The notes under the pieces are model-generated. The model saw nothing but the letters and a program-made list of their open reading frames with translations, made no database searches and was not told the DNA's origin. Below are positions 1 through 40,985 of a DNA stretch of 40,985 nucleotides, one piece after another (within the stretch, counting starts at the first letter, position 1; each line of letters opens with the position of its first letter). Both the position numbers and the translations under genes were made by a program. Origin of the DNA: Phycisphaerales bacterium (GTDB lineage: Bacteria > Planctomycetota > Phycisphaerae > UBA1845 > PWPN01); contig JAAYCU010000103.1 in the NCBI GenBank assembly GCA_012729595.1, positions 1-40,985 on the forward strand. The letters run 5' to 3'.

Positions 1-183
1 AAAATGATCCACGGCGTTCTCCTTTCCACGGCTGCGTAGATAACAACCATGGTCAGGCCAGAACGCCACTTTTGCTAGAGGCACTGTTCAAAAACTATTT
101 GGTTGCGGCCGAAGGCCGCTTTGGGTACATGTACTCGGGCTCTCTGGCGCCACGGTCGCTGAGTATTAACCCGATTGTTGTTC
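1..183. other. Left-edge non-coding stretch with a possible gene start on the minus strand
   Basis: I see no convincing gene here. On the minus strand an AAGGAG-like ribosome binding site (about 20-26) lies 6 bases before a GTG at 12-10, so a gene could begin here and run off the left edge; only four codons are visible. Two small palindromes are present: GCGGCC-GAA-GGCCGC near 106-120 and GTACATGTAC near 125-134. The 8-base arms GGCGTTCT (13-20) and AGAACGCC (60-67) form a wide inverted repeat of uncertain meaning. Confidence 0.2.
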
Positions 184-499
184 TACTCCATTATCTTCCG
201 TGTATCCTGCCCCAAACGGTATATGTGTTGCTTCCGGGCGTCGTCCGAATCGGCGTAGCCGTCAAGGACGGCCACATAGGTGACGGATAAACCGGTCAGG
301 TAAGCCTTGTCGAACGTGCCGTCCGGCCGTTTCCACCCGGCGTAGCTGGGGGCCAGCAGGTTGGCCGCCGGCCGACGAGGAATAGATTATTTGGGGGGTC
401 GCGGCGGGTCTCGATGAAGTTGGCGCAACGCTGGAGTATGGGTAGGTAATGATGGATCGCCTTGAGCTCTCGACTTATCAGTAGAAGCTCAGCCTGCAT
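184..499 (-). pseudogene. Frameshifted fragment of a glycosidase-like (six-hairpin type) protein
   Basis: Read on the minus strand, codons from 499 give a helical segment ending in RDPPNNLFLVG. The natural continuation (AANLLAPSYAGWKRPDGTF, then DKAYLTGLSVTYVAVLDG) lies in the next frame, as if one C were lost from a GGCCCGGCGGCC-like run near 371-376. The second frame continues to a TAG at 186-184. The motif order (NNLFLVGP..NLLAPSY.GW..PDGT..KAYL.GLSVTY..ALD) resembles planctomycete glycoside-hydrolase-like proteins of the alpha/alpha six-hairpin kind, recognised from memory only. The piece is about 100 codons against an expected 600 or more, so it is a remnant. It lies beside a transposase gene. 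Confidence 0.5.
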
Positions 500-596
500 G
501 AGCAGACCGGCGCATGCTTGGCGATCTCCAATGGGTCATCTCAGATTACCGTTGGGCCGTTTGAGTACATAGGATATCAGAGCCAACTTGGCCCGA

Positions 597-1295
597 TCAT
601 CTACGAGTCCGTCTACCTTGAGTCGCCGCTTTCTTGCGCGGGCGGCCGACCGGGAGCGGGCGGAGGCGACGGCCGAGTTTGTGTTCCATACGAGCCAACA
701 ACTGGTCCGACGCCAACGGCCGACCTCGGTTCGTATGCAGTCGCAACCGAAGCGCTTCCTCGCTATCTTCCGGGGCCCGCAAAGCCCGTCGCCACTTGGC
801 AGGAGACCACTCTTTGGACCAATCCTCCAGATCCAACAAGCCGCTGGTATCGGGGTTGCCGATGTGCGCCGCCGCGCTCGACCATGCATAAGTCCAAGGC
901 ACGCGCGTCAGCCTGGCCCGCACCGGATTACGCTCCACGTATACCAGGGCGTTCCACAGATGCGGCTCAGCCAGCGCGCATGAATTAAAACGATTCTGCC
1001 ATAAATGACCGCTCCGGCCGTGCAAGCGGTTCACGTATTGCGTATACAGGAAATGGGTACGACCAACCGCCTTGGCCAGCGAATCCTCCTCGGCCGGTAC
1101 CGCCACAAGATGCACGTGGTTGATCATCAGGCAGTAGCCCAAGACCTCCAGACCAAACCGCTCGGCCTGCTGCTTCAGCAGGCCCAGATATACCCGCCGG
1201 TCATCATCGACGAAGAATACGTCCTGACAATTATTGCCGAGCTGAGTCACATGATGCGGCCGGCCCGGTAACACGATTCTCGATACTCTTGGCAT
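597..1295 (-). CDS. REP-associated tyrosine transposase (Y1_Tnp / IS200-like, RAYT)
   Basis: A 232-residue single-strand DNA transposase of the HUH Y1 family. The start MPRVSRIVLPGRPHHVTQLG is typical of RAYTs. The HUH metal-binding motif is seen as the H-V-H of MINHVHLV (about residues 58-65), and the presumed nucleophilic tyrosine lies in the helix HFLYTQYVNRLHG (about 82-94), followed by the family's LWQNRF and YVERNPVRA motifs. Length is normal and the frame is intact. These proteins are thought to act on short palindromic REP sequences rather than mobilise themselves. A palindrome of the right kind lies about 40 bases upstream of the start. The C-terminus is basic (VGRPRKKAATQGRRTRR), as in many relatives. 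Confidence 0.9.
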   Translation of the reverse strand: MPRVSRIVLPGRPHHVTQLGNNCQDVFFVDDDRRVYLGLLKQQAERFGLEVLGYCLMINHVHLVAVPAEEDSLAKAVGRTHFLYTQYVNRLHGRSGHLWQNRFNSCALAEPHLWNALVYVERNPVRARLTRVPWTYAWSSAAAHIGNPDTSGLLDLEDWSKEWSPAKWRRALRAPEDSEEALRLRLHTNRGRPLASDQLLARMEHKLGRRLRPLPVGRPRKKAATQGRRTRR

Positions 1296-1336
1296 GAACG
1301 TAGCATACCCGGGTGAGCGCCATGAGACAATAAACA

Positions 1337-1347
1337 GGGACTGTCCC
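1337..1347. repeat. REP-like palindrome upstream of the RAYT gene
   Basis: GGGACTGTCCC is a perfect 5-base inverted repeat around a central T. It lies just upstream of the RAYT start at 1295 and is followed by CAATAAAGGATCTGTG. GGGAC-N-GTCCC palindromes often flank transposase genes of this family. A related half (TGTCCCGGG on the minus strand) occurs near 1449-1457. Only one complete copy is visible, so the assignment rests on position and shape. Confidence 0.4.
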
Positions 1348-1532
1348 CAATAAAGGATCTGTGATACGACTGGTCGGAAGTAAGGGTGGCGTTAGGGACA
1401 TGATGCAGGGGGCGCTACGTGGGCCAAGCCCGCCCTGGGAAACCGATCCCGGGACACTCAACGGCGTAGAAACTATACTCGATATGTAGAATAGCGATGC
1501 CCGCCTTGTATGGTAGGGGGGCTGACAGGTAT

Positions 1533-2138
1533 ATGGTCCGGCAGGCGTCCCTATTTGAGAAAGGTATGATGCACGCGGTTGAGGTCGAATTTGATGCGGA
1601 TCACCCGCTGATGGAGGCCATTCAGCAGCGGGACTCCCACGCCATGGCGGAATTAATTCAGCGGCACGGCCGGTGGGTACGGGGGGTTATTTTTGCTGTT
1701 ATCGGCCGCACCGACGAGGTGGATGATATTGCCCAGAAGGTCTGGATTCGGGTCTGGAACCAAGCCGGCGGCCTGGAGGATGTTACCCGGTGGCGTAGTT
1801 GGCTATACCGGGTGGCGCGCAATACGGCCACCGATGCTATCCGAGGCCGACAGCGACGCCGCCGGTTGCTGGGGCGGTTCTTCGATTACCGTGGGCAGGG
1901 GCGACAACACGCGCCCGCGGCCGAGCAAAGTATTCTGGCCGACGAGCGACAACAGGCCGTGATCGACGCCATCGCCGCGTTGCCCGCTTTGTATCGCGAA
2001 CCGTTCGTACTCAAGCATCTGGAGGAGTGGAGTTACAAACAAATAGGACAGGCGCTGGATTTGCCGGTGGATACGGTGGAAACACGCTTGGTCCGAGCCC
2101 GCCGCCTGTTACGCGAACGATTGGCGGGCAAGGTGTGA
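1533..2138 (+). CDS. ECF-type RNA polymerase sigma factor
   Basis: A sigma-70 family protein of about 200 residues with only regions 2 and 4. Region 2 covers AELIQRHGRWVRGVI through TDEVDDIAQKVWIRVW and the DNA-binding stretch RWRSWLYRVARNTATDAIRGR. Region 4 covers IAALPALYREPFVLKHLEEWSYKQIGQALDLP and the recognition helix VDTVETRLVRARRLLRERL. This two-domain form is diagnostic of ECF factors, which direct core polymerase to stress or envelope regulons. The start is uncertain: ATG codons lie in frame at 1497, 1533, 1566 and 1569; 1569 has GAGAAAGG four bases upstream and would give a 189-residue protein. The stop is three bases from the next ATG, so co-transcription with the anti-sigma gene is very likely. 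Confidence 0.9.
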   Translation: MVRQASLFEKGMMHAVEVEFDADHPLMEAIQQRDSHAMAELIQRHGRWVRGVIFAVIGRTDEVDDIAQKVWIRVWNQAGGLEDVTRWRSWLYRVARNTATDAIRGRQRRRRLLGRFFDYRGQGRQHAPAAEQSILADERQQAVIDAIAALPALYREPFVLKHLEEWSYKQIGQALDLPVDTVETRLVRARRLLRERLAGKV

Positions 2139-2141
2139 ATC

Positions 2142-2696
2142 ATGATGGACGAACGCCTGGAATACCTGATTACCCGACAACTCGACGGACGAATCAGCGA
2201 GGCCGAATTACTGGAACTGAACAAGGCGATGATTCGTTCCCCGGCAGTACATCGTCTTGTCAATGAATACCAAGCTAATGACGCGCTGGCCGCCGAAACG
2301 CTGCGCGACATATTTAAGCCTATCGCTTCCCCGGTAATGCCCAATCTGAAGGCCCCGCTACGGTCCAGATGGCGAACGTGGACCATCGTTCGGCCGGTAT
2401 TCATGGCGGCCGCGGCAGTAGCCCTCGCGGTCATGGTTCGCGGCCTTTCGTGGTCCTGGAATGTTGTCCCCTTGCAGGACCATAATACTCCTATCCTAAC
2501 CGCGACGCCCGGCCCGGCCGACGCGGAGTCGGAGCCGCAGCCGGCAACCCCGCGAAACGTGCTTGAGCCGCGATATGTCCACGAATATATGCCGCGCGAT
2601 TTCCTGGCGGTGATGGACGAGCAAGCACGGAATATCTACCTGCTGGAAATGGAGCGGCCGCGATCGAATATCGTGCCGGTGCGCATGCGCTATTAA
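2142..2696 (+). CDS. Putative membrane-anchored anti-sigma factor
   Basis: 184 residues. The N-terminal 60 or so (ERLEYLITRQLDGRISEAELLELNKAM) resemble the short helical cytoplasmic domain of planctomycete anti-sigma proteins that lack the HxxxCxxC zinc motif. One membrane helix follows at about 82-99 (VRPVFMAAAAVALAVMV), then a Pro-rich, probably periplasmic tail of about 80 residues ending in a basic stretch. AAGGTG eight bases before the ATG is a plausible ribosome binding site; it lies inside the end of the sigma gene. Position straight after an ECF gene, size and topology support an anti-sigma role. This is an inference from context more than from sequence similarity. Confidence 0.65.
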   Translation: MMDERLEYLITRQLDGRISEAELLELNKAMIRSPAVHRLVNEYQANDALAAETLRDIFKPIASPVMPNLKAPLRSRWRTWTIVRPVFMAAAAVALAVMVRGLSWSWNVVPLQDHNTPILTATPGPADAESEPQPATPRNVLEPRYVHEYMPRDFLAVMDEQARNIYLLEMERPRSNIVPVRMRY

Positions 2697-2829
2697 ATCA
2701 TCGGTAATCCACTGGCTCTGCCGGTGGTTGGTGATTGTCTTCGTGGTGCGAATAGACGTATCCGTTATCGAAAGGCCGGAGAGAGGCGGTCGCGGGCGGT
2801 TATGTCTGGATACAAGAGGAATAAAAACC

Positions 2830-4074
2830 ATGAATCCATACAGATGGATCGTATTATGCGGATTAGGTTGGCTGGCGGTAATTGCGTCGGTCAAGGCCGA
2901 GGATGCGAAAACTGGACAGAACCGGTCGCTGCTCACACAGGACGACGCGGTTGCGTGGCTGGGGGTGGAACTCGGACCGGTGCCGGATTTGCTGGCCGTT
3001 CATCTGCGGCTTGAGGTCGATACCACGGCGGATAACACCGCGTTCCCTACCGCGTCGCCGAGCAGGGGTTTGTTGATCGTCAATTTGTTCCGCGACAGCC
3101 CAGCCGATCGCGCGGGCCTGGAGCGCTATGATGTCATTGTGCAAGCTGATGGTGAGCAAGTCAGTGGCGAGGTAGGCATTTTCACTAGGCATGTGGGGGA
3201 TAAAAAGCCGGGCGATGCGTTGCTGCTGAAGCTCATCCGCAGTGGGCAGCCGATCAGCGTTACCGTTATGCTCGAGGAACGGCCGGGCCCCTGGCGGGAA
3301 CTGAATTTGAAATACCCCGAAGACCTCCTGACCCAGCGCGGCGCATTGCGAGGCCGGATACTGCATCGTGGTCCGGACGGACGGTGGGAACTGGAAGACC
3401 TCGGCACTTGGCCTTCGGCGGACGAACACGGGGACGGCTGGGCGCACCGATTACGCGAAGAGATGTCTCGTCGGCTGAAGGGAGACCGCACGGATCAGGA
3501 ATCATCGGAGATTAACGAGGCGTACCACATGGACGATGCGGGCCTGGTGGTACACGTTCGTCGTTTGCCCGACGGAACCATCACGGTCAAACGCTACCAA
3601 CAGGGCGAAGAACTGGAAAAGGCCGAAGTCAAAACCTATCGGGATCATCGAGACTTGCGCGCAAACGATATTACCGCCTGGAAATTGTTGTACCCCTCCG
3701 ATTTGCGGGACGAGGTGAAACACTACGTTGAGGAATTGCGCGAATACATCCCGGGTATTCGTCGCTGGTACGATCGTCACGAACCGTTTCGGAACGTACC
3801 GGATAAATGGCGCGAGTGGGAGGAGTTCTTATCTCGGGGGCCGATGCGGCGGTCTCGTGATTACGCACCGTCGTCGGCGCCCACCAGCACGGCGACCGAA
3901 GAGGAAAGCTCCGCGGAGGTTGGTTTCGAGGTGGATGCCCATAGCCAGGTGACAGTGACGATACGCGAGCCGGGCACGGAATTGAAATTGACCTACCCGT
4001 CGATCGACGAATTTCAGAAACAGGCTCCAGATCTCTACGCCCGCTTCGCCAGACTCCGAGACAAGGTTCGCTGA
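2830..4074 (+). CDS. Exported PDZ-domain protein
   Basis: 414 residues from the ATG at 2830, chosen because AGAGGA lies nine bases upstream and the protein then begins with a clean signal peptide (MNPYRWIVLCGLGWLAVIAS, likely cut after VKA at 23). A PDZ domain spans about 42-152: WLGVELGPVP at its start, then SRGLLIVNLFRDSPADRAGL, YDVIVQADGEQV and GDALLLKLIRSGQPISVTV, the usual carboxylate-binding and core strands. The remainder (about 155-414) is charged, without transmembrane segments or a recognisable catalytic triad, so it is not an HtrA protease. It is third in the ECF operon and may be an envelope-stress sensor or adaptor. An upstream in-frame ATG at 2728 would bury the signal peptide. 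Confidence 0.75.
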   Translation: MNPYRWIVLCGLGWLAVIASVKAEDAKTGQNRSLLTQDDAVAWLGVELGPVPDLLAVHLRLEVDTTADNTAFPTASPSRGLLIVNLFRDSPADRAGLERYDVIVQADGEQVSGEVGIFTRHVGDKKPGDALLLKLIRSGQPISVTVMLEERPGPWRELNLKYPEDLLTQRGALRGRILHRGPDGRWELEDLGTWPSADEHGDGWAHRLREEMSRRLKGDRTDQESSEINEAYHMDDAGLVVHVRRLPDGTITVKRYQQGEELEKAEVKTYRDHRDLRANDITAWKLLYPSDLRDEVKHYVEELREYIPGIRRWYDRHEPFRNVPDKWREWEEFLSRGPMRRSRDYAPSSAPTSTATEEESSAEVGFEVDAHSQVTVTIREPGTELKLTYPSIDEFQKQAPDLYARFARLRDKVR

Positions 4075-4387
4075 GTTGCATGTAGCAATCGGTTCATCGG
4101 GTCAGAACCAAATCTTGGTTTATCGTGCCGGCCGTAAATCCGTATTCTATGGCGAGGCTCGACATCGCACGACAGCCCTGGTCTTTCACTCTACTCTGCC
4201 AGCCGGGTAGAATGCCAACCAGAGTGGCTTGGTCGAAATGCCTTGATTCCGGGCCGACATGTTTCAACAGTATTCAGTTGCGCATATGTCACGATCATTG
4301 AACACAACCGAAGTATGATGGTATGTTACTGAGTGGCATAGCGTTACGCGTGGACCTCCCTTTTTATCGCATGAGGAGTTAACCAAG
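4075..4387. other. Intergenic region (313 bp)
   Basis: No gene is visible. It lies between the end of the PDZ gene and the Tat-exported TIM-barrel gene. Short inverted arms CTCTG and CAGAG near 4194-4225 enclose a wide loop. The right part is more AT-rich and carries a possible promoter, and GAGGAG at 4373-4378 is the ribosome binding site of the gene at 4388. Confidence 0.5.
4298..4327 (+). promoter_or_regulatory. Possible sigma-70-like promoter of the TIM-barrel gene
   Basis: TTGAAC (4298-4303) and TATGTT (4322-4327), 18 bases apart, resemble -35 and -10 boxes and lie about 60 bases before the start codon at 4388, in an AT-rich patch. The match is by eye only. Confidence 0.25.
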
Positions 4388-5293
4388 ATGAAAACACCGG
4401 ACATATCCCGTCGCGTGTTTCTGGCCGGCAGTGTAGCATCGGCCTCGCTCGTGAATAGGTCCAAGCCGGCGGCCGCAGAGCAGTCGGAAACACCCAGGAA
4501 TCCGATCTGTGCATTCACCAAATACCTGCATTCGTTATCTTACGATCAACTGGCTGAGTCGATCGCCCATCTGGGCTTCGACGGTATTGAAGCGGCCGTG
4601 AGGGAAAAGGGGCACATCCTGCCGGAACGAGTCCAGGACGACTTGCCCAAACTGATCGACGTCCTGGGGAAAAACGGCTTGGAAATAACAATCATGACGA
4701 CTTCCATTAGTCGGGCCGATCAACCTGCCGATGAAAAGATTTTGCGTCTTGCAGCCGGGCTTGGCGTTAAACGTTATCGGATGGGTTACTACACCTACGA
4801 CTTGGGCCGTCCGATCAAGCCGCAATTGCATGCCCTGCGCTCGATAGTACGTGAAGTAGCCGCGATGAACAGGGAGATCGGAATCCAAGGGTTGTACCAG
4901 AACCATGCTGGAGCCCGATATGTCGGGGCCACGGTCTGGGATTTCCAGTCGTTGATCGAAGATGTTCCGGTGGCCGAGATTGGCTTCGCGTTTGATATTC
5001 GCCATGCGGTCGTCGAGGCCGGTTTATCTTGGCCCGTCTTGCAGAATGTCGCTGAACCCCATCTGGGCGCTGTTTATGTGAAGGATTTCCGCTGGGAAAA
5101 CGATCGGACCGTCCACGTTCCGCTGGGCGAGGGCCGTGTGGACCGAGGTTTCCTCAACCGCTGCCAACGAGCGGCGTTCGGTGGTCCTTTCTCGCTGCAT
5201 GTAGAGTACCGTCAACAAGAGGGTGCCGAGCCGAATCTCGAGGCCTTGGGCCAGGATCGAATGACCCTTCGGCGTTGGCTCGCCGAAGCATAG
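4388..5293 (+). CDS. Tat-exported sugar phosphate isomerase/epimerase-like TIM-barrel protein
   Basis: 301 residues of the xylose isomerase-like TIM-barrel superfamily (AP endonuclease 2 type). The N-terminus has a twin-arginine signal, SRRVFLAGSVASAS (7-20), so the protein is probably exported folded. The barrel begins at ICAFTKYLHSLSYDQLAESIAHLGFDGIEA. Later blocks are GLEITIMTTS, GVKRYRMGYYTYD, IGIQGLYQNHAGARYVG, IGFAFDIRHAVVEAG, HLGAVYVKDFRW, VPLGEGRVD and FSLHVEYRQQ. Candidate metal or catalytic residues are the Glu of GIEA, the His of QNHAG, the Asp and His of FDIRHA and the Glu of HVEY. The substrate cannot be read from sequence. GAGGAG nine bases before the ATG supports the start. It converges on the KDPG aldolase gene. 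Confidence 0.8.
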   Translation: MKTPDISRRVFLAGSVASASLVNRSKPAAAEQSETPRNPICAFTKYLHSLSYDQLAESIAHLGFDGIEAAVREKGHILPERVQDDLPKLIDVLGKNGLEITIMTTSISRADQPADEKILRLAAGLGVKRYRMGYYTYDLGRPIKPQLHALRSIVREVAAMNREIGIQGLYQNHAGARYVGATVWDFQSLIEDVPVAEIGFAFDIRHAVVEAGLSWPVLQNVAEPHLGAVYVKDFRWENDRTVHVPLGEGRVDRGFLNRCQRAAFGGPFSLHVEYRQQEGAEPNLEALGQDRMTLRRWLAEA

Positions 5294-5385
5294 CATATCA
5301 ATGGAATGCGGATAAGTTGTTGGTCAATACCTTACTACGTTGGTGGATATTGAAGGTGAGCCGTGGTGGTCAAGCCAGTTGTATT

Positions 5386-6039
5386 CTACCCGGCCGCGCG
5401 GGCCTCGCGCACGCGCTTGAGAAACTCGGCCGCGTTTTTTCTAATTGTTTCAAAGTCACGGTTGGCCAGGGCTTGTTTACTGATCAGGGATGATCCGATG
5501 CCCAGGGCGGTAGCGCCAGCTTGGATAAAGTCGGCGGCGGTGTCCAGGGTGACCCCTCCGGTCGGGATCAGCTTGATATGTGGTAGCGGACCACGGAGAT
5601 CCTTGAGATATGTCGGCCCGAGCGTACTGGTGGGAAATACTTTGATAAAATCGGCGCCCGCCTGGTGAGCCCGAACTATTTCCGTCGGCGTTAAAGCTCC
5701 CGGCGCGACCGGGATGCTATAGCGGTTACACAATTCGATGGTCGGCATATCCACGATAGGGGTGATGATATACTGTGCACCCGCGAGGATCGCGGCCCGC
5801 GCGGTTTCGGCGTCCAGGACCGTACCCACTCCGATGAAGGCGGAACTGCCACACATCTGCCGCGCCTGTCGTGCGACCTCCAGGGCGTTCGGGGTGGTCA
5901 TGGTCAGTTCGATACAGGTCACTCCGCCCGCCCGCAAGGCATTAACCACGTCAATAAGCTGCTCACTGTTGGTCGCCCGGATGATCGCGACTATCCCGGT
6001 AGAGGTAATCTCGTGAATGACTTTCGATTTTTCGGACAT
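5386..6039 (-). CDS. eda: Bifunctional KDPG/KHG (2-keto-3-deoxy-phosphogluconate) aldolase
   Basis: A class I aldolase splitting 2-keto-3-deoxy-6-phosphogluconate (and often 4-hydroxy-2-oxoglutarate) into pyruvate plus an aldehyde, in Entner-Doudoroff or uronate breakdown. 217 residues from MSEKSKV; AAAGG eight bases upstream supports this ATG over the longer reading from 6084. Family blocks are present: GIVAIIRATN, GVTCIELTMTTPNA with the catalytic Glu at about 44, FIGVGTVLDAE, AQYIITPIVD, PVAPGALTPTE, the Schiff-base Lys at about 133 in FIKVFPTSTLGP, and IKLIPTGGV with the phosphate-binding Gly-Gly. It lies about 100 bases downstream of the ketosynthase genes on the same strand but is unlikely to share their function. 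Confidence 0.92.
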   Translation of the reverse strand: MSEKSKVIHEITSTGIVAIIRATNSEQLIDVVNALRAGGVTCIELTMTTPNALEVARQARQMCGSSAFIGVGTVLDAETARAAILAGAQYIITPIVDMPTIELCNRYSIPVAPGALTPTEIVRAHQAGADFIKVFPTSTLGPTYLKDLRGPLPHIKLIPTGGVTLDTAADFIQAGATALGIGSSLISKQALANRDFETIRKNAAEFLKRVREARAAG

Positions 6040-6138
6040 GGTCGTGACCTTTAGAGCTGTTCGAGCATTTACCACGCGGGCCATTTGAAACTGCCATCCT
6101 AACCGACCGGCCCGGTAACGGCGGCCAGGGATCCCGGG

Positions 6139-7449
6139 TTAATCCTCGATTTTGCGTATAATCAGCGTGTCATTCTGCCCGCCAAACCCGAAACTATTGC
6201 TCAGGACGGTACGCACGTTGGCTTTGCGAGGTTTGTTGGGGACGTAGTCGAGTGGGCAATTAGGATCCGGCTGTTCGTAATTCGTGGTCGGCGGGATGAT
6301 CCCATCGCGAATGGTCAGCACCGAGGCGATAACTTCGGTCGCCCCGGCCGCCGCGATCAGGTGGCCCATCATGCTTTTGATCGAGCTGACCGGAACCTGG
6401 GGGGCGGAGTCTCCCAAGGCCCGCAGAATGGCCCGCGACTCGATCTTATCATTTTCCTCGGTACTCGTGCCGTGGGCCGAGATATAGTCAATGTCCTCGG
6501 GCTTGAGTCCCGCATCCTTGAGGGCCAGAGCGATGGCCGCTAGCCCACCCCGTCCTTCGTCGTGCATGTCGGTTACCCGGAACGCATCGGCGGTCGAGCC
6601 GAATCCGCTGATCTCCGCGTGACAGGTGGCGCCTCGTTGGCGAGCATGCTCGTAATCCTCGAGGATCACGATGGCCGCCCCCTCGCCCAGAACGAACCCG
6701 TCGCGGGTCCGGTCAAAAGGTCGGCTGGCGGTCGTCGGCGCATCATTACGCGTGGATAAAGCCGTCAGGCGGTTGAAACCGGTTACGCCGAAGGGGTGCA
6801 ACATGCTGTGTGTGCCGCCCGAAATAATCACGTCCGCATCGCCGCGGCGGATCACATGGGTGGCCTCTCCGATAGCCTGCGTACTGGCCGCACAGGCGGT
6901 CAAAGTATTCAAGCTCGGTCCCTGAGCGTTAAACAGGCAGGCGATATGACCGGCGGCCATATTGGGATCCTGCTCAAATTCGGTGACGGCGGTCAGCCGT
7001 GCGGCGGCCACTTCCACCCAGCGACGCGCATCCAGATCGCCGGCTCCATTGTTGGCCTGTCGGTCCCAACCGTTTACGGCCGCCGCGGTAAAATTGTCGA
7101 AATCGATCGGCCCCTCGCCTCCCCCTAGATAAACCCCCACCCGCGTCGGATCGAGGTCCGGGTAGCCGGACAGGTTGGCATTGTCCCAGGCCATCCTGGC
7201 CGCCGCCAAGGCAAAACGCGTATTTAGACTGGCGGTTTGGTGGATCTCCGTATCCGAACCAAGGTATCGGGCCAGATCGAAGTTCTTTACTTCGGCCGAG
7301 AAAGTAGTGGGAAAAGTACTCGCGTCGAACCGCGTGGTCGCCCCGATGCCGCTGGCACCGCTCAGCAGACCCTGCCAGACCGATTCGATATTATCGCCGA
7401 GCGGCGTGATCCAGCCCATACCCGTTATCACTACGCGTCGTCGTTTCAC
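6139..7449 (-). CDS. Beta-ketoacyl-ACP synthase II-like (KS-alpha, catalytically complete)
   Basis: 436 residues, FabF-type thiolase fold. It should condense malonyl-ACP with an acyl chain. The triad is complete: Cys186 in LTACAASTQAIGEA, His326 in YISAHGTSTEEND and His363 in SSIKSMMGHLIAAAGA. Other KS landmarks are VVITGMGWITPLG at the start, RPFDRTRDGFVLGEGAA, and the C-terminal SNSFGFGGQNDTLI. It starts one base after the stop of the KS-like gene before it (7451), implying translational coupling and a stoichiometric pair. It ends a minus-strand set of dehydratase, ACP, dehydratase, KS-like, KS. Similarity to primary FabF is clear, but the pairing argues for a specialised chain rather than housekeeping fatty acids. 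Confidence 0.92.
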   Translation of the reverse strand: MKRRRVVITGMGWITPLGDNIESVWQGLLSGASGIGATTRFDASTFPTTFSAEVKNFDLARYLGSDTEIHQTASLNTRFALAAARMAWDNANLSGYPDLDPTRVGVYLGGGEGPIDFDNFTAAAVNGWDRQANNGAGDLDARRWVEVAAARLTAVTEFEQDPNMAAGHIACLFNAQGPSLNTLTACAASTQAIGEATHVIRRGDADVIISGGTHSMLHPFGVTGFNRLTALSTRNDAPTTASRPFDRTRDGFVLGEGAAIVILEDYEHARQRGATCHAEISGFGSTADAFRVTDMHDEGRGGLAAIALALKDAGLKPEDIDYISAHGTSTEENDKIESRAILRALGDSAPQVPVSSIKSMMGHLIAAAGATEVIASVLTIRDGIIPPTTNYEQPDPNCPLDYVPNKPRKANVRTVLSNSFGFGGQNDTLIIRKIED

Positions 7450-7450
7450 G

Positions 7451-8782
7451 TTAACTCTCCAGCTTTTTCATAACCAAGGCTGCGTTCTGTCCGCCGCCGA
7501 GGGCATAGGCCACGCTGAGAACGGCGTTTATGGGGGCGGTCATCGGCTTGCCGGTTACGACCTTGAAGGCACATTGCGGATCGATGTTCAGCACATTCGC
7601 GGCCGGGGGAATCGTATTGTTTTTCAAACACAAGGCGGCCACCGCCAGATCGATCGCGCCGCTGCCGGCCCCGTTGTTCCCGATGGCGCCTTTGATCGCC
7701 ATGGCGGGAATCTCGCCGGCCCGCGCTCCCAAAACCGTCCGTACCCCACGAGCCTCGGACTGATCGTGTTCGACGATGCCCGTGCCGAAGGTGGCCAGCA
7801 TATCGATGGAATCGGCGTCCACTTCGGCGTCTTTCAGGGCTTTGCGAATCGCCAATGCGATACCGCGGCCTTGCGGATCGGGGGTATGCCAGTTGTGCGT
7901 ATTGCTGGAAGCGCCAAAGCCAACCAGCTCGGCGTAAATGTTCGCTCCGCGGGCCTTGGCGTGTTCGAGTTCCTCAAGAATCAGCAGGCCGCCTCCTTCG
8001 CTGATGACCGTTCCGTCGTGGGCGATGTCGAAAGGCCGACAAGCCGTACCAGGATCGTTGGAGCGACTGAGCCGGCCAAGCAACTCCTGGCGCAGCAGGC
8101 CCATCGGGTTGAGCTTGCTTTCCGCCCCCCCGCAGATGCAGACGTCCGCATCCCCGCGGGTGATCGTGCGAAAAGCCTCGCCGATCGCCAAATGGCTGGA
8201 GGCCTCGGCGCAGGTAATCGTATTGGAGGGAGCTTGGGCGTCATGCACGATGGTCACGTGACAGGACAGCATGTTCGGAAGGAATTTCAATAGCCACAGC
8301 GGGGTTAAATTACTCATCCCCTCGCGGCCCCAACGGCGGATATCGAACGTGCCCTGTTCGTTGACGGCCGAGGCTAAAGCACCCGCCAGTTCGGTAAGAT
8401 CGGCACAGATCAGACCGGCTCCGATATTGGCCCCGAAGCGACTCGGATCGACGCTGACCGGCCCGTCGGCTTCCTTGCGATCGAGTATGCACTTGGTCAC
8501 CAGACCCGCGTCCTTGACCGCCAGATAGCTGGCGACCACGGCGATTTCAATGTCCCGGGCCATGATCTTGACGCTTTTTCGATAGGTTTTAGGCACGAAA
8601 TCCGCGGTTTTCATCTGCGTGATCTGACCGGCGATCCGTGCCTTGAACCCCGAGGGGTCGAACGGCTCGATGTTCGAAATCCCGTTTTTCCCTTCCAACA
8701 GACCGTTCCAAGTCGCCTCCGCTCCGATACCCAGGGGCGTAACCAGACCCAGTCCGGTAATGACCACGCGTCGCGAATTCAT
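7451..8782 (-). CDS. Ketosynthase-like partner lacking both active-site histidines (KS-beta / chain-length-factor-like)
   Basis: 443 residues with the ketosynthase fold and ends (VVITGLGLVTPLG at the N-terminus, VAYALGGGQNAALV at the C-terminus). The nucleophile is kept, Cys191 in NTITCAEASSHLAIGEA, but both histidines are lost. The HGT motif reads FGT (Phe332), and the second motif, normally GH, reads GN (Asn369 in AIKGAIGNNGAGSG); the neighbouring Lys364 is kept. Classical chain-length factors lose the Cys instead, so this is a different kind of degeneracy. It probably cannot decarboxylate malonyl-ACP and may act as a structural or length-setting partner, or hold an acyl chain on Cys191, for the intact KS encoded one base downstream. 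It is fourteen bases after the dehydratase gene. Confidence 0.88.
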   Translation of the reverse strand: MNSRRVVITGLGLVTPLGIGAEATWNGLLEGKNGISNIEPFDPSGFKARIAGQITQMKTADFVPKTYRKSVKIMARDIEIAVVASYLAVKDAGLVTKCILDRKEADGPVSVDPSRFGANIGAGLICADLTELAGALASAVNEQGTFDIRRWGREGMSNLTPLWLLKFLPNMLSCHVTIVHDAQAPSNTITCAEASSHLAIGEAFRTITRGDADVCICGGAESKLNPMGLLRQELLGRLSRSNDPGTACRPFDIAHDGTVISEGGGLLILEELEHAKARGANIYAELVGFGASSNTHNWHTPDPQGRGIALAIRKALKDAEVDADSIDMLATFGTGIVEHDQSEARGVRTVLGARAGEIPAMAIKGAIGNNGAGSGAIDLAVAALCLKNNTIPPAANVLNIDPQCAFKVVTGKPMTAPINAVLSVAYALGGGQNAALVMKKLES

Positions 8783-8796
8783 GCTCCGGTCCTCAC

Positions 8797-9282
8797 TTAT
8801 TTCGTTCCCGCCCCCCGCTTGATCGCGTACGTGCTCAGCAGACTCATGAAATCATCGTTGAACACGAAGTTTTCCTTGGGGAACTTCAATCCGCTCATGT
8901 TCTGGTCGATGTGCGAGAACATCAGCTCCACCTGTCCGATTTCGCGGTCGTCGCAATAAATCTTGCCGCTGATCAAGGCCGCCTCGGTGGCGATGGAGTC
9001 CACCACGGTTTCGTAGCGCAACTGTTGGCCGGGCCGGGCCAATCCGGTGAAGCTGGCCCGCTTGATCTTGGCCAGGATTACCTTCTCCTCGAAGTTCCGA
9101 GCCTCGCCGACCAGGATTCCCGCGGTCTGGGCCATGCCTTCGATCATCAGGCTGGCCGGCATACACGGATAGCCGGGGACATGATCGTGCAAGTGCTCCT
9201 CGGCCATGGTGAGGTTTTTAACCGCCACGGCTCGTTTACCCGATTCAAATTCTATAAACTTGTCGATCCAGAACCAGCGCAT
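8797..9282 (-). CDS. 3-hydroxyacyl-ACP dehydratase-like hotdog protein (FabZ family), copy 1
   Basis: 161 residues, single hotdog domain. The FabZ active-site block is HDHVPGYPCMPASLMIEGMAQ-like: His34 and Glu48 are the expected catalytic pair with family spacing. It should dehydrate 3-hydroxyacyl-ACP to the trans-2-enoyl form. Compared with FabZ it has Ala-Ser where Gly-Val usually follows the second MP, and a C-terminal extension of about 25 residues (KENFVFNDDFMSLLSTYAIKRG). It lies between the ACP gene and the KS-like gene on the same strand. With the second hotdog protein at 9851 it may form a heteromeric dehydratase, or the two may act at different chain lengths. Confidence 0.88.
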   Translation of the reverse strand: MRWFWIDKFIEFESGKRAVAVKNLTMAEEHLHDHVPGYPCMPASLMIEGMAQTAGILVGEARNFEEKVILAKIKRASFTGLARPGQQLRYETVVDSIATEAALISGKIYCDDREIGQVELMFSHIDQNMSGLKFPKENFVFNDDFMSLLSTYAIKRGAGTK

Positions 9283-9329
9283 GATTAAAAACCGCTCCCC
9301 TGTCGATCATTGGCGTTCTGATTAAGGCG

Positions 9330-9351
9330 ACGGCCGACGTACGCCGGCCGT
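9330..9351 (-). other. Hairpin between the ACP and dehydratase genes
   Basis: ACGGCCG (9330-9336) and CGGCCGT (9345-9351) form a perfect 7-base stem with an 8-base loop in the 98-base gap downstream of the ACP gene on the minus strand. There is no T-run after it, so it is not a classical terminator; it could stabilise the upstream message and raise ACP levels relative to the enzymes. Confidence 0.4.
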
Positions 9352-9380
9352 TGTCGTCTTGCGCTGTCGCCGCCCGCGCC

Positions 9381-9770
9381 TCAGGCCGCCAATTTCTTCT
9401 CGATGTAATTGACCAACGTCCGGACCGTGAACAGGTCGGGCATCTTGTTGACATCAGGGTCTTTCTCGAAGGTCGAGAAGTCCGCATGCGGCATAGACTT
9501 CTTGATCTGCTCCAGACCTTTGTCCGTGAACTTGCCATTGACCACGAATTCCGGATTGTTCAACAGATCGTCCGGGAATAGCTCGTTACGCGGAATCTTG
9601 ATGTTGAAATTCTTTTCCAGCCGGAAAACGATGTCGAGGAAATCGATGCTTTCCGCGCCGAGATCACCCTGCAAGGTGGCGTCTTCGGTAACTTCCTCCG
9701 GCTCGACCGCCAGCGCTTCGACCAGCGTAGCCCGGACCTGCTCTAAGACCTCTGCACGGCTCATGGCCAT
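9381..9770 (-). CDS. Acyl carrier protein with an unusually long insertion
   Basis: 129 residues from the ATG at 9770, chosen because GGAGG lies nine bases upstream; a longer reading from 9863 overlaps the neighbouring gene and lacks such a site. The ACP fold is seen in VLEQVRATLVEALAVEPEEVTEDATL, then LGAESIDFLDIVFRLEKNF with Ser41 as the phosphopantetheine attachment site (ESI in place of DSL), then IKIPRNELF. Normal ACPs are about 80 residues. Here roughly 40 extra (about 71-112, NPEFVVNGKFTDKG through DPDVNKMPD) separate the NELF segment from the last helix, FTVRTLVNYIEKKLA. The carrier is embedded between two dehydratase genes and probably serves this pathway specifically. Confidence 0.88.
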   Translation of the reverse strand: MAMSRAEVLEQVRATLVEALAVEPEEVTEDATLQGDLGAESIDFLDIVFRLEKNFNIKIPRNELFPDDLLNNPEFVVNGKFTDKGLEQIKKSMPHADFSTFEKDPDVNKMPDLFTVRTLVNYIEKKLAA

Positions 9771-9850
9771 GTTGCAATACCTCCGAATAAGTTTCTCATG
9801 GACTCTTGACGCGCCGGGCGGCGGGACTGTTCGATACGCCGCCGACAAGC

Positions 9851-10321
9851 TCAAACACGCCACAGCAAATTCAATCGCTCCCTGGCGGTGGCCACCAGTT
9901 TCGCATCCATTTCGGCCATCTCCGGATCCTCGTCGGCCAGATTGAAATGCCGCAACGACCAGCGGGCCTTGACCATCTCCGTATCCCCACAGCGACCCGT
10001 CCCGATAAAACGGCTGCTTTGCGCGCCGATTTCCTTGGCTTCCACTGTAAGCTCGAAAATCTGCCCCGGTGAGACGAAGCTCTTGTAAACGACGTTGCTT
10101 ACCTCGGACAGGACCACCATGCTGTGTGCGAAATCCTCCGTGGCCCGGACCAGGTACGCCGAGGCTTGGGTCAACGCCTCGATCATCATTACCCCCGGCA
10201 ACACCGGAAAACTCGGAAAATGGTCCGCCAGGTATTCCTCGGCCAAGGAAAGAGCCTTGACCGCGGAGATACGCTGCCCTGGTAACAGCTCGGTTATACG
10301 ATCGATCAGGATGAATTTCAT
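9851..10321 (-). CDS. 3-hydroxyacyl-ACP dehydratase-like hotdog protein (FabZ family), copy 2
   Basis: 156 residues, first gene of the minus-strand set. The active-site block ADHFPSFPVLPGVMMIEALTQ is close to canonical FabZ, with His34 and Glu48 at the same positions as in copy 1. Other family features are the N-terminal LIDRITELLPGQRISAVKALS and FVSPGQIFELTVEA. The last 30 residues or so (FNLADEDPEMAEMDAKLVATARERLNLLWRV) form a helical tail not found in short FabZ proteins. The ACP gene begins 80 bases further on. The two copies differ clearly in sequence, so they are not a recent duplication. An alternative is a FabA/FabZ-like protein working as a non-catalytic partner, but its residues look complete. 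Confidence 0.88.
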   Translation of the reverse strand: MKFILIDRITELLPGQRISAVKALSLAEEYLADHFPSFPVLPGVMMIEALTQASAYLVRATEDFAHSMVVLSEVSNVVYKSFVSPGQIFELTVEAKEIGAQSSRFIGTGRCGDTEMVKARWSLRHFNLADEDPEMAEMDAKLVATARERLNLLWRV

Positions 10322-10822
10322 AGCATTTAGGCGGCCATGCCGCTGGTTATGGTATCCCTAAATCCATTCGCGATATCCCGGTAATGCCGGGAATGAGGGC
10401 TTAAGGATCAATTCCTGCTTTCCTCGCCACTGTTCAAAATCGTCTAGGCCGGTAGCGGCCCTCTGGTCTGTTTGCGACATAACCAGTAAGCCTACCAAGC
10501 CTTGCGGTAATAGCATACCCTATGCCCCCGGATGATTGTATTAAACCAAGGGCATTGAGCTAAGCCTAGTTACCAAGCAGGCAAGAGTTTAGGCGCACGG
10601 GCCGCCTCTTGCAAGTCTGGTTGACGGGATTTTAATCTGATAGGGCGCCGGCGGAAAGGCGGACCACTGGCCCTGACCGAACGGCAGGTATGGGCCTTGT
10701 GGCCGTGGGGGGAGTTATGTCCATGGCTGAACACGGTTTATATGGCCCCGCCGGTTGCCCCGGACGCCTGAAGCGGCGATGATGGGAAGAGGCCGTCGGT
10801 CGCGGCCAGGGATGCGTGCTAA
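10322..10822. other. 501-bp divergent intergenic region rich in short hairpins
   Basis: No gene is supported. It separates the dehydratase gene (minus) from the histidine kinase gene (plus), so it should hold promoters for both, though I find no convincing -35/-10 pair. Five compact inverted repeats fall within 240 bases: TCCCGG/CCGGGA (10376-10392, 5-base loop), GGCCG/CGGCC (10447-10460), TACCAAG/CTTG-CGGTA (10493-10509, imperfect), GCATA/TATGC (10513-10525, 3-base loop), and a longer bulged stem, GCAAG-bulge-AGGCG with CGCCT-CTTGC (10581-10612, ten pairs, 7-base loop). None is followed by a T-run. Confidence 0.5.
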
Positions 10823-11161
10823 ATGACCCTTCGCCATCGCATTTTTCTGGTCTACCTGATCGTCGTGGTCCTGATCGTGGCCACGGTGGGGGCCTCGGTT
10901 TATGAACTGATCCATTCCCGACAGATTTTTGTCGACCTGTTGTTCTGGAACGAGATCAATCTGCTGGTCCAGCAACTGAAAACCGCTTTCGAACGCGAGG
11001 CCGTCAACGAATGGTCCCAGGCCGAACTGCGGGCATTACTCGCGGATGGTTTGCCGGAAGGGCCATTGGGTTCGGAGAGTGGGGATACCATAAAAGGCTT
11101 CGCCCACCTTCTCGATCTGCCGGCGGACGAACAGGAAGGGGCGTCCCATCCGCGGAAGTAG
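10823..11161 (+). CDS. N-terminal part of a sensor histidine kinase, ended by an in-frame TAG
   Basis: 112 codons before a TAG at 11159-11161. The protein opens with a membrane helix (residues 7-26, FLVYLIVVVLIVATVGASVY) and runs into an extracytoplasmic, helix-rich sensor segment (LLFWNEINLLVQQLKTAFEREAV). The next 400 codons in the same reading frame, with no shift, complete the sensor, a second membrane helix and a full kinase core ending at 12376. Whole locus: 517 codons with one internal stop at codon 113. The local sequence is CGG AAG TAG CGG AAG, so a CAG-to-TAG change is the simplest explanation. It is either a recent nonsense mutation, a sequence error or a read-through site. Alone this fragment has no enzymatic domain. 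Confidence 0.7.
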   Translation: MTLRHRIFLVYLIVVVLIVATVGASVYELIHSRQIFVDLLFWNEINLLVQQLKTAFEREAVNEWSQAELRALLADGLPEGPLGSESGDTIKGFAHLLDLPADEQEGASHPRK

Positions 11162-11176
11162 CGGAAGGATTTATTT

Positions 11177-12376
11177 GTGGTCTACCCGCCGCCGCCTCCG
11201 CCGGATATGAATTTTCCCGATCGTTTGCTCACTACTCGTAATCGGCTCAATGAAGCCAATGTCTTTGCCCTGGTGCGCTGGCAGATGAACGTGGTCTATG
11301 CACACTACGAAAACTGGAGGGCCATGGCCCCGGACGAACGCAACGCCGAGGTACCCGCGATACGAAGGCAACTCGACAAACTGACCAATTTTGTCGTGGC
11401 GGAGCTTCAACAGGTTCAGGGGGAGGCCGACAGCCAGGATCTCCGCACACGCACCATCCTGAATATCGTGATTATTCTGACGGCCATGCACGTTTTGGTG
11501 ATCGGCTCCCTGCTGCGTCGCTGGCTGTTGAAACCGATGGAGCAATTGAATCGTCAGGTGGAAGCGCTGGCCCATGATCAGCCGCCGCGCGAGCCTCTGT
11601 TGGCCGCTCCCCGCGAGATGGCCAGCCTGGCCGCCGCCCTGGACCGGGCCCGCCGCTCGTTGGGTGAGCTGCGCCAACGCTTAATCGAATCCGAGCGGAT
11701 GACCACCATAGGACAATTGGCCGCCCAGGTGGCCCACAATCTTCGTAATCCGCTGGCCAGTATTCGAGCCGTTGCCCAGATCGCCGGCCGACACGATCCC
11801 GGTGACGGTTCCATTCGCTCGCGGATGGAAGAAATTATCGTTTCCATCGACCGCATGAATCGCTGGATCGCCGGGCTGATGGAAATAGCCCGCCACGAGC
11901 CGCCCCCGACCGACCGGCAGGATGTAGTGCCGGTCCTGTGGCGGGTCTGCGAGACGGTTAAGACCGACCTGCTCGCCAAGGAACTCTCTCTGGCGGTTGT
12001 GGCCCCCGATACCGGGCTGGAGTGCATGCACGATCCCGAAACCCTCGAGCAAGCTCTGATCGCCATGCTGGTCAACGCCTTGGAGGCTTCGCCTCTGGGG
12101 GGCAGAATTGTGCTCAAGGCCGAGATCGTTGCGGGTGCGGAGTCGACCGGAACGGTGTGCCGTATTTCTATTCGGGACCAGGGATCGGGCCTGCCCGCTG
12201 ACGATCCGGAACGGGTATTCGATTTTTCCTATTCCACCAAGCAGCACGGTATGGGGTTGGGATTAGGGCTGGCCCGACTGGCGTTGCGGCACCAGGGTGG
12301 ATCTGCCCATGCCTTTAATAACCAGGACGGCGGGGCTACGGTGTACGTCGAGCTGCCGATAGATGGAAAGGCCTGA
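11177..12376 (+). CDS. C-terminal part of the sensor histidine kinase (HisKA + HATPase core)
   Basis: In phase with the fragment before it. Reading from a GTG at 11177 gives 399 residues; that GTG is only a possible restart and has no clear ribosome binding site. Order: remaining sensor region, starting with a proline run (six Pro near residues 4-9), membrane helix (about 94-111, ILNIVIILTAMHVLVIGS), HAMP-like linker, HisKA with the phosphoacceptor His187 (codon 305 of the full gene) in VAHNLRNPLASIRAVAQ, then HATPase_c with the N box LEQALIAMLVNALEAS, G1 IRDQGSGLP and G2 HGMGLGLGLARLALRHQGG. The core looks functional. No response regulator gene lies nearby, so its partner is elsewhere. The exported protein gene starts one base after the stop. 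Confidence 0.85.
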   Translation: MVYPPPPPPDMNFPDRLLTTRNRLNEANVFALVRWQMNVVYAHYENWRAMAPDERNAEVPAIRRQLDKLTNFVVAELQQVQGEADSQDLRTRTILNIVIILTAMHVLVIGSLLRRWLLKPMEQLNRQVEALAHDQPPREPLLAAPREMASLAAALDRARRSLGELRQRLIESERMTTIGQLAAQVAHNLRNPLASIRAVAQIAGRHDPGDGSIRSRMEEIIVSIDRMNRWIAGLMEIARHEPPPTDRQDVVPVLWRVCETVKTDLLAKELSLAVVAPDTGLECMHDPETLEQALIAMLVNALEASPLGGRIVLKAEIVAGAESTGTVCRISIRDQGSGLPADDPERVFDFSYSTKQHGMGLGLGLARLALRHQGGSAHAFNNQDGGATVYVELPIDGKA

Positions 12377-12377
12377 C

Positions 12378-13490
12378 ATGTATTCAGATCTTACACAACA
12401 GTATGCAGTTTCTTCGCGGCACGCTGAGGCCGATCGTCGACGAGGCGGGTGGGGCTTGGCGATTAGTCCCAGCCTCAAAAGAACGGCCGGACTGCTGGTT
12501 CTTGGTTTGCTGTCGTCGGCCTCCGCCCAGACAACATCCCCCGCGCACTTGTTTCATCAACGCTCGATCCAGGCTCGGACCGATCAGGTACCCGAATCCA
12601 GCGGCGTGATCGCCAGCCGGATTAATCCGGATATCTACTGGACCCATAACGATTCAGGACGTTACTCCCCGCGCGTGTATGCCTTTCGCCTGACCGCGGC
12701 CGACATCGAATCAGGGGTTGCCCCGGATCATGGTTACGTCGAATTGCAGGGCGCTCGGCTCAAGGATTGGGAGGATATCGCTTACGGTCCGGACAACAGG
12801 ATCTACATAATGGATGGCGGGGATAATCCGCCATGTAAGCGCGACGGAAAACGTATTTACCGCTTTGCCGAACCCAAGGTCGATAAGGGAATTCATCCCC
12901 TCGCCCTTCATGTGCCCTGCGAAGCGATCCGCTTCGAATATCCTTCTACGACAGACGCCTCGCGGCCGGCCATGACCCCGGAAGAGCGATTCGATGCGGA
13001 GTGTCTGCTGGTCCATCCGGACAGCGGGGATATTTACATCGTTACCAAGCAGGATACGAACAAGACCCCGACCGCCCGGGTATACAAACTGTCGGCCGCC
13101 GATCTGGACTGGAATAGCGAGAAAATCCATGTACTCCAGTGGGTGACGGATATATCCAGACCGCTCCGTCTTACCTCTTATTTTCTTACCGCGGTTACCG
13201 GCGGAGATGTATCGCGCGATGGACGACGCGTGGTTATCCGTAATTATCTGGCCGCTTATGAGTTCACCTTGCCGCCCAACCGCCCGTTCGAGGAAGTGTT
13301 CCGGCAACTGCCGCGGTTTATCAGCCTATTGGGCGAGCCGCAGGGCGAGGGCATCTGCTACACCATTGATGGACGTAAGCTGATTACTACTTCCGAGGTC
13401 AAACACCTGGGCGAGCAATCGTTTCGTATTTACGTTACACCCGCCGAACCCCCGGCCGCGTCCGATACGCAACCGGAGCCATCGCGATGA
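12378..13490 (+). CDS. Exported protein of unknown function, possibly a beta-propeller
   Basis: 370 residues from the ATG at 12378, one base after the kinase stop, with GGAAAGG six bases upstream. A hydrophobic signal segment (LKRTAGLLVLGLLSSASAQ) lies at about 34-52; it is preceded by an unusually long charged leader, so the true start may be a downstream TTG near 12456. The mature part has repeating blocks: IYWTHNDSGRY, KDWEDIAYGPDNRIYIMDGGDN, FDAECLLVHPDSGDIYIVTKQD, VTGGDVSRDGRRVVIRNY, GEPQGEGICYTIDGRKLITTSE. These resemble blades of secreted beta-propeller or esterase-like-phytase proteins, with Asp and Glu at positions that could bind calcium. No catalytic motif is clear. Coupling to a sensor kinase suggests it acts in sensing or in the response. 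Confidence 0.6.
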   Translation: MYSDLTQQYAVSSRHAEADRRRGGWGLAISPSLKRTAGLLVLGLLSSASAQTTSPAHLFHQRSIQARTDQVPESSGVIASRINPDIYWTHNDSGRYSPRVYAFRLTAADIESGVAPDHGYVELQGARLKDWEDIAYGPDNRIYIMDGGDNPPCKRDGKRIYRFAEPKVDKGIHPLALHVPCEAIRFEYPSTTDASRPAMTPEERFDAECLLVHPDSGDIYIVTKQDTNKTPTARVYKLSAADLDWNSEKIHVLQWVTDISRPLRLTSYFLTAVTGGDVSRDGRRVVIRNYLAAYEFTLPPNRPFEEVFRQLPRFISLLGEPQGEGICYTIDGRKLITTSEVKHLGEQSFRIYVTPAEPPAASDTQPEPSR

Positions 13491-13543
13491 AGATATGTTG
13501 ATATCGGTACGGATTCCGATGAAGCGTCATTCCCGGGCAGCGA

Positions 13544-13599
13544 GGCTGACGGATGATCGCTGACTACTGACCGCTGAAAGCCGATGGCTGATCGCTCTC
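13544..13599. repeat. Degenerate heptanucleotide tandem repeat (consensus NRCTGAY)
   Basis: Eight consecutive 7-base units in phase: GGCTGAC, GGATGAT, CGCTGAC, TACTGAC, CGCTGAA, AGCCGAT, GGCTGAT, CGCTCTC. Most keep CTGA in the centre. The block lies between two convergent genes and touches the stop codon of the CorC-like gene. Seven-base degenerate tandem repeats of this style resemble the short tandemly repeated repetitive (STRR) sequences known from cyanobacteria and also seen in planctomycetes. Confidence 0.6.
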
Positions 13600-14887
13600 A
13601 CGCCACCGTTTTTGCGGGGGCGATCACGACGAGCAGACGGTTGATCTTGCGTTCCTCGGCATCCAGGATGCGGAACGTGAGGTTATGGAAATGGAATTCC
13701 TCGCCGATCAAGGGGATCTTGCCCATCTGGCTGAAGATGAATCCACCGACGGTATCGAAATCCTCGTCCTCGGGAAGATCCAGCTTTAATTCGTCATTGA
13801 TTTCATCGATACGCACGCGGGCGTCCAGCTCGACGGTCTGCTCGTCGATTCGTTGGATCGCCTCCGGCTCGGAGGTTTCGTACTCATCCTCGATCTCCCC
13901 GACGATCTCCTCGATAATGTCCTCTATGGTCACCAGGCCGGCCGTGCCTCCGTATTCGTCCAGCACGATGGCCAGATGGACTTTTTTTTCCCGTAATTCC
14001 TTGAGCAGATCGGGCACCCGCTTGGTTTCCGGTACGAAAGGAACCTTGCGCATGAGCTGGAGCGGGTCGAACAAGGTGTGTTCGTCCAGGTTGAGCAGAT
14101 CCTTGGCGTAGAGAACCCCTTTGATATCGTCGATGTTATCGCCGTAGATCGGGATGCGCGAGTGGCCCTCGGCCAGAATCAGGGCCTTGGCCTCGCCCAA
14201 AGTGGCGGTGGACGGCAAGGCGAAAATCTCCGTACGCGGGGTCATGATCTGCCCGACATTGGTATCCCGCAGCTCGATAACCGATTCCAGCATGTCCGCG
14301 TCTTCCTCGTGGACGGCTCCGGACATTTCCCCTTCGCTGATGACCCCCAGGATCTCTTTTTCGATCTGGTCCGCCTCGTCTTCCTCGTCATCGCCGTTGG
14401 GGACTCCCGCCAAGCGCCGGACGATTCCATCAACCAGATGCTGGAATACCGCCAGCGGGTAAAGCAGCCAACGCAGAACCAGCAGCGGCCCGATGCTGAA
14501 GGCTAAAAATTCCTCTCCCGCGTACCGAGCCCATGCGTTGGGAACGGCCACCCCGAAAACCACGATCAGGACCATCGACGCCAGGTATATGCTCAGGTAT
14601 TTAAGCCCCAGCTCGGTGGAAGTCATCGACGGGTCGGTAGCCGGCTCAAGGTTGAAATAGTGCGCGATCAGCAAGATCAGACCGAGAATCGCACTCAACC
14701 GCACAAGAGGCAGGAGAAACAGTAGTTCGTTGCGATGCTCCATCAAACGCTGTACCAGGTGACCCTTGCCCTTTTTTTCGAGGTGTTCGGTAAGATCCAC
14801 GCGCGAAAAATGCCGCACGACCAGATTGGCCGTCGTGGCCCAGAGCACAATCAGCAGTAAAATCACCCCCAACAGCAGACCAGACAA
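13598..14887 (-). CDS. CNNM/CBS-domain membrane protein of the CorC/HlyC family
   Basis: 429 residues. An N-terminal membrane part (about 1-165) has helices at LLLGVILLLIVLWATTA, LLFLLPLVRLSAILGLILLIAHY, YLASMVLIVVFGVAVP and IGPLLVLRWLLYPLAVFQHLV, the DUF21/CNNM layout of Mg/Co efflux-related proteins. Paired CBS domains follow (about 210-330): VGQIMTPRTEIFALPS..SRIPIYGDNIDDIKGVLYAKDLL and VHLAIVLDEYGGTAGLVTIEDIIEEIVGEIEDE. A C-terminal CorC_HlyC domain (about 345-425) contains FDTVGGFIFSQMGKIP and NLTFRILDAEERKINRLLV. The annotation hemolysin is historical. It follows ybeY on the same strand, an arrangement common in bacteria. Confidence 0.88.
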   Translation of the reverse strand: MSGLLLGVILLLIVLWATTANLVVRHFSRVDLTEHLEKKGKGHLVQRLMEHRNELLFLLPLVRLSAILGLILLIAHYFNLEPATDPSMTSTELGLKYLSIYLASMVLIVVFGVAVPNAWARYAGEEFLAFSIGPLLVLRWLLYPLAVFQHLVDGIVRRLAGVPNGDDEEDEADQIEKEILGVISEGEMSGAVHEEDADMLESVIELRDTNVGQIMTPRTEIFALPSTATLGEAKALILAEGHSRIPIYGDNIDDIKGVLYAKDLLNLDEHTLFDPLQLMRKVPFVPETKRVPDLLKELREKKVHLAIVLDEYGGTAGLVTIEDIIEEIVGEIEDEYETSEPEAIQRIDEQTVELDARVRIDEINDELKLDLPEDEDFDTVGGFIFSQMGKIPLIGEEFHFHNLTFRILDAEERKINRLLVVIAPAKTVA

Positions 14888-14955
14888 AACAGTACTCCTC
14901 TTAAGTGTCAGGCACGACCACCCGGGCCCCTCTGGCCCGTCGGACGGCCTCGGAA

Positions 14956-15477
14956 TTAAGATCGTTGCCTACGGTTGTGCTTACATATCGCGGGCTTGGG
15001 CGATGTATCGCCTGTCGTGTTCAAATTGGCCAGTACACGGTTTTCCGCCCGGCGCATGGCTCCTCGCCGGGCGGGCGTATCATCCCGGTACCCCCGCAAA
15101 TGGAGCACGCCGTGAATCACGTAACGCAACAGTTCCTCCGCGGCGTCTACGGATAGCCGCCGGGCCTGTTGACGGGCCGCGTCAACGGATACGACGACCT
15201 CGCCTTCGATCGGACTGTCCGAGGCGTCGTCGTCCCGCAAATCGAAGCTGAGAACATCGGTGGCCGACGGATCATTCAGATAATGATCGTGCAGTTCGGC
15301 CAAGGTGGCTTCATCCACCACGGCCACGCTCAGACTCCGCAAGGCATGCTTGTTCAAGGCCGCCCTGGCCGCTTCGACAATGCGGCGGGCGGGGACGCCG
15401 GGCAGCCTCCGGAGATAACGCACATCGATGCGCCCATTATCGGTTTTCGCGGGGAATGGTTTGTTGTTAGCGCTCAC
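14956..15477 (-). CDS. ybeY: Endoribonuclease YbeY (16S rRNA maturation factor), with a changed metal ligand
   Basis: 173 residues starting at a GTG (15477-15475) that overlaps the TGA of the upstream HD-phosphohydrolase gene in a GTGA junction; this is preferred to a start deep inside that gene. The conserved core is LNDPSATDVLSFDL, then EGEVVVSVDAA, then the zinc motif HGVLHLRGYRDD (about 122-133). E. coli YbeY has three histidines spaced H-x3-H-x5-H; here the third is Asp132, with His122 and His126 kept. YbeY trims 16S rRNA 3' ends and takes part in 70S quality control. The neighbouring order phoH, HD-phosphohydrolase, ybeY supports the call. The tail after residue 150 (NTTGDTSPKPAICKHNRRQRS) is basic and probably disordered. 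Confidence 0.88.
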   Translation of the reverse strand: MSANNKPFPAKTDNGRIDVRYLRRLPGVPARRIVEAARAALNKHALRSLSVAVVDEATLAELHDHYLNDPSATDVLSFDLRDDDASDSPIEGEVVVSVDAARQQARRLSVDAAEELLRYVIHGVLHLRGYRDDTPARRGAMRRAENRVLANLNTTGDTSPKPAICKHNRRQRS

Positions 15478-17927
15478 GATTGCGGGGCAACCTCCTGCGC
15501 CGCTTGGCCCGCGGCCGACGGCCGGACAGTATCGGCGTCCTCCGTCGTCGGTGCGGGGTCCAGAGCTTTCTCCTTGTCCGCGCCTTTCTTCGGGTACTTG
15601 ATACGGCCGTGGTGGACAGCGCAAAGACTTTTTACCAGGGATTGCTCGACCAGACTTAACTCCCGCATGGTAATGTCGCAGTCGTCAAACTGCCCGTCGG
15701 TCAAACGCTCCATCACTACCTGATGCACGGTGCTTTCTATACGTCCGGGGGTCGGCTCGTTAATCGCCCGGACCGCACCCTCGCAACCGTCGCAGATCAT
15801 CAGGATCGCCGCCTCCTTGGAGCCGGGCTTGGGCCCGGCGTAGCGAAATTCGCTCTCGGCTACCTCGCGGTCATGCTTGCCCTTGATCTTGCTGTTCCGG
15901 GCCGCCGCTTCACTGGCCAGGTAATGGAAATAGCGGACCACCGTCGTACCGTGATGTTCCAGGATGAACTGATGCAGGATGCGCGGCAGCCCGTATGCGC
16001 GGGCCAGCTCGACCCCGTCCTTCACGTGACCAACGATGACCAACAGGCTCATGGTCGGCGAGAGGCGGTCGTGCCGACTGATGCGGGCCTCCTGGTTTTC
16101 CACGAAATAGCCCGGCTTTTGAATTTTCCCGATGTCGTGATAGATCGCCCCGACGCGGGCCAGCAGACCACGGGCCCCTATGCTCTCGGCCGCCTCCTCC
16201 ACCATCTGGCTGAGAATCAGGGAGTGACTGTAGGTGCCGGGCGCTTCCTGGGCCAGGCGACGCAGCAAGGGCCGACTGGCGTCGCACCATTCCAGCAATG
16301 TCATGCTCGTGGCGATCCCGAAGATCTTTTCGAAAGTCGGTAGCAGCCCCTGCACCAGAAAGCCCGCTCCCAAGGCGGCCCCGCCGGCGGCCAGGCCGTG
16401 ACTCAAGACATATTTGGGGCTTTGACCGTCGATCAGGTTGATGCATACGCATACGATCATCGTGCCCAACGCGCTGACCGCGCCGACCGCGATGATTTTG
16501 CTGCGGGTGCGCACCTCGCGAAGTGAAAACACCGTAAGCCCCAGGGCGGTCATGTGCGTGATGAACAAGCCGAAAGTTCCTTGGCAGGCCACGGTTACCA
16601 TGGCCGCCAAAACCCCGCCGACTCCGAAGGCGAAACGCTGGTTATAGGCGATGGTCAGAAAAGCCGCGGCCATGACCACCAGGCCAACGGTCAACTCCGT
16701 AGGCCAGTTCAGCGGATAACGGAACAAGCGACTGAGAGCAATGGTAAGCAGCGCCAAACAAGCCAAGGCCAGCGTCCGAGCCGGTTTACGTAAAACGCGC
16801 GGCTGATACGAGACACTGTAGACGACCAGCCCAAGGGTCAATACAAAAAATACCACACCCCAGCCGATCTGCTGGAGCAGTTTTTCTCGACGCAGGTACG
16901 TATCGGTCTTCTGCAGGGCCAGATAGTGCTGGTTCTCCGCCAGGAGTAATTCTATATTCTGGTTGCCCAGCACGGTCTTCGGTTCGGCCCGGACCAGTAC
17001 GTCGCCCCATTGGAAACGATTGACGACCGGTTCCTGTCGCTGGGCGGCCAACTCCATTTCCTTGCGCGTCTGTCCCCCGTCATATTTCCAGAGCGGGGTA
17101 TAATGGGACTCGCCGGCCGTAGTCTTGGCCAAGGTTCGGCTAATAAGCGCACTGACCGGATCGGTCAGGGCGAGCGGAATATACGCTTCCCCGACCACCT
17201 GATTGGCGGCGTTAATTATGATCTGCTCGATCTTCGAATCCTTAACGGTCTGTAATTGGGTGGTAGCGACTTCTACGTCTGGCTGGCCCGGACGCCGCAA
17301 AATGGAATTCGGTGGTGTACGTTTGCGGGTCAGTTCGTCGATAACCTGATCGACGATACGCTGAGCCGCCAGATTGTCCGTTACACGAGCGATCATGCTC
17401 TCGAATTTCCGGGCACCCGCTTCGGCGTTGCCGTATTCCTCCAGCAGGGTTTTCATCGCCAGGGCGGGATCCTCGAATGACCAGTGCTTGGCTTCCGCCT
17501 TGGTCATGAACTCCTCTGCGTTGTCGTTGGCTTCCTTGGCCAGATTCAACAGATGGGTTAATTCCGCCCGGATCGTTTCCAGCGGTACCGGGTTCGGTTC
17601 ATAAATGTTCGGGGCGGCCTCGCGGGCCTCTTCGCGGCGTTTTTCAGTCTCATCACGGTTCTCGACCTGGAAATCAACTCGTGAGGTGATGTTCTGAGTG
17701 ATCCGCTGGCCAACCCGATACGGCATGGTTTCGTGGCCCAACAGAAACAACCCGAGACAGGATACGTAAAAACCGGTCCAGATCAGCAGCGCGTAGGGGC
17801 TTACCGATTGAGAAAGTCGCTGCCAGACGCGCCCTCGCTGCGCACTGCGTTGCCGCTTGGCTTCCTGCCGTCGGATGTCGGTCTTGATTTTCGTGCGTAC
17901 TTTCAAGGCTGCGATGGACCTCGTCAT
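15474..17927 (-). CDS. 7TM-HD family phosphohydrolase (PgpH-like, probable c-di-AMP phosphodiesterase)
   Basis: 817 residues. Order: cytoplasmic N-terminal leader, one membrane helix (about 45-65), a large extracytoplasmic 7TMR-HDED sensor domain (about 80-345), a cluster of membrane helices (about 350-540), then a cytoplasmic HD domain. Metal motifs are intact: the His of GTYSHSLILSQMVEEA, the HD pair in IYHDIGKIQKPGYFVENQ (about 597), HVKDG and ILEHHGTT. Well-studied members (Listeria PgpH) hydrolyse c-di-AMP; the specificity here is inferred. The C-terminus is a short acidic, Ala-rich tail. It sits between phoH and ybeY, the same order as phoH-yqfF-ybeY in Firmicutes, and overlaps ybeY by four bases. 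Confidence 0.9.
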   Translation of the reverse strand: MTRSIAALKVRTKIKTDIRRQEAKRQRSAQRGRVWQRLSQSVSPYALLIWTGFYVSCLGLFLLGHETMPYRVGQRITQNITSRVDFQVENRDETEKRREEAREAAPNIYEPNPVPLETIRAELTHLLNLAKEANDNAEEFMTKAEAKHWSFEDPALAMKTLLEEYGNAEAGARKFESMIARVTDNLAAQRIVDQVIDELTRKRTPPNSILRRPGQPDVEVATTQLQTVKDSKIEQIIINAANQVVGEAYIPLALTDPVSALISRTLAKTTAGESHYTPLWKYDGGQTRKEMELAAQRQEPVVNRFQWGDVLVRAEPKTVLGNQNIELLLAENQHYLALQKTDTYLRREKLLQQIGWGVVFFVLTLGLVVYSVSYQPRVLRKPARTLALACLALLTIALSRLFRYPLNWPTELTVGLVVMAAAFLTIAYNQRFAFGVGGVLAAMVTVACQGTFGLFITHMTALGLTVFSLREVRTRSKIIAVGAVSALGTMIVCVCINLIDGQSPKYVLSHGLAAGGAALGAGFLVQGLLPTFEKIFGIATSMTLLEWCDASRPLLRRLAQEAPGTYSHSLILSQMVEEAAESIGARGLLARVGAIYHDIGKIQKPGYFVENQEARISRHDRLSPTMSLLVIVGHVKDGVELARAYGLPRILHQFILEHHGTTVVRYFHYLASEAAARNSKIKGKHDREVAESEFRYAGPKPGSKEAAILMICDGCEGAVRAINEPTPGRIESTVHQVVMERLTDGQFDDCDITMRELSLVEQSLVKSLCAVHHGRIKYPKKGADKEKALDPAPTTEDADTVRPSAAGQAAQEVAPQS

Positions 17928-18017
17928 GGTCGTTTCGGCACGGGCACGCCGCGCCGGTCAGTTATTATCGTCCAACTCCGGCGGGCGCGCCAGTTGCCCG
18001 CCGTAAGTCTGATAAAA

Positions 18018-18959
18018 TCAACCCCTCCGGTCCGCATAGGCTCGCACAATTTCCTGTACCAGATGGTGTCGCACGATATCCTGCTTATCCAGCCGGATTG
18101 TGGCGATTCCGTGCAATCCCGCAAGTCGCCGAATCGCATCCACTACGCCGCTGTCCTCCGGCCGGGATAAGTCAACCTGGCTGTCGTCCCCGGTCACGAT
18201 CATTTTGCTGTGGTGCCCCAGCCGAGTCAAAAACATCATCATCTGCGAGCAGGTGCTGTTTTGGGCCTCGTCCAGGATAATCGCACTGTTGTTCAGAGTG
18301 CGCCCACGCATGAAGGCCAAAGGAGCGATTTCGATCACGTCGTTGGCGATGAACCGCTTGATCTGGTCAAAACCCATCATGTCATGCATGGCGTCGAGTA
18401 ACGGACGCAGATAGGGGTTGACCTTGGCCTGCATGTCGCCCGGAAGGTAACCCAATTTTTCACCAGCCTCCACCGCCGGCCGAACCAGAACGATTCGCTT
18501 GATTAGGTTCTGCTTGAGCATCGCGACGGCCATGGCAACCGCCAGGTAGGTTTTTCCCGTGCCCGCCGGTCCGACGCAGAAAACCAGATCGTGCGCTTGT
18601 ATGGCCTGTACATAGGCTTTTTGCCCGTCAGTACGCGGCCGCACGATAGTATGCCGGGCGTACACATCGATAAGGTCAGGGTCGTCAGGAGAGAGTTCTT
18701 CGGCCGGGTTGCTATGACCGACCGCTTGGGCAACCTGCTCGTCGGTCAGTTCCTTACCCGTGCGCATGAGTCGTTGCAGCTCTTCCAGTACGATGGCGGC
18801 GCGGCCGACCGCCTGCGCCGGGCCCTTGAGCTTAATCAGGGAATCACGCGAGCTTATCTGCACGCCCAAGGCGTCGCGGATGAGACGCAGATTCCGATCG
18901 GACGAGCCGAATAACTCGGCCCGCCGGACCGCTTGATCCAGGGTAATGCTTAGTTCCAA
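18018..18959 (-). CDS. phoH: PhoH-family ATPase
   Basis: 313 residues. An N-terminal KH-like or linker part (about 1-95) is followed by the P-loop NTPase domain: Walker A GPAGTGKT (130-137), KRIVLVRPAVEAGEKLGYLPGD (about 154-175, the typical PhoH signature), Walker B AIILDEAQN (about 226-234), MMMFLTRLGHHSKMIVTGDDSQVDL and IRLDKQDIVRHHLV. PhoH proteins bind ATP and are linked to RNA metabolism; neighbouring ybeY is consistent with that, but the exact role is unsettled. It is the first gene of the phoH, 7TM-HD, ybeY, corC-like run, 90 bases before the next gene. About 150 bases without features separate it from cdsA. Confidence 0.93.
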   Translation of the reverse strand: MELSITLDQAVRRAELFGSSDRNLRLIRDALGVQISSRDSLIKLKGPAQAVGRAAIVLEELQRLMRTGKELTDEQVAQAVGHSNPAEELSPDDPDLIDVYARHTIVRPRTDGQKAYVQAIQAHDLVFCVGPAGTGKTYLAVAMAVAMLKQNLIKRIVLVRPAVEAGEKLGYLPGDMQAKVNPYLRPLLDAMHDMMGFDQIKRFIANDVIEIAPLAFMRGRTLNNSAIILDEAQNSTCSQMMMFLTRLGHHSKMIVTGDDSQVDLSRPEDSGVVDAIRRLAGLHGIATIRLDKQDIVRHHLVQEIVRAYADRRG

Positions 18960-19111
18960 AGTGTCCGGGGTCTCCTGTATACGAAACCAAAGGCCCTGCC
19001 CGCGGGGTCGGAGCCCGCCGGTTTTGTTGCCTCGGATTCAGTCGTCAACCGTACCGGACTGGAGCCCCACTGTCCGACCATGCGCCGGACCGCTCCAACC
19101 CGCATTCAATT

Positions 19112-20083
19112 TTAGCCCAAATCACCAAGAATTGTTAGATACCCCCAGGCTATCGGGGCCGCCACCAGCGGAGAATCGAGCAGATCAAGCAAACCGCCGA
19201 ACGCCGGGATAATTCGTCCCGAATCCTTGCTGCCCACGTCCCGCTTGATGGCCGATTCAACCAAATCTCCAAAATGACCAAATACTGCCATAAGTGCCCC
19301 AAAAACAAAGGCTTGCGAGAGCTGCAGGGGGGGGGTGCCTAGCGGTAGGATGTCGGCGGCCAGATACGACCACAAGGCGATCAGCCCAGTAGAAACGCCT
19401 CCGGCAAAGACAATCGCTCCGATCCCCCCTTCGATTGTTTTGCCCGGGCTGAGCCAGGGTATTAATTTGTGTTTCCCGAACAGCCGACCGGTAAAATAGG
19501 CTCCGATATCCCCGGATTTAACACTGATAATGAAATATATTATCAGAGCAGAGCCGGCCATCCCCGGGTGCAGGCACCGTATCCGCACGGCAAACGAGCC
19601 CAATAGCCCCAGATAGATCATGATAAACAAGGTAATGGCAATGTTGGAGATGGCCCGTTCCGTGGTTTTTCGGGCGAGAATAACCAGACAGGCCCCCAAC
19701 AGGCCGCCGGTAAGCCAAAGGACTGACGGTGACAGATCGATGGAAAGTAGCGGCACCAGGCCATCGGCGGGGGCCATACGGTATTGCATTTCCAGCCATG
19801 GAACGATGGCCAGGCCGACGGCCACGAATGCCGACCAATGCACCGCAGGACGATAGCCGCCCAAGCGGCAGAGTCGCCCCAATTCGTACACCGCCGGGAT
19901 CAGCAGGCCCAGCATCAGCAAGGTCATCGGTAATCCGCGGAGCAGCATGCCCCTCGCGCACAGACTGTCGGTGCAGTACGAGGATAATCCCTGCATCTGT
20001 TCCGACCATTTCCCATCAATGACTACCACGCCGACCAACGCGGCAATCATCAGTGAGCCGAAAAGTATTCTTTGCCAGAACAT
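19112..20083 (-). CDS. cdsA: Phosphatidate cytidylyltransferase (CDP-diglyceride synthase)
   Basis: 323 residues, integral membrane enzyme making CDP-diacylglycerol from CTP and phosphatidate, the entry to phospholipid synthesis. The C-terminal signature is present: SVKSGDIGAYFTGRLFG, then KHKLIPWLSPGKTIEGG, the latter carrying the S-P-x-K-T-x-E-G core. Six to eight hydrophobic helices are visible, including MLLRGLPMTLLMLGLLIPAVY, ISNIAITLFIMIYLGLLGSFA and AAPIAWGYLTILG. Length is slightly above the E. coli protein (285). It starts 33 bases after the end of trpC on the same strand, so they may be co-transcribed, although the pathways are unrelated. Confidence 0.9.
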   Translation of the reverse strand: MFWQRILFGSLMIAALVGVVVIDGKWSEQMQGLSSYCTDSLCARGMLLRGLPMTLLMLGLLIPAVYELGRLCRLGGYRPAVHWSAFVAVGLAIVPWLEMQYRMAPADGLVPLLSIDLSPSVLWLTGGLLGACLVILARKTTERAISNIAITLFIMIYLGLLGSFAVRIRCLHPGMAGSALIIYFIISVKSGDIGAYFTGRLFGKHKLIPWLSPGKTIEGGIGAIVFAGGVSTGLIALWSYLAADILPLGTPPLQLSQAFVFGALMAVFGHFGDLVESAIKRDVGSKDSGRIIPAFGGLLDLLDSPLVAAPIAWGYLTILGDLG

Positions 20084-20116
20084 GCGTGCAGTTCCTTATA
20101 CAACCTATATTAACAT

Positions 20117-20926
20117 TCATGGCGACCCGAGCAGTTCGTCAATCTTCCCCCGGATATCCGGCGCCCGCATGAAGGTCTCCCCAATCAGTAGGGCCCGAGC
20201 GCCGCAGGTCACAAGCTGTTCCACGTCCGCGCGGGTCTTGATACCGCTTTCGGAAACCAGGATCGTAGCCGGCGGGGCCAGGTCCGCCAGTCGGCGCGTG
20301 GTATCCAGGTCAATCCGCTGGATTTTAAGGTTCCGGTTATTGATGCCCAGCAGACAGCGCGTATCCGGGTTAAAGGAGACGGTTTTCAGCACTTTATCCA
20401 GCGTCTGCTCCTCATGCACTTCGATCAGACTGGTCATGCCCAGCTCACCGGCCAGATCGCGCATCTCGCGCAGCAGGGGCGGGTCGAGCACTTCCCCGAT
20501 AAGCAGAATCGCATCCGCTCCGGCCGCCCGGGCTTCGTAAATCTGGTACGGGTCAATCATGAAATCCTTACGCAGGACGGGAAGATCGATTACCCGTTTG
20601 ACCTGCTCGATATACTCCAGCCGGCCGTCGAAATAGCTCTCGTCGGTCAGCACGCTCAGGGCCGAAGCGCCACTGTCGGCGTAAATACCGGCCAGCGTCA
20701 CCGGATCGAAATCCGCCCGGATCAGGCCCGCGGACGGCGATTTTTTCTTGATCTCGGCGATCAGATGTACCCCGCGCGCCGCCGGGCCGGCCAAAGCAGC
20801 AAAAAAATCCCGAGACGGTGGGGCATGTCGGGCGGCCGCCTTCATTTGGTCCAAGGGGCAAGAGGTCCGGGCCTGTTCGACCTCCCGTCGCTTGGTTTCC
20901 ACGATATTGTCCAATATAGTAGCCAC
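20117..20926 (-). CDS. trpC: Indole-3-glycerol phosphate synthase
   Basis: 269 residues, (beta/alpha)8 barrel enzyme of tryptophan biosynthesis converting CdRP to indole-3-glycerol phosphate. Family blocks: ILDNIVETKRREVEQAR at the start, HLIAEIKKKSPSAGLIRADFDP with the catalytic Lys, GASALSVLTDESYFDG, VLRKDFMIDPYQIYEARAAGADAILLI, SLIEVHEEQTLDKVL, LLGINNRNLKIQRIDL, TILVSESGIKTRADV and ALLIGETFMRA. It is complete and monofunctional (no PRAI fusion). No other trp gene lies in the window, so the pathway is dispersed in this genome, as is frequent in planctomycetes. Confidence 0.95.
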   Translation of the reverse strand: MATILDNIVETKRREVEQARTSCPLDQMKAAARHAPPSRDFFAALAGPAARGVHLIAEIKKKSPSAGLIRADFDPVTLAGIYADSGASALSVLTDESYFDGRLEYIEQVKRVIDLPVLRKDFMIDPYQIYEARAAGADAILLIGEVLDPPLLREMRDLAGELGMTSLIEVHEEQTLDKVLKTVSFNPDTRCLLGINNRNLKIQRIDLDTTRRLADLAPPATILVSESGIKTRADVEQLVTCGARALLIGETFMRAPDIRGKIDELLGSP

Positions 20927-21000
20927 GCCGAGGCTCCTTAGTCAGAAACGTGCATTCTATCGAAAGGCCCGGCCGTTATCGATAAGGATGATCGCGATTC

Positions 21001-21891
21001 ATGCGAATATCGACCAAGCAACTCCACATGCTTCTGGTGGGTCTCGATTACGCTCTGCTGGCCGCGGGGGGGATCGTACTGCTACTCTGGCTGGCGCTTT
21101 GGTGGCGCGCTGGTCGGCGCGATCCCCTGAGGGGTTCACCATTGCGTCCTCAGCGATTAGGGCCGCTCTCGGTGTGGGTCTGTCTGCTGGCCTATCCATT
21201 GGGCGCCTCTGTCTGGACCGGTATGGTGGACTGGACCGCCGGCGATCACTTTTCCGAGGAACAGATCAACCTGTGGCGAAGCCTGATGGCCGGCAACTTG
21301 ACCTTGCTGTTTATGACTCTGATTTGCCTGGCAGTGGCCCGCGGGGCTTTCATCGGGGGCCTGCGCGGGTTCGGATTGCGGTTGCCAAGAGCGCGTTTCG
21401 GGTGGGCTTATGTGCCGGGAGGCTGGCTGATATCTATTCTTGTAACCCAACTGCTCCTGATGGCTTGTGTCCACCTGCTGGACAAATTGGGATACCAGAT
21501 GCCGGAACACAATGTGTTCCTGGCGTTGCATGACCCGACCATGCCGGCCTGGGTCCATCGGCTGGCGATCGGCGGGGCTCTTATGCTGGCCCCGGTCGGT
21601 GAGGAGCTGTTTTTCCGGGGGGTGATTCAATCGGGCCTGCGGCGAATGGTGTGGCCACGCTACGGTTCATGGCGGCATCGCTGGTTTGCCATCGTGTTGA
21701 CAGGGTTCCTTTTTGGCCTGGCGCATTACAACAATATACGGGATGTACTGCCCCTCGCGGCTTTCGGGATTATTCTCGGATACCTATACGAGCGTACCGG
21801 ATCGCTTTATGTGCCTATCCTCGTCCACGTGCTCTTTAATGCCAAACCGCTCCTTTGGTTCGCCATCATGAAATATGGCCAAGCATTATGA
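21001..21891 (+). CDS. CPBP-family intramembrane metalloprotease (CAAX protease-related)
   Basis: 296 residues with about seven membrane helices. The Abi/CPBP motifs are complete: motif 1 APVGEELFFRGVIQ gives EExxxR (Glu201, Glu202, Arg206), motif 2 is FGLAHYNN with His242, and motif 3 is LVHVLFNAKP with His276 and Asn280. These residues form the glutamate/histidine active site of intramembrane proteases related to Rce1. Bacterial members process membrane peptides, give immunity to bacteriocins or have no known substrate; nothing nearby indicates one. It is divergent from trpC with 74 bases between, and has a weak ribosome binding site. Confidence 0.88.
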   Translation: MRISTKQLHMLLVGLDYALLAAGGIVLLLWLALWWRAGRRDPLRGSPLRPQRLGPLSVWVCLLAYPLGASVWTGMVDWTAGDHFSEEQINLWRSLMAGNLTLLFMTLICLAVARGAFIGGLRGFGLRLPRARFGWAYVPGGWLISILVTQLLLMACVHLLDKLGYQMPEHNVFLALHDPTMPAWVHRLAIGGALMLAPVGEELFFRGVIQSGLRRMVWPRYGSWRHRWFAIVLTGFLFGLAHYNNIRDVLPLAAFGIILGYLYERTGSLYVPILVHVLFNAKPLLWFAIMKYGQAL

Positions 21892-21921
21892 GACGTTACG
21901 CCTATGCCGAGAGTGTATAAG

Positions 21922-22314
21922 TCAGCGTATCAGCCACCAGATCAACAAGAGGTTGATAAAAATCGCTGATATAAGGGCCACGGCCAGACGCACGGAGATG
22001 GACCAGGACTCCGGCCGGCTGAGACTGTCCAGCGACGCATCGCTGTCAAAACGGATCGGCTCGATCTGATCGGCATGGTATTGGGCTTCCGCAATCAGCA
22101 GAGTGGCCTCGAATTCGTCAATCTCCAGCCGTTCCGCGTATTTCAGAAGCTGAGTTCGACGCGAATAACGCAGGATGCCGGCTTCCAGTTCGCCGGCTAC
22201 CATGCCGCGAAAAATCCGGCGTTTTTCCTCGTGGGTAAACGGTATTAACCGCCGGCGATCGACCGGCGGCGCATTTTCGATAGACACAGGGGTCGGCTTA
22301 TACATTCTTTCCAC
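21922..22314 (-). CDS. Small tail-anchored membrane protein, unknown function
   Basis: 130 residues. The first 100 or so are charged and helical (THEEKRRIFRGMVAGELEAGILRYSRRTQLLKYAERLEIDEFEATLLIAEAQ in outline), and a single hydrophobic helix lies at the C-terminus (about 108-128, LAVALISAIFINLLLIWWLI). This is a tail-anchor topology with the bulk in the cytoplasm. I recognise no domain. It lies downstream of the ABC-2 exporter operon on the same strand, 137 bases after the permease stop, with a hairpin in that gap, so it may be transcribed separately. Convergent to the CPBP protease gene. Confidence 0.6.
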   Translation of the reverse strand: MERMYKPTPVSIENAPPVDRRRLIPFTHEEKRRIFRGMVAGELEAGILRYSRRTQLLKYAERLEIDEFEATLLIAEAQYHADQIEPIRFDSDASLDSLSRPESWSISVRLAVALISAIFINLLLIWWLIR

Positions 22315-22342
22315 CTCACCCTATTCTACCTCTTCGGTTTCC

Positions 22343-22370
22343 CATTCTCTATCGTAAAAAACAGAGAATG
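22343..22370. other. Hairpin after the ABC permease gene
   Basis: CATTCTCT (22343-22350) and AGAGAATG (22363-22370) form a perfect 8-base stem with a 12-base, A-rich loop. It lies in the 137-base gap downstream of the permease (minus strand). No T-run follows on either strand, so a classical intrinsic terminator is not shown; a processing or attenuating structure is possible. Confidence 0.4.
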
Positions 22371-22451
22371 ACGAAAAAACCAGGGATATCCGAGTGTCCG
22401 ACAGCATAGGCGGTTTGAAGGGTATGATTATCGGATAGCGCCGTCGGGTAA

Positions 22452-24194
22452 TCAGCATTGCAATCTTCGGAAGTGCCTGATCCCCGCCGTCAGGGCTAGT
22501 ACGCTAACGATTACATTGAGCAGGACCACTCCGGCAACCCCCCACATCATCGCCTGGGTCACCGTAGCGCCGTCGCCAATTTGGGCTACCCGCAGGCTCA
22601 TGAAGGCGACGACGACCAGGGAAATGACGACCAGGACGACCGAGCACATCAGGCTGACCGTTCCGCTGAACCCTCCGGCTATCCGGGCCGGGTTGCGCTC
22701 GTGGAAGACCGGCATCCGGGCCCCCATGCCGATACTCACTCCGCACAGTCCGATACAAATAGCTATCACGCAGATCAGGTGGGCGGCCGCCAGCGAAAAG
22801 GGCAATTGCAGCCGATAGATGGAAACACTGATGACGGTAACGCCGGCCAGGAGTGTAATAGTCAGGGCGTAAAGAAATTTGGCCATGATGATGCGGCCAC
22901 GGGGCAGGGGTAGCAAACCCAGCAACCAGAGTTGCTGGCTTTCCAGCGAGACCAGGGGAAACACGAACCGGCTGGTAAAGGTGGCCAGGATCAGGCTGAC
23001 CGCGGTCAGGTTGAGGAAGGCCACCAGAACCTGCAATCCCGGATGCAACAGGTCCGTCCATAGCCGCTGTACGTTGCTGACATACAAGGCCAGCAGGCCG
23101 AACAAAATCGCCATCTGCGTCCATTGCAACGGATCGCGGAAAAAAGTTTTCAGGTCGTTGGTGGCCAGCATGCGTTGTCGATAGGGCAGATAGGCGAAGA
23201 GCAACTCCGCGATCCAGTTGATCACCCGCCCCGGCGGACCACTACGTCGCGTGCCCGAACATTGGGCCCGGGTAAAGGCCGAGGTGAACCAGCGGGCGAC
23301 GACGGACACCACCAGGAAACTGGCCAGCAGAGCATTGGCCAGGATTACCAGCAAATAAAACCCCGCAGCCCCGGCGCGGCCGCTGACGGCATGACTGATA
23401 CCTTTGGCCACCCAAGTGTGGGGCAGCATGGCATTCTGAACCAGAGAGGCTCGGTCATAGAAGTTCTTAAGCCATTCGCTGGAGGTGTTCGAGGGGTCCG
23501 CCAACCGCCAGCCCCACAAGCCGCTCACGAGCAGTAGCGCCAGAGTGGCCACCATCAGAACGCGCCGCGGAGTTTTTGGAAAAACCATGGTCACGGCCCA
23601 GGCCAGGAACATCCCCAAGGCCCCGGGAATTGGAATGAAACATAAAAACAGGCCTAGAAACATAGGATAAAAAGTCCAGTTCCCGCCAAGCTTGTTGGCG
23701 ATGGCCATCATCAGCGGCAAACCCAGCAGCACCAGAGACCAGCTCGACAGCAACAGGGTTTCCAGATATTTAACGATAATCATGTCCCGCGGGTGGAGCG
23801 GAGAAGCCAGCAGGTATGCGCTTTCCGGCCGGTGAAACAGGCTGCCATAGCTGATAATCGCGTTGGAGAACGCCAGCATCCCGGTCAGGGCCAGAAAGAA
23901 AAAAGTGAAAATCAGCGGGATGGCCACGATCCCTTCCAGAACGTTCTGTTGCACCTCCTCGAAAGTGAAGATGAGCAGGAAATACAAACCGCCCCAAATC
24001 AGCAGAAGCGTCGAAATGGTCCCGATCACATTCAGCGGGCGTCGGCGAAACAGCTCATGCAGATGGTTGCGAATCAGCGCATGTCGTAGATTCAGCAGAA
24101 GCAGTATGCCGTTGCCCGGTCCGGACGGCGGTGCGGCGCCGGACTGTTCGATAGGGATCCGCGGTCTCTCCGGATGGCTGGTAATGTTGCTCAT
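22452..24194 (-). CDS. ABC-2 type transporter permease
   Basis: 580 residues with about twelve hydrophobic segments, for example VIGTISTLLLIWGGLYFLLIF, GIVAIPLIFTFFFLALTGML, FLGLFLCFIPIPGALGMFLAWAV and VSLMCSVVLVVISLVVVAFMSL. The N-terminal 30 residues are Pro-rich and cytoplasmic. It overlaps the stop of the ATPase gene by four bases (ATGA), so the two are translationally coupled and surely form one transporter. The size resembles the large planctomycete ABC-2 permeases with two six-helix halves rather than the usual 250-350 residue type. The substrate is unknown; export is inferred from the ABC-2 type ATPase. Confidence 0.82.
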   Translation of the reverse strand: MSNITSHPERPRIPIEQSGAAPPSGPGNGILLLLNLRHALIRNHLHELFRRRPLNVIGTISTLLLIWGGLYFLLIFTFEEVQQNVLEGIVAIPLIFTFFFLALTGMLAFSNAIISYGSLFHRPESAYLLASPLHPRDMIIVKYLETLLLSSWSLVLLGLPLMMAIANKLGGNWTFYPMFLGLFLCFIPIPGALGMFLAWAVTMVFPKTPRRVLMVATLALLLVSGLWGWRLADPSNTSSEWLKNFYDRASLVQNAMLPHTWVAKGISHAVSGRAGAAGFYLLVILANALLASFLVVSVVARWFTSAFTRAQCSGTRRSGPPGRVINWIAELLFAYLPYRQRMLATNDLKTFFRDPLQWTQMAILFGLLALYVSNVQRLWTDLLHPGLQVLVAFLNLTAVSLILATFTSRFVFPLVSLESQQLWLLGLLPLPRGRIIMAKFLYALTITLLAGVTVISVSIYRLQLPFSLAAAHLICVIAICIGLCGVSIGMGARMPVFHERNPARIAGGFSGTVSLMCSVVLVVISLVVVAFMSLRVAQIGDGATVTQAMMWGVAGVVLLNVIVSVLALTAGIRHFRRLQC

Positions 24195-24952
24195 TGTGGA
24201 ACCGTTTCGCTGGCTTCAGCCTGTCCTTCGGCCGTGAGGCTTAGGAAAATATCCTCGAGCGTTTCACTGCGACTGGCTTGATGGCGGAGTTCCTCGAGGG
24301 TGCCGACCGCGATGAGCCGCCCATGGTTAATAATCCCGATGCGATCTGCGACGGCCTCGGCCACCTCCAGCGTGTGCGTACTCATGAATACCGTCTTGCC
24401 GTCATGAACCATGTCACGCAGGATGTCCTTTACCTTGCGCACCGTGCGCGGATCGAGTCCGACCATCGGCTCGTCGGTCACCAGCACCGCCGGGTCGTGC
24501 AGCAAGGCCGCGGCCAGAACCGTGCGCTGTTTCATGCCATGCGAATAACTTTCCGTGAGCTGGTGCAGGAACGACCCCATCTCGAGCATTTCAACCAGTT
24601 GTTTGGTTCGCTGCTCCTGGCTGGCACGCGACAGCCCGTACATCCGGCCCACAAAATCGAGAAACTCGTGTCCCGTCAGCTTGTCGTAAAGAAAGGGTTG
24701 GTCGGGAACATAGGCCAGTTGAGACTTGGCCAACTGGCCGTCGCGTCCCATCGCGTGTCCGCATACCCGAACCGAGCCTCCATCGGGCAGCAGCAAGCCT
24801 ACCAGCATCTTGATAGTGGTCGTCTTGCCCGCCCCGTTTGGCCCCAGAAAGGCGAACAGCTCGCCCGGGGGGATGGTCAGACGCAAGCGATCGACGGCCG
24901 TAAAATCGCCGAAACGTTTGGTCACTTCATGCAATTCGATAGCCGGCGTCAT
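24191..24952 (-). CDS. ABC transporter ATP-binding protein (ABC-2/drug-type)
   Basis: 253 residues from the ATG at 24952; AAAGG seven bases upstream favours it over a GTG two codons earlier. All NBD motifs are present (numbered from the GTG): Walker A GPNGAGKT (39-46), Q-loop VPDQPFLYDKLTG, signature YSHGMKQR (138-145; SHGMKQR is usual in ABC-2 exporters in place of LSGGQ), Walker B AVLVTDEP (157-164), D-loop GLDP and H-loop MSTHTLEVAE. It should energise export with the permease it overlaps. The third gene of the set (24971) encodes an anchored protein immediately upstream. Confidence 0.92.
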   Translation of the reverse strand: MTPAIELHEVTKRFGDFTAVDRLRLTIPPGELFAFLGPNGAGKTTTIKMLVGLLLPDGGSVRVCGHAMGRDGQLAKSQLAYVPDQPFLYDKLTGHEFLDFVGRMYGLSRASQEQRTKQLVEMLEMGSFLHQLTESYSHGMKQRTVLAAALLHDPAVLVTDEPMVGLDPRTVRKVKDILRDMVHDGKTVFMSTHTLEVAEAVADRIGIINHGRLIAVGTLEELRHQASRSETLEDIFLSLTAEGQAEASETVPQ

Positions 24953-24970
24953 GCGCACACCTTTTGCTCG

Positions 24971-25786
24971 TCAGTTATTCTGGCTGATCCGCTGCCGTGC
25001 CTGCTGACGCGCCAGTGCGTCGTAGGGCTCCGCTCGCAGCACCACTTTGCCGAACCCAGGCATTTCCGCTTCCTGGACGCAAACCTGTCCCTGATCGTCA
25101 ACCCAGGCCTTGATCGGATGGGGGTCCGTGACGACCACGAAACACTCTACCGGCCGACCTTGATGATCGATCACCTCGCTGCCGGTTACCCGCGCTACAA
25201 CCGATTGAAAACGGACCTTGCCACCCGCCAAGGCCGAGAGTGGATCCAGAATCTGCATCCGCCACGCCTGCCCGACTCTCAATTCCGGAAGGTACCCGAA
25301 AGGTTGCAACGAATCGCCGATCATTCTTGTCGCCGAGAGATCCAGATTGACCCGACGCCGGAGGACGCCGAACTGAAACTCGCAAGGGAAAAAGATCCCG
25401 TGTCGTTCGCCCGTAGCCTGAATAAGCGTTTCCGGTATGCCGTACACCGCCAGCGTAAACGCTTCGAGCCCGCCTTCGGCGTTGAAATCGGTCGTTGTTT
25501 CCGTGCGGGTGGCCGGGATTATCCCGTGCGGCTCGGTGAGTACCGTTCCGTAAAGTGTGCTGGTGGCTCCGGTGGTGGTCATTTCCCGCCAGGCCGTGCC
25601 GAGCCGATTCCCGTTGCCTGCGAAAATGCCGAGTTGCGTTTTGTGATCGGCCAGTCGGGCGAGTCGTTCGGTGGTCATCGGCGGCGGTTCCTGCGCAGTC
25701 CAGGCCGGCCATACGTCGCGCATGAACAACGCGCTCATCGCACTGATCCAGAGTAGCAGGACGCCGATGAAAAGAAGCCTGTACAT
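24971..25786 (-). CDS. Membrane-anchored protein of unknown function, first gene of the ABC-2 operon
   Basis: 271 residues. A signal anchor lies at 4-22 (LLFIGVLLLWISAMSALFM), followed by an extracytoplasmic part rich in beta structure (TSTLYGTVLTEPHGIIPATRTETTTDF, FQFGVLRRRVNLDLSATRM, VGQAWRMQILDPLS, PVECFVVVTDPHPIKAWVDDQGQVCVQEAEMPGFGKVVLRAEPYD). The last section resembles planctomycete proteins found next to ABC-2 exporters, and the fold may be like DUF3108, but no motif proves it. It ends 18 bases before the ATPase start, so it is probably co-transcribed and may be an accessory periplasmic subunit. Confidence 0.6.
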   Translation of the reverse strand: MYRLLFIGVLLLWISAMSALFMRDVWPAWTAQEPPPMTTERLARLADHKTQLGIFAGNGNRLGTAWREMTTTGATSTLYGTVLTEPHGIIPATRTETTTDFNAEGGLEAFTLAVYGIPETLIQATGERHGIFFPCEFQFGVLRRRVNLDLSATRMIGDSLQPFGYLPELRVGQAWRMQILDPLSALAGGKVRFQSVVARVTGSEVIDHQGRPVECFVVVTDPHPIKAWVDDQGQVCVQEAEMPGFGKVVLRAEPYDALARQQARQRISQNN

Positions 25787-26135
25787 AGTTAAGTGGCCCG
25801 CCGAAGGTCGCTCCGAGAGACCGCGACCGTTAACGCCGACGCATGGTTATCAGGGAACCGTATTCCGGGTTGCAGGTTCTCGTGCGTTTCGGGTGGATTG
25901 CTTACCCGAAGGCTCGCCCCGCCGTCTAATTCTACCCTCGTGCCCGGTGAAGGACAAAATTAAGTTGAAATCTCCGCTCCGAACTATCACGGAACACCTG
26001 CCCCTACGCTAATGACCTAACCGATACTATGCCCTTCGCCACGGGAGCCGGAAACCGTTACAATGCCGGCGAGCCGGGACGCCGTGCCGGCCGACGATAC
26101 GGTCATCACCGGCCGCGGCCGGACTGGAGGCGACC
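25787..26135. other. Divergent intergenic region (349 bp)
   Basis: No gene seen. It lies between the ABC-2 operon (minus) and ppiB (plus). A hairpin TTCGGGT (25888-25894) / ACCCGAA (25904-25910) has a 9-base loop. A TACAAT hexamer at 26059-26064 could be a -10 box for ppiB, but its -35 is poor. A 14-base perfect palindrome, CCGGCCGCGGCCGG, lies at 26109-26122, immediately before the GGAGG of ppiB (26126-26130); as RNA it could hide the ribosome binding site. Confidence 0.4.
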
Positions 26136-26624
26136 ATGAAAACAGTGACCATCCATACCGATTTCGGTGACATGAACCTGGAATTCTTTCCGGATAAGGC
26201 CCCGGACCATGTGGCCAATTTCATTGAACTGGCCGAAACCGGTTTTTATGATGGGCGGAAATTCCACCGGATTATTGATGGATTCATGATTCAGGGTGGC
26301 TGTCCCCGGGGTGACGGTATGGGTAACGGCCCCCGGAGGCTAAAGGCGGAGTTCAATGATACCCCGCATGTACTCGGTACGCTCTCCATGGCTCGGGCGG
26401 CTGACCCCAACTCCGCCTCCTGCCAATTCTTTATTTGCCTCGACGATGCCGATTTTCTCAATGGACAGTACACCGCCTTCGGCCGTATCGCCGATGACGC
26501 CTCGCTCGAAGTGTTGAAAAAAATCGGCCAGGTTCCCGTTACGGATAGCGGCACCGGTGAAAAATCCACACCGGTCAAGGATGTGATCATCAAGCGGGTA
26601 ACCGTCCAGGAAACGGCGGAATGA
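26136..26624 (+). CDS. ppiB: Cyclophilin-type peptidyl-prolyl cis-trans isomerase
   Basis: 162 residues, single cyclophilin domain without signal peptide, hence cytoplasmic. It catalyses proline isomerisation in protein folding. Motifs: GDMNLEFFPDKAPDHVANFIELAETGFYDG, the active-site Arg and Phe in FHRIIDGFMIQGGCP, GTLSMARAADPNSASCQFFICL and TAFGRIADDASLEVLKKI. The Trp that confers cyclosporin sensitivity in human CypA is not seen, as in most bacterial members. GGAGG five bases upstream supports the start. It faces a small membrane protein gene on the opposite strand. Confidence 0.94.
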   Translation: MKTVTIHTDFGDMNLEFFPDKAPDHVANFIELAETGFYDGRKFHRIIDGFMIQGGCPRGDGMGNGPRRLKAEFNDTPHVLGTLSMARAADPNSASCQFFICLDDADFLNGQYTAFGRIADDASLEVLKKIGQVPVTDSGTGEKSTPVKDVIIKRVTVQETAE

Positions 26625-26667
26625 GCTGGCCAGAGCCCGTCCCTCGCCCCCGGCTCCAGGGATGCGG

Positions 26668-26892
26668 TCAGACCGGCGTCTTGTAGTCGTAGGCCCGCAG
26701 GACGCACCAGCTTTTCATCGCTTCAAACAGACCCAGACCGCCAGACAGAAAAAGAACGACGACGATCAGCCATTGCCACCAGTTAAGCGGCCAAAGCCAG
26801 ATCACCAGCCCGCTGGCAAGTACGAGGCAGAGCAGTCCGCCGGTGCCCCGTACCAGCCGTCCCAATTGGTCGATGTTCGGGGTGAAGTCCAT
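26668..26892 (-). CDS. Small membrane protein, DUF2892 (YgaP-like)
   Basis: 74 residues from the ATG at 26892, selected because GGAGGT lies six bases upstream. Two hydrophobic helices (GGLLCLVLASGLVIWLWPL and WQWLIVVVLFLSGGLGLFEAM) follow an N-terminal NIDQLGRLVRGTGG, and the protein ends CVLRAYDYKTPV. The layout RLxRxxxG, two helices, then a Cys followed by a TP motif, fits the DUF2892 inner membrane family, whose role is unknown. Convergent with ppiB, 43 bases between. Confidence 0.6.
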   Translation of the reverse strand: MDFTPNIDQLGRLVRGTGGLLCLVLASGLVIWLWPLNWWQWLIVVVLFLSGGLGLFEAMKSWCVLRAYDYKTPV

Positions 26893-27015
26893 GATTGCAC
26901 CTCCGCTATCCATTGTAGCGGCCCGGCCGGATAATCCCAGCGCGCCGGTATCATGCTTGGTTTCAGGCGTACATCATTTTCGTTAAGGGTACGCCGCGCA
27001 AGCGAGACGTGGTCT

Positions 27016-28962
27016 TTACCAGTCGGAGTTCGCCGGGGTATCCAAAACGAATTGCTCGTAGAGTTCGGCATAGCGGCCGTCGTGTTCGAGCAGATCGAAA
27101 TGAGTTCCGCATTCGACGAGACGCCCGTGGTCGAGAACCAGGATACAGTCGGCCTGCTGGATGGTGCTTAGCCGGTGGGCGACGACGAAGGTGGTGCGGC
27201 CTTGGCGCAGGCGTTCGAGTGAGCGTTGGATAAGCTGTTCGGTGGCGGTGTCGACGGAGCTGGTGGCCTCGTCGAGCATGAAGATACGCGGGTCGGCCAG
27301 GAAGGCGCGGGTGAAGCAGATCAATTGCCGCTGGCCGAGAGAGACGTTGGCCCCGCGTTCACCGACCTGGGTTTGCAGGCCGTCAGCCAGGTCCATCAGG
27401 GCGTCGTAGGTGCCCAGGGTCCGGGCGGCGGCTATAACTTGCTCCTCCGTGGCTTCCGGCCGAACGTAGCGGATATTGTCCAGCACGGAGCCGGTAAACA
27501 GATAATTGGTTTGCAGCACGAGGCCCATCTGGCGCTGGAGCGATTCGCCGGTAACGTACCGGGTGTCGTGCCCGTCTACGAGTATACGACCTTGCCGGGG
27601 AAGATAGAACCGAGCGAGCAGGGAGACGATGCTGGTCTTGCCGCTTCCGGTGCTGCCGACGAGAGCGATCATGGTGCCGGGTTCGGCGGTGAAGCTGATG
27701 TCATGCAGAACTGGTTTCAGGGGATCGTAGCCGAAGGTGACGTTTTCGAAGCGGACCTCGCCGCGGATGGCCGGCAGAGGGTTGGCGTCAGTCCGGTCGC
27801 TGATCTCAGGCGGGGTGTCGAGCAGGGTGAAGACGCGTTCGCCGCCGGCCATGGCGGACATCAATTGGTTATAAAAATTGCCGAAATTGAGCACCGGGCT
27901 CATGAACCAGTCCCAGTACAGAAAAGCCGCGACAACGGAGCCGATGCCGACGGTCCGGTCAAGACGGCCGGCGACAATGAGGTAGCCTCCGTAAAGAAGG
28001 ATGATGGCCCGGCCGACGAAGCCGACGATATTTAACAAAGGCTGGTACACGCCGTTGGCCCGGGCAGCGCGGACGTTGTTTACGGTGTTCTGATCCTGCA
28101 GAACATTGAAGACGCCAAGGTTCCATTCCTGACGACAGCAAGCGGCCACGATACGCACGCCGGTTATGTTTTCGGCGAGGTTGGTGGAAACCCGCGTAAA
28201 ACCTTCCCGTGCCCGCTGGTAAAGAACAGCGGCTCGCGTACGGTAAATACGATTAAGCACGAACAGTACCGGCCCGAGCCAGGCAACGGCCAGGAAGAGC
28301 CGTGGTTCGGTTTTAAGTAGCATGGCGGACGAGACTATCATCATCAGCGTACACTTGGCCACGATATCGATACCCCAGACGTTGACTTCGCGCATGCCGC
28401 TGATATCGCTGGTACAACGGCTGATGATGCGGCCGAGCCGGGTGCGGTCGTAGAAGCTCATCGACAAGGACTGCAAGTGGTCGAAGAGTCGTCGACGAAG
28501 GTCGAATTGTACCCGTTCGCCGGCATCGGTCATGATCAAGATGGTGGTTCGCTGGAGAACTAGTGCGACGGCCAGAACCAGGGCCCAGAGCCCGATGATG
28601 GCTACCAGATGACGGATGGCCGCGGCTTCCGTGGGCATGGGTTGGAGTTGCCCGGCAACATAGTTGGTGGTGTAGTTGATAATCGCGGCGATGAAACGCG
28701 GCGACTGCATTTCCAGCAACACCATTAGAAGGCCGAGGGTGATACCCGATGCGTATTTCCAGCGATAAGGCTTGAGGCAAGTCAGCAGACGGCGGATCAA
28801 CTGAAAATTGATCGGGCGATATTGCTGCTCGCCGTCGGTGGCTGTTATCTCGGCGGCCTGCACGTCCCAGCCATGATGAAAAAGGGTTTTTCGCCAGGCT
28901 TGCAACCTGGTCCGAAGCCGTGCTGCCAAAGAGCCGGCCGGGTGGTCAGAGTTCCGGTTCAT
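27016..28962 (-). CDS. ABC exporter half-transporter with intact catalytic Glu (TMD-NBD), partner 2
   Basis: 648 residues from the ATG at 28962, chosen because GGAGG lies six bases upstream; it overlaps the end of partner 1 by 17 bases. Six membrane helices (about 55-350) precede the NBD. Walker A GSTGSGKTS is at about 434, Q-loop LQTNYLFTGSV, Walker B FMLDEATSSVD at about 562 with the catalytic Glu, and H-loop FVVAHRLSTI. The signature is non-canonical: VSLGQRQ in place of LSGGQRQ. In heterodimeric exporters such a signature pairs with a degenerate Walker B in the partner, which is exactly what partner 1 shows. The substrate is unknown (lipid, peptide or drug). Confidence 0.92.
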   Translation of the reverse strand: MNRNSDHPAGSLAARLRTRLQAWRKTLFHHGWDVQAAEITATDGEQQYRPINFQLIRRLLTCLKPYRWKYASGITLGLLMVLLEMQSPRFIAAIINYTTNYVAGQLQPMPTEAAAIRHLVAIIGLWALVLAVALVLQRTTILIMTDAGERVQFDLRRRLFDHLQSLSMSFYDRTRLGRIISRCTSDISGMREVNVWGIDIVAKCTLMMIVSSAMLLKTEPRLFLAVAWLGPVLFVLNRIYRTRAAVLYQRAREGFTRVSTNLAENITGVRIVAACCRQEWNLGVFNVLQDQNTVNNVRAARANGVYQPLLNIVGFVGRAIILLYGGYLIVAGRLDRTVGIGSVVAAFLYWDWFMSPVLNFGNFYNQLMSAMAGGERVFTLLDTPPEISDRTDANPLPAIRGEVRFENVTFGYDPLKPVLHDISFTAEPGTMIALVGSTGSGKTSIVSLLARFYLPRQGRILVDGHDTRYVTGESLQRQMGLVLQTNYLFTGSVLDNIRYVRPEATEEQVIAAARTLGTYDALMDLADGLQTQVGERGANVSLGQRQLICFTRAFLADPRIFMLDEATSSVDTATEQLIQRSLERLRQGRTTFVVAHRLSTIQQADCILVLDHGRLVECGTHFDLLEHDGRYAELYEQFVLDTPANSDW

Positions 28963-30889
28963 TGACCACCTCCTCCGTGTCGGCCGCTTCCAGTACATGT
29001 CGCCGGCGGCGAACGAATTCGCGCATACGATTCATGTGAGAGAGGCTCAGGCCTTGTTCTTCTCCGCCAGGGTCTCCGTAAAGCTGCCCATTGACGATCT
29101 GGCGATAGTGTCCTTCCCGAAGGAGCAGTTCGTCGTGCGTGCCCATCTGGCTGATGCGGCCGTTCTCCAGCACGATGACCAGATCGGCGTTCTTGACCGT
29201 GCTGACCCGATGGGCGATGACGAAAGTGGTGCGGTCGACCATCACCAATCGGATGGCCCGGCGGATGGCGTGTTCGGTTTCCGGGTCGACGGCGGCAGTG
29301 GCGTCGTCGAGGATCAGGATGCGCGGGTCGGCACAGATGGCCCGGGCGATGGCCAGCCGCTGACGCTGCCCGCCGGAGAGGGTTGTGCCCCGTTCGCCGA
29401 GGATCGTGTCGTAACCCTTGGGCAGATCGTTGATGAATTCGTGGGCCTGGGCAAGTCGGGCGGCGGCCTCGACGTTGCCATTTGAAGTTCGTGGGTGGCT
29501 GTAGGCGATGTTGGCCTCGACCGTATCGCTGAAGAGGTAGGTTTCCTGAAAAACGTAGGCGATCTGGGCCCGCAGGCTGTCGAGGGTGGCGTCGCGGATG
29601 TCCATGCCGTCGATCAGGATCCGCCCCTGTCCCGGATCGTAGAACCGGGCGAGCAAACCAACCAGGGTGGTTTTGCCTGAACCGGTCGGGCCGACAACGG
29701 CTACCACCTTACCGGCGGGTACCTCGAAGTCGATGTCGTGCAGGACCGCTTTGCTCGGATCGTAACCGAAGGTCACATGCTCGAAACGCACTGCGCCGGG
29801 GCCGGGATCGAGCGGACGGGCGTCCGGTTTCTGGATGACGGTCGGCGGAGCGTGGAGGACTTCGTAGAGCCGTCGGCCGGAAACCACGGCGCTCTGGTAT
29901 TGGTCGTTGATCACGGAGATCTGTTGGAGACGATTGAGGATCGCCCCCATGGCCGCCCCGAGCATGAGTACGTCGCCGGCGGTCAGGCGGCCTTTGAGGA
30001 TCAAAATGCCGGCGGCCAGAAAAAGGGTCAGGTGCGACGCGGCGGCTATTGATCGGATAACCGGGGTGAAGTTGGCGAACAGGCGGATACGGTACATGAC
30101 CCGGGTGAAAAACTCGTCGCAGTTGGAGTCGTAGCGGGAAATTTCCTGCCGTTCGGTACCGAAAGCCTTGACCACGTGGACGCCGGCGATGTTTTCCGTG
30201 ATGATCGAAACATTGCGGTCGCCGGTCTCCATGATGGATTGCAGGGCGGGCTGGGCTTTGCGGCTGAAGCGGAGGATGTACCAGGTCCACAGAGGCAAAG
30301 GGGCCAGGGCCAGCAGGGCGACCCATGGCGAGCGGGACAGCAGCAGGGCGATGTACCCACCGACAATCAGGACGATTTCGAGAGTGATAAGTACGGCGGA
30401 GTTGATGAAGAGCCGTACGTTTTGCAGGTCGCTGAGCGCGCGGTTGATCAACTCTCCGGTGGAAATGGCGTCGTGGAAGCCGAAGCCGACGCGTTGGAGC
30501 TTATCGTAAACGGCCTCGCGAATATAAAAGACCATGTTCATGCTCAGTTTGGCGTTGGTGGTTTCGCGCAGAAAACCCAGCAGCCCTATCACTGCGGTGA
30601 AACCAGCCAACATTAGCACAATTCGTCGCAGACCGATGGCGGAGGGCGTGTCCCCGAACAGCCAGCCAATCATTCCTCCGGCGTGATAGTCGTCGCTCAC
30701 GTGGAAGCTTTTAATCTGATTGACCGCCTCGGCGGTGACCCGGACGGCGGCGATTTCCGCGCCGGTCCAGAGAACCAACAGCACACAGGCCAACAACAGC
30801 AGCGATTTCACGGGTCGCGTGAAGCCGAACATCCAGCGCAGCAGACGAACCGTGGAGATCGAGGGGAGATGATACGGGGTGCTGGACAT
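28946..30889 (-). CDS. ABC exporter half-transporter with degenerate Walker B (TMD-NBD), partner 1
   Basis: About 647 residues from the ATG at 30889 (MSSTPYHLPS). Six membrane helices open with LLLLACVLLVLWTGAEIAA. The NBD has Walker A GPTGSGKTT at about 399-406, Q-loop FQETYLFSDTV, canonical signature TLSGGQRQRLAIARA, and H-loop FVIAHRVSTV, but Walker B reads ILILDDATAAVD, with Asp in place of the catalytic Glu. This makes a non-hydrolysing site, as in TM287/288-type heterodimers. The start is uncertain: the chosen ATG has no clear Shine-Dalgarno, and a G-rich run lies in a hairpin just upstream; in-frame ATGs at 30943 and 31087 are alternatives. Confidence 0.9.
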   Translation of the reverse strand: MSSTPYHLPSISTVRLLRWMFGFTRPVKSLLLLACVLLVLWTGAEIAAVRVTAEAVNQIKSFHVSDDYHAGGMIGWLFGDTPSAIGLRRIVLMLAGFTAVIGLLGFLRETTNAKLSMNMVFYIREAVYDKLQRVGFGFHDAISTGELINRALSDLQNVRLFINSAVLITLEIVLIVGGYIALLLSRSPWVALLALAPLPLWTWYILRFSRKAQPALQSIMETGDRNVSIITENIAGVHVVKAFGTERQEISRYDSNCDEFFTRVMYRIRLFANFTPVIRSIAAASHLTLFLAAGILILKGRLTAGDVLMLGAAMGAILNRLQQISVINDQYQSAVVSGRRLYEVLHAPPTVIQKPDARPLDPGPGAVRFEHVTFGYDPSKAVLHDIDFEVPAGKVVAVVGPTGSGKTTLVGLLARFYDPGQGRILIDGMDIRDATLDSLRAQIAYVFQETYLFSDTVEANIAYSHPRTSNGNVEAAARLAQAHEFINDLPKGYDTILGERGTTLSGGQRQRLAIARAICADPRILILDDATAAVDPETEHAIRRAIRLVMVDRTTFVIAHRVSTVKNADLVIVLENGRISQMGTHDELLLREGHYRQIVNGQLYGDPGGEEQGLSLSHMNRMREFVRRRRHVLEAADTEEVVNEPEL

Positions 30890-30901
30890 TGGGATGATAT
30901 C

Positions 30902-30920
30902 GGGGTGGTTTGACCACCCC
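30902..30920. promoter_or_regulatory. Perfect inverted repeat in the divergent ABC/kinase promoter region
   Basis: GGGGTGGT (30902-30909) and ACCACCCC (30913-30920) surround a 3-base centre. It lies 13 bases before the ABC start on the minus strand and about 165 before the kinase start. It could be an operator for a dimeric repressor or, as RNA, a hairpin that hides the only G-rich Shine-Dalgarno-like run before the ABC gene. Nearby CTAAGCTTAG (30981-30990) is a second palindrome. Confidence 0.4.
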
Positions 30921-31085
30921 CCTTTCGCCTCCTGGGCTTTCATGCCTGGAGCCGGGGTTGAAGGCCCGGAAAACAAGATACTAAGCTTAGCATTGCGTAT
31001 CGGTGATTTCCAGTGGCGGATCAACCCTGTTTGGGTTGGTAAGACGGGCTTTGTTTTTTTCGCGCGGCGGGGTAGGCTTTTGGGC

Positions 31086-33614
31086 ATGGCCGATTGCCCA
31101 TCCGACCACCGATTGCTGGCTTATATCCGAAACACCTGCGACGAGGAGGAGGCGGTCGCGGTGGGTATGCACGTGGAGGAGTGTACGGCCTGTCGGGAGC
31201 GGATGGAGCAGGCCGCGGCCGGTGACGGGGTGCTGAGCGGACTTCGGGACGTGATGGCCGAGGCGGTCAACGTGGCCGCCGGGGACGCGGTTACCGCGGC
31301 CGGGCCGGCGATGGCCAGCACGCTGGGCAAGGGGCCCTCGGTCGGGGCTGACCGGAACATCGGGGATTACCGGCTGATCGAGGAACTTGGCCGGGGCGGC
31401 ATGGGCGTGGTCTATCTGGCCATGCAGGCCTCGACCAAGCGGCAGGTGGCCCTCAAGGTTCTGCTGGAGGGGCCTTACGCCTCGGAGATGGCCCGGCGCC
31501 GATTCGAACGCGAGGTCGAACTGGCCGCCCAGCTTGAACATCCCAACATCGTGACCATTCTCGAAAGCGGCATCACCAGCGGGCTTTATTACTTCGCCAT
31601 GCAATACGTCTCCGGCCGGCGGCTGGACCGCTACGTGACCGAGCAGCAACTGGGTACAAAGCAGATTCTCGAACTTTTCCGCAAGATCTGCGCGGCCGTC
31701 AATTACGCCCATCAGCGGGGGGTGATTCACCGCGATCTGAAACCGTCGAATATCTTCATCGACGCGGCCGGCGAGCCGCACATTCTGGATTTCGGACTCG
31801 CCAAGTTTCGTGACGAGGATGGCGAGGAACCCGAGGCAACGCAGTTGTCCATGCCGGGTCAGGTGATGGGCACGTTGCCTTATATGTCGCCCGAGCAGGC
31901 GGCCGGGGCCCATCGGGAGCAGGACACCCGCAGCGACGTTTACGCCCTCGGCGTGATCCTCTATCAGTTGTTGACCGGCCGTTTCCCTTATCCGGTGACC
32001 GGCAAGCTGCACGACGTGGTCCACAATATCGTCGAGGTCCAGCCCGAAAAGCCCTCGGCGGCCGACCGGAAGATCGACAACGACGTACAGACTATCGTGT
32101 TGCGGGCCCTGGCCAAGGAGAAGGACCGCCGCTACCAGTCGGCGGGGGAGCTCGGACGCGATATCGAGTTATACCTGCGCGGCGACCCGATCGAGGCGAA
32201 GCGGGACAGCACGGTTTACGTGTTGCGCAAGATGGCCTATCGATATCGGGTGGGTCTGTCGGCGGCGGCGGTGTTCCTGGCGGTGGTGGGGATCGGCCTG
32301 GCGACGGTATTGGTCCAGCGTGTGGGTTTGCAGATGGCTAAGGCCGAGGATCTACTGGCCCAGTTCGCGGACATGCCGGCGGCGGCCCTGACCGGCGCGA
32401 AGCAATCCGACGGCCGCGTACGCCGGTACCTTGCCGGAACCACCGAACGGGCCTTGTTCTCGGATGCCGAACCACGCCGGGTCATGGGCGCGTGCAGCGG
32501 TTTGTTCAATGCCCCGGCCGATTTCTGGCGATCGGTGGAGGACGGCCCCTTGTGGTCGGGTGGGGAATGGCTTGAATTATGCGAATTTCCTGACGAGTTG
32601 AAAACGCACCTTCTGACCAGGCTGAAAGACAAGGCGGCCGCGGGCACGGACCGCCAGAAATACGTGGCCTTCTGCGTGCTCGGACAGTGGGCGATTCCCG
32701 ATGTCGAGGCGATCGGGCTTTGTCGGCGGGCGGTGGAGTCGGAAAACATCCCCGGCGTGGTGATGGCCGCCGCCTGGGCCGCGGAGCGCATGGGTTCACC
32801 AGTGGTGTTGTCTTCGCGCGACGATGTCTTCGTAGATGATTGTGCTCGATTGACCTTTGTGAAGGTTCCGGGATGCACGTCTTTTCGGCGCGGGTCGGAT
32901 CCGAGCGATCCGGATCGCTGGCCGGACGAGGACCGCCCGGAGCAGGGCGTGCCGATCCGCTCGTTCTATCTGGCCACTACGGAAGTGACCTTGGCCCGTT
33001 TGCCGGATATGGTTAACGATGCCACGCTTCGGGAGGCGTTCGGCGAGGACGCCCAGGGGATCAACGAGCTGGACAAAATGGTTTATGAGTTGCGGGCCGA
33101 TCCGCAGTTGGACCCGTCGCGGGTGGCGTTGACCCGGGTAGCGATGGAAACGGCGTCCGTTTACTGCACCTGGTTGACGCGGCAGGGCGAGCAGCTCGTT
33201 CCCCGCCGGCGGTATCGTCTGCCGACCGAGGATGAATGGGAATATGCCTGTCGGGCCGCGAACGAAGGGCGTTTCTGTTACGGGAACGACGCCGCGTACG
33301 CCCGCTATTTCGCCCATTGTGATGGCTCATTGGCGAGCCACCATCGGGTTGCCGAACACATGCCCAACGGGTACGGTTTATTCGATATGCACGGCGGGGT
33401 GTGGGAGTGGTGCGATTCGCTGTATCCGCCGGAGCTGACCGGTAATCCGGCGCTGGCGGGCATGACGTTGTATGTCCGGCGGGGGGGGGCGTTATACCTG
33501 GCGGCCGTACGTTGCCGTTCGGCCCAGCGCAACTACGGCGGATGGAACGTTCCGTACAGCGAAGTGTTATACTGGAACGGGCTTCGGCCGGTGATGGAGT
33601 TGATAGAGCCATGA
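31086..33614 (+). CDS. Transmembrane Ser/Thr protein kinase with N-terminal zinc-finger-like motif and C-terminal FGE/sulfatase-modifying-type domain
   Basis: 842 residues from MADCPSD. Order: short HxxxCxxC zinc-finger-like motif (HVEECTAC, 29-36) as in anti-sigma proteins; Hanks-type kinase (95-368) with GRGGMGVVY (102-110), VALK Lys124, HRDLKPSN (Asp217), DFG (235-237), SPE (268-270) and TRSDVYALG (281-289), so all catalytic residues are present; membrane helix (390-412); a helical linker; and an SUMF1/FGE-like domain (about 590-842) with FVKVPG, FYLATTEVT, RYRLPTEDEWEYACRA (710-723), GVWEWCDSL and LRPVMEL. FGE domains of this type are usually ligand-binding rather than catalytic. The kinase is cytoplasmic, the FGE part outside the membrane. 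Its TGA overlaps the ATG of the lipoprotein gene. Confidence 0.92.
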   Translation: MADCPSDHRLLAYIRNTCDEEEAVAVGMHVEECTACRERMEQAAAGDGVLSGLRDVMAEAVNVAAGDAVTAAGPAMASTLGKGPSVGADRNIGDYRLIEELGRGGMGVVYLAMQASTKRQVALKVLLEGPYASEMARRRFEREVELAAQLEHPNIVTILESGITSGLYYFAMQYVSGRRLDRYVTEQQLGTKQILELFRKICAAVNYAHQRGVIHRDLKPSNIFIDAAGEPHILDFGLAKFRDEDGEEPEATQLSMPGQVMGTLPYMSPEQAAGAHREQDTRSDVYALGVILYQLLTGRFPYPVTGKLHDVVHNIVEVQPEKPSAADRKIDNDVQTIVLRALAKEKDRRYQSAGELGRDIELYLRGDPIEAKRDSTVYVLRKMAYRYRVGLSAAAVFLAVVGIGLATVLVQRVGLQMAKAEDLLAQFADMPAAALTGAKQSDGRVRRYLAGTTERALFSDAEPRRVMGACSGLFNAPADFWRSVEDGPLWSGGEWLELCEFPDELKTHLLTRLKDKAAAGTDRQKYVAFCVLGQWAIPDVEAIGLCRRAVESENIPGVVMAAAWAAERMGSPVVLSSRDDVFVDDCARLTFVKVPGCTSFRRGSDPSDPDRWPDEDRPEQGVPIRSFYLATTEVTLARLPDMVNDATLREAFGEDAQGINELDKMVYELRADPQLDPSRVALTRVAMETASVYCTWLTRQGEQLVPRRRYRLPTEDEWEYACRAANEGRFCYGNDAAYARYFAHCDGSLASHHRVAEHMPNGYGLFDMHGGVWEWCDSLYPPELTGNPALAGMTLYVRRGGALYLAAVRCRSAQRNYGGWNVPYSEVLYWNGLRPVMELIEP

Positions 33615-34504
33615 TGCCCAGGCTGCTCTATAGAATCGCGATTGCGTCGGCCCTGCTGGCCGGTTCATGCACATGGTTCGGACCGGTATACACCTCGCCG
33701 CCGATCGAAACGAGCTTCGCCTTTACCAACTTTTCCAAGAGCTACTATGCCGCCCTTGGTTTGCGGGCGTATACGTCCGCGGACAGCGCGGAGCCGTATG
33801 TTATCACGCCGTTGCTGGCTCCGGGAGCGACCTATCGGAAGCGGTTTCTGGACGTGTTCGGCGGAGGCTGTCCAAACGCGATTGATTTCCGACTGTTTCT
33901 GTACAAAAGGGTAGATGACGATCTACCTATCGGCCTCGATGATGGTGAAGAAGTGGAGCGGATGCCGCTGGTGGCCGGTGAGATTCTGGGTTTGCCGGCC
34001 TGCGGTGTGCAGCCGTTGGAAACCTATACAATCGTCAACTGGGAAGCGCCGGAAGGAACTGCCCGGGTAAAACTGGCCCAGGCCACGCCGCTGGAGCAAG
34101 AGATGGCGGCCGCGGGGTTATTTCCGAACGCCGATGGGGCGTGGGAAATCGTCGGCGTCGATCCGGCTTTGGCGGAAACACCGCCGCCGGCCCCGGCCCC
34201 GGTGCAGAGTATTCGCGGGCGAGTAACCCTGACCGACGGCCGGGGGGTCGAGGGGCAGGGCGTGCTTATCCGCAGCCGATTCCGCGTGCGGCTGGACGAT
34301 GGCGATTCGTCGAACGATCCAGACGCGGGATACGGCGATCCGATTGATTTCACGGCCACCGATGCGAACGGTTGGTTCGTAATCGATCGGCCGGCGGGGG
34401 CGTATCAGGTCGAGTTCTTCTCGGATGATTACCTGTTTCGACCGGCGGTGATCGAGGTGGAGACGCCGCTGGAGGATATCGCCATCATTGCGGAGCCGCG
34501 GTGA
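33611..34504 (+). CDS. Putative lipoprotein with a carboxypeptidase-regulatory-like (Ig-fold) C-terminal domain
   Basis: 297 residues from the ATG at 33611, which overlaps the kinase stop in an ATGA. The signal is lipoprotein-like: MMPRLLYRIAIASALLAGSC, with an AGSC box that is slightly irregular (Ser at -1). Mature N-terminal part (TSFAFTNFSKSYYAALGLRAY and FGGGCPNAIDFRLFLYKR) is unrecognised. The last 100 residues (IRGRVTLTDGRGVEGQGVLIRSR, TATDANGWFVIDRPAGAYQVEFFSDDYLF) match the usual pattern of CarboxypepD_reg-like Ig domains, separated from the rest by a Pro-rich linker (ETPPPAPAPVQ). Its TGA overlaps the next ATG by one base, so it is co-translated with the protease-like gene. Function unknown; a surface adhesion or carbohydrate-binding role is possible. 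Confidence 0.65.
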   Translation: MMPRLLYRIAIASALLAGSCTWFGPVYTSPPIETSFAFTNFSKSYYAALGLRAYTSADSAEPYVITPLLAPGATYRKRFLDVFGGGCPNAIDFRLFLYKRVDDDLPIGLDDGEEVERMPLVAGEILGLPACGVQPLETYTIVNWEAPEGTARVKLAQATPLEQEMAAAGLFPNADGAWEIVGVDPALAETPPPAPAPVQSIRGRVTLTDGRGVEGQGVLIRSRFRVRLDDGDSSNDPDAGYGDPIDFTATDANGWFVIDRPAGAYQVEFFSDDYLFRPAVIEVETPLEDIAIIAEPR

Positions 34505-35646
34505 TGTTCATCAAGCGTTCCATTCCAACCCTGTTGCTCATGGCGGTCATTACGCTGGCCCTCGGGAGCTGTGCCGGTATTGAAATAACCACCGGGGCGG
34601 AAGTGAACCCGTTTCAGGAGCTTCCGCCGATCGCCTTGGACGGACAGGAGCAAGAGTTGCGGACCGATCTGGCCCCGCTGGGCGAGCTGGTTGCCGGGCA
34701 GGTGCTTCGGCTCAAGGTAAGCGGCCCGGCGGTCAAGGCGGCGTTGATCCTGACGGCCGATACGGAACTGGACGATACGGGCCGGTTGGCCGGCGGCGGA
34801 CCGCCGAACCAGAGCTTTCAATATCGCGTCCAAGTCCCGGGGCCGTACTATGTGTATATCCAGTTTGACCCGCAGGCCGGGGGGCGCCAGTTGCGTGCAA
34901 CAATTACGGCCGAGCCGGGCGATCCGGACTACCGGCCGCCGAGCAGGCAGGTGGTGCGGGTGGTTTTCCTCGAAGGGTATCTGACCGAGCCCGGCCTGTA
35001 CGATCCGGACTCGATGACCGACGACGAAAAGCAACTGCTGGTCGATCTGAGTGATCTGGTCGCGGAGGGCATCGTGGATCGGTTGCGGACGATCTTCGCG
35101 GATACGCCGATCGAGATCGTGGCCGAGGATGAGCCTTTGCCGGACGAGCCTTATTCCACATTATATTACGATCCGCGGCGCGTGCTGGCCGACGAGCAGG
35201 ATATTCACGATGTGGCCCTGCCTCCTGCCGACCCGACCCGACCGGAATGCCAGGTGCGGGTAATCTTCGGCGAGGTTTTGCCGCGCGGCCTGATGCAGGA
35301 TCCCGGCAATCGTGTACTCGACGACGAGGCGGCGGTCTATGTGGGTAGTTACCAGGGCCGGGGCGCGACCTGTCGTACAAGAGTGACCGACAGCGTGAAC
35401 AATATGGTATTGGCCTTGGCCCAGACGGGGGCCCACGAGATCGGCCATCTGGTCGGGCTGATGCACACCGAACAGGTAACGCTCATGCACCGCTCGGCGA
35501 CATTGGCCTTTATGCGCGAACTGGCCTTCGATCGCGGACAGGTTCAAATCGAAACGGGTCAAAGCACGGACGTGTTCACCGAGGTACTCACCCCGATCAT
35601 TCAAGACCCCTCTTTCTACTGGCAAACCAATTTCTCGCGGCCTTGA
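34504..35646 (+). CDS. Putative metzincin-type zinc protease lipoprotein
   Basis: 380 residues. Signal with lipobox ending ALGSC at Cys23. The zinc motif HEIGHLVGLMH fits HExxHxxGxxH with His311, Glu312, His315, Gly318 and His321, the hallmark of metzincins (metzincin-like matrixins, snapalysins, pappalysins). A Met at about 328 (TLMHRS) could be the Met-turn, although it comes early. Between the signal and the zinc motif lie beta-rich segments (GGPPNQSFQYRVQVPGPYYVYIQF, a jelly-roll-like strand set, and QVVRVVFLEGYL). The exact family is undetermined. It is the third gene of the kinase operon and would face the periplasm or cell surface. Confidence 0.75.
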   Translation: MFIKRSIPTLLLMAVITLALGSCAGIEITTGAEVNPFQELPPIALDGQEQELRTDLAPLGELVAGQVLRLKVSGPAVKAALILTADTELDDTGRLAGGGPPNQSFQYRVQVPGPYYVYIQFDPQAGGRQLRATITAEPGDPDYRPPSRQVVRVVFLEGYLTEPGLYDPDSMTDDEKQLLVDLSDLVAEGIVDRLRTIFADTPIEIVAEDEPLPDEPYSTLYYDPRRVLADEQDIHDVALPPADPTRPECQVRVIFGEVLPRGLMQDPGNRVLDDEAAVYVGSYQGRGATCRTRVTDSVNNMVLALAQTGAHEIGHLVGLMHTEQVTLMHRSATLAFMRELAFDRGQVQIETGQSTDVFTEVLTPIIQDPSFYWQTNFSRP

Positions 35647-35652
35647 CGCCGG

Positions 35653-36291
35653 TTATCGCCGCATTTGCTGGAAATGCTGCTGGCAGGCGGCGGTACTGCC
35701 GCCGAAGAATCCGGCCCGGGCCAGATCGCCGCAGCGTCCGGAGGGGCCGGACATCGGGTTGAGCCGCGCCTGAAAGATATTATTCACCGGCGAGGCGAAA
35801 CCCAGACCGGTAGCCGGTCCGCGCTGAATTCCCGGTCGGCCGATGACCGCGCTGGCGAAGGTCGGCGGAGGGGCGGCCAATCCCGGGCGGCCGATCGCCG
35901 ACGCGGCGGACATACTGACCATTTCGGAGACTTCCTTGCCCGCGCCGACAAGCTGCGCCGTGGAGCCGTACATCGTGGGACCAACCAGGGTCATCATCTG
36001 ATACATCGGGCCGGGCGCGGTGTAGGTCGGCGCAGTGGTTGGCCGCGTGGACGGTACGGCGGCGGTCGGAATGGCATCGTTCGCGTTGGGATCGGAAGCT
36101 TCGGCCGGTTCGAGCGGTTTGCTTGCCGCGTCGATGGGCGTACCCATCTCCGAGGCCAGAATAACCGTGGGGTGTTGATACGCGACGGGGGCGACGGGCG
36201 GCCGATGAAAGATTCGCTGCGCGGATTGACAGCCGGCGGTTGAGATCACCGCCAGTATGAACAGAACGCAAGGCAACCCTTTCGCGGCCAT
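35653..36291 (-). CDS. Lipoprotein with low-complexity mature region, unknown function
   Basis: 212 residues from the ATG at 36291; GAGAGGTGGG lies just upstream. An earlier in-frame GTG is possible. The signal ends in a good lipobox, ISTAGC, and the mature protein is rich in Ala, Pro, Gly, Thr and Met (PTAAVPSTRPTTAPTYTAPGPMYQMM). IGRPG occurs twice in spaced copies (AIGRPGLAAPPPTF, VIGRPGIQRGPAT). The C-terminus has two cysteines (SGRCGDLARAGFFGGSTAACQQHFQQM). No domain recognised. It converges on the metzincin gene with six bases between stops. Confidence 0.55.
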   Translation of the reverse strand: MAAKGLPCVLFILAVISTAGCQSAQRIFHRPPVAPVAYQHPTVILASEMGTPIDAASKPLEPAEASDPNANDAIPTAAVPSTRPTTAPTYTAPGPMYQMMTLVGPTMYGSTAQLVGAGKEVSEMVSMSAASAIGRPGLAAPPPTFASAVIGRPGIQRGPATGLGFASPVNNIFQARLNPMSGPSGRCGDLARAGFFGGSTAACQQHFQQMRR

Positions 36292-36344
36292 GATTATGCC
36301 CACCTCTCATATTACAGGTTAGCGACAACCTCCCGCCGCTTCAA

Positions 36345-38057
36345 CTACCAGCGAACCACCAACGCGGTGGCGTCGTCGTTGATCAGCGGCGGATCGGCCG
36401 GCCGATCCACGGCGGCGAAAAGGGCGGCCACGTCGTCAGCCCCCGCCGGAAGCGTCGGCAGAAAACGCAGCAGAATCCCGGAGCCGAAGTCTTTTGTCTC
36501 CTCGGCCGGGGGCGGGGCGAAACCGTCCAACATATCTTGCTCGGCGGCGTGCCCGAACGCCTCGACGATCCCATCGCTGAAGACGAACACCTTGTCGCCG
36601 TCGTCGAGCGTACGATGCAGGCTTTCAAACGACGAGTCCGGCAGGATACCGACCGGGCCGTCGTGTTGGCCGACCAGCATCGTGCATTGCCCGGCGGCGT
36701 TCATGAGTACCGCGTGGCCGTGCCCGGCGTCAACATAGTCGAGCGTACCGGCGGCCACGTCGAACACGCCGACCCATAGGGTGATGAATTTGCTCGGTGG
36801 ACAGCGGACGTGGAAGAAGCGGTTCAACTCGCTGACCGCGCGGCCGGGGTCGTCGTGGCGCTGCAAGGCGGCGTGGAGATAGCCCTGGGCGGTGGTGACC
36901 AGAACGGCGGCGGCCACGCCCTTGCCCGCGACATCGCCAAGAGCAAAGGCCAGCCGGTGATCATCGAGAGGCACGACATCGAAGAAATCGCCGCCGAGAT
37001 ATCGACCCGCCCGGCTTTCGCCGAGATAGCTGATCCGGGCGAAACGGCCTTCGCGGCGGGGGAGCATCAGTTGCTGCACGGCGGCGGCGGAGGTGAGTTC
37101 GGCCTCCATGCGGGCGTGACGACGTTCAATGTCCAGGCGTTGCAGGTTGGACATGGCCAGTCCGGCCATCCGGGCCAGGCCGAGAGCGAAACCGGTGGCA
37201 TCCTCCCGCACGCGACGAGGCGTGCCCGCGATGGAACGGTTATCGAGGTACAGATAGGCCGCGACCTCGGAGCCGACCAGCACGGGTGCGCACAGGGCAT
37301 CGGTCAAACCGAGTTCCATGATGCTCTGGGCCTGACTGGTGATCCGGGTCTGGGCGGTCAGGGCAGCGGGCGTGCCGCCGGCGGCTTCCCGCAACAGGGA
37401 ACGGCTGACATGGACCGCTGCCGGGCCGGTAAACGCCGGGCCGCGACAGGCGAGTACCTCGAACGCATCCGGGGTCGTGCCGGGGCGGAGAAACGCGCCG
37501 TTGGAGAAACCTGTTCCCGACAGGCTGGCCTGCAAAACGGCATCGGCCAAGGCCTGTGGATCGTCGGCGGCGTGGATGGCCGCCGCGCAGTTGAGCAGCA
37601 GGGTAAGTTTTTCGCCGGCCAGCCGGTCGGCGGCCTGGGCGTCCAGCCGGGTAATGATCGTATCGGTCGATCCCAGATCGTCACTGGTGGCGATAGTCGC
37701 GGGTTGATCGGGGGCCAGTCCCTCGGCGATAAGCCGCAATGTCCACGGCCCGATGGTGATGCGGTCCCCCGGATGCAGAGGGACGGCCTGGGTGCCGGTC
37801 AGACGCAGGCCGTTGAGGTATGTGCCGTGCGTGCTGCCCGCGTCGGCGAGCAGGGGGTGGAATTCGCCTTCGCCGCCGGGCGCGAAGGTGATCCTGGCAT
37901 GAGCCCGGGAGACGCTCGGATCGTCGAGCACCAGGGTCTGCTGGGCGGAACGCCCGATAGTCACCGCTGCCGGCGGGGCCAGCTCGAACGCGATCGGCGT
38001 CGGCCCGTCCGTGGAGAGCAGTTTCAGTTCTGGTCGCATGTTGTCGGAATCGGCCAT
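36345..38057 (-). CDS. FHA-GAF-PP2C (SpoIIE-type) protein serine phosphatase
   Basis: 570 residues from the ATG at 38057, preferred over one nine codons upstream because GAGGGGG precedes it. An N-terminal FHA domain (about 30-112) has VTIGRSAQQ, the phosphothreonine-binding SVSRAHARITF and GSTHGTYLNGLRL. A GAF-like sensor region lies at about 150-320 (DALCAPVLVGSEVAAYLYLDNR). The C-terminal half is a SpoIIE/PPM phosphatase: RYLGGDFFDVVPLDDHRLAFALGDVAGKGVAAA, ITLWVGVFDVAAGTLDYVDAGHGHAVL, VFVFSDGIVEA and ADDVAALFAAV, with the metal-binding aspartates present. Such proteins read phosphothreonine signals and dephosphorylate targets, often anti-sigma antagonists. It is near the membrane kinase but on the other strand. 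Confidence 0.9.
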   Translation of the reverse strand: MADSDNMRPELKLLSTDGPTPIAFELAPPAAVTIGRSAQQTLVLDDPSVSRAHARITFAPGGEGEFHPLLADAGSTHGTYLNGLRLTGTQAVPLHPGDRITIGPWTLRLIAEGLAPDQPATIATSDDLGSTDTIITRLDAQAADRLAGEKLTLLLNCAAAIHAADDPQALADAVLQASLSGTGFSNGAFLRPGTTPDAFEVLACRGPAFTGPAAVHVSRSLLREAAGGTPAALTAQTRITSQAQSIMELGLTDALCAPVLVGSEVAAYLYLDNRSIAGTPRRVREDATGFALGLARMAGLAMSNLQRLDIERRHARMEAELTSAAAVQQLMLPRREGRFARISYLGESRAGRYLGGDFFDVVPLDDHRLAFALGDVAGKGVAAAVLVTTAQGYLHAALQRHDDPGRAVSELNRFFHVRCPPSKFITLWVGVFDVAAGTLDYVDAGHGHAVLMNAAGQCTMLVGQHDGPVGILPDSSFESLHRTLDDGDKVFVFSDGIVEAFGHAAEQDMLDGFAPPPAEETKDFGSGILLRFLPTLPAGADDVAALFAAVDRPADPPLINDDATALVVRW

Positions 38058-38443
38058 CGGCACGGCCCCCTCATTTCGACCCATGAGGCTATGGTCAACG
38101 GATAAGCATAAATGAATCCGCCGCCGGAGCCAATGCGTCTAACCCCGTGCGCCCTTGATACGAGTCAGGCACGTAGCGGATACACAACTGTGGACTGTGC
38201 TGAGCCTCTTCTAAGGCCCTTATGAAGCCATGGCGGCACCAGGTCTGCCCGTGTGTCACCGCATACGGATCGGGCCGACGAGGATCATGAGCAAAGACTT
38301 TCAAGATTGCGCGCTGGCCGTTTGGAGCTTCTGAGATTTACACGTGATGGTTTATATTCTTTGATCTGTGCAATAATACACATAAACTGTCTATGCCCGC
38401 ACCATCCGGGCATGGCTCTGAGCAGTACGTCGATTGGAGGATA
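38058..38443. other. Intergenic region (386 bp) with one doubtful minus-strand reading frame
   Basis: A minus-strand frame at 38304-38095 gives a 69-residue peptide from a TTG (KVFAHDPRRPDPYAVTHG and so on) that looks protein-like but has no recognisable domain, no ribosome binding site and lower third-position GC than its neighbours; it could be the tail of a lost gene. The last 110 bases are AT-rich (TTTATATTCTTTGATC near 38350) and probably hold the promoter of the glycosidase gene. GGAGG at 38436-38440 is that gene's ribosome binding site. Confidence 0.3.
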
Positions 38444-38446
38444 ATG

Positions 38447-39406
38447 ATGACGATGTTAAAAAGAATGATCTGGGTTCTGTTGCTGTCTCCGGCAGGATTG
38501 ATTCAGGCGGAAGTACTGACTTTGCCGATGGAAGACCGGCCGGAGTGGGTGCGGCGCGATGGGATCGTCATGGCCGGCAGTTGGGAACCCCTGCTGTTCC
38601 GGGCCAAACGGGATGATCAGTATCCGCCTTCCCCGGAATTGTGGGCGGACTACCGTCGCGAGCAGAGTCCGGAGATGATCGCCGAGCTGAAGGATCTCGG
38701 GGTCAATTTTGTCATGATGCCGGCCTACAAGGGTTTCGGCCTTCAGACCGAGGCCGAGGGCATGGCTGACAGCGCACGTTTCGCCCGCCTTTGCCATGAG
38801 GCCGGTCTGCGAGTGGGCGTTTATCTGGGCAGCGGAACTTTGGGCTGGGAAACCCTTTTTGAGGAGGACCCCCAGGCCCGGGACTGGCTGCTGCGGGACC
38901 AGGCCGGCGAGCCCATTCCCTATTATCATCAGAAGTTCCGCTACTTCTGGAACCGGAACCATCCCGAAGCCGTCGCCCATCATCAAAAAGCCGTGGAGTT
39001 CGCCATCCGGGAAATCAAAACCGACCTGATCCATTTCGACAACTTCTTCGTGGGTCCGCATTACGAAGCCTTGTCCGTCCAACGCTTCCGTGATTATCTG
39101 GCCATAACCTTCGGCACCGCGGAACTCGGGGAGATGGGAATCGATGACGTGGCCTCGGTCACCCCTCCTGAACCGGACGCACCGGACAGCCTTCTCCGCC
39201 GGGCGTGGCTGGATTTCACTTGTCAGTCCCTGGCCGATGCCTATTACGAGATGAATCGGTACATCCGTGCCCGGAGTATGGATGTCCTGGTCGAATTCAG
39301 CCCCCAACTGATACGGCGGCGGATCGAGCCGCCGGTAGATCCTGGCAGGCTTATACCGGGCGGGGAGGCTTTCTGGCACGAGGACTATCATGCGGATGGT
39401 CCATGA
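38447..39406 (+). CDS. N-terminal part of a GHL6-type glycosidase-like exported protein, ended by an in-frame TGA
   Basis: 319 residues from the ATG at 38447 (GGAGG six bases upstream; another ATG lies at 38444). A signal peptide is cut after about residue 21 (LIQA). A (beta/alpha)8 barrel follows: LKDLGVNFVMMPAYKGFG, CHEAGLRVGVYLGSGTLGWETLF, RDQAGEPIPYYHQKFRYF and AIREIKTDLIHFDNFF, close to planctomycete GHL6 hypothetical glycosidases. It ends HEDYHADGP then TGA at 39404-39406. The codons after it, in the same frame, continue SGYRDGRWLSRIRPMKIARAM, the normal family sequence, so this is one gene of 633 codons with a stop at codon 320. CGA-to-TGA would explain it. Confidence 0.72.
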   Translation: MTMLKRMIWVLLLSPAGLIQAEVLTLPMEDRPEWVRRDGIVMAGSWEPLLFRAKRDDQYPPSPELWADYRREQSPEMIAELKDLGVNFVMMPAYKGFGLQTEAEGMADSARFARLCHEAGLRVGVYLGSGTLGWETLFEEDPQARDWLLRDQAGEPIPYYHQKFRYFWNRNHPEAVAHHQKAVEFAIREIKTDLIHFDNFFVGPHYEALSVQRFRDYLAITFGTAELGEMGIDDVASVTPPEPDAPDSLLRRAWLDFTCQSLADAYYEMNRYIRARSMDVLVEFSPQLIRRRIEPPVDPGRLIPGGEAFWHEDYHADGP

Positions 39407-39430
39407 TCCGGCTATCGGGATGGGCGATGG

Positions 39431-40348
39431 TTGTCACGGATTCGTCCCATGAAAATTGCCCGGGCCATGAAAAACATGTCTTTTTCCTACACCATCACGC
39501 CGGTTGAGATCGCCGAGTCGATGGCCTTTAACCTGGATTGTCTGGGTTGCGTCTGCTGGTTCGAATACGGGCGGATCATGGCTATGCCGGGAACGACCAT
39601 CCCGTTTTCTGATACGGTCAAACCTTATATCAGTTTTTTCCACAAGCGGCGCGACCTGATACGTGATACGGACGTGGTGGCCGACGTGGCGATCCTGCGC
39701 AATTTCCCATCTCAGGCTTTCGCTAATCCCGAGCATGCCGCCCTTACTTATCGCGTCGAGCAGATCATGATAGAGGAGCGGGTTCCCTTCCAGATCATTT
39801 TCGATCGGCAACTGGCGGACCTGAGCCGGTACCGATCCCTCGTCCTGGCCGGTTGTGTCGCCTTATCGGATCGACATATCGAGGAGATCAAAAACTTCGT
39901 ATCCGCCGGCGGACGGTTGTGCGTGGTCGGGCCGGCGGCGGAGTATGACGAGTGGCTGCGGCCGCGGGCCGCGGACCCGCTGGCAGCCATCGCTCCCGAC
40001 CGGGTGGTCCGCGTCGATGCTCAGGGCGATATCATTTCCGCGGTGCGGCGGTCCTGTGCCGACCGCTTGGCCATTGCCATCTCGGCTCCCGTTGGCTTGG
40101 GTATTGAGTTGACGGAGCAAACCCAGCGTCGGCTGGTTCATCTGGTCAATTATCGCCCGGATGGGCCGATTCGCGAGGCGGATGTCGAATTACGGGTGCC
40201 GGCCGGTAAACGAATCAAGTCGGTCACCATGGCCACGCCGCAAGCACCGGAAGATACCGATCTGGCCTTTGCCCAACAGGCCGATCTGGTGACTTTTCGG
40301 ATACCGGGAGTCGAGATTTATGCGATCGCCGTGGTTTCCTGGGAGTAG
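39431..40348 (+). CDS. C-terminal part of the GHL6-type glycosidase-like protein (GATase-like and beta-sandwich domains)
   Basis: 305 residues in the same frame as the fragment before it. The nearest possible start codon after the stop is a TTG at 39431, without an evident ribosome binding site. The first part continues the barrel (IRPMKIARAMKNMSFSYTITPVEIAESMAFNLDCLGCVCWFEYG). Then comes a flavodoxin-like domain as in the beta-galactosidase trimerisation region (RVPFQIIFDRQLADLSRYRSLVLAGCVALSDRHIEEIKNFVSAGGRLCVVG) and a final beta domain (RRLVHLVNYRPDG, LRVPAGKRIKSVTMATP). It ends in TAG, so TAG is used here as a real terminator. Alone it is unlikely to fold as an enzyme. Confidence 0.72.
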   Translation: MSRIRPMKIARAMKNMSFSYTITPVEIAESMAFNLDCLGCVCWFEYGRIMAMPGTTIPFSDTVKPYISFFHKRRDLIRDTDVVADVAILRNFPSQAFANPEHAALTYRVEQIMIEERVPFQIIFDRQLADLSRYRSLVLAGCVALSDRHIEEIKNFVSAGGRLCVVGPAAEYDEWLRPRAADPLAAIAPDRVVRVDAQGDIISAVRRSCADRLAIAISAPVGLGIELTEQTQRRLVHLVNYRPDGPIREADVELRVPAGKRIKSVTMATPQAPEDTDLAFAQQADLVTFRIPGVEIYAIAVVSWE

Positions 40349-40578
40349 CCGATCGGTAAGAACAACCTGATGATTTACTCGGATTGCGCAACCATGCAGG
40401 CCGATGGGCTATTGGCGGCTATTTGCGCTGTCGCGAAAAATGCATGCCCGACTTAGAATGCGGGCAGTACATCCCGCTACCGGAACAGGGAGAGTGTTCA
40501 ATGTGGCTGCGACAGTTGCGGCGCCATGATTCGAATACTGTGGTTGCCGTGCCGGAGCGGTAAACGACGAATGCCGTC

Positions 40579-40812
40579 TCAGACTTTTACAAAGATACTA
40601 TTGCGGTACATGTGGTAAAGAATCAGCCAGACAATGATTACCGAACCTAAGTTGAGCAGCAACGACGCTCCAGCCCCGTGCAAGTGCCCGGCTAGGCCGC
40701 CCAGCGTCACCGCAGATATGAATAGCCCATGGCCTCCGATGAGCCAGAACATGTCGAAGCCACGCAGGGCATCGATCGACATTAATCTCCCAGTGTTGGG
40801 GACGCATGCCAT
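40579..40812 (-). pseudogene. Internally deleted remnant of a DUF5009/HGSNAT-like membrane acyltransferase
   Basis: 77 codons. The N-terminus GRLMSIDALRGFDMFWLIGG is the diagnostic start of heparan-alpha-glucosaminide N-acetyltransferase-like (DUF5009/YeiB-related) proteins, and the end, IVWLILYHMYRNSIFVKV, looks like the C-terminus of the same family. About 300 or more residues that normally lie between, including most membrane helices, are missing, while the reading frame is kept. The simplest view is a large in-frame internal deletion. No function is expected. The roughly 230 bases between this gene and the glycosidase hold no clear gene; a small inverted repeat TGCCCG/CGGGCA lies near 40445-40466. 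Confidence 0.55.
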
Positions 40813-40861
40813 TGGTTGACCTGTATGTCTTAAACTCTGCTCGGCCTGAGAGAAAGACGAA

Positions 40862-40985
40862 TTATCCGCCGGCTGCCAGCAGGGCCAGGGCCGTTACGCT
40901 GAGCCCCGCGGCCGAGGCCACTGCGATCAGGAAGCCGCGCTGTATGCTGGTCCGTTGAGCGTAGGCCCCCATCAGCAGAGGGATA
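40862..40985 (-). CDS. C-terminus of a probable MFS transporter (partial, runs off the right edge)
   Basis: The last 40 codons of a minus-strand gene are visible, ending in TAA at 40864-40862. The sequence IPLLMGAYAQRTSIQRGFLIAVASAAGLSVTALALLAAGG has the loop plus hydrophobic helix typical of the end of major facilitator sugar transporters (P-x-x-x-G-x-x-x-D/Q-x-x-S). It ends about 50 bases before the start of the acyltransferase remnant on the same strand, so the two were probably one operon. The call rests on a short fragment. Confidence 0.45.
   Translation of the reverse strand, partial: IPLLMGAYAQRTSIQRGFLIAVASAAGLSVTALALLAAGG

Follow-up and report, generated by a model that had tools for sequence, protein, structure and literature searches.

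Overlapping genes for a planctomycete receptor kinase and two lipoproteins: a shared history of ectodomain and lipoproteins behind an exchanged kinase half

INTRODUCTION

Single-spanning Ser/Thr kinases with a periplasmic sulfatase-modifying-factor (FGE-like) domain are described as a common planctomycete architecture in the available sections of one source (PMC11032199). ECF sigma factors paired with kinases are also on record; the accessible portions of two further papers cover EcfP-PknT, EcfK-PknS (ECF43), and the planctomycete groups ECF59, ECF61, ECF62, and ECF217, and they treat ECF phosphorylation by kinases as a known mechanism (PMC8999054; PMC13147305). Kinase-FGE fusions and ECF-kinase pairs are thus already known. 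TPR-barrel proteins, according to the excerpted text of another paper, are able to expose lipoproteins (PMC8406197).

Here, we analyze a locus within 40,985 nucleotides of planctomycete DNA (the whole stretch is called the window) in which a kinase-FGE gene (P1) is followed by two lipoprotein genes (P2 and P3). Like the planctomycete kinase-FGE proteins, P1 is a single-spanning kinase, and its FGE-like domain, which the first-pass annotation called external, is most likely periplasmic. Unlike those proteins, as far as the available description extends, P1 is accompanied by a fixed lipoprotein gene pair, has a conserved juxtamembrane region, and belongs to a family in which the kinase half has been exchanged. 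As in EcfP-PknT, EcfK-PknS, and the planctomycete ECF groups, an ECF gene adjoins the gene of a transmembrane Hanks kinase in relatives; unlike the known pairs in the portions of text at hand, this kinase bears a zinc finger. The finger and, in relatives, the neighboring ECF gene recall zinc-binding anti-sigma factors (ZAS), which have an N-terminal zf-HC2 domain with HxxxCxxC, but here zf-HC2 is fused to a kinase and sigma binding is putative. The combination of kinase-FGE protein, lipoprotein pair, and output partner was not found in the literature searched.

RESULTS

P1 (842 residues; positions 31086 to 33614, + strand, as are all features below) comprises, in order, a zf-HC2 zinc finger, a Hanks kinase domain, a membrane helix, a juxtamembrane region, and the FGE-like ectodomain. 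The first-pass annotation had noted a zinc-finger-like HxxxCxxC at the start of the kinase. This motif occupies residues 29 to 36 (31170 to 31193), and zf-HC2 matches above its curated cutoff in the window (23.7 versus 22.2 bits; E = 5e-5), with scores under the cutoff in two relatives (L035 and L045). An intact Hanks core and a membrane helix, claimed in the same annotation, are also present: Pfam (Pkinase, 1.1e-50) and alignment place the kinase domain at about residues 93 to 372 (31362 to 32201) with VALKV, HRDLKPSN (at residue 215), and DFG all in place, and a single hydrophobic segment lies at 32244 to 32336 (19-residue windows starting at residues 387 to 398). The FGE-type domain, at about residues 591 to 842 (32856 to 33611), holds at the level of fold (Pfam FGE-sulfatase, 6.6e-26, residues 592 to 815). 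Active FGE has a catalytic, copper-binding Cys pair. This pair is absent from the relevant stretch in 25 kinase rows, which share one Cys (residue 810), and identification as an active FGE was therefore dropped.

Directly translated, P2 (297 residues) runs from 33611 to 34504 and P3 from 34501 (GTG start) or 34504 (ATG start) to 35646. The kinase/P2 junction reads AGCCATGATG, with ATGA as a 4-nucleotide overlap (33611 to 33614); the P2/P3 junction reads GGTGATG, in which GTGATG (34501 to 34506) gives an overlap of 4 nucleotides from the GTG start or 1 from the ATG start. The described overlaps at stop/start junctions are thus real, and they recur: across 28 loci including the window, the kinase/P2 overlap is 4 nucleotides in 22, 1 nucleotide in one, and otherwise in five, while the P2/P3 overlap is 4 nucleotides in 20, 1 nucleotide in five, and otherwise in three. 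The first-pass annotation had staked its reading on the three genes being neighbors in other genomes. They are, in the same order, at 27 of 33 relative loci; the remaining six represent fragments at contig edges or only distantly related metzincins, and L059 to L062, omitted from the junction work, count as misses in this total. The order spans two families of the taxonomic order despite differing flanks.

Pairwise distances were compared over 21 loci. Ectodomain distances correlate with those of P2 at r = 0.87 and of P3 at r = 0.89, better than kinase-domain distances do (0.56 and 0.62, respectively). Near-copies or fragments were dropped from the alignments (L038 and L051 from A1; L038 from A2; L038, L034, and L011 from A3). 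A single history underlies ectodomain, P2, and P3, which evolve together. Because conserved order, overlaps, co-occurrence, and these distances agree, the three genes are strongly supported as one unit. Two sets of window genes were considered as further parts and rejected: neighbor clustering grouped no gene near other trios with the downstream FHA-GAF-SpoIIE phosphatase (36345 to 38084), and the upstream ABC exporter pair was absent near other trios.

Both downstream proteins are lipoproteins, as had been proposed. Each has an N-terminal hydrophobic stretch and an invariant lipobox Cys (Cys20 in 27/27 P2 rows; Cys24 in 28/28 P3 rows). The tail of P2, previously termed Ig-like, proved instead to be a CnaB/carboxypeptidase-regulatory-type (transthyretin-like) domain, and it is to this C-terminal domain that the mainly NOMO/EMC7-type matches of the P2 profile to PDB sequences fall; two weak angiotensin-converting-enzyme rows were also returned. 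The N-terminal half holds two invariant Cys, and we claim no new fold for it, since structure comparison barely covered that half. An occurrence of P2 beyond the taxonomic order was rejected within a 392-genome sample of the phylum, in which the sole full-length match was that of the window, with others at or below 27.7 bits.

P3 consists of a PPC-like domain (about residues 32 to 140) and a metzincin domain (146 to 381). The HEIGHLVGLMH noted in the first-pass annotation is found at residues 312 to 322 (35434 to 35466), and the zinc motif is intact in 27/28 rows, the exception (L053) being broken before HExxHxxGxxH; a Met-turn candidate, Met329, lies seven residues past it, also in 27/28 rows. 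The designation metzincin-like is supported by fold (3lmc, Z = 11.7, rmsd 2.8, 141 aligned; Foldseek matrixin row 1c3i, probability 1.00, with the VIA rows likewise in agreement), but not by family profiles: the window P3 scored 19.8, 18.6, and 11.2 bits against Pfam M10, M12, and M54, all under the curated cutoffs of 27, 24, and 24.4. Esterases, the first Foldseek rows, were rejected as relatives (TM 0.11 to 0.18, rmsd 17 to 20) and taken as chance. P3 therefore resembles matrixins, reprolysins, and archaemetzincins in zinc motif, candidate Met-turn, and fold and differs from them in falling below every Pfam family cutoff and in its lipid anchor, PPC-like N-terminal domain, and kinase-linked gene. 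As the first-pass annotation suggested, P3 may be an active protease and P2 its partner.

The kinases of these loci fall into two types. Kinase-domain identity is 32% between types A and B, versus 65% within A and 62% within B, while ectodomain identity is 37 to 48% across all type comparisons. The window kinase is of type A, and the HxxxCxxC motif is found in 12/13 type A kinases (the other, L135, is cut) and in 0/14 of type B. On a tree of P2 plus P3, in which 7/31 rows are without a type and L043 and L046 were set as B according to a kinase encoded elsewhere in the respective genome, on a different contig, two changes between A and B are forced by starred branches. The cytoplasmic kinase half has thus been exchanged at least twice. 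Two genomes (G030 and G033) have one copy of each type.

Each type has its own neighbor. An ECF gene lies upstream of the type A kinase in 11 of the 12 loci having upstream sequence, and an FHA-class III cyclase gene lies upstream of type B in 10/13, being nonadjacent in the other three (L031 to L033). Among three scanned cyclases, Guanylate_cyc was above cutoff in all and FHA in one. In the window genome, the ECF orthologue is on another contig (C226), beside the TPR-protein gene described below; because it is unlinked to the trio, the pairing in the window rests on orthology. The ECF subfamily (bit-score cut chosen after a gap was seen, 328.6 versus 298.8) or the cyclase occurs in 29/31 genomes with P2 versus 1/83 others, a count over 114 genomes that does not account for shared descent. 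The 31 are the 34 initially matched minus the divergent G493 and two genomes, G004 and G012, whose matches were weak and partial. Both output partners are missing from G009 and G096. Unlike ECF43, which as portrayed in the available text has lost the acidic DAED motif of sigma2.2, the ECF factor here retains DxxD at this site (as DAQD in 8/8 rows), and an ECF43-type, phosphorylation-activated sigma factor was rejected on this ground.

A further protein, with TPRs, was found in 28 of the 31 genomes with P2 and in 1 of the 83 without it, shared descent again not being accounted for and the bit-score cut again following an observed gap (448.5 versus 180.2). It ends in an aromatic alternating strand in 7/7 rows, which we take to be an outer-membrane beta-barrel signal, and has one weak match to the Phenol_MetA_deg profile; on this basis, it probably carries an outer-membrane barrel. 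In having TPRs of the periplasmic type ahead of a probable barrel, and in its link to lipoproteins, it resembles Slam (DUF560) and type 11 secretion proteins as characterized in the accessible part of PMC8406197. Unlike them, it shows no match to PF04575 (DUF560) at E values up to 1 in 7/7 rows, and identity as Slam was rejected; the PF04575 search of its own genome was uninformative, as no control matched.

DISCUSSION

We tentatively favor, at a little short of an even chance, a trans-envelope receptor whose periplasmic sensor is conserved and whose cytoplasmic output can be exchanged; the trio would be its sensor half. In the periplasm, the FGE-like ectodomain, which may read an external ligand as first suggested, would dock P2 and P3, which are lipid-anchored and made next to it, and the outer-membrane protein, through its TPR part, would tie these to the cell surface. 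As a tethered metzincin, P3 may cut a substrate informative about the envelope or surface (an incoming protein, P2 itself, or a peptide associated with the barrel), and altered occupancy of the ectodomain would switch the kinase. In type A, the zinc finger would hold or recruit the dedicated ECF sigma factor, which the kinase would release or activate, so that the output would be transcription. In type B, the kinase would phosphorylate threonines to which the FHA domain of the class III cyclase is recruited, and the output would be a cyclic nucleotide. We infer that P3 cleaves something and that these parts bind one another. A narrower version, in which periplasmic proteolysis is itself the sensing step, with the receptor having its own cotranslated lipid-anchored metalloprotease and adaptor, outer-membrane TPR/barrel coupling, and a plug-in output, is possible yet rather doubtful.

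P2 and P3 may instead be effectors, a surface protease and its partner exported by the TPR/barrel protein in a Slam- or type 11 secretion-like manner, with the kinase and its sigma factor or cyclase only controlling or checking export. That both are lipoproteins, that the TPR protein with its probable barrel accompanies P2 in nearly all genomes, that lipoprotein exposure by such proteins has precedent in the available portion of PMC8406197, and that in G493 no kinase gene adjoins the P2-P3 pair, which is kept along with a TPR/barrel-like gene, all fit such a role. However, the covariation of P2 and P3 with the ectodomain and the tight gene overlaps suggest a complex with the kinase, and the TPR protein lacks the DUF560 match; we consider export somewhat unlikely.

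Alternatively, P3 may shed or cut the ectodomain of its own kinase in an envelope-stress sensor, such that proteolysis of the receptor rather than of a ligand sets activity. P3 is anchored to the membrane system that also holds the kinase, is made from the same message, and covaries with the ectodomain, but simple binding would also yield covariation, and we judge shedding improbable. It is very improbable that the FGE-like domain is an enzyme performing formylglycine formation or a related oxidation on P2, P3, or another envelope protein: the Pfam match invites this reading, but a single shared Cys stands where active FGE has two, and many members of the same fold are not FGE enzymes. A chance overlap of a kinase gene with two unrelated lipoprotein genes is refuted in practice by the recurrence of the trio order across two families with different flanks.

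The signals sensed by bacterial receptor kinases are, to our knowledge, mostly unknown. For the favored trans-envelope receptor, the signal route is testable gene by gene because the ectodomain has covarying periplasmic partners and an outer-membrane candidate. That kinase and output have been exchanged in nature while the sensor stayed conserved is evidence for receptor modularity, and G030 and G033 offer matched pairs for comparing sigma-factor with cyclase output. The system occurs in a little-known group of planctomycete bacteria.

The kinase-lipoprotein trio and its conservation

Three overlapping genes, read directly and translated, fill positions 31086-35646 of the plus strand. The first (P1, 31086-33614) encodes an 842-residue kinase in which Pfam identifies a zf-HC2 finger (5e-5, above the cut-off), a Pkinase domain (1.1e-50), and an FGE-sulfatase domain (6.6e-26); one hydrophobic segment lies near residue 392, and the kinase motifs searched for are present in alignment. 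The second (P2, 33611-34504) and third (P3, ending at 35646) encode lipoproteins. The junctions read AGCCATGATG (kinase/P2) and GGTGATG (P2/P3), and P3 may start at GTG 34501 or ATG 34504. The overlapping genes, kinase domains, and two lipoproteins of the first-pass annotation are confirmed. Its case for coupling would have failed had the genes been neighbors in no relative. They are neighbors, in the same order and on the same strand, in 27 of the 33 relative loci fetched. The remaining six comprise two loci cut by contig ends (L046 and L051), an end fragment (L059), and three distant metzincins that lack the trio (L060-L062). Among the 28 loci having both junctions, window included, kinase and P2 overlap by 4 nt in 22 and by 1 nt in 1 (other, 5), and P2 and P3 overlap by 4 nt in 20 and by 1 nt in 5 (other, 3).

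Apart from the window's own, no full-length P2 was found among 392 genomes sampled from the phylum. Within the order, 34 of the 114 genomes searched gave P2 matches; with G004 and G012 (weak, partial) and G493 (divergent) dropped, 31 P2 genomes remained, all belonging to f1, the family of the window, and f8, another family of the order. Of 101 genomes searched (the window's own and 100 relatives), 65 showed a P3 match of some kind, but long ones were confined to f1 and f8; elsewhere the matches were short and mostly centered on the zinc motif. When one genome was scanned for each species, 45 loci emerged. The close ones belong to records titled as metagenome bins of Phycisphaerae, Phycisphaerales, or Planctomycetota; UBA1845 and the chromosome CP070691 are among them. 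The exception, L070 (JANQQE010000014.1), is titled Alphaproteobacteria yet bears a planctomycete trio gene; the bin is probably mislabeled (compare G019:C7, from the window's order).

Predicted structures of the two lipoproteins

The P3 model, built with its own alignment (mean pLDDT, 88.5), resembles bacterial PPC/collagen-binding domains over residues 32-140 (5sv5; Z 8.7, rmsd 3.0, 94 aligned) and metzincins over residues 146-381 (3lmc; Z 11.7, rmsd 2.8, 141 aligned), followed for the latter by archaemetzincins, ADAM, and snake-venom reprolysins. Of 28 rows, 27 retain HExxHxxGxxH and Met329. In the remaining row, from a fragmented genome (L053, G001:C598), the reading is lost before the motif, whether through a frame break, a truncation, or an error in assembly. 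The earlier label "metzincin-like" holds for fold, zinc motif, and Met329, but every match of the window sequence to Pfam metzincin families fell below the cut-off; weak matrixin matches were obtained for 27 of 28 rows. The "Ig-like tail" assigned to P2 (mean model pLDDT, 87.9) is a C-terminal domain of CnaB/carboxypeptidase-regulatory type (3is0; Z 12.2, rmsd 1.7, 81 aligned), and at an E-value limit of 0.1 every one of the 27 rows matches CarboxypepD_reg. Cysteines 87 and 131 in the N-terminal half are invariant in 27/27 rows.

Two kinase types share one proposed sensor

The aligned kinases split into type A, to which the window belongs (zinc finger and HRDLKP; HRDIKP in L048), and type B (HCDLKP, no finger). 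Mean identities, computed over the 25 loci whose kinases were typed (L035 plus 12 each of main type A and type B), were, for A-A, B-B, and A-B pairs, respectively, 65%, 62%, and 32% in the kinase domain, 42%, 42%, and 37% in the juxtamembrane region, and 48%, 42%, and 41% in the FGE domain. The 32% is no higher than the 34 to 40% of the window kinase's best kinase-domain matches to other kinases of its own genome. Across 21 loci, pairwise ectodomain distances track the corresponding distances for P2 and P3 (r = 0.87 and 0.89, respectively), and P2 tracks P3 (r = 0.92); kinase-domain distances correlate more weakly with all three (0.56 to 0.62). These identities and correlations indicate that ectodomain, P2, and P3 form a conserved core on which the kinase half is exchanged. 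On the P2+P3 tree (24 of 31 rows labeled, two of these typed by inference), the A/B label needs two changes, and the starred branches force two. L035 represents a second, independent occurrence of type A: its kinase shares 50% identity with main type A, which falls within the 43 to 64% range of ECF-linked kinases with other ectodomains, and the ECF factor paired with it reaches 200 bits versus at least 329 in the main group.

Candidate output partners

Of the 12 type A loci that extend upstream of the trio, 11 carry a gene for an ECF sigma factor there (Sigma70_r2, 2e-10). The exception is the window, whose genome carries its ECF gene apart from the trio, on G000:C226 (2.5e-98). Upstream of type B, a class III cyclase gene occurs in 10 of 13 loci, with intervening genes in L055-L057; in three partners scanned, the cyclase domain scored 1.4e-10 to 2.6e-13 and the FHA domain exceeded the cut-off only in L042. 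The ECF subfamily, defined by a score of 328.6 bits or more (next match, 298.8), is found in 14 of the 114 genomes, all having P2, and the cyclase in 18, 17 of them with P2; one or the other is present in 29 of 31 P2 genomes versus 1 of 83 others. Only G030 and G033 have both, each with one type A and one type B trio.

All seven inspected ECF paralogues outside the subfamily adjoin a kinase-like gene that carries the zinc-finger motif and resembles the trio profile over its N-terminal half alone; the pairing of an ECF factor with a finger-kinase therefore appears to be a general plug-in within the order. The row nearest the window kinase domain (69% identity) is one such kinase. ECF-kinase pairs, including planctomycete groups, are already known (PMC8999054, PMC13147305), and FGE-like domains are common on planctomycete kinases (PMC11032199). 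Unlike ECF43, the ECF partner here retains DxxD in sigma2.2; therefore, the ECF43 switch is not transferable as such. We found no paper describing the combination of these parts in the mostly open-access literature searched. In L036, L037, and L039, the ECF gene and kinase are separated by an ORF of some 141 aa that looks STAS-like by eye; the L036 copy has no Pfam match.

A co-occurring TPR protein and the proposed receptor

A further gene precedes the ECF gene in seven loci (L036, L039, L041, L048, L136, L137, and L142) and on C226 of the window genome (L130). Its product begins with a signal-peptide-like segment and contains TPRs, and aromatic residues alternate at its C-terminal end. Such a pattern in a C-terminal strand is typical of outer-membrane barrels, and the protein probably ends in one. 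With a threshold of 448.5 bits (the next match scores 180.2), close relatives of this protein are present in 28 of the 31 P2 genomes versus 1 of 83 others (Fisher P = 4e-22, overstated since genomes are treated as independent). The three P2 genomes without the gene are 78 to 84% complete, and f1/f8 genomes without P2 have no match above 180.2 bits. In type B genomes the gene is mostly nonadjacent to the trio, and its co-occurrence is therefore more than the co-transfer of one operon. The single non-P2 genome with the gene is G068, from a third family (f7; 75% complete, P2 not found), where it adjoins an FHA-cyclase gene on a 4.5-kb contig (L139, G068:C647). In G493, the stretch at about 2661-8217 of L140 holds a divergent P2-P3 pair, with a TPR/barrel-like gene about 2 kb off.

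The established gene layout, co-variation, half exchange, co-occurrence, predicted folds, and intact motifs would be best explained by a trans-envelope receptor with a conserved periplasmic sensor and an exchangeable cytoplasmic output. Ectodomain, P2, P3, and the TPR protein would contact one another, proteolysis may be the sensing step, and the outputs would be a sigma-factor switch (type A) and a cyclase switch (type B). The main rival, in which P2 and P3 act as effectors at the cell surface after export via the TPR/barrel protein, draws its best evidence from G493, which has the pair (zinc motif kept) and the barrel-like gene but no adjacent kinase; we regard it as less likely.

Other neighbors

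The FHA-GAF-SpoIIE phosphatase encoded next door (P0004, 36345-38084, minus strand) may act as partner to the kinase; clustering of genes around trios did not recover it as a conserved neighbor. Between it and the trio lies a minus-strand gene (35653-36303) for a lipoprotein-like protein of 216 aa without Pfam match; in L034, a homologue lies close to the trio. A lipoprotein-like family of about 180 to 280 aa recurs downstream of P3 in L041, L043, L045, and L048.
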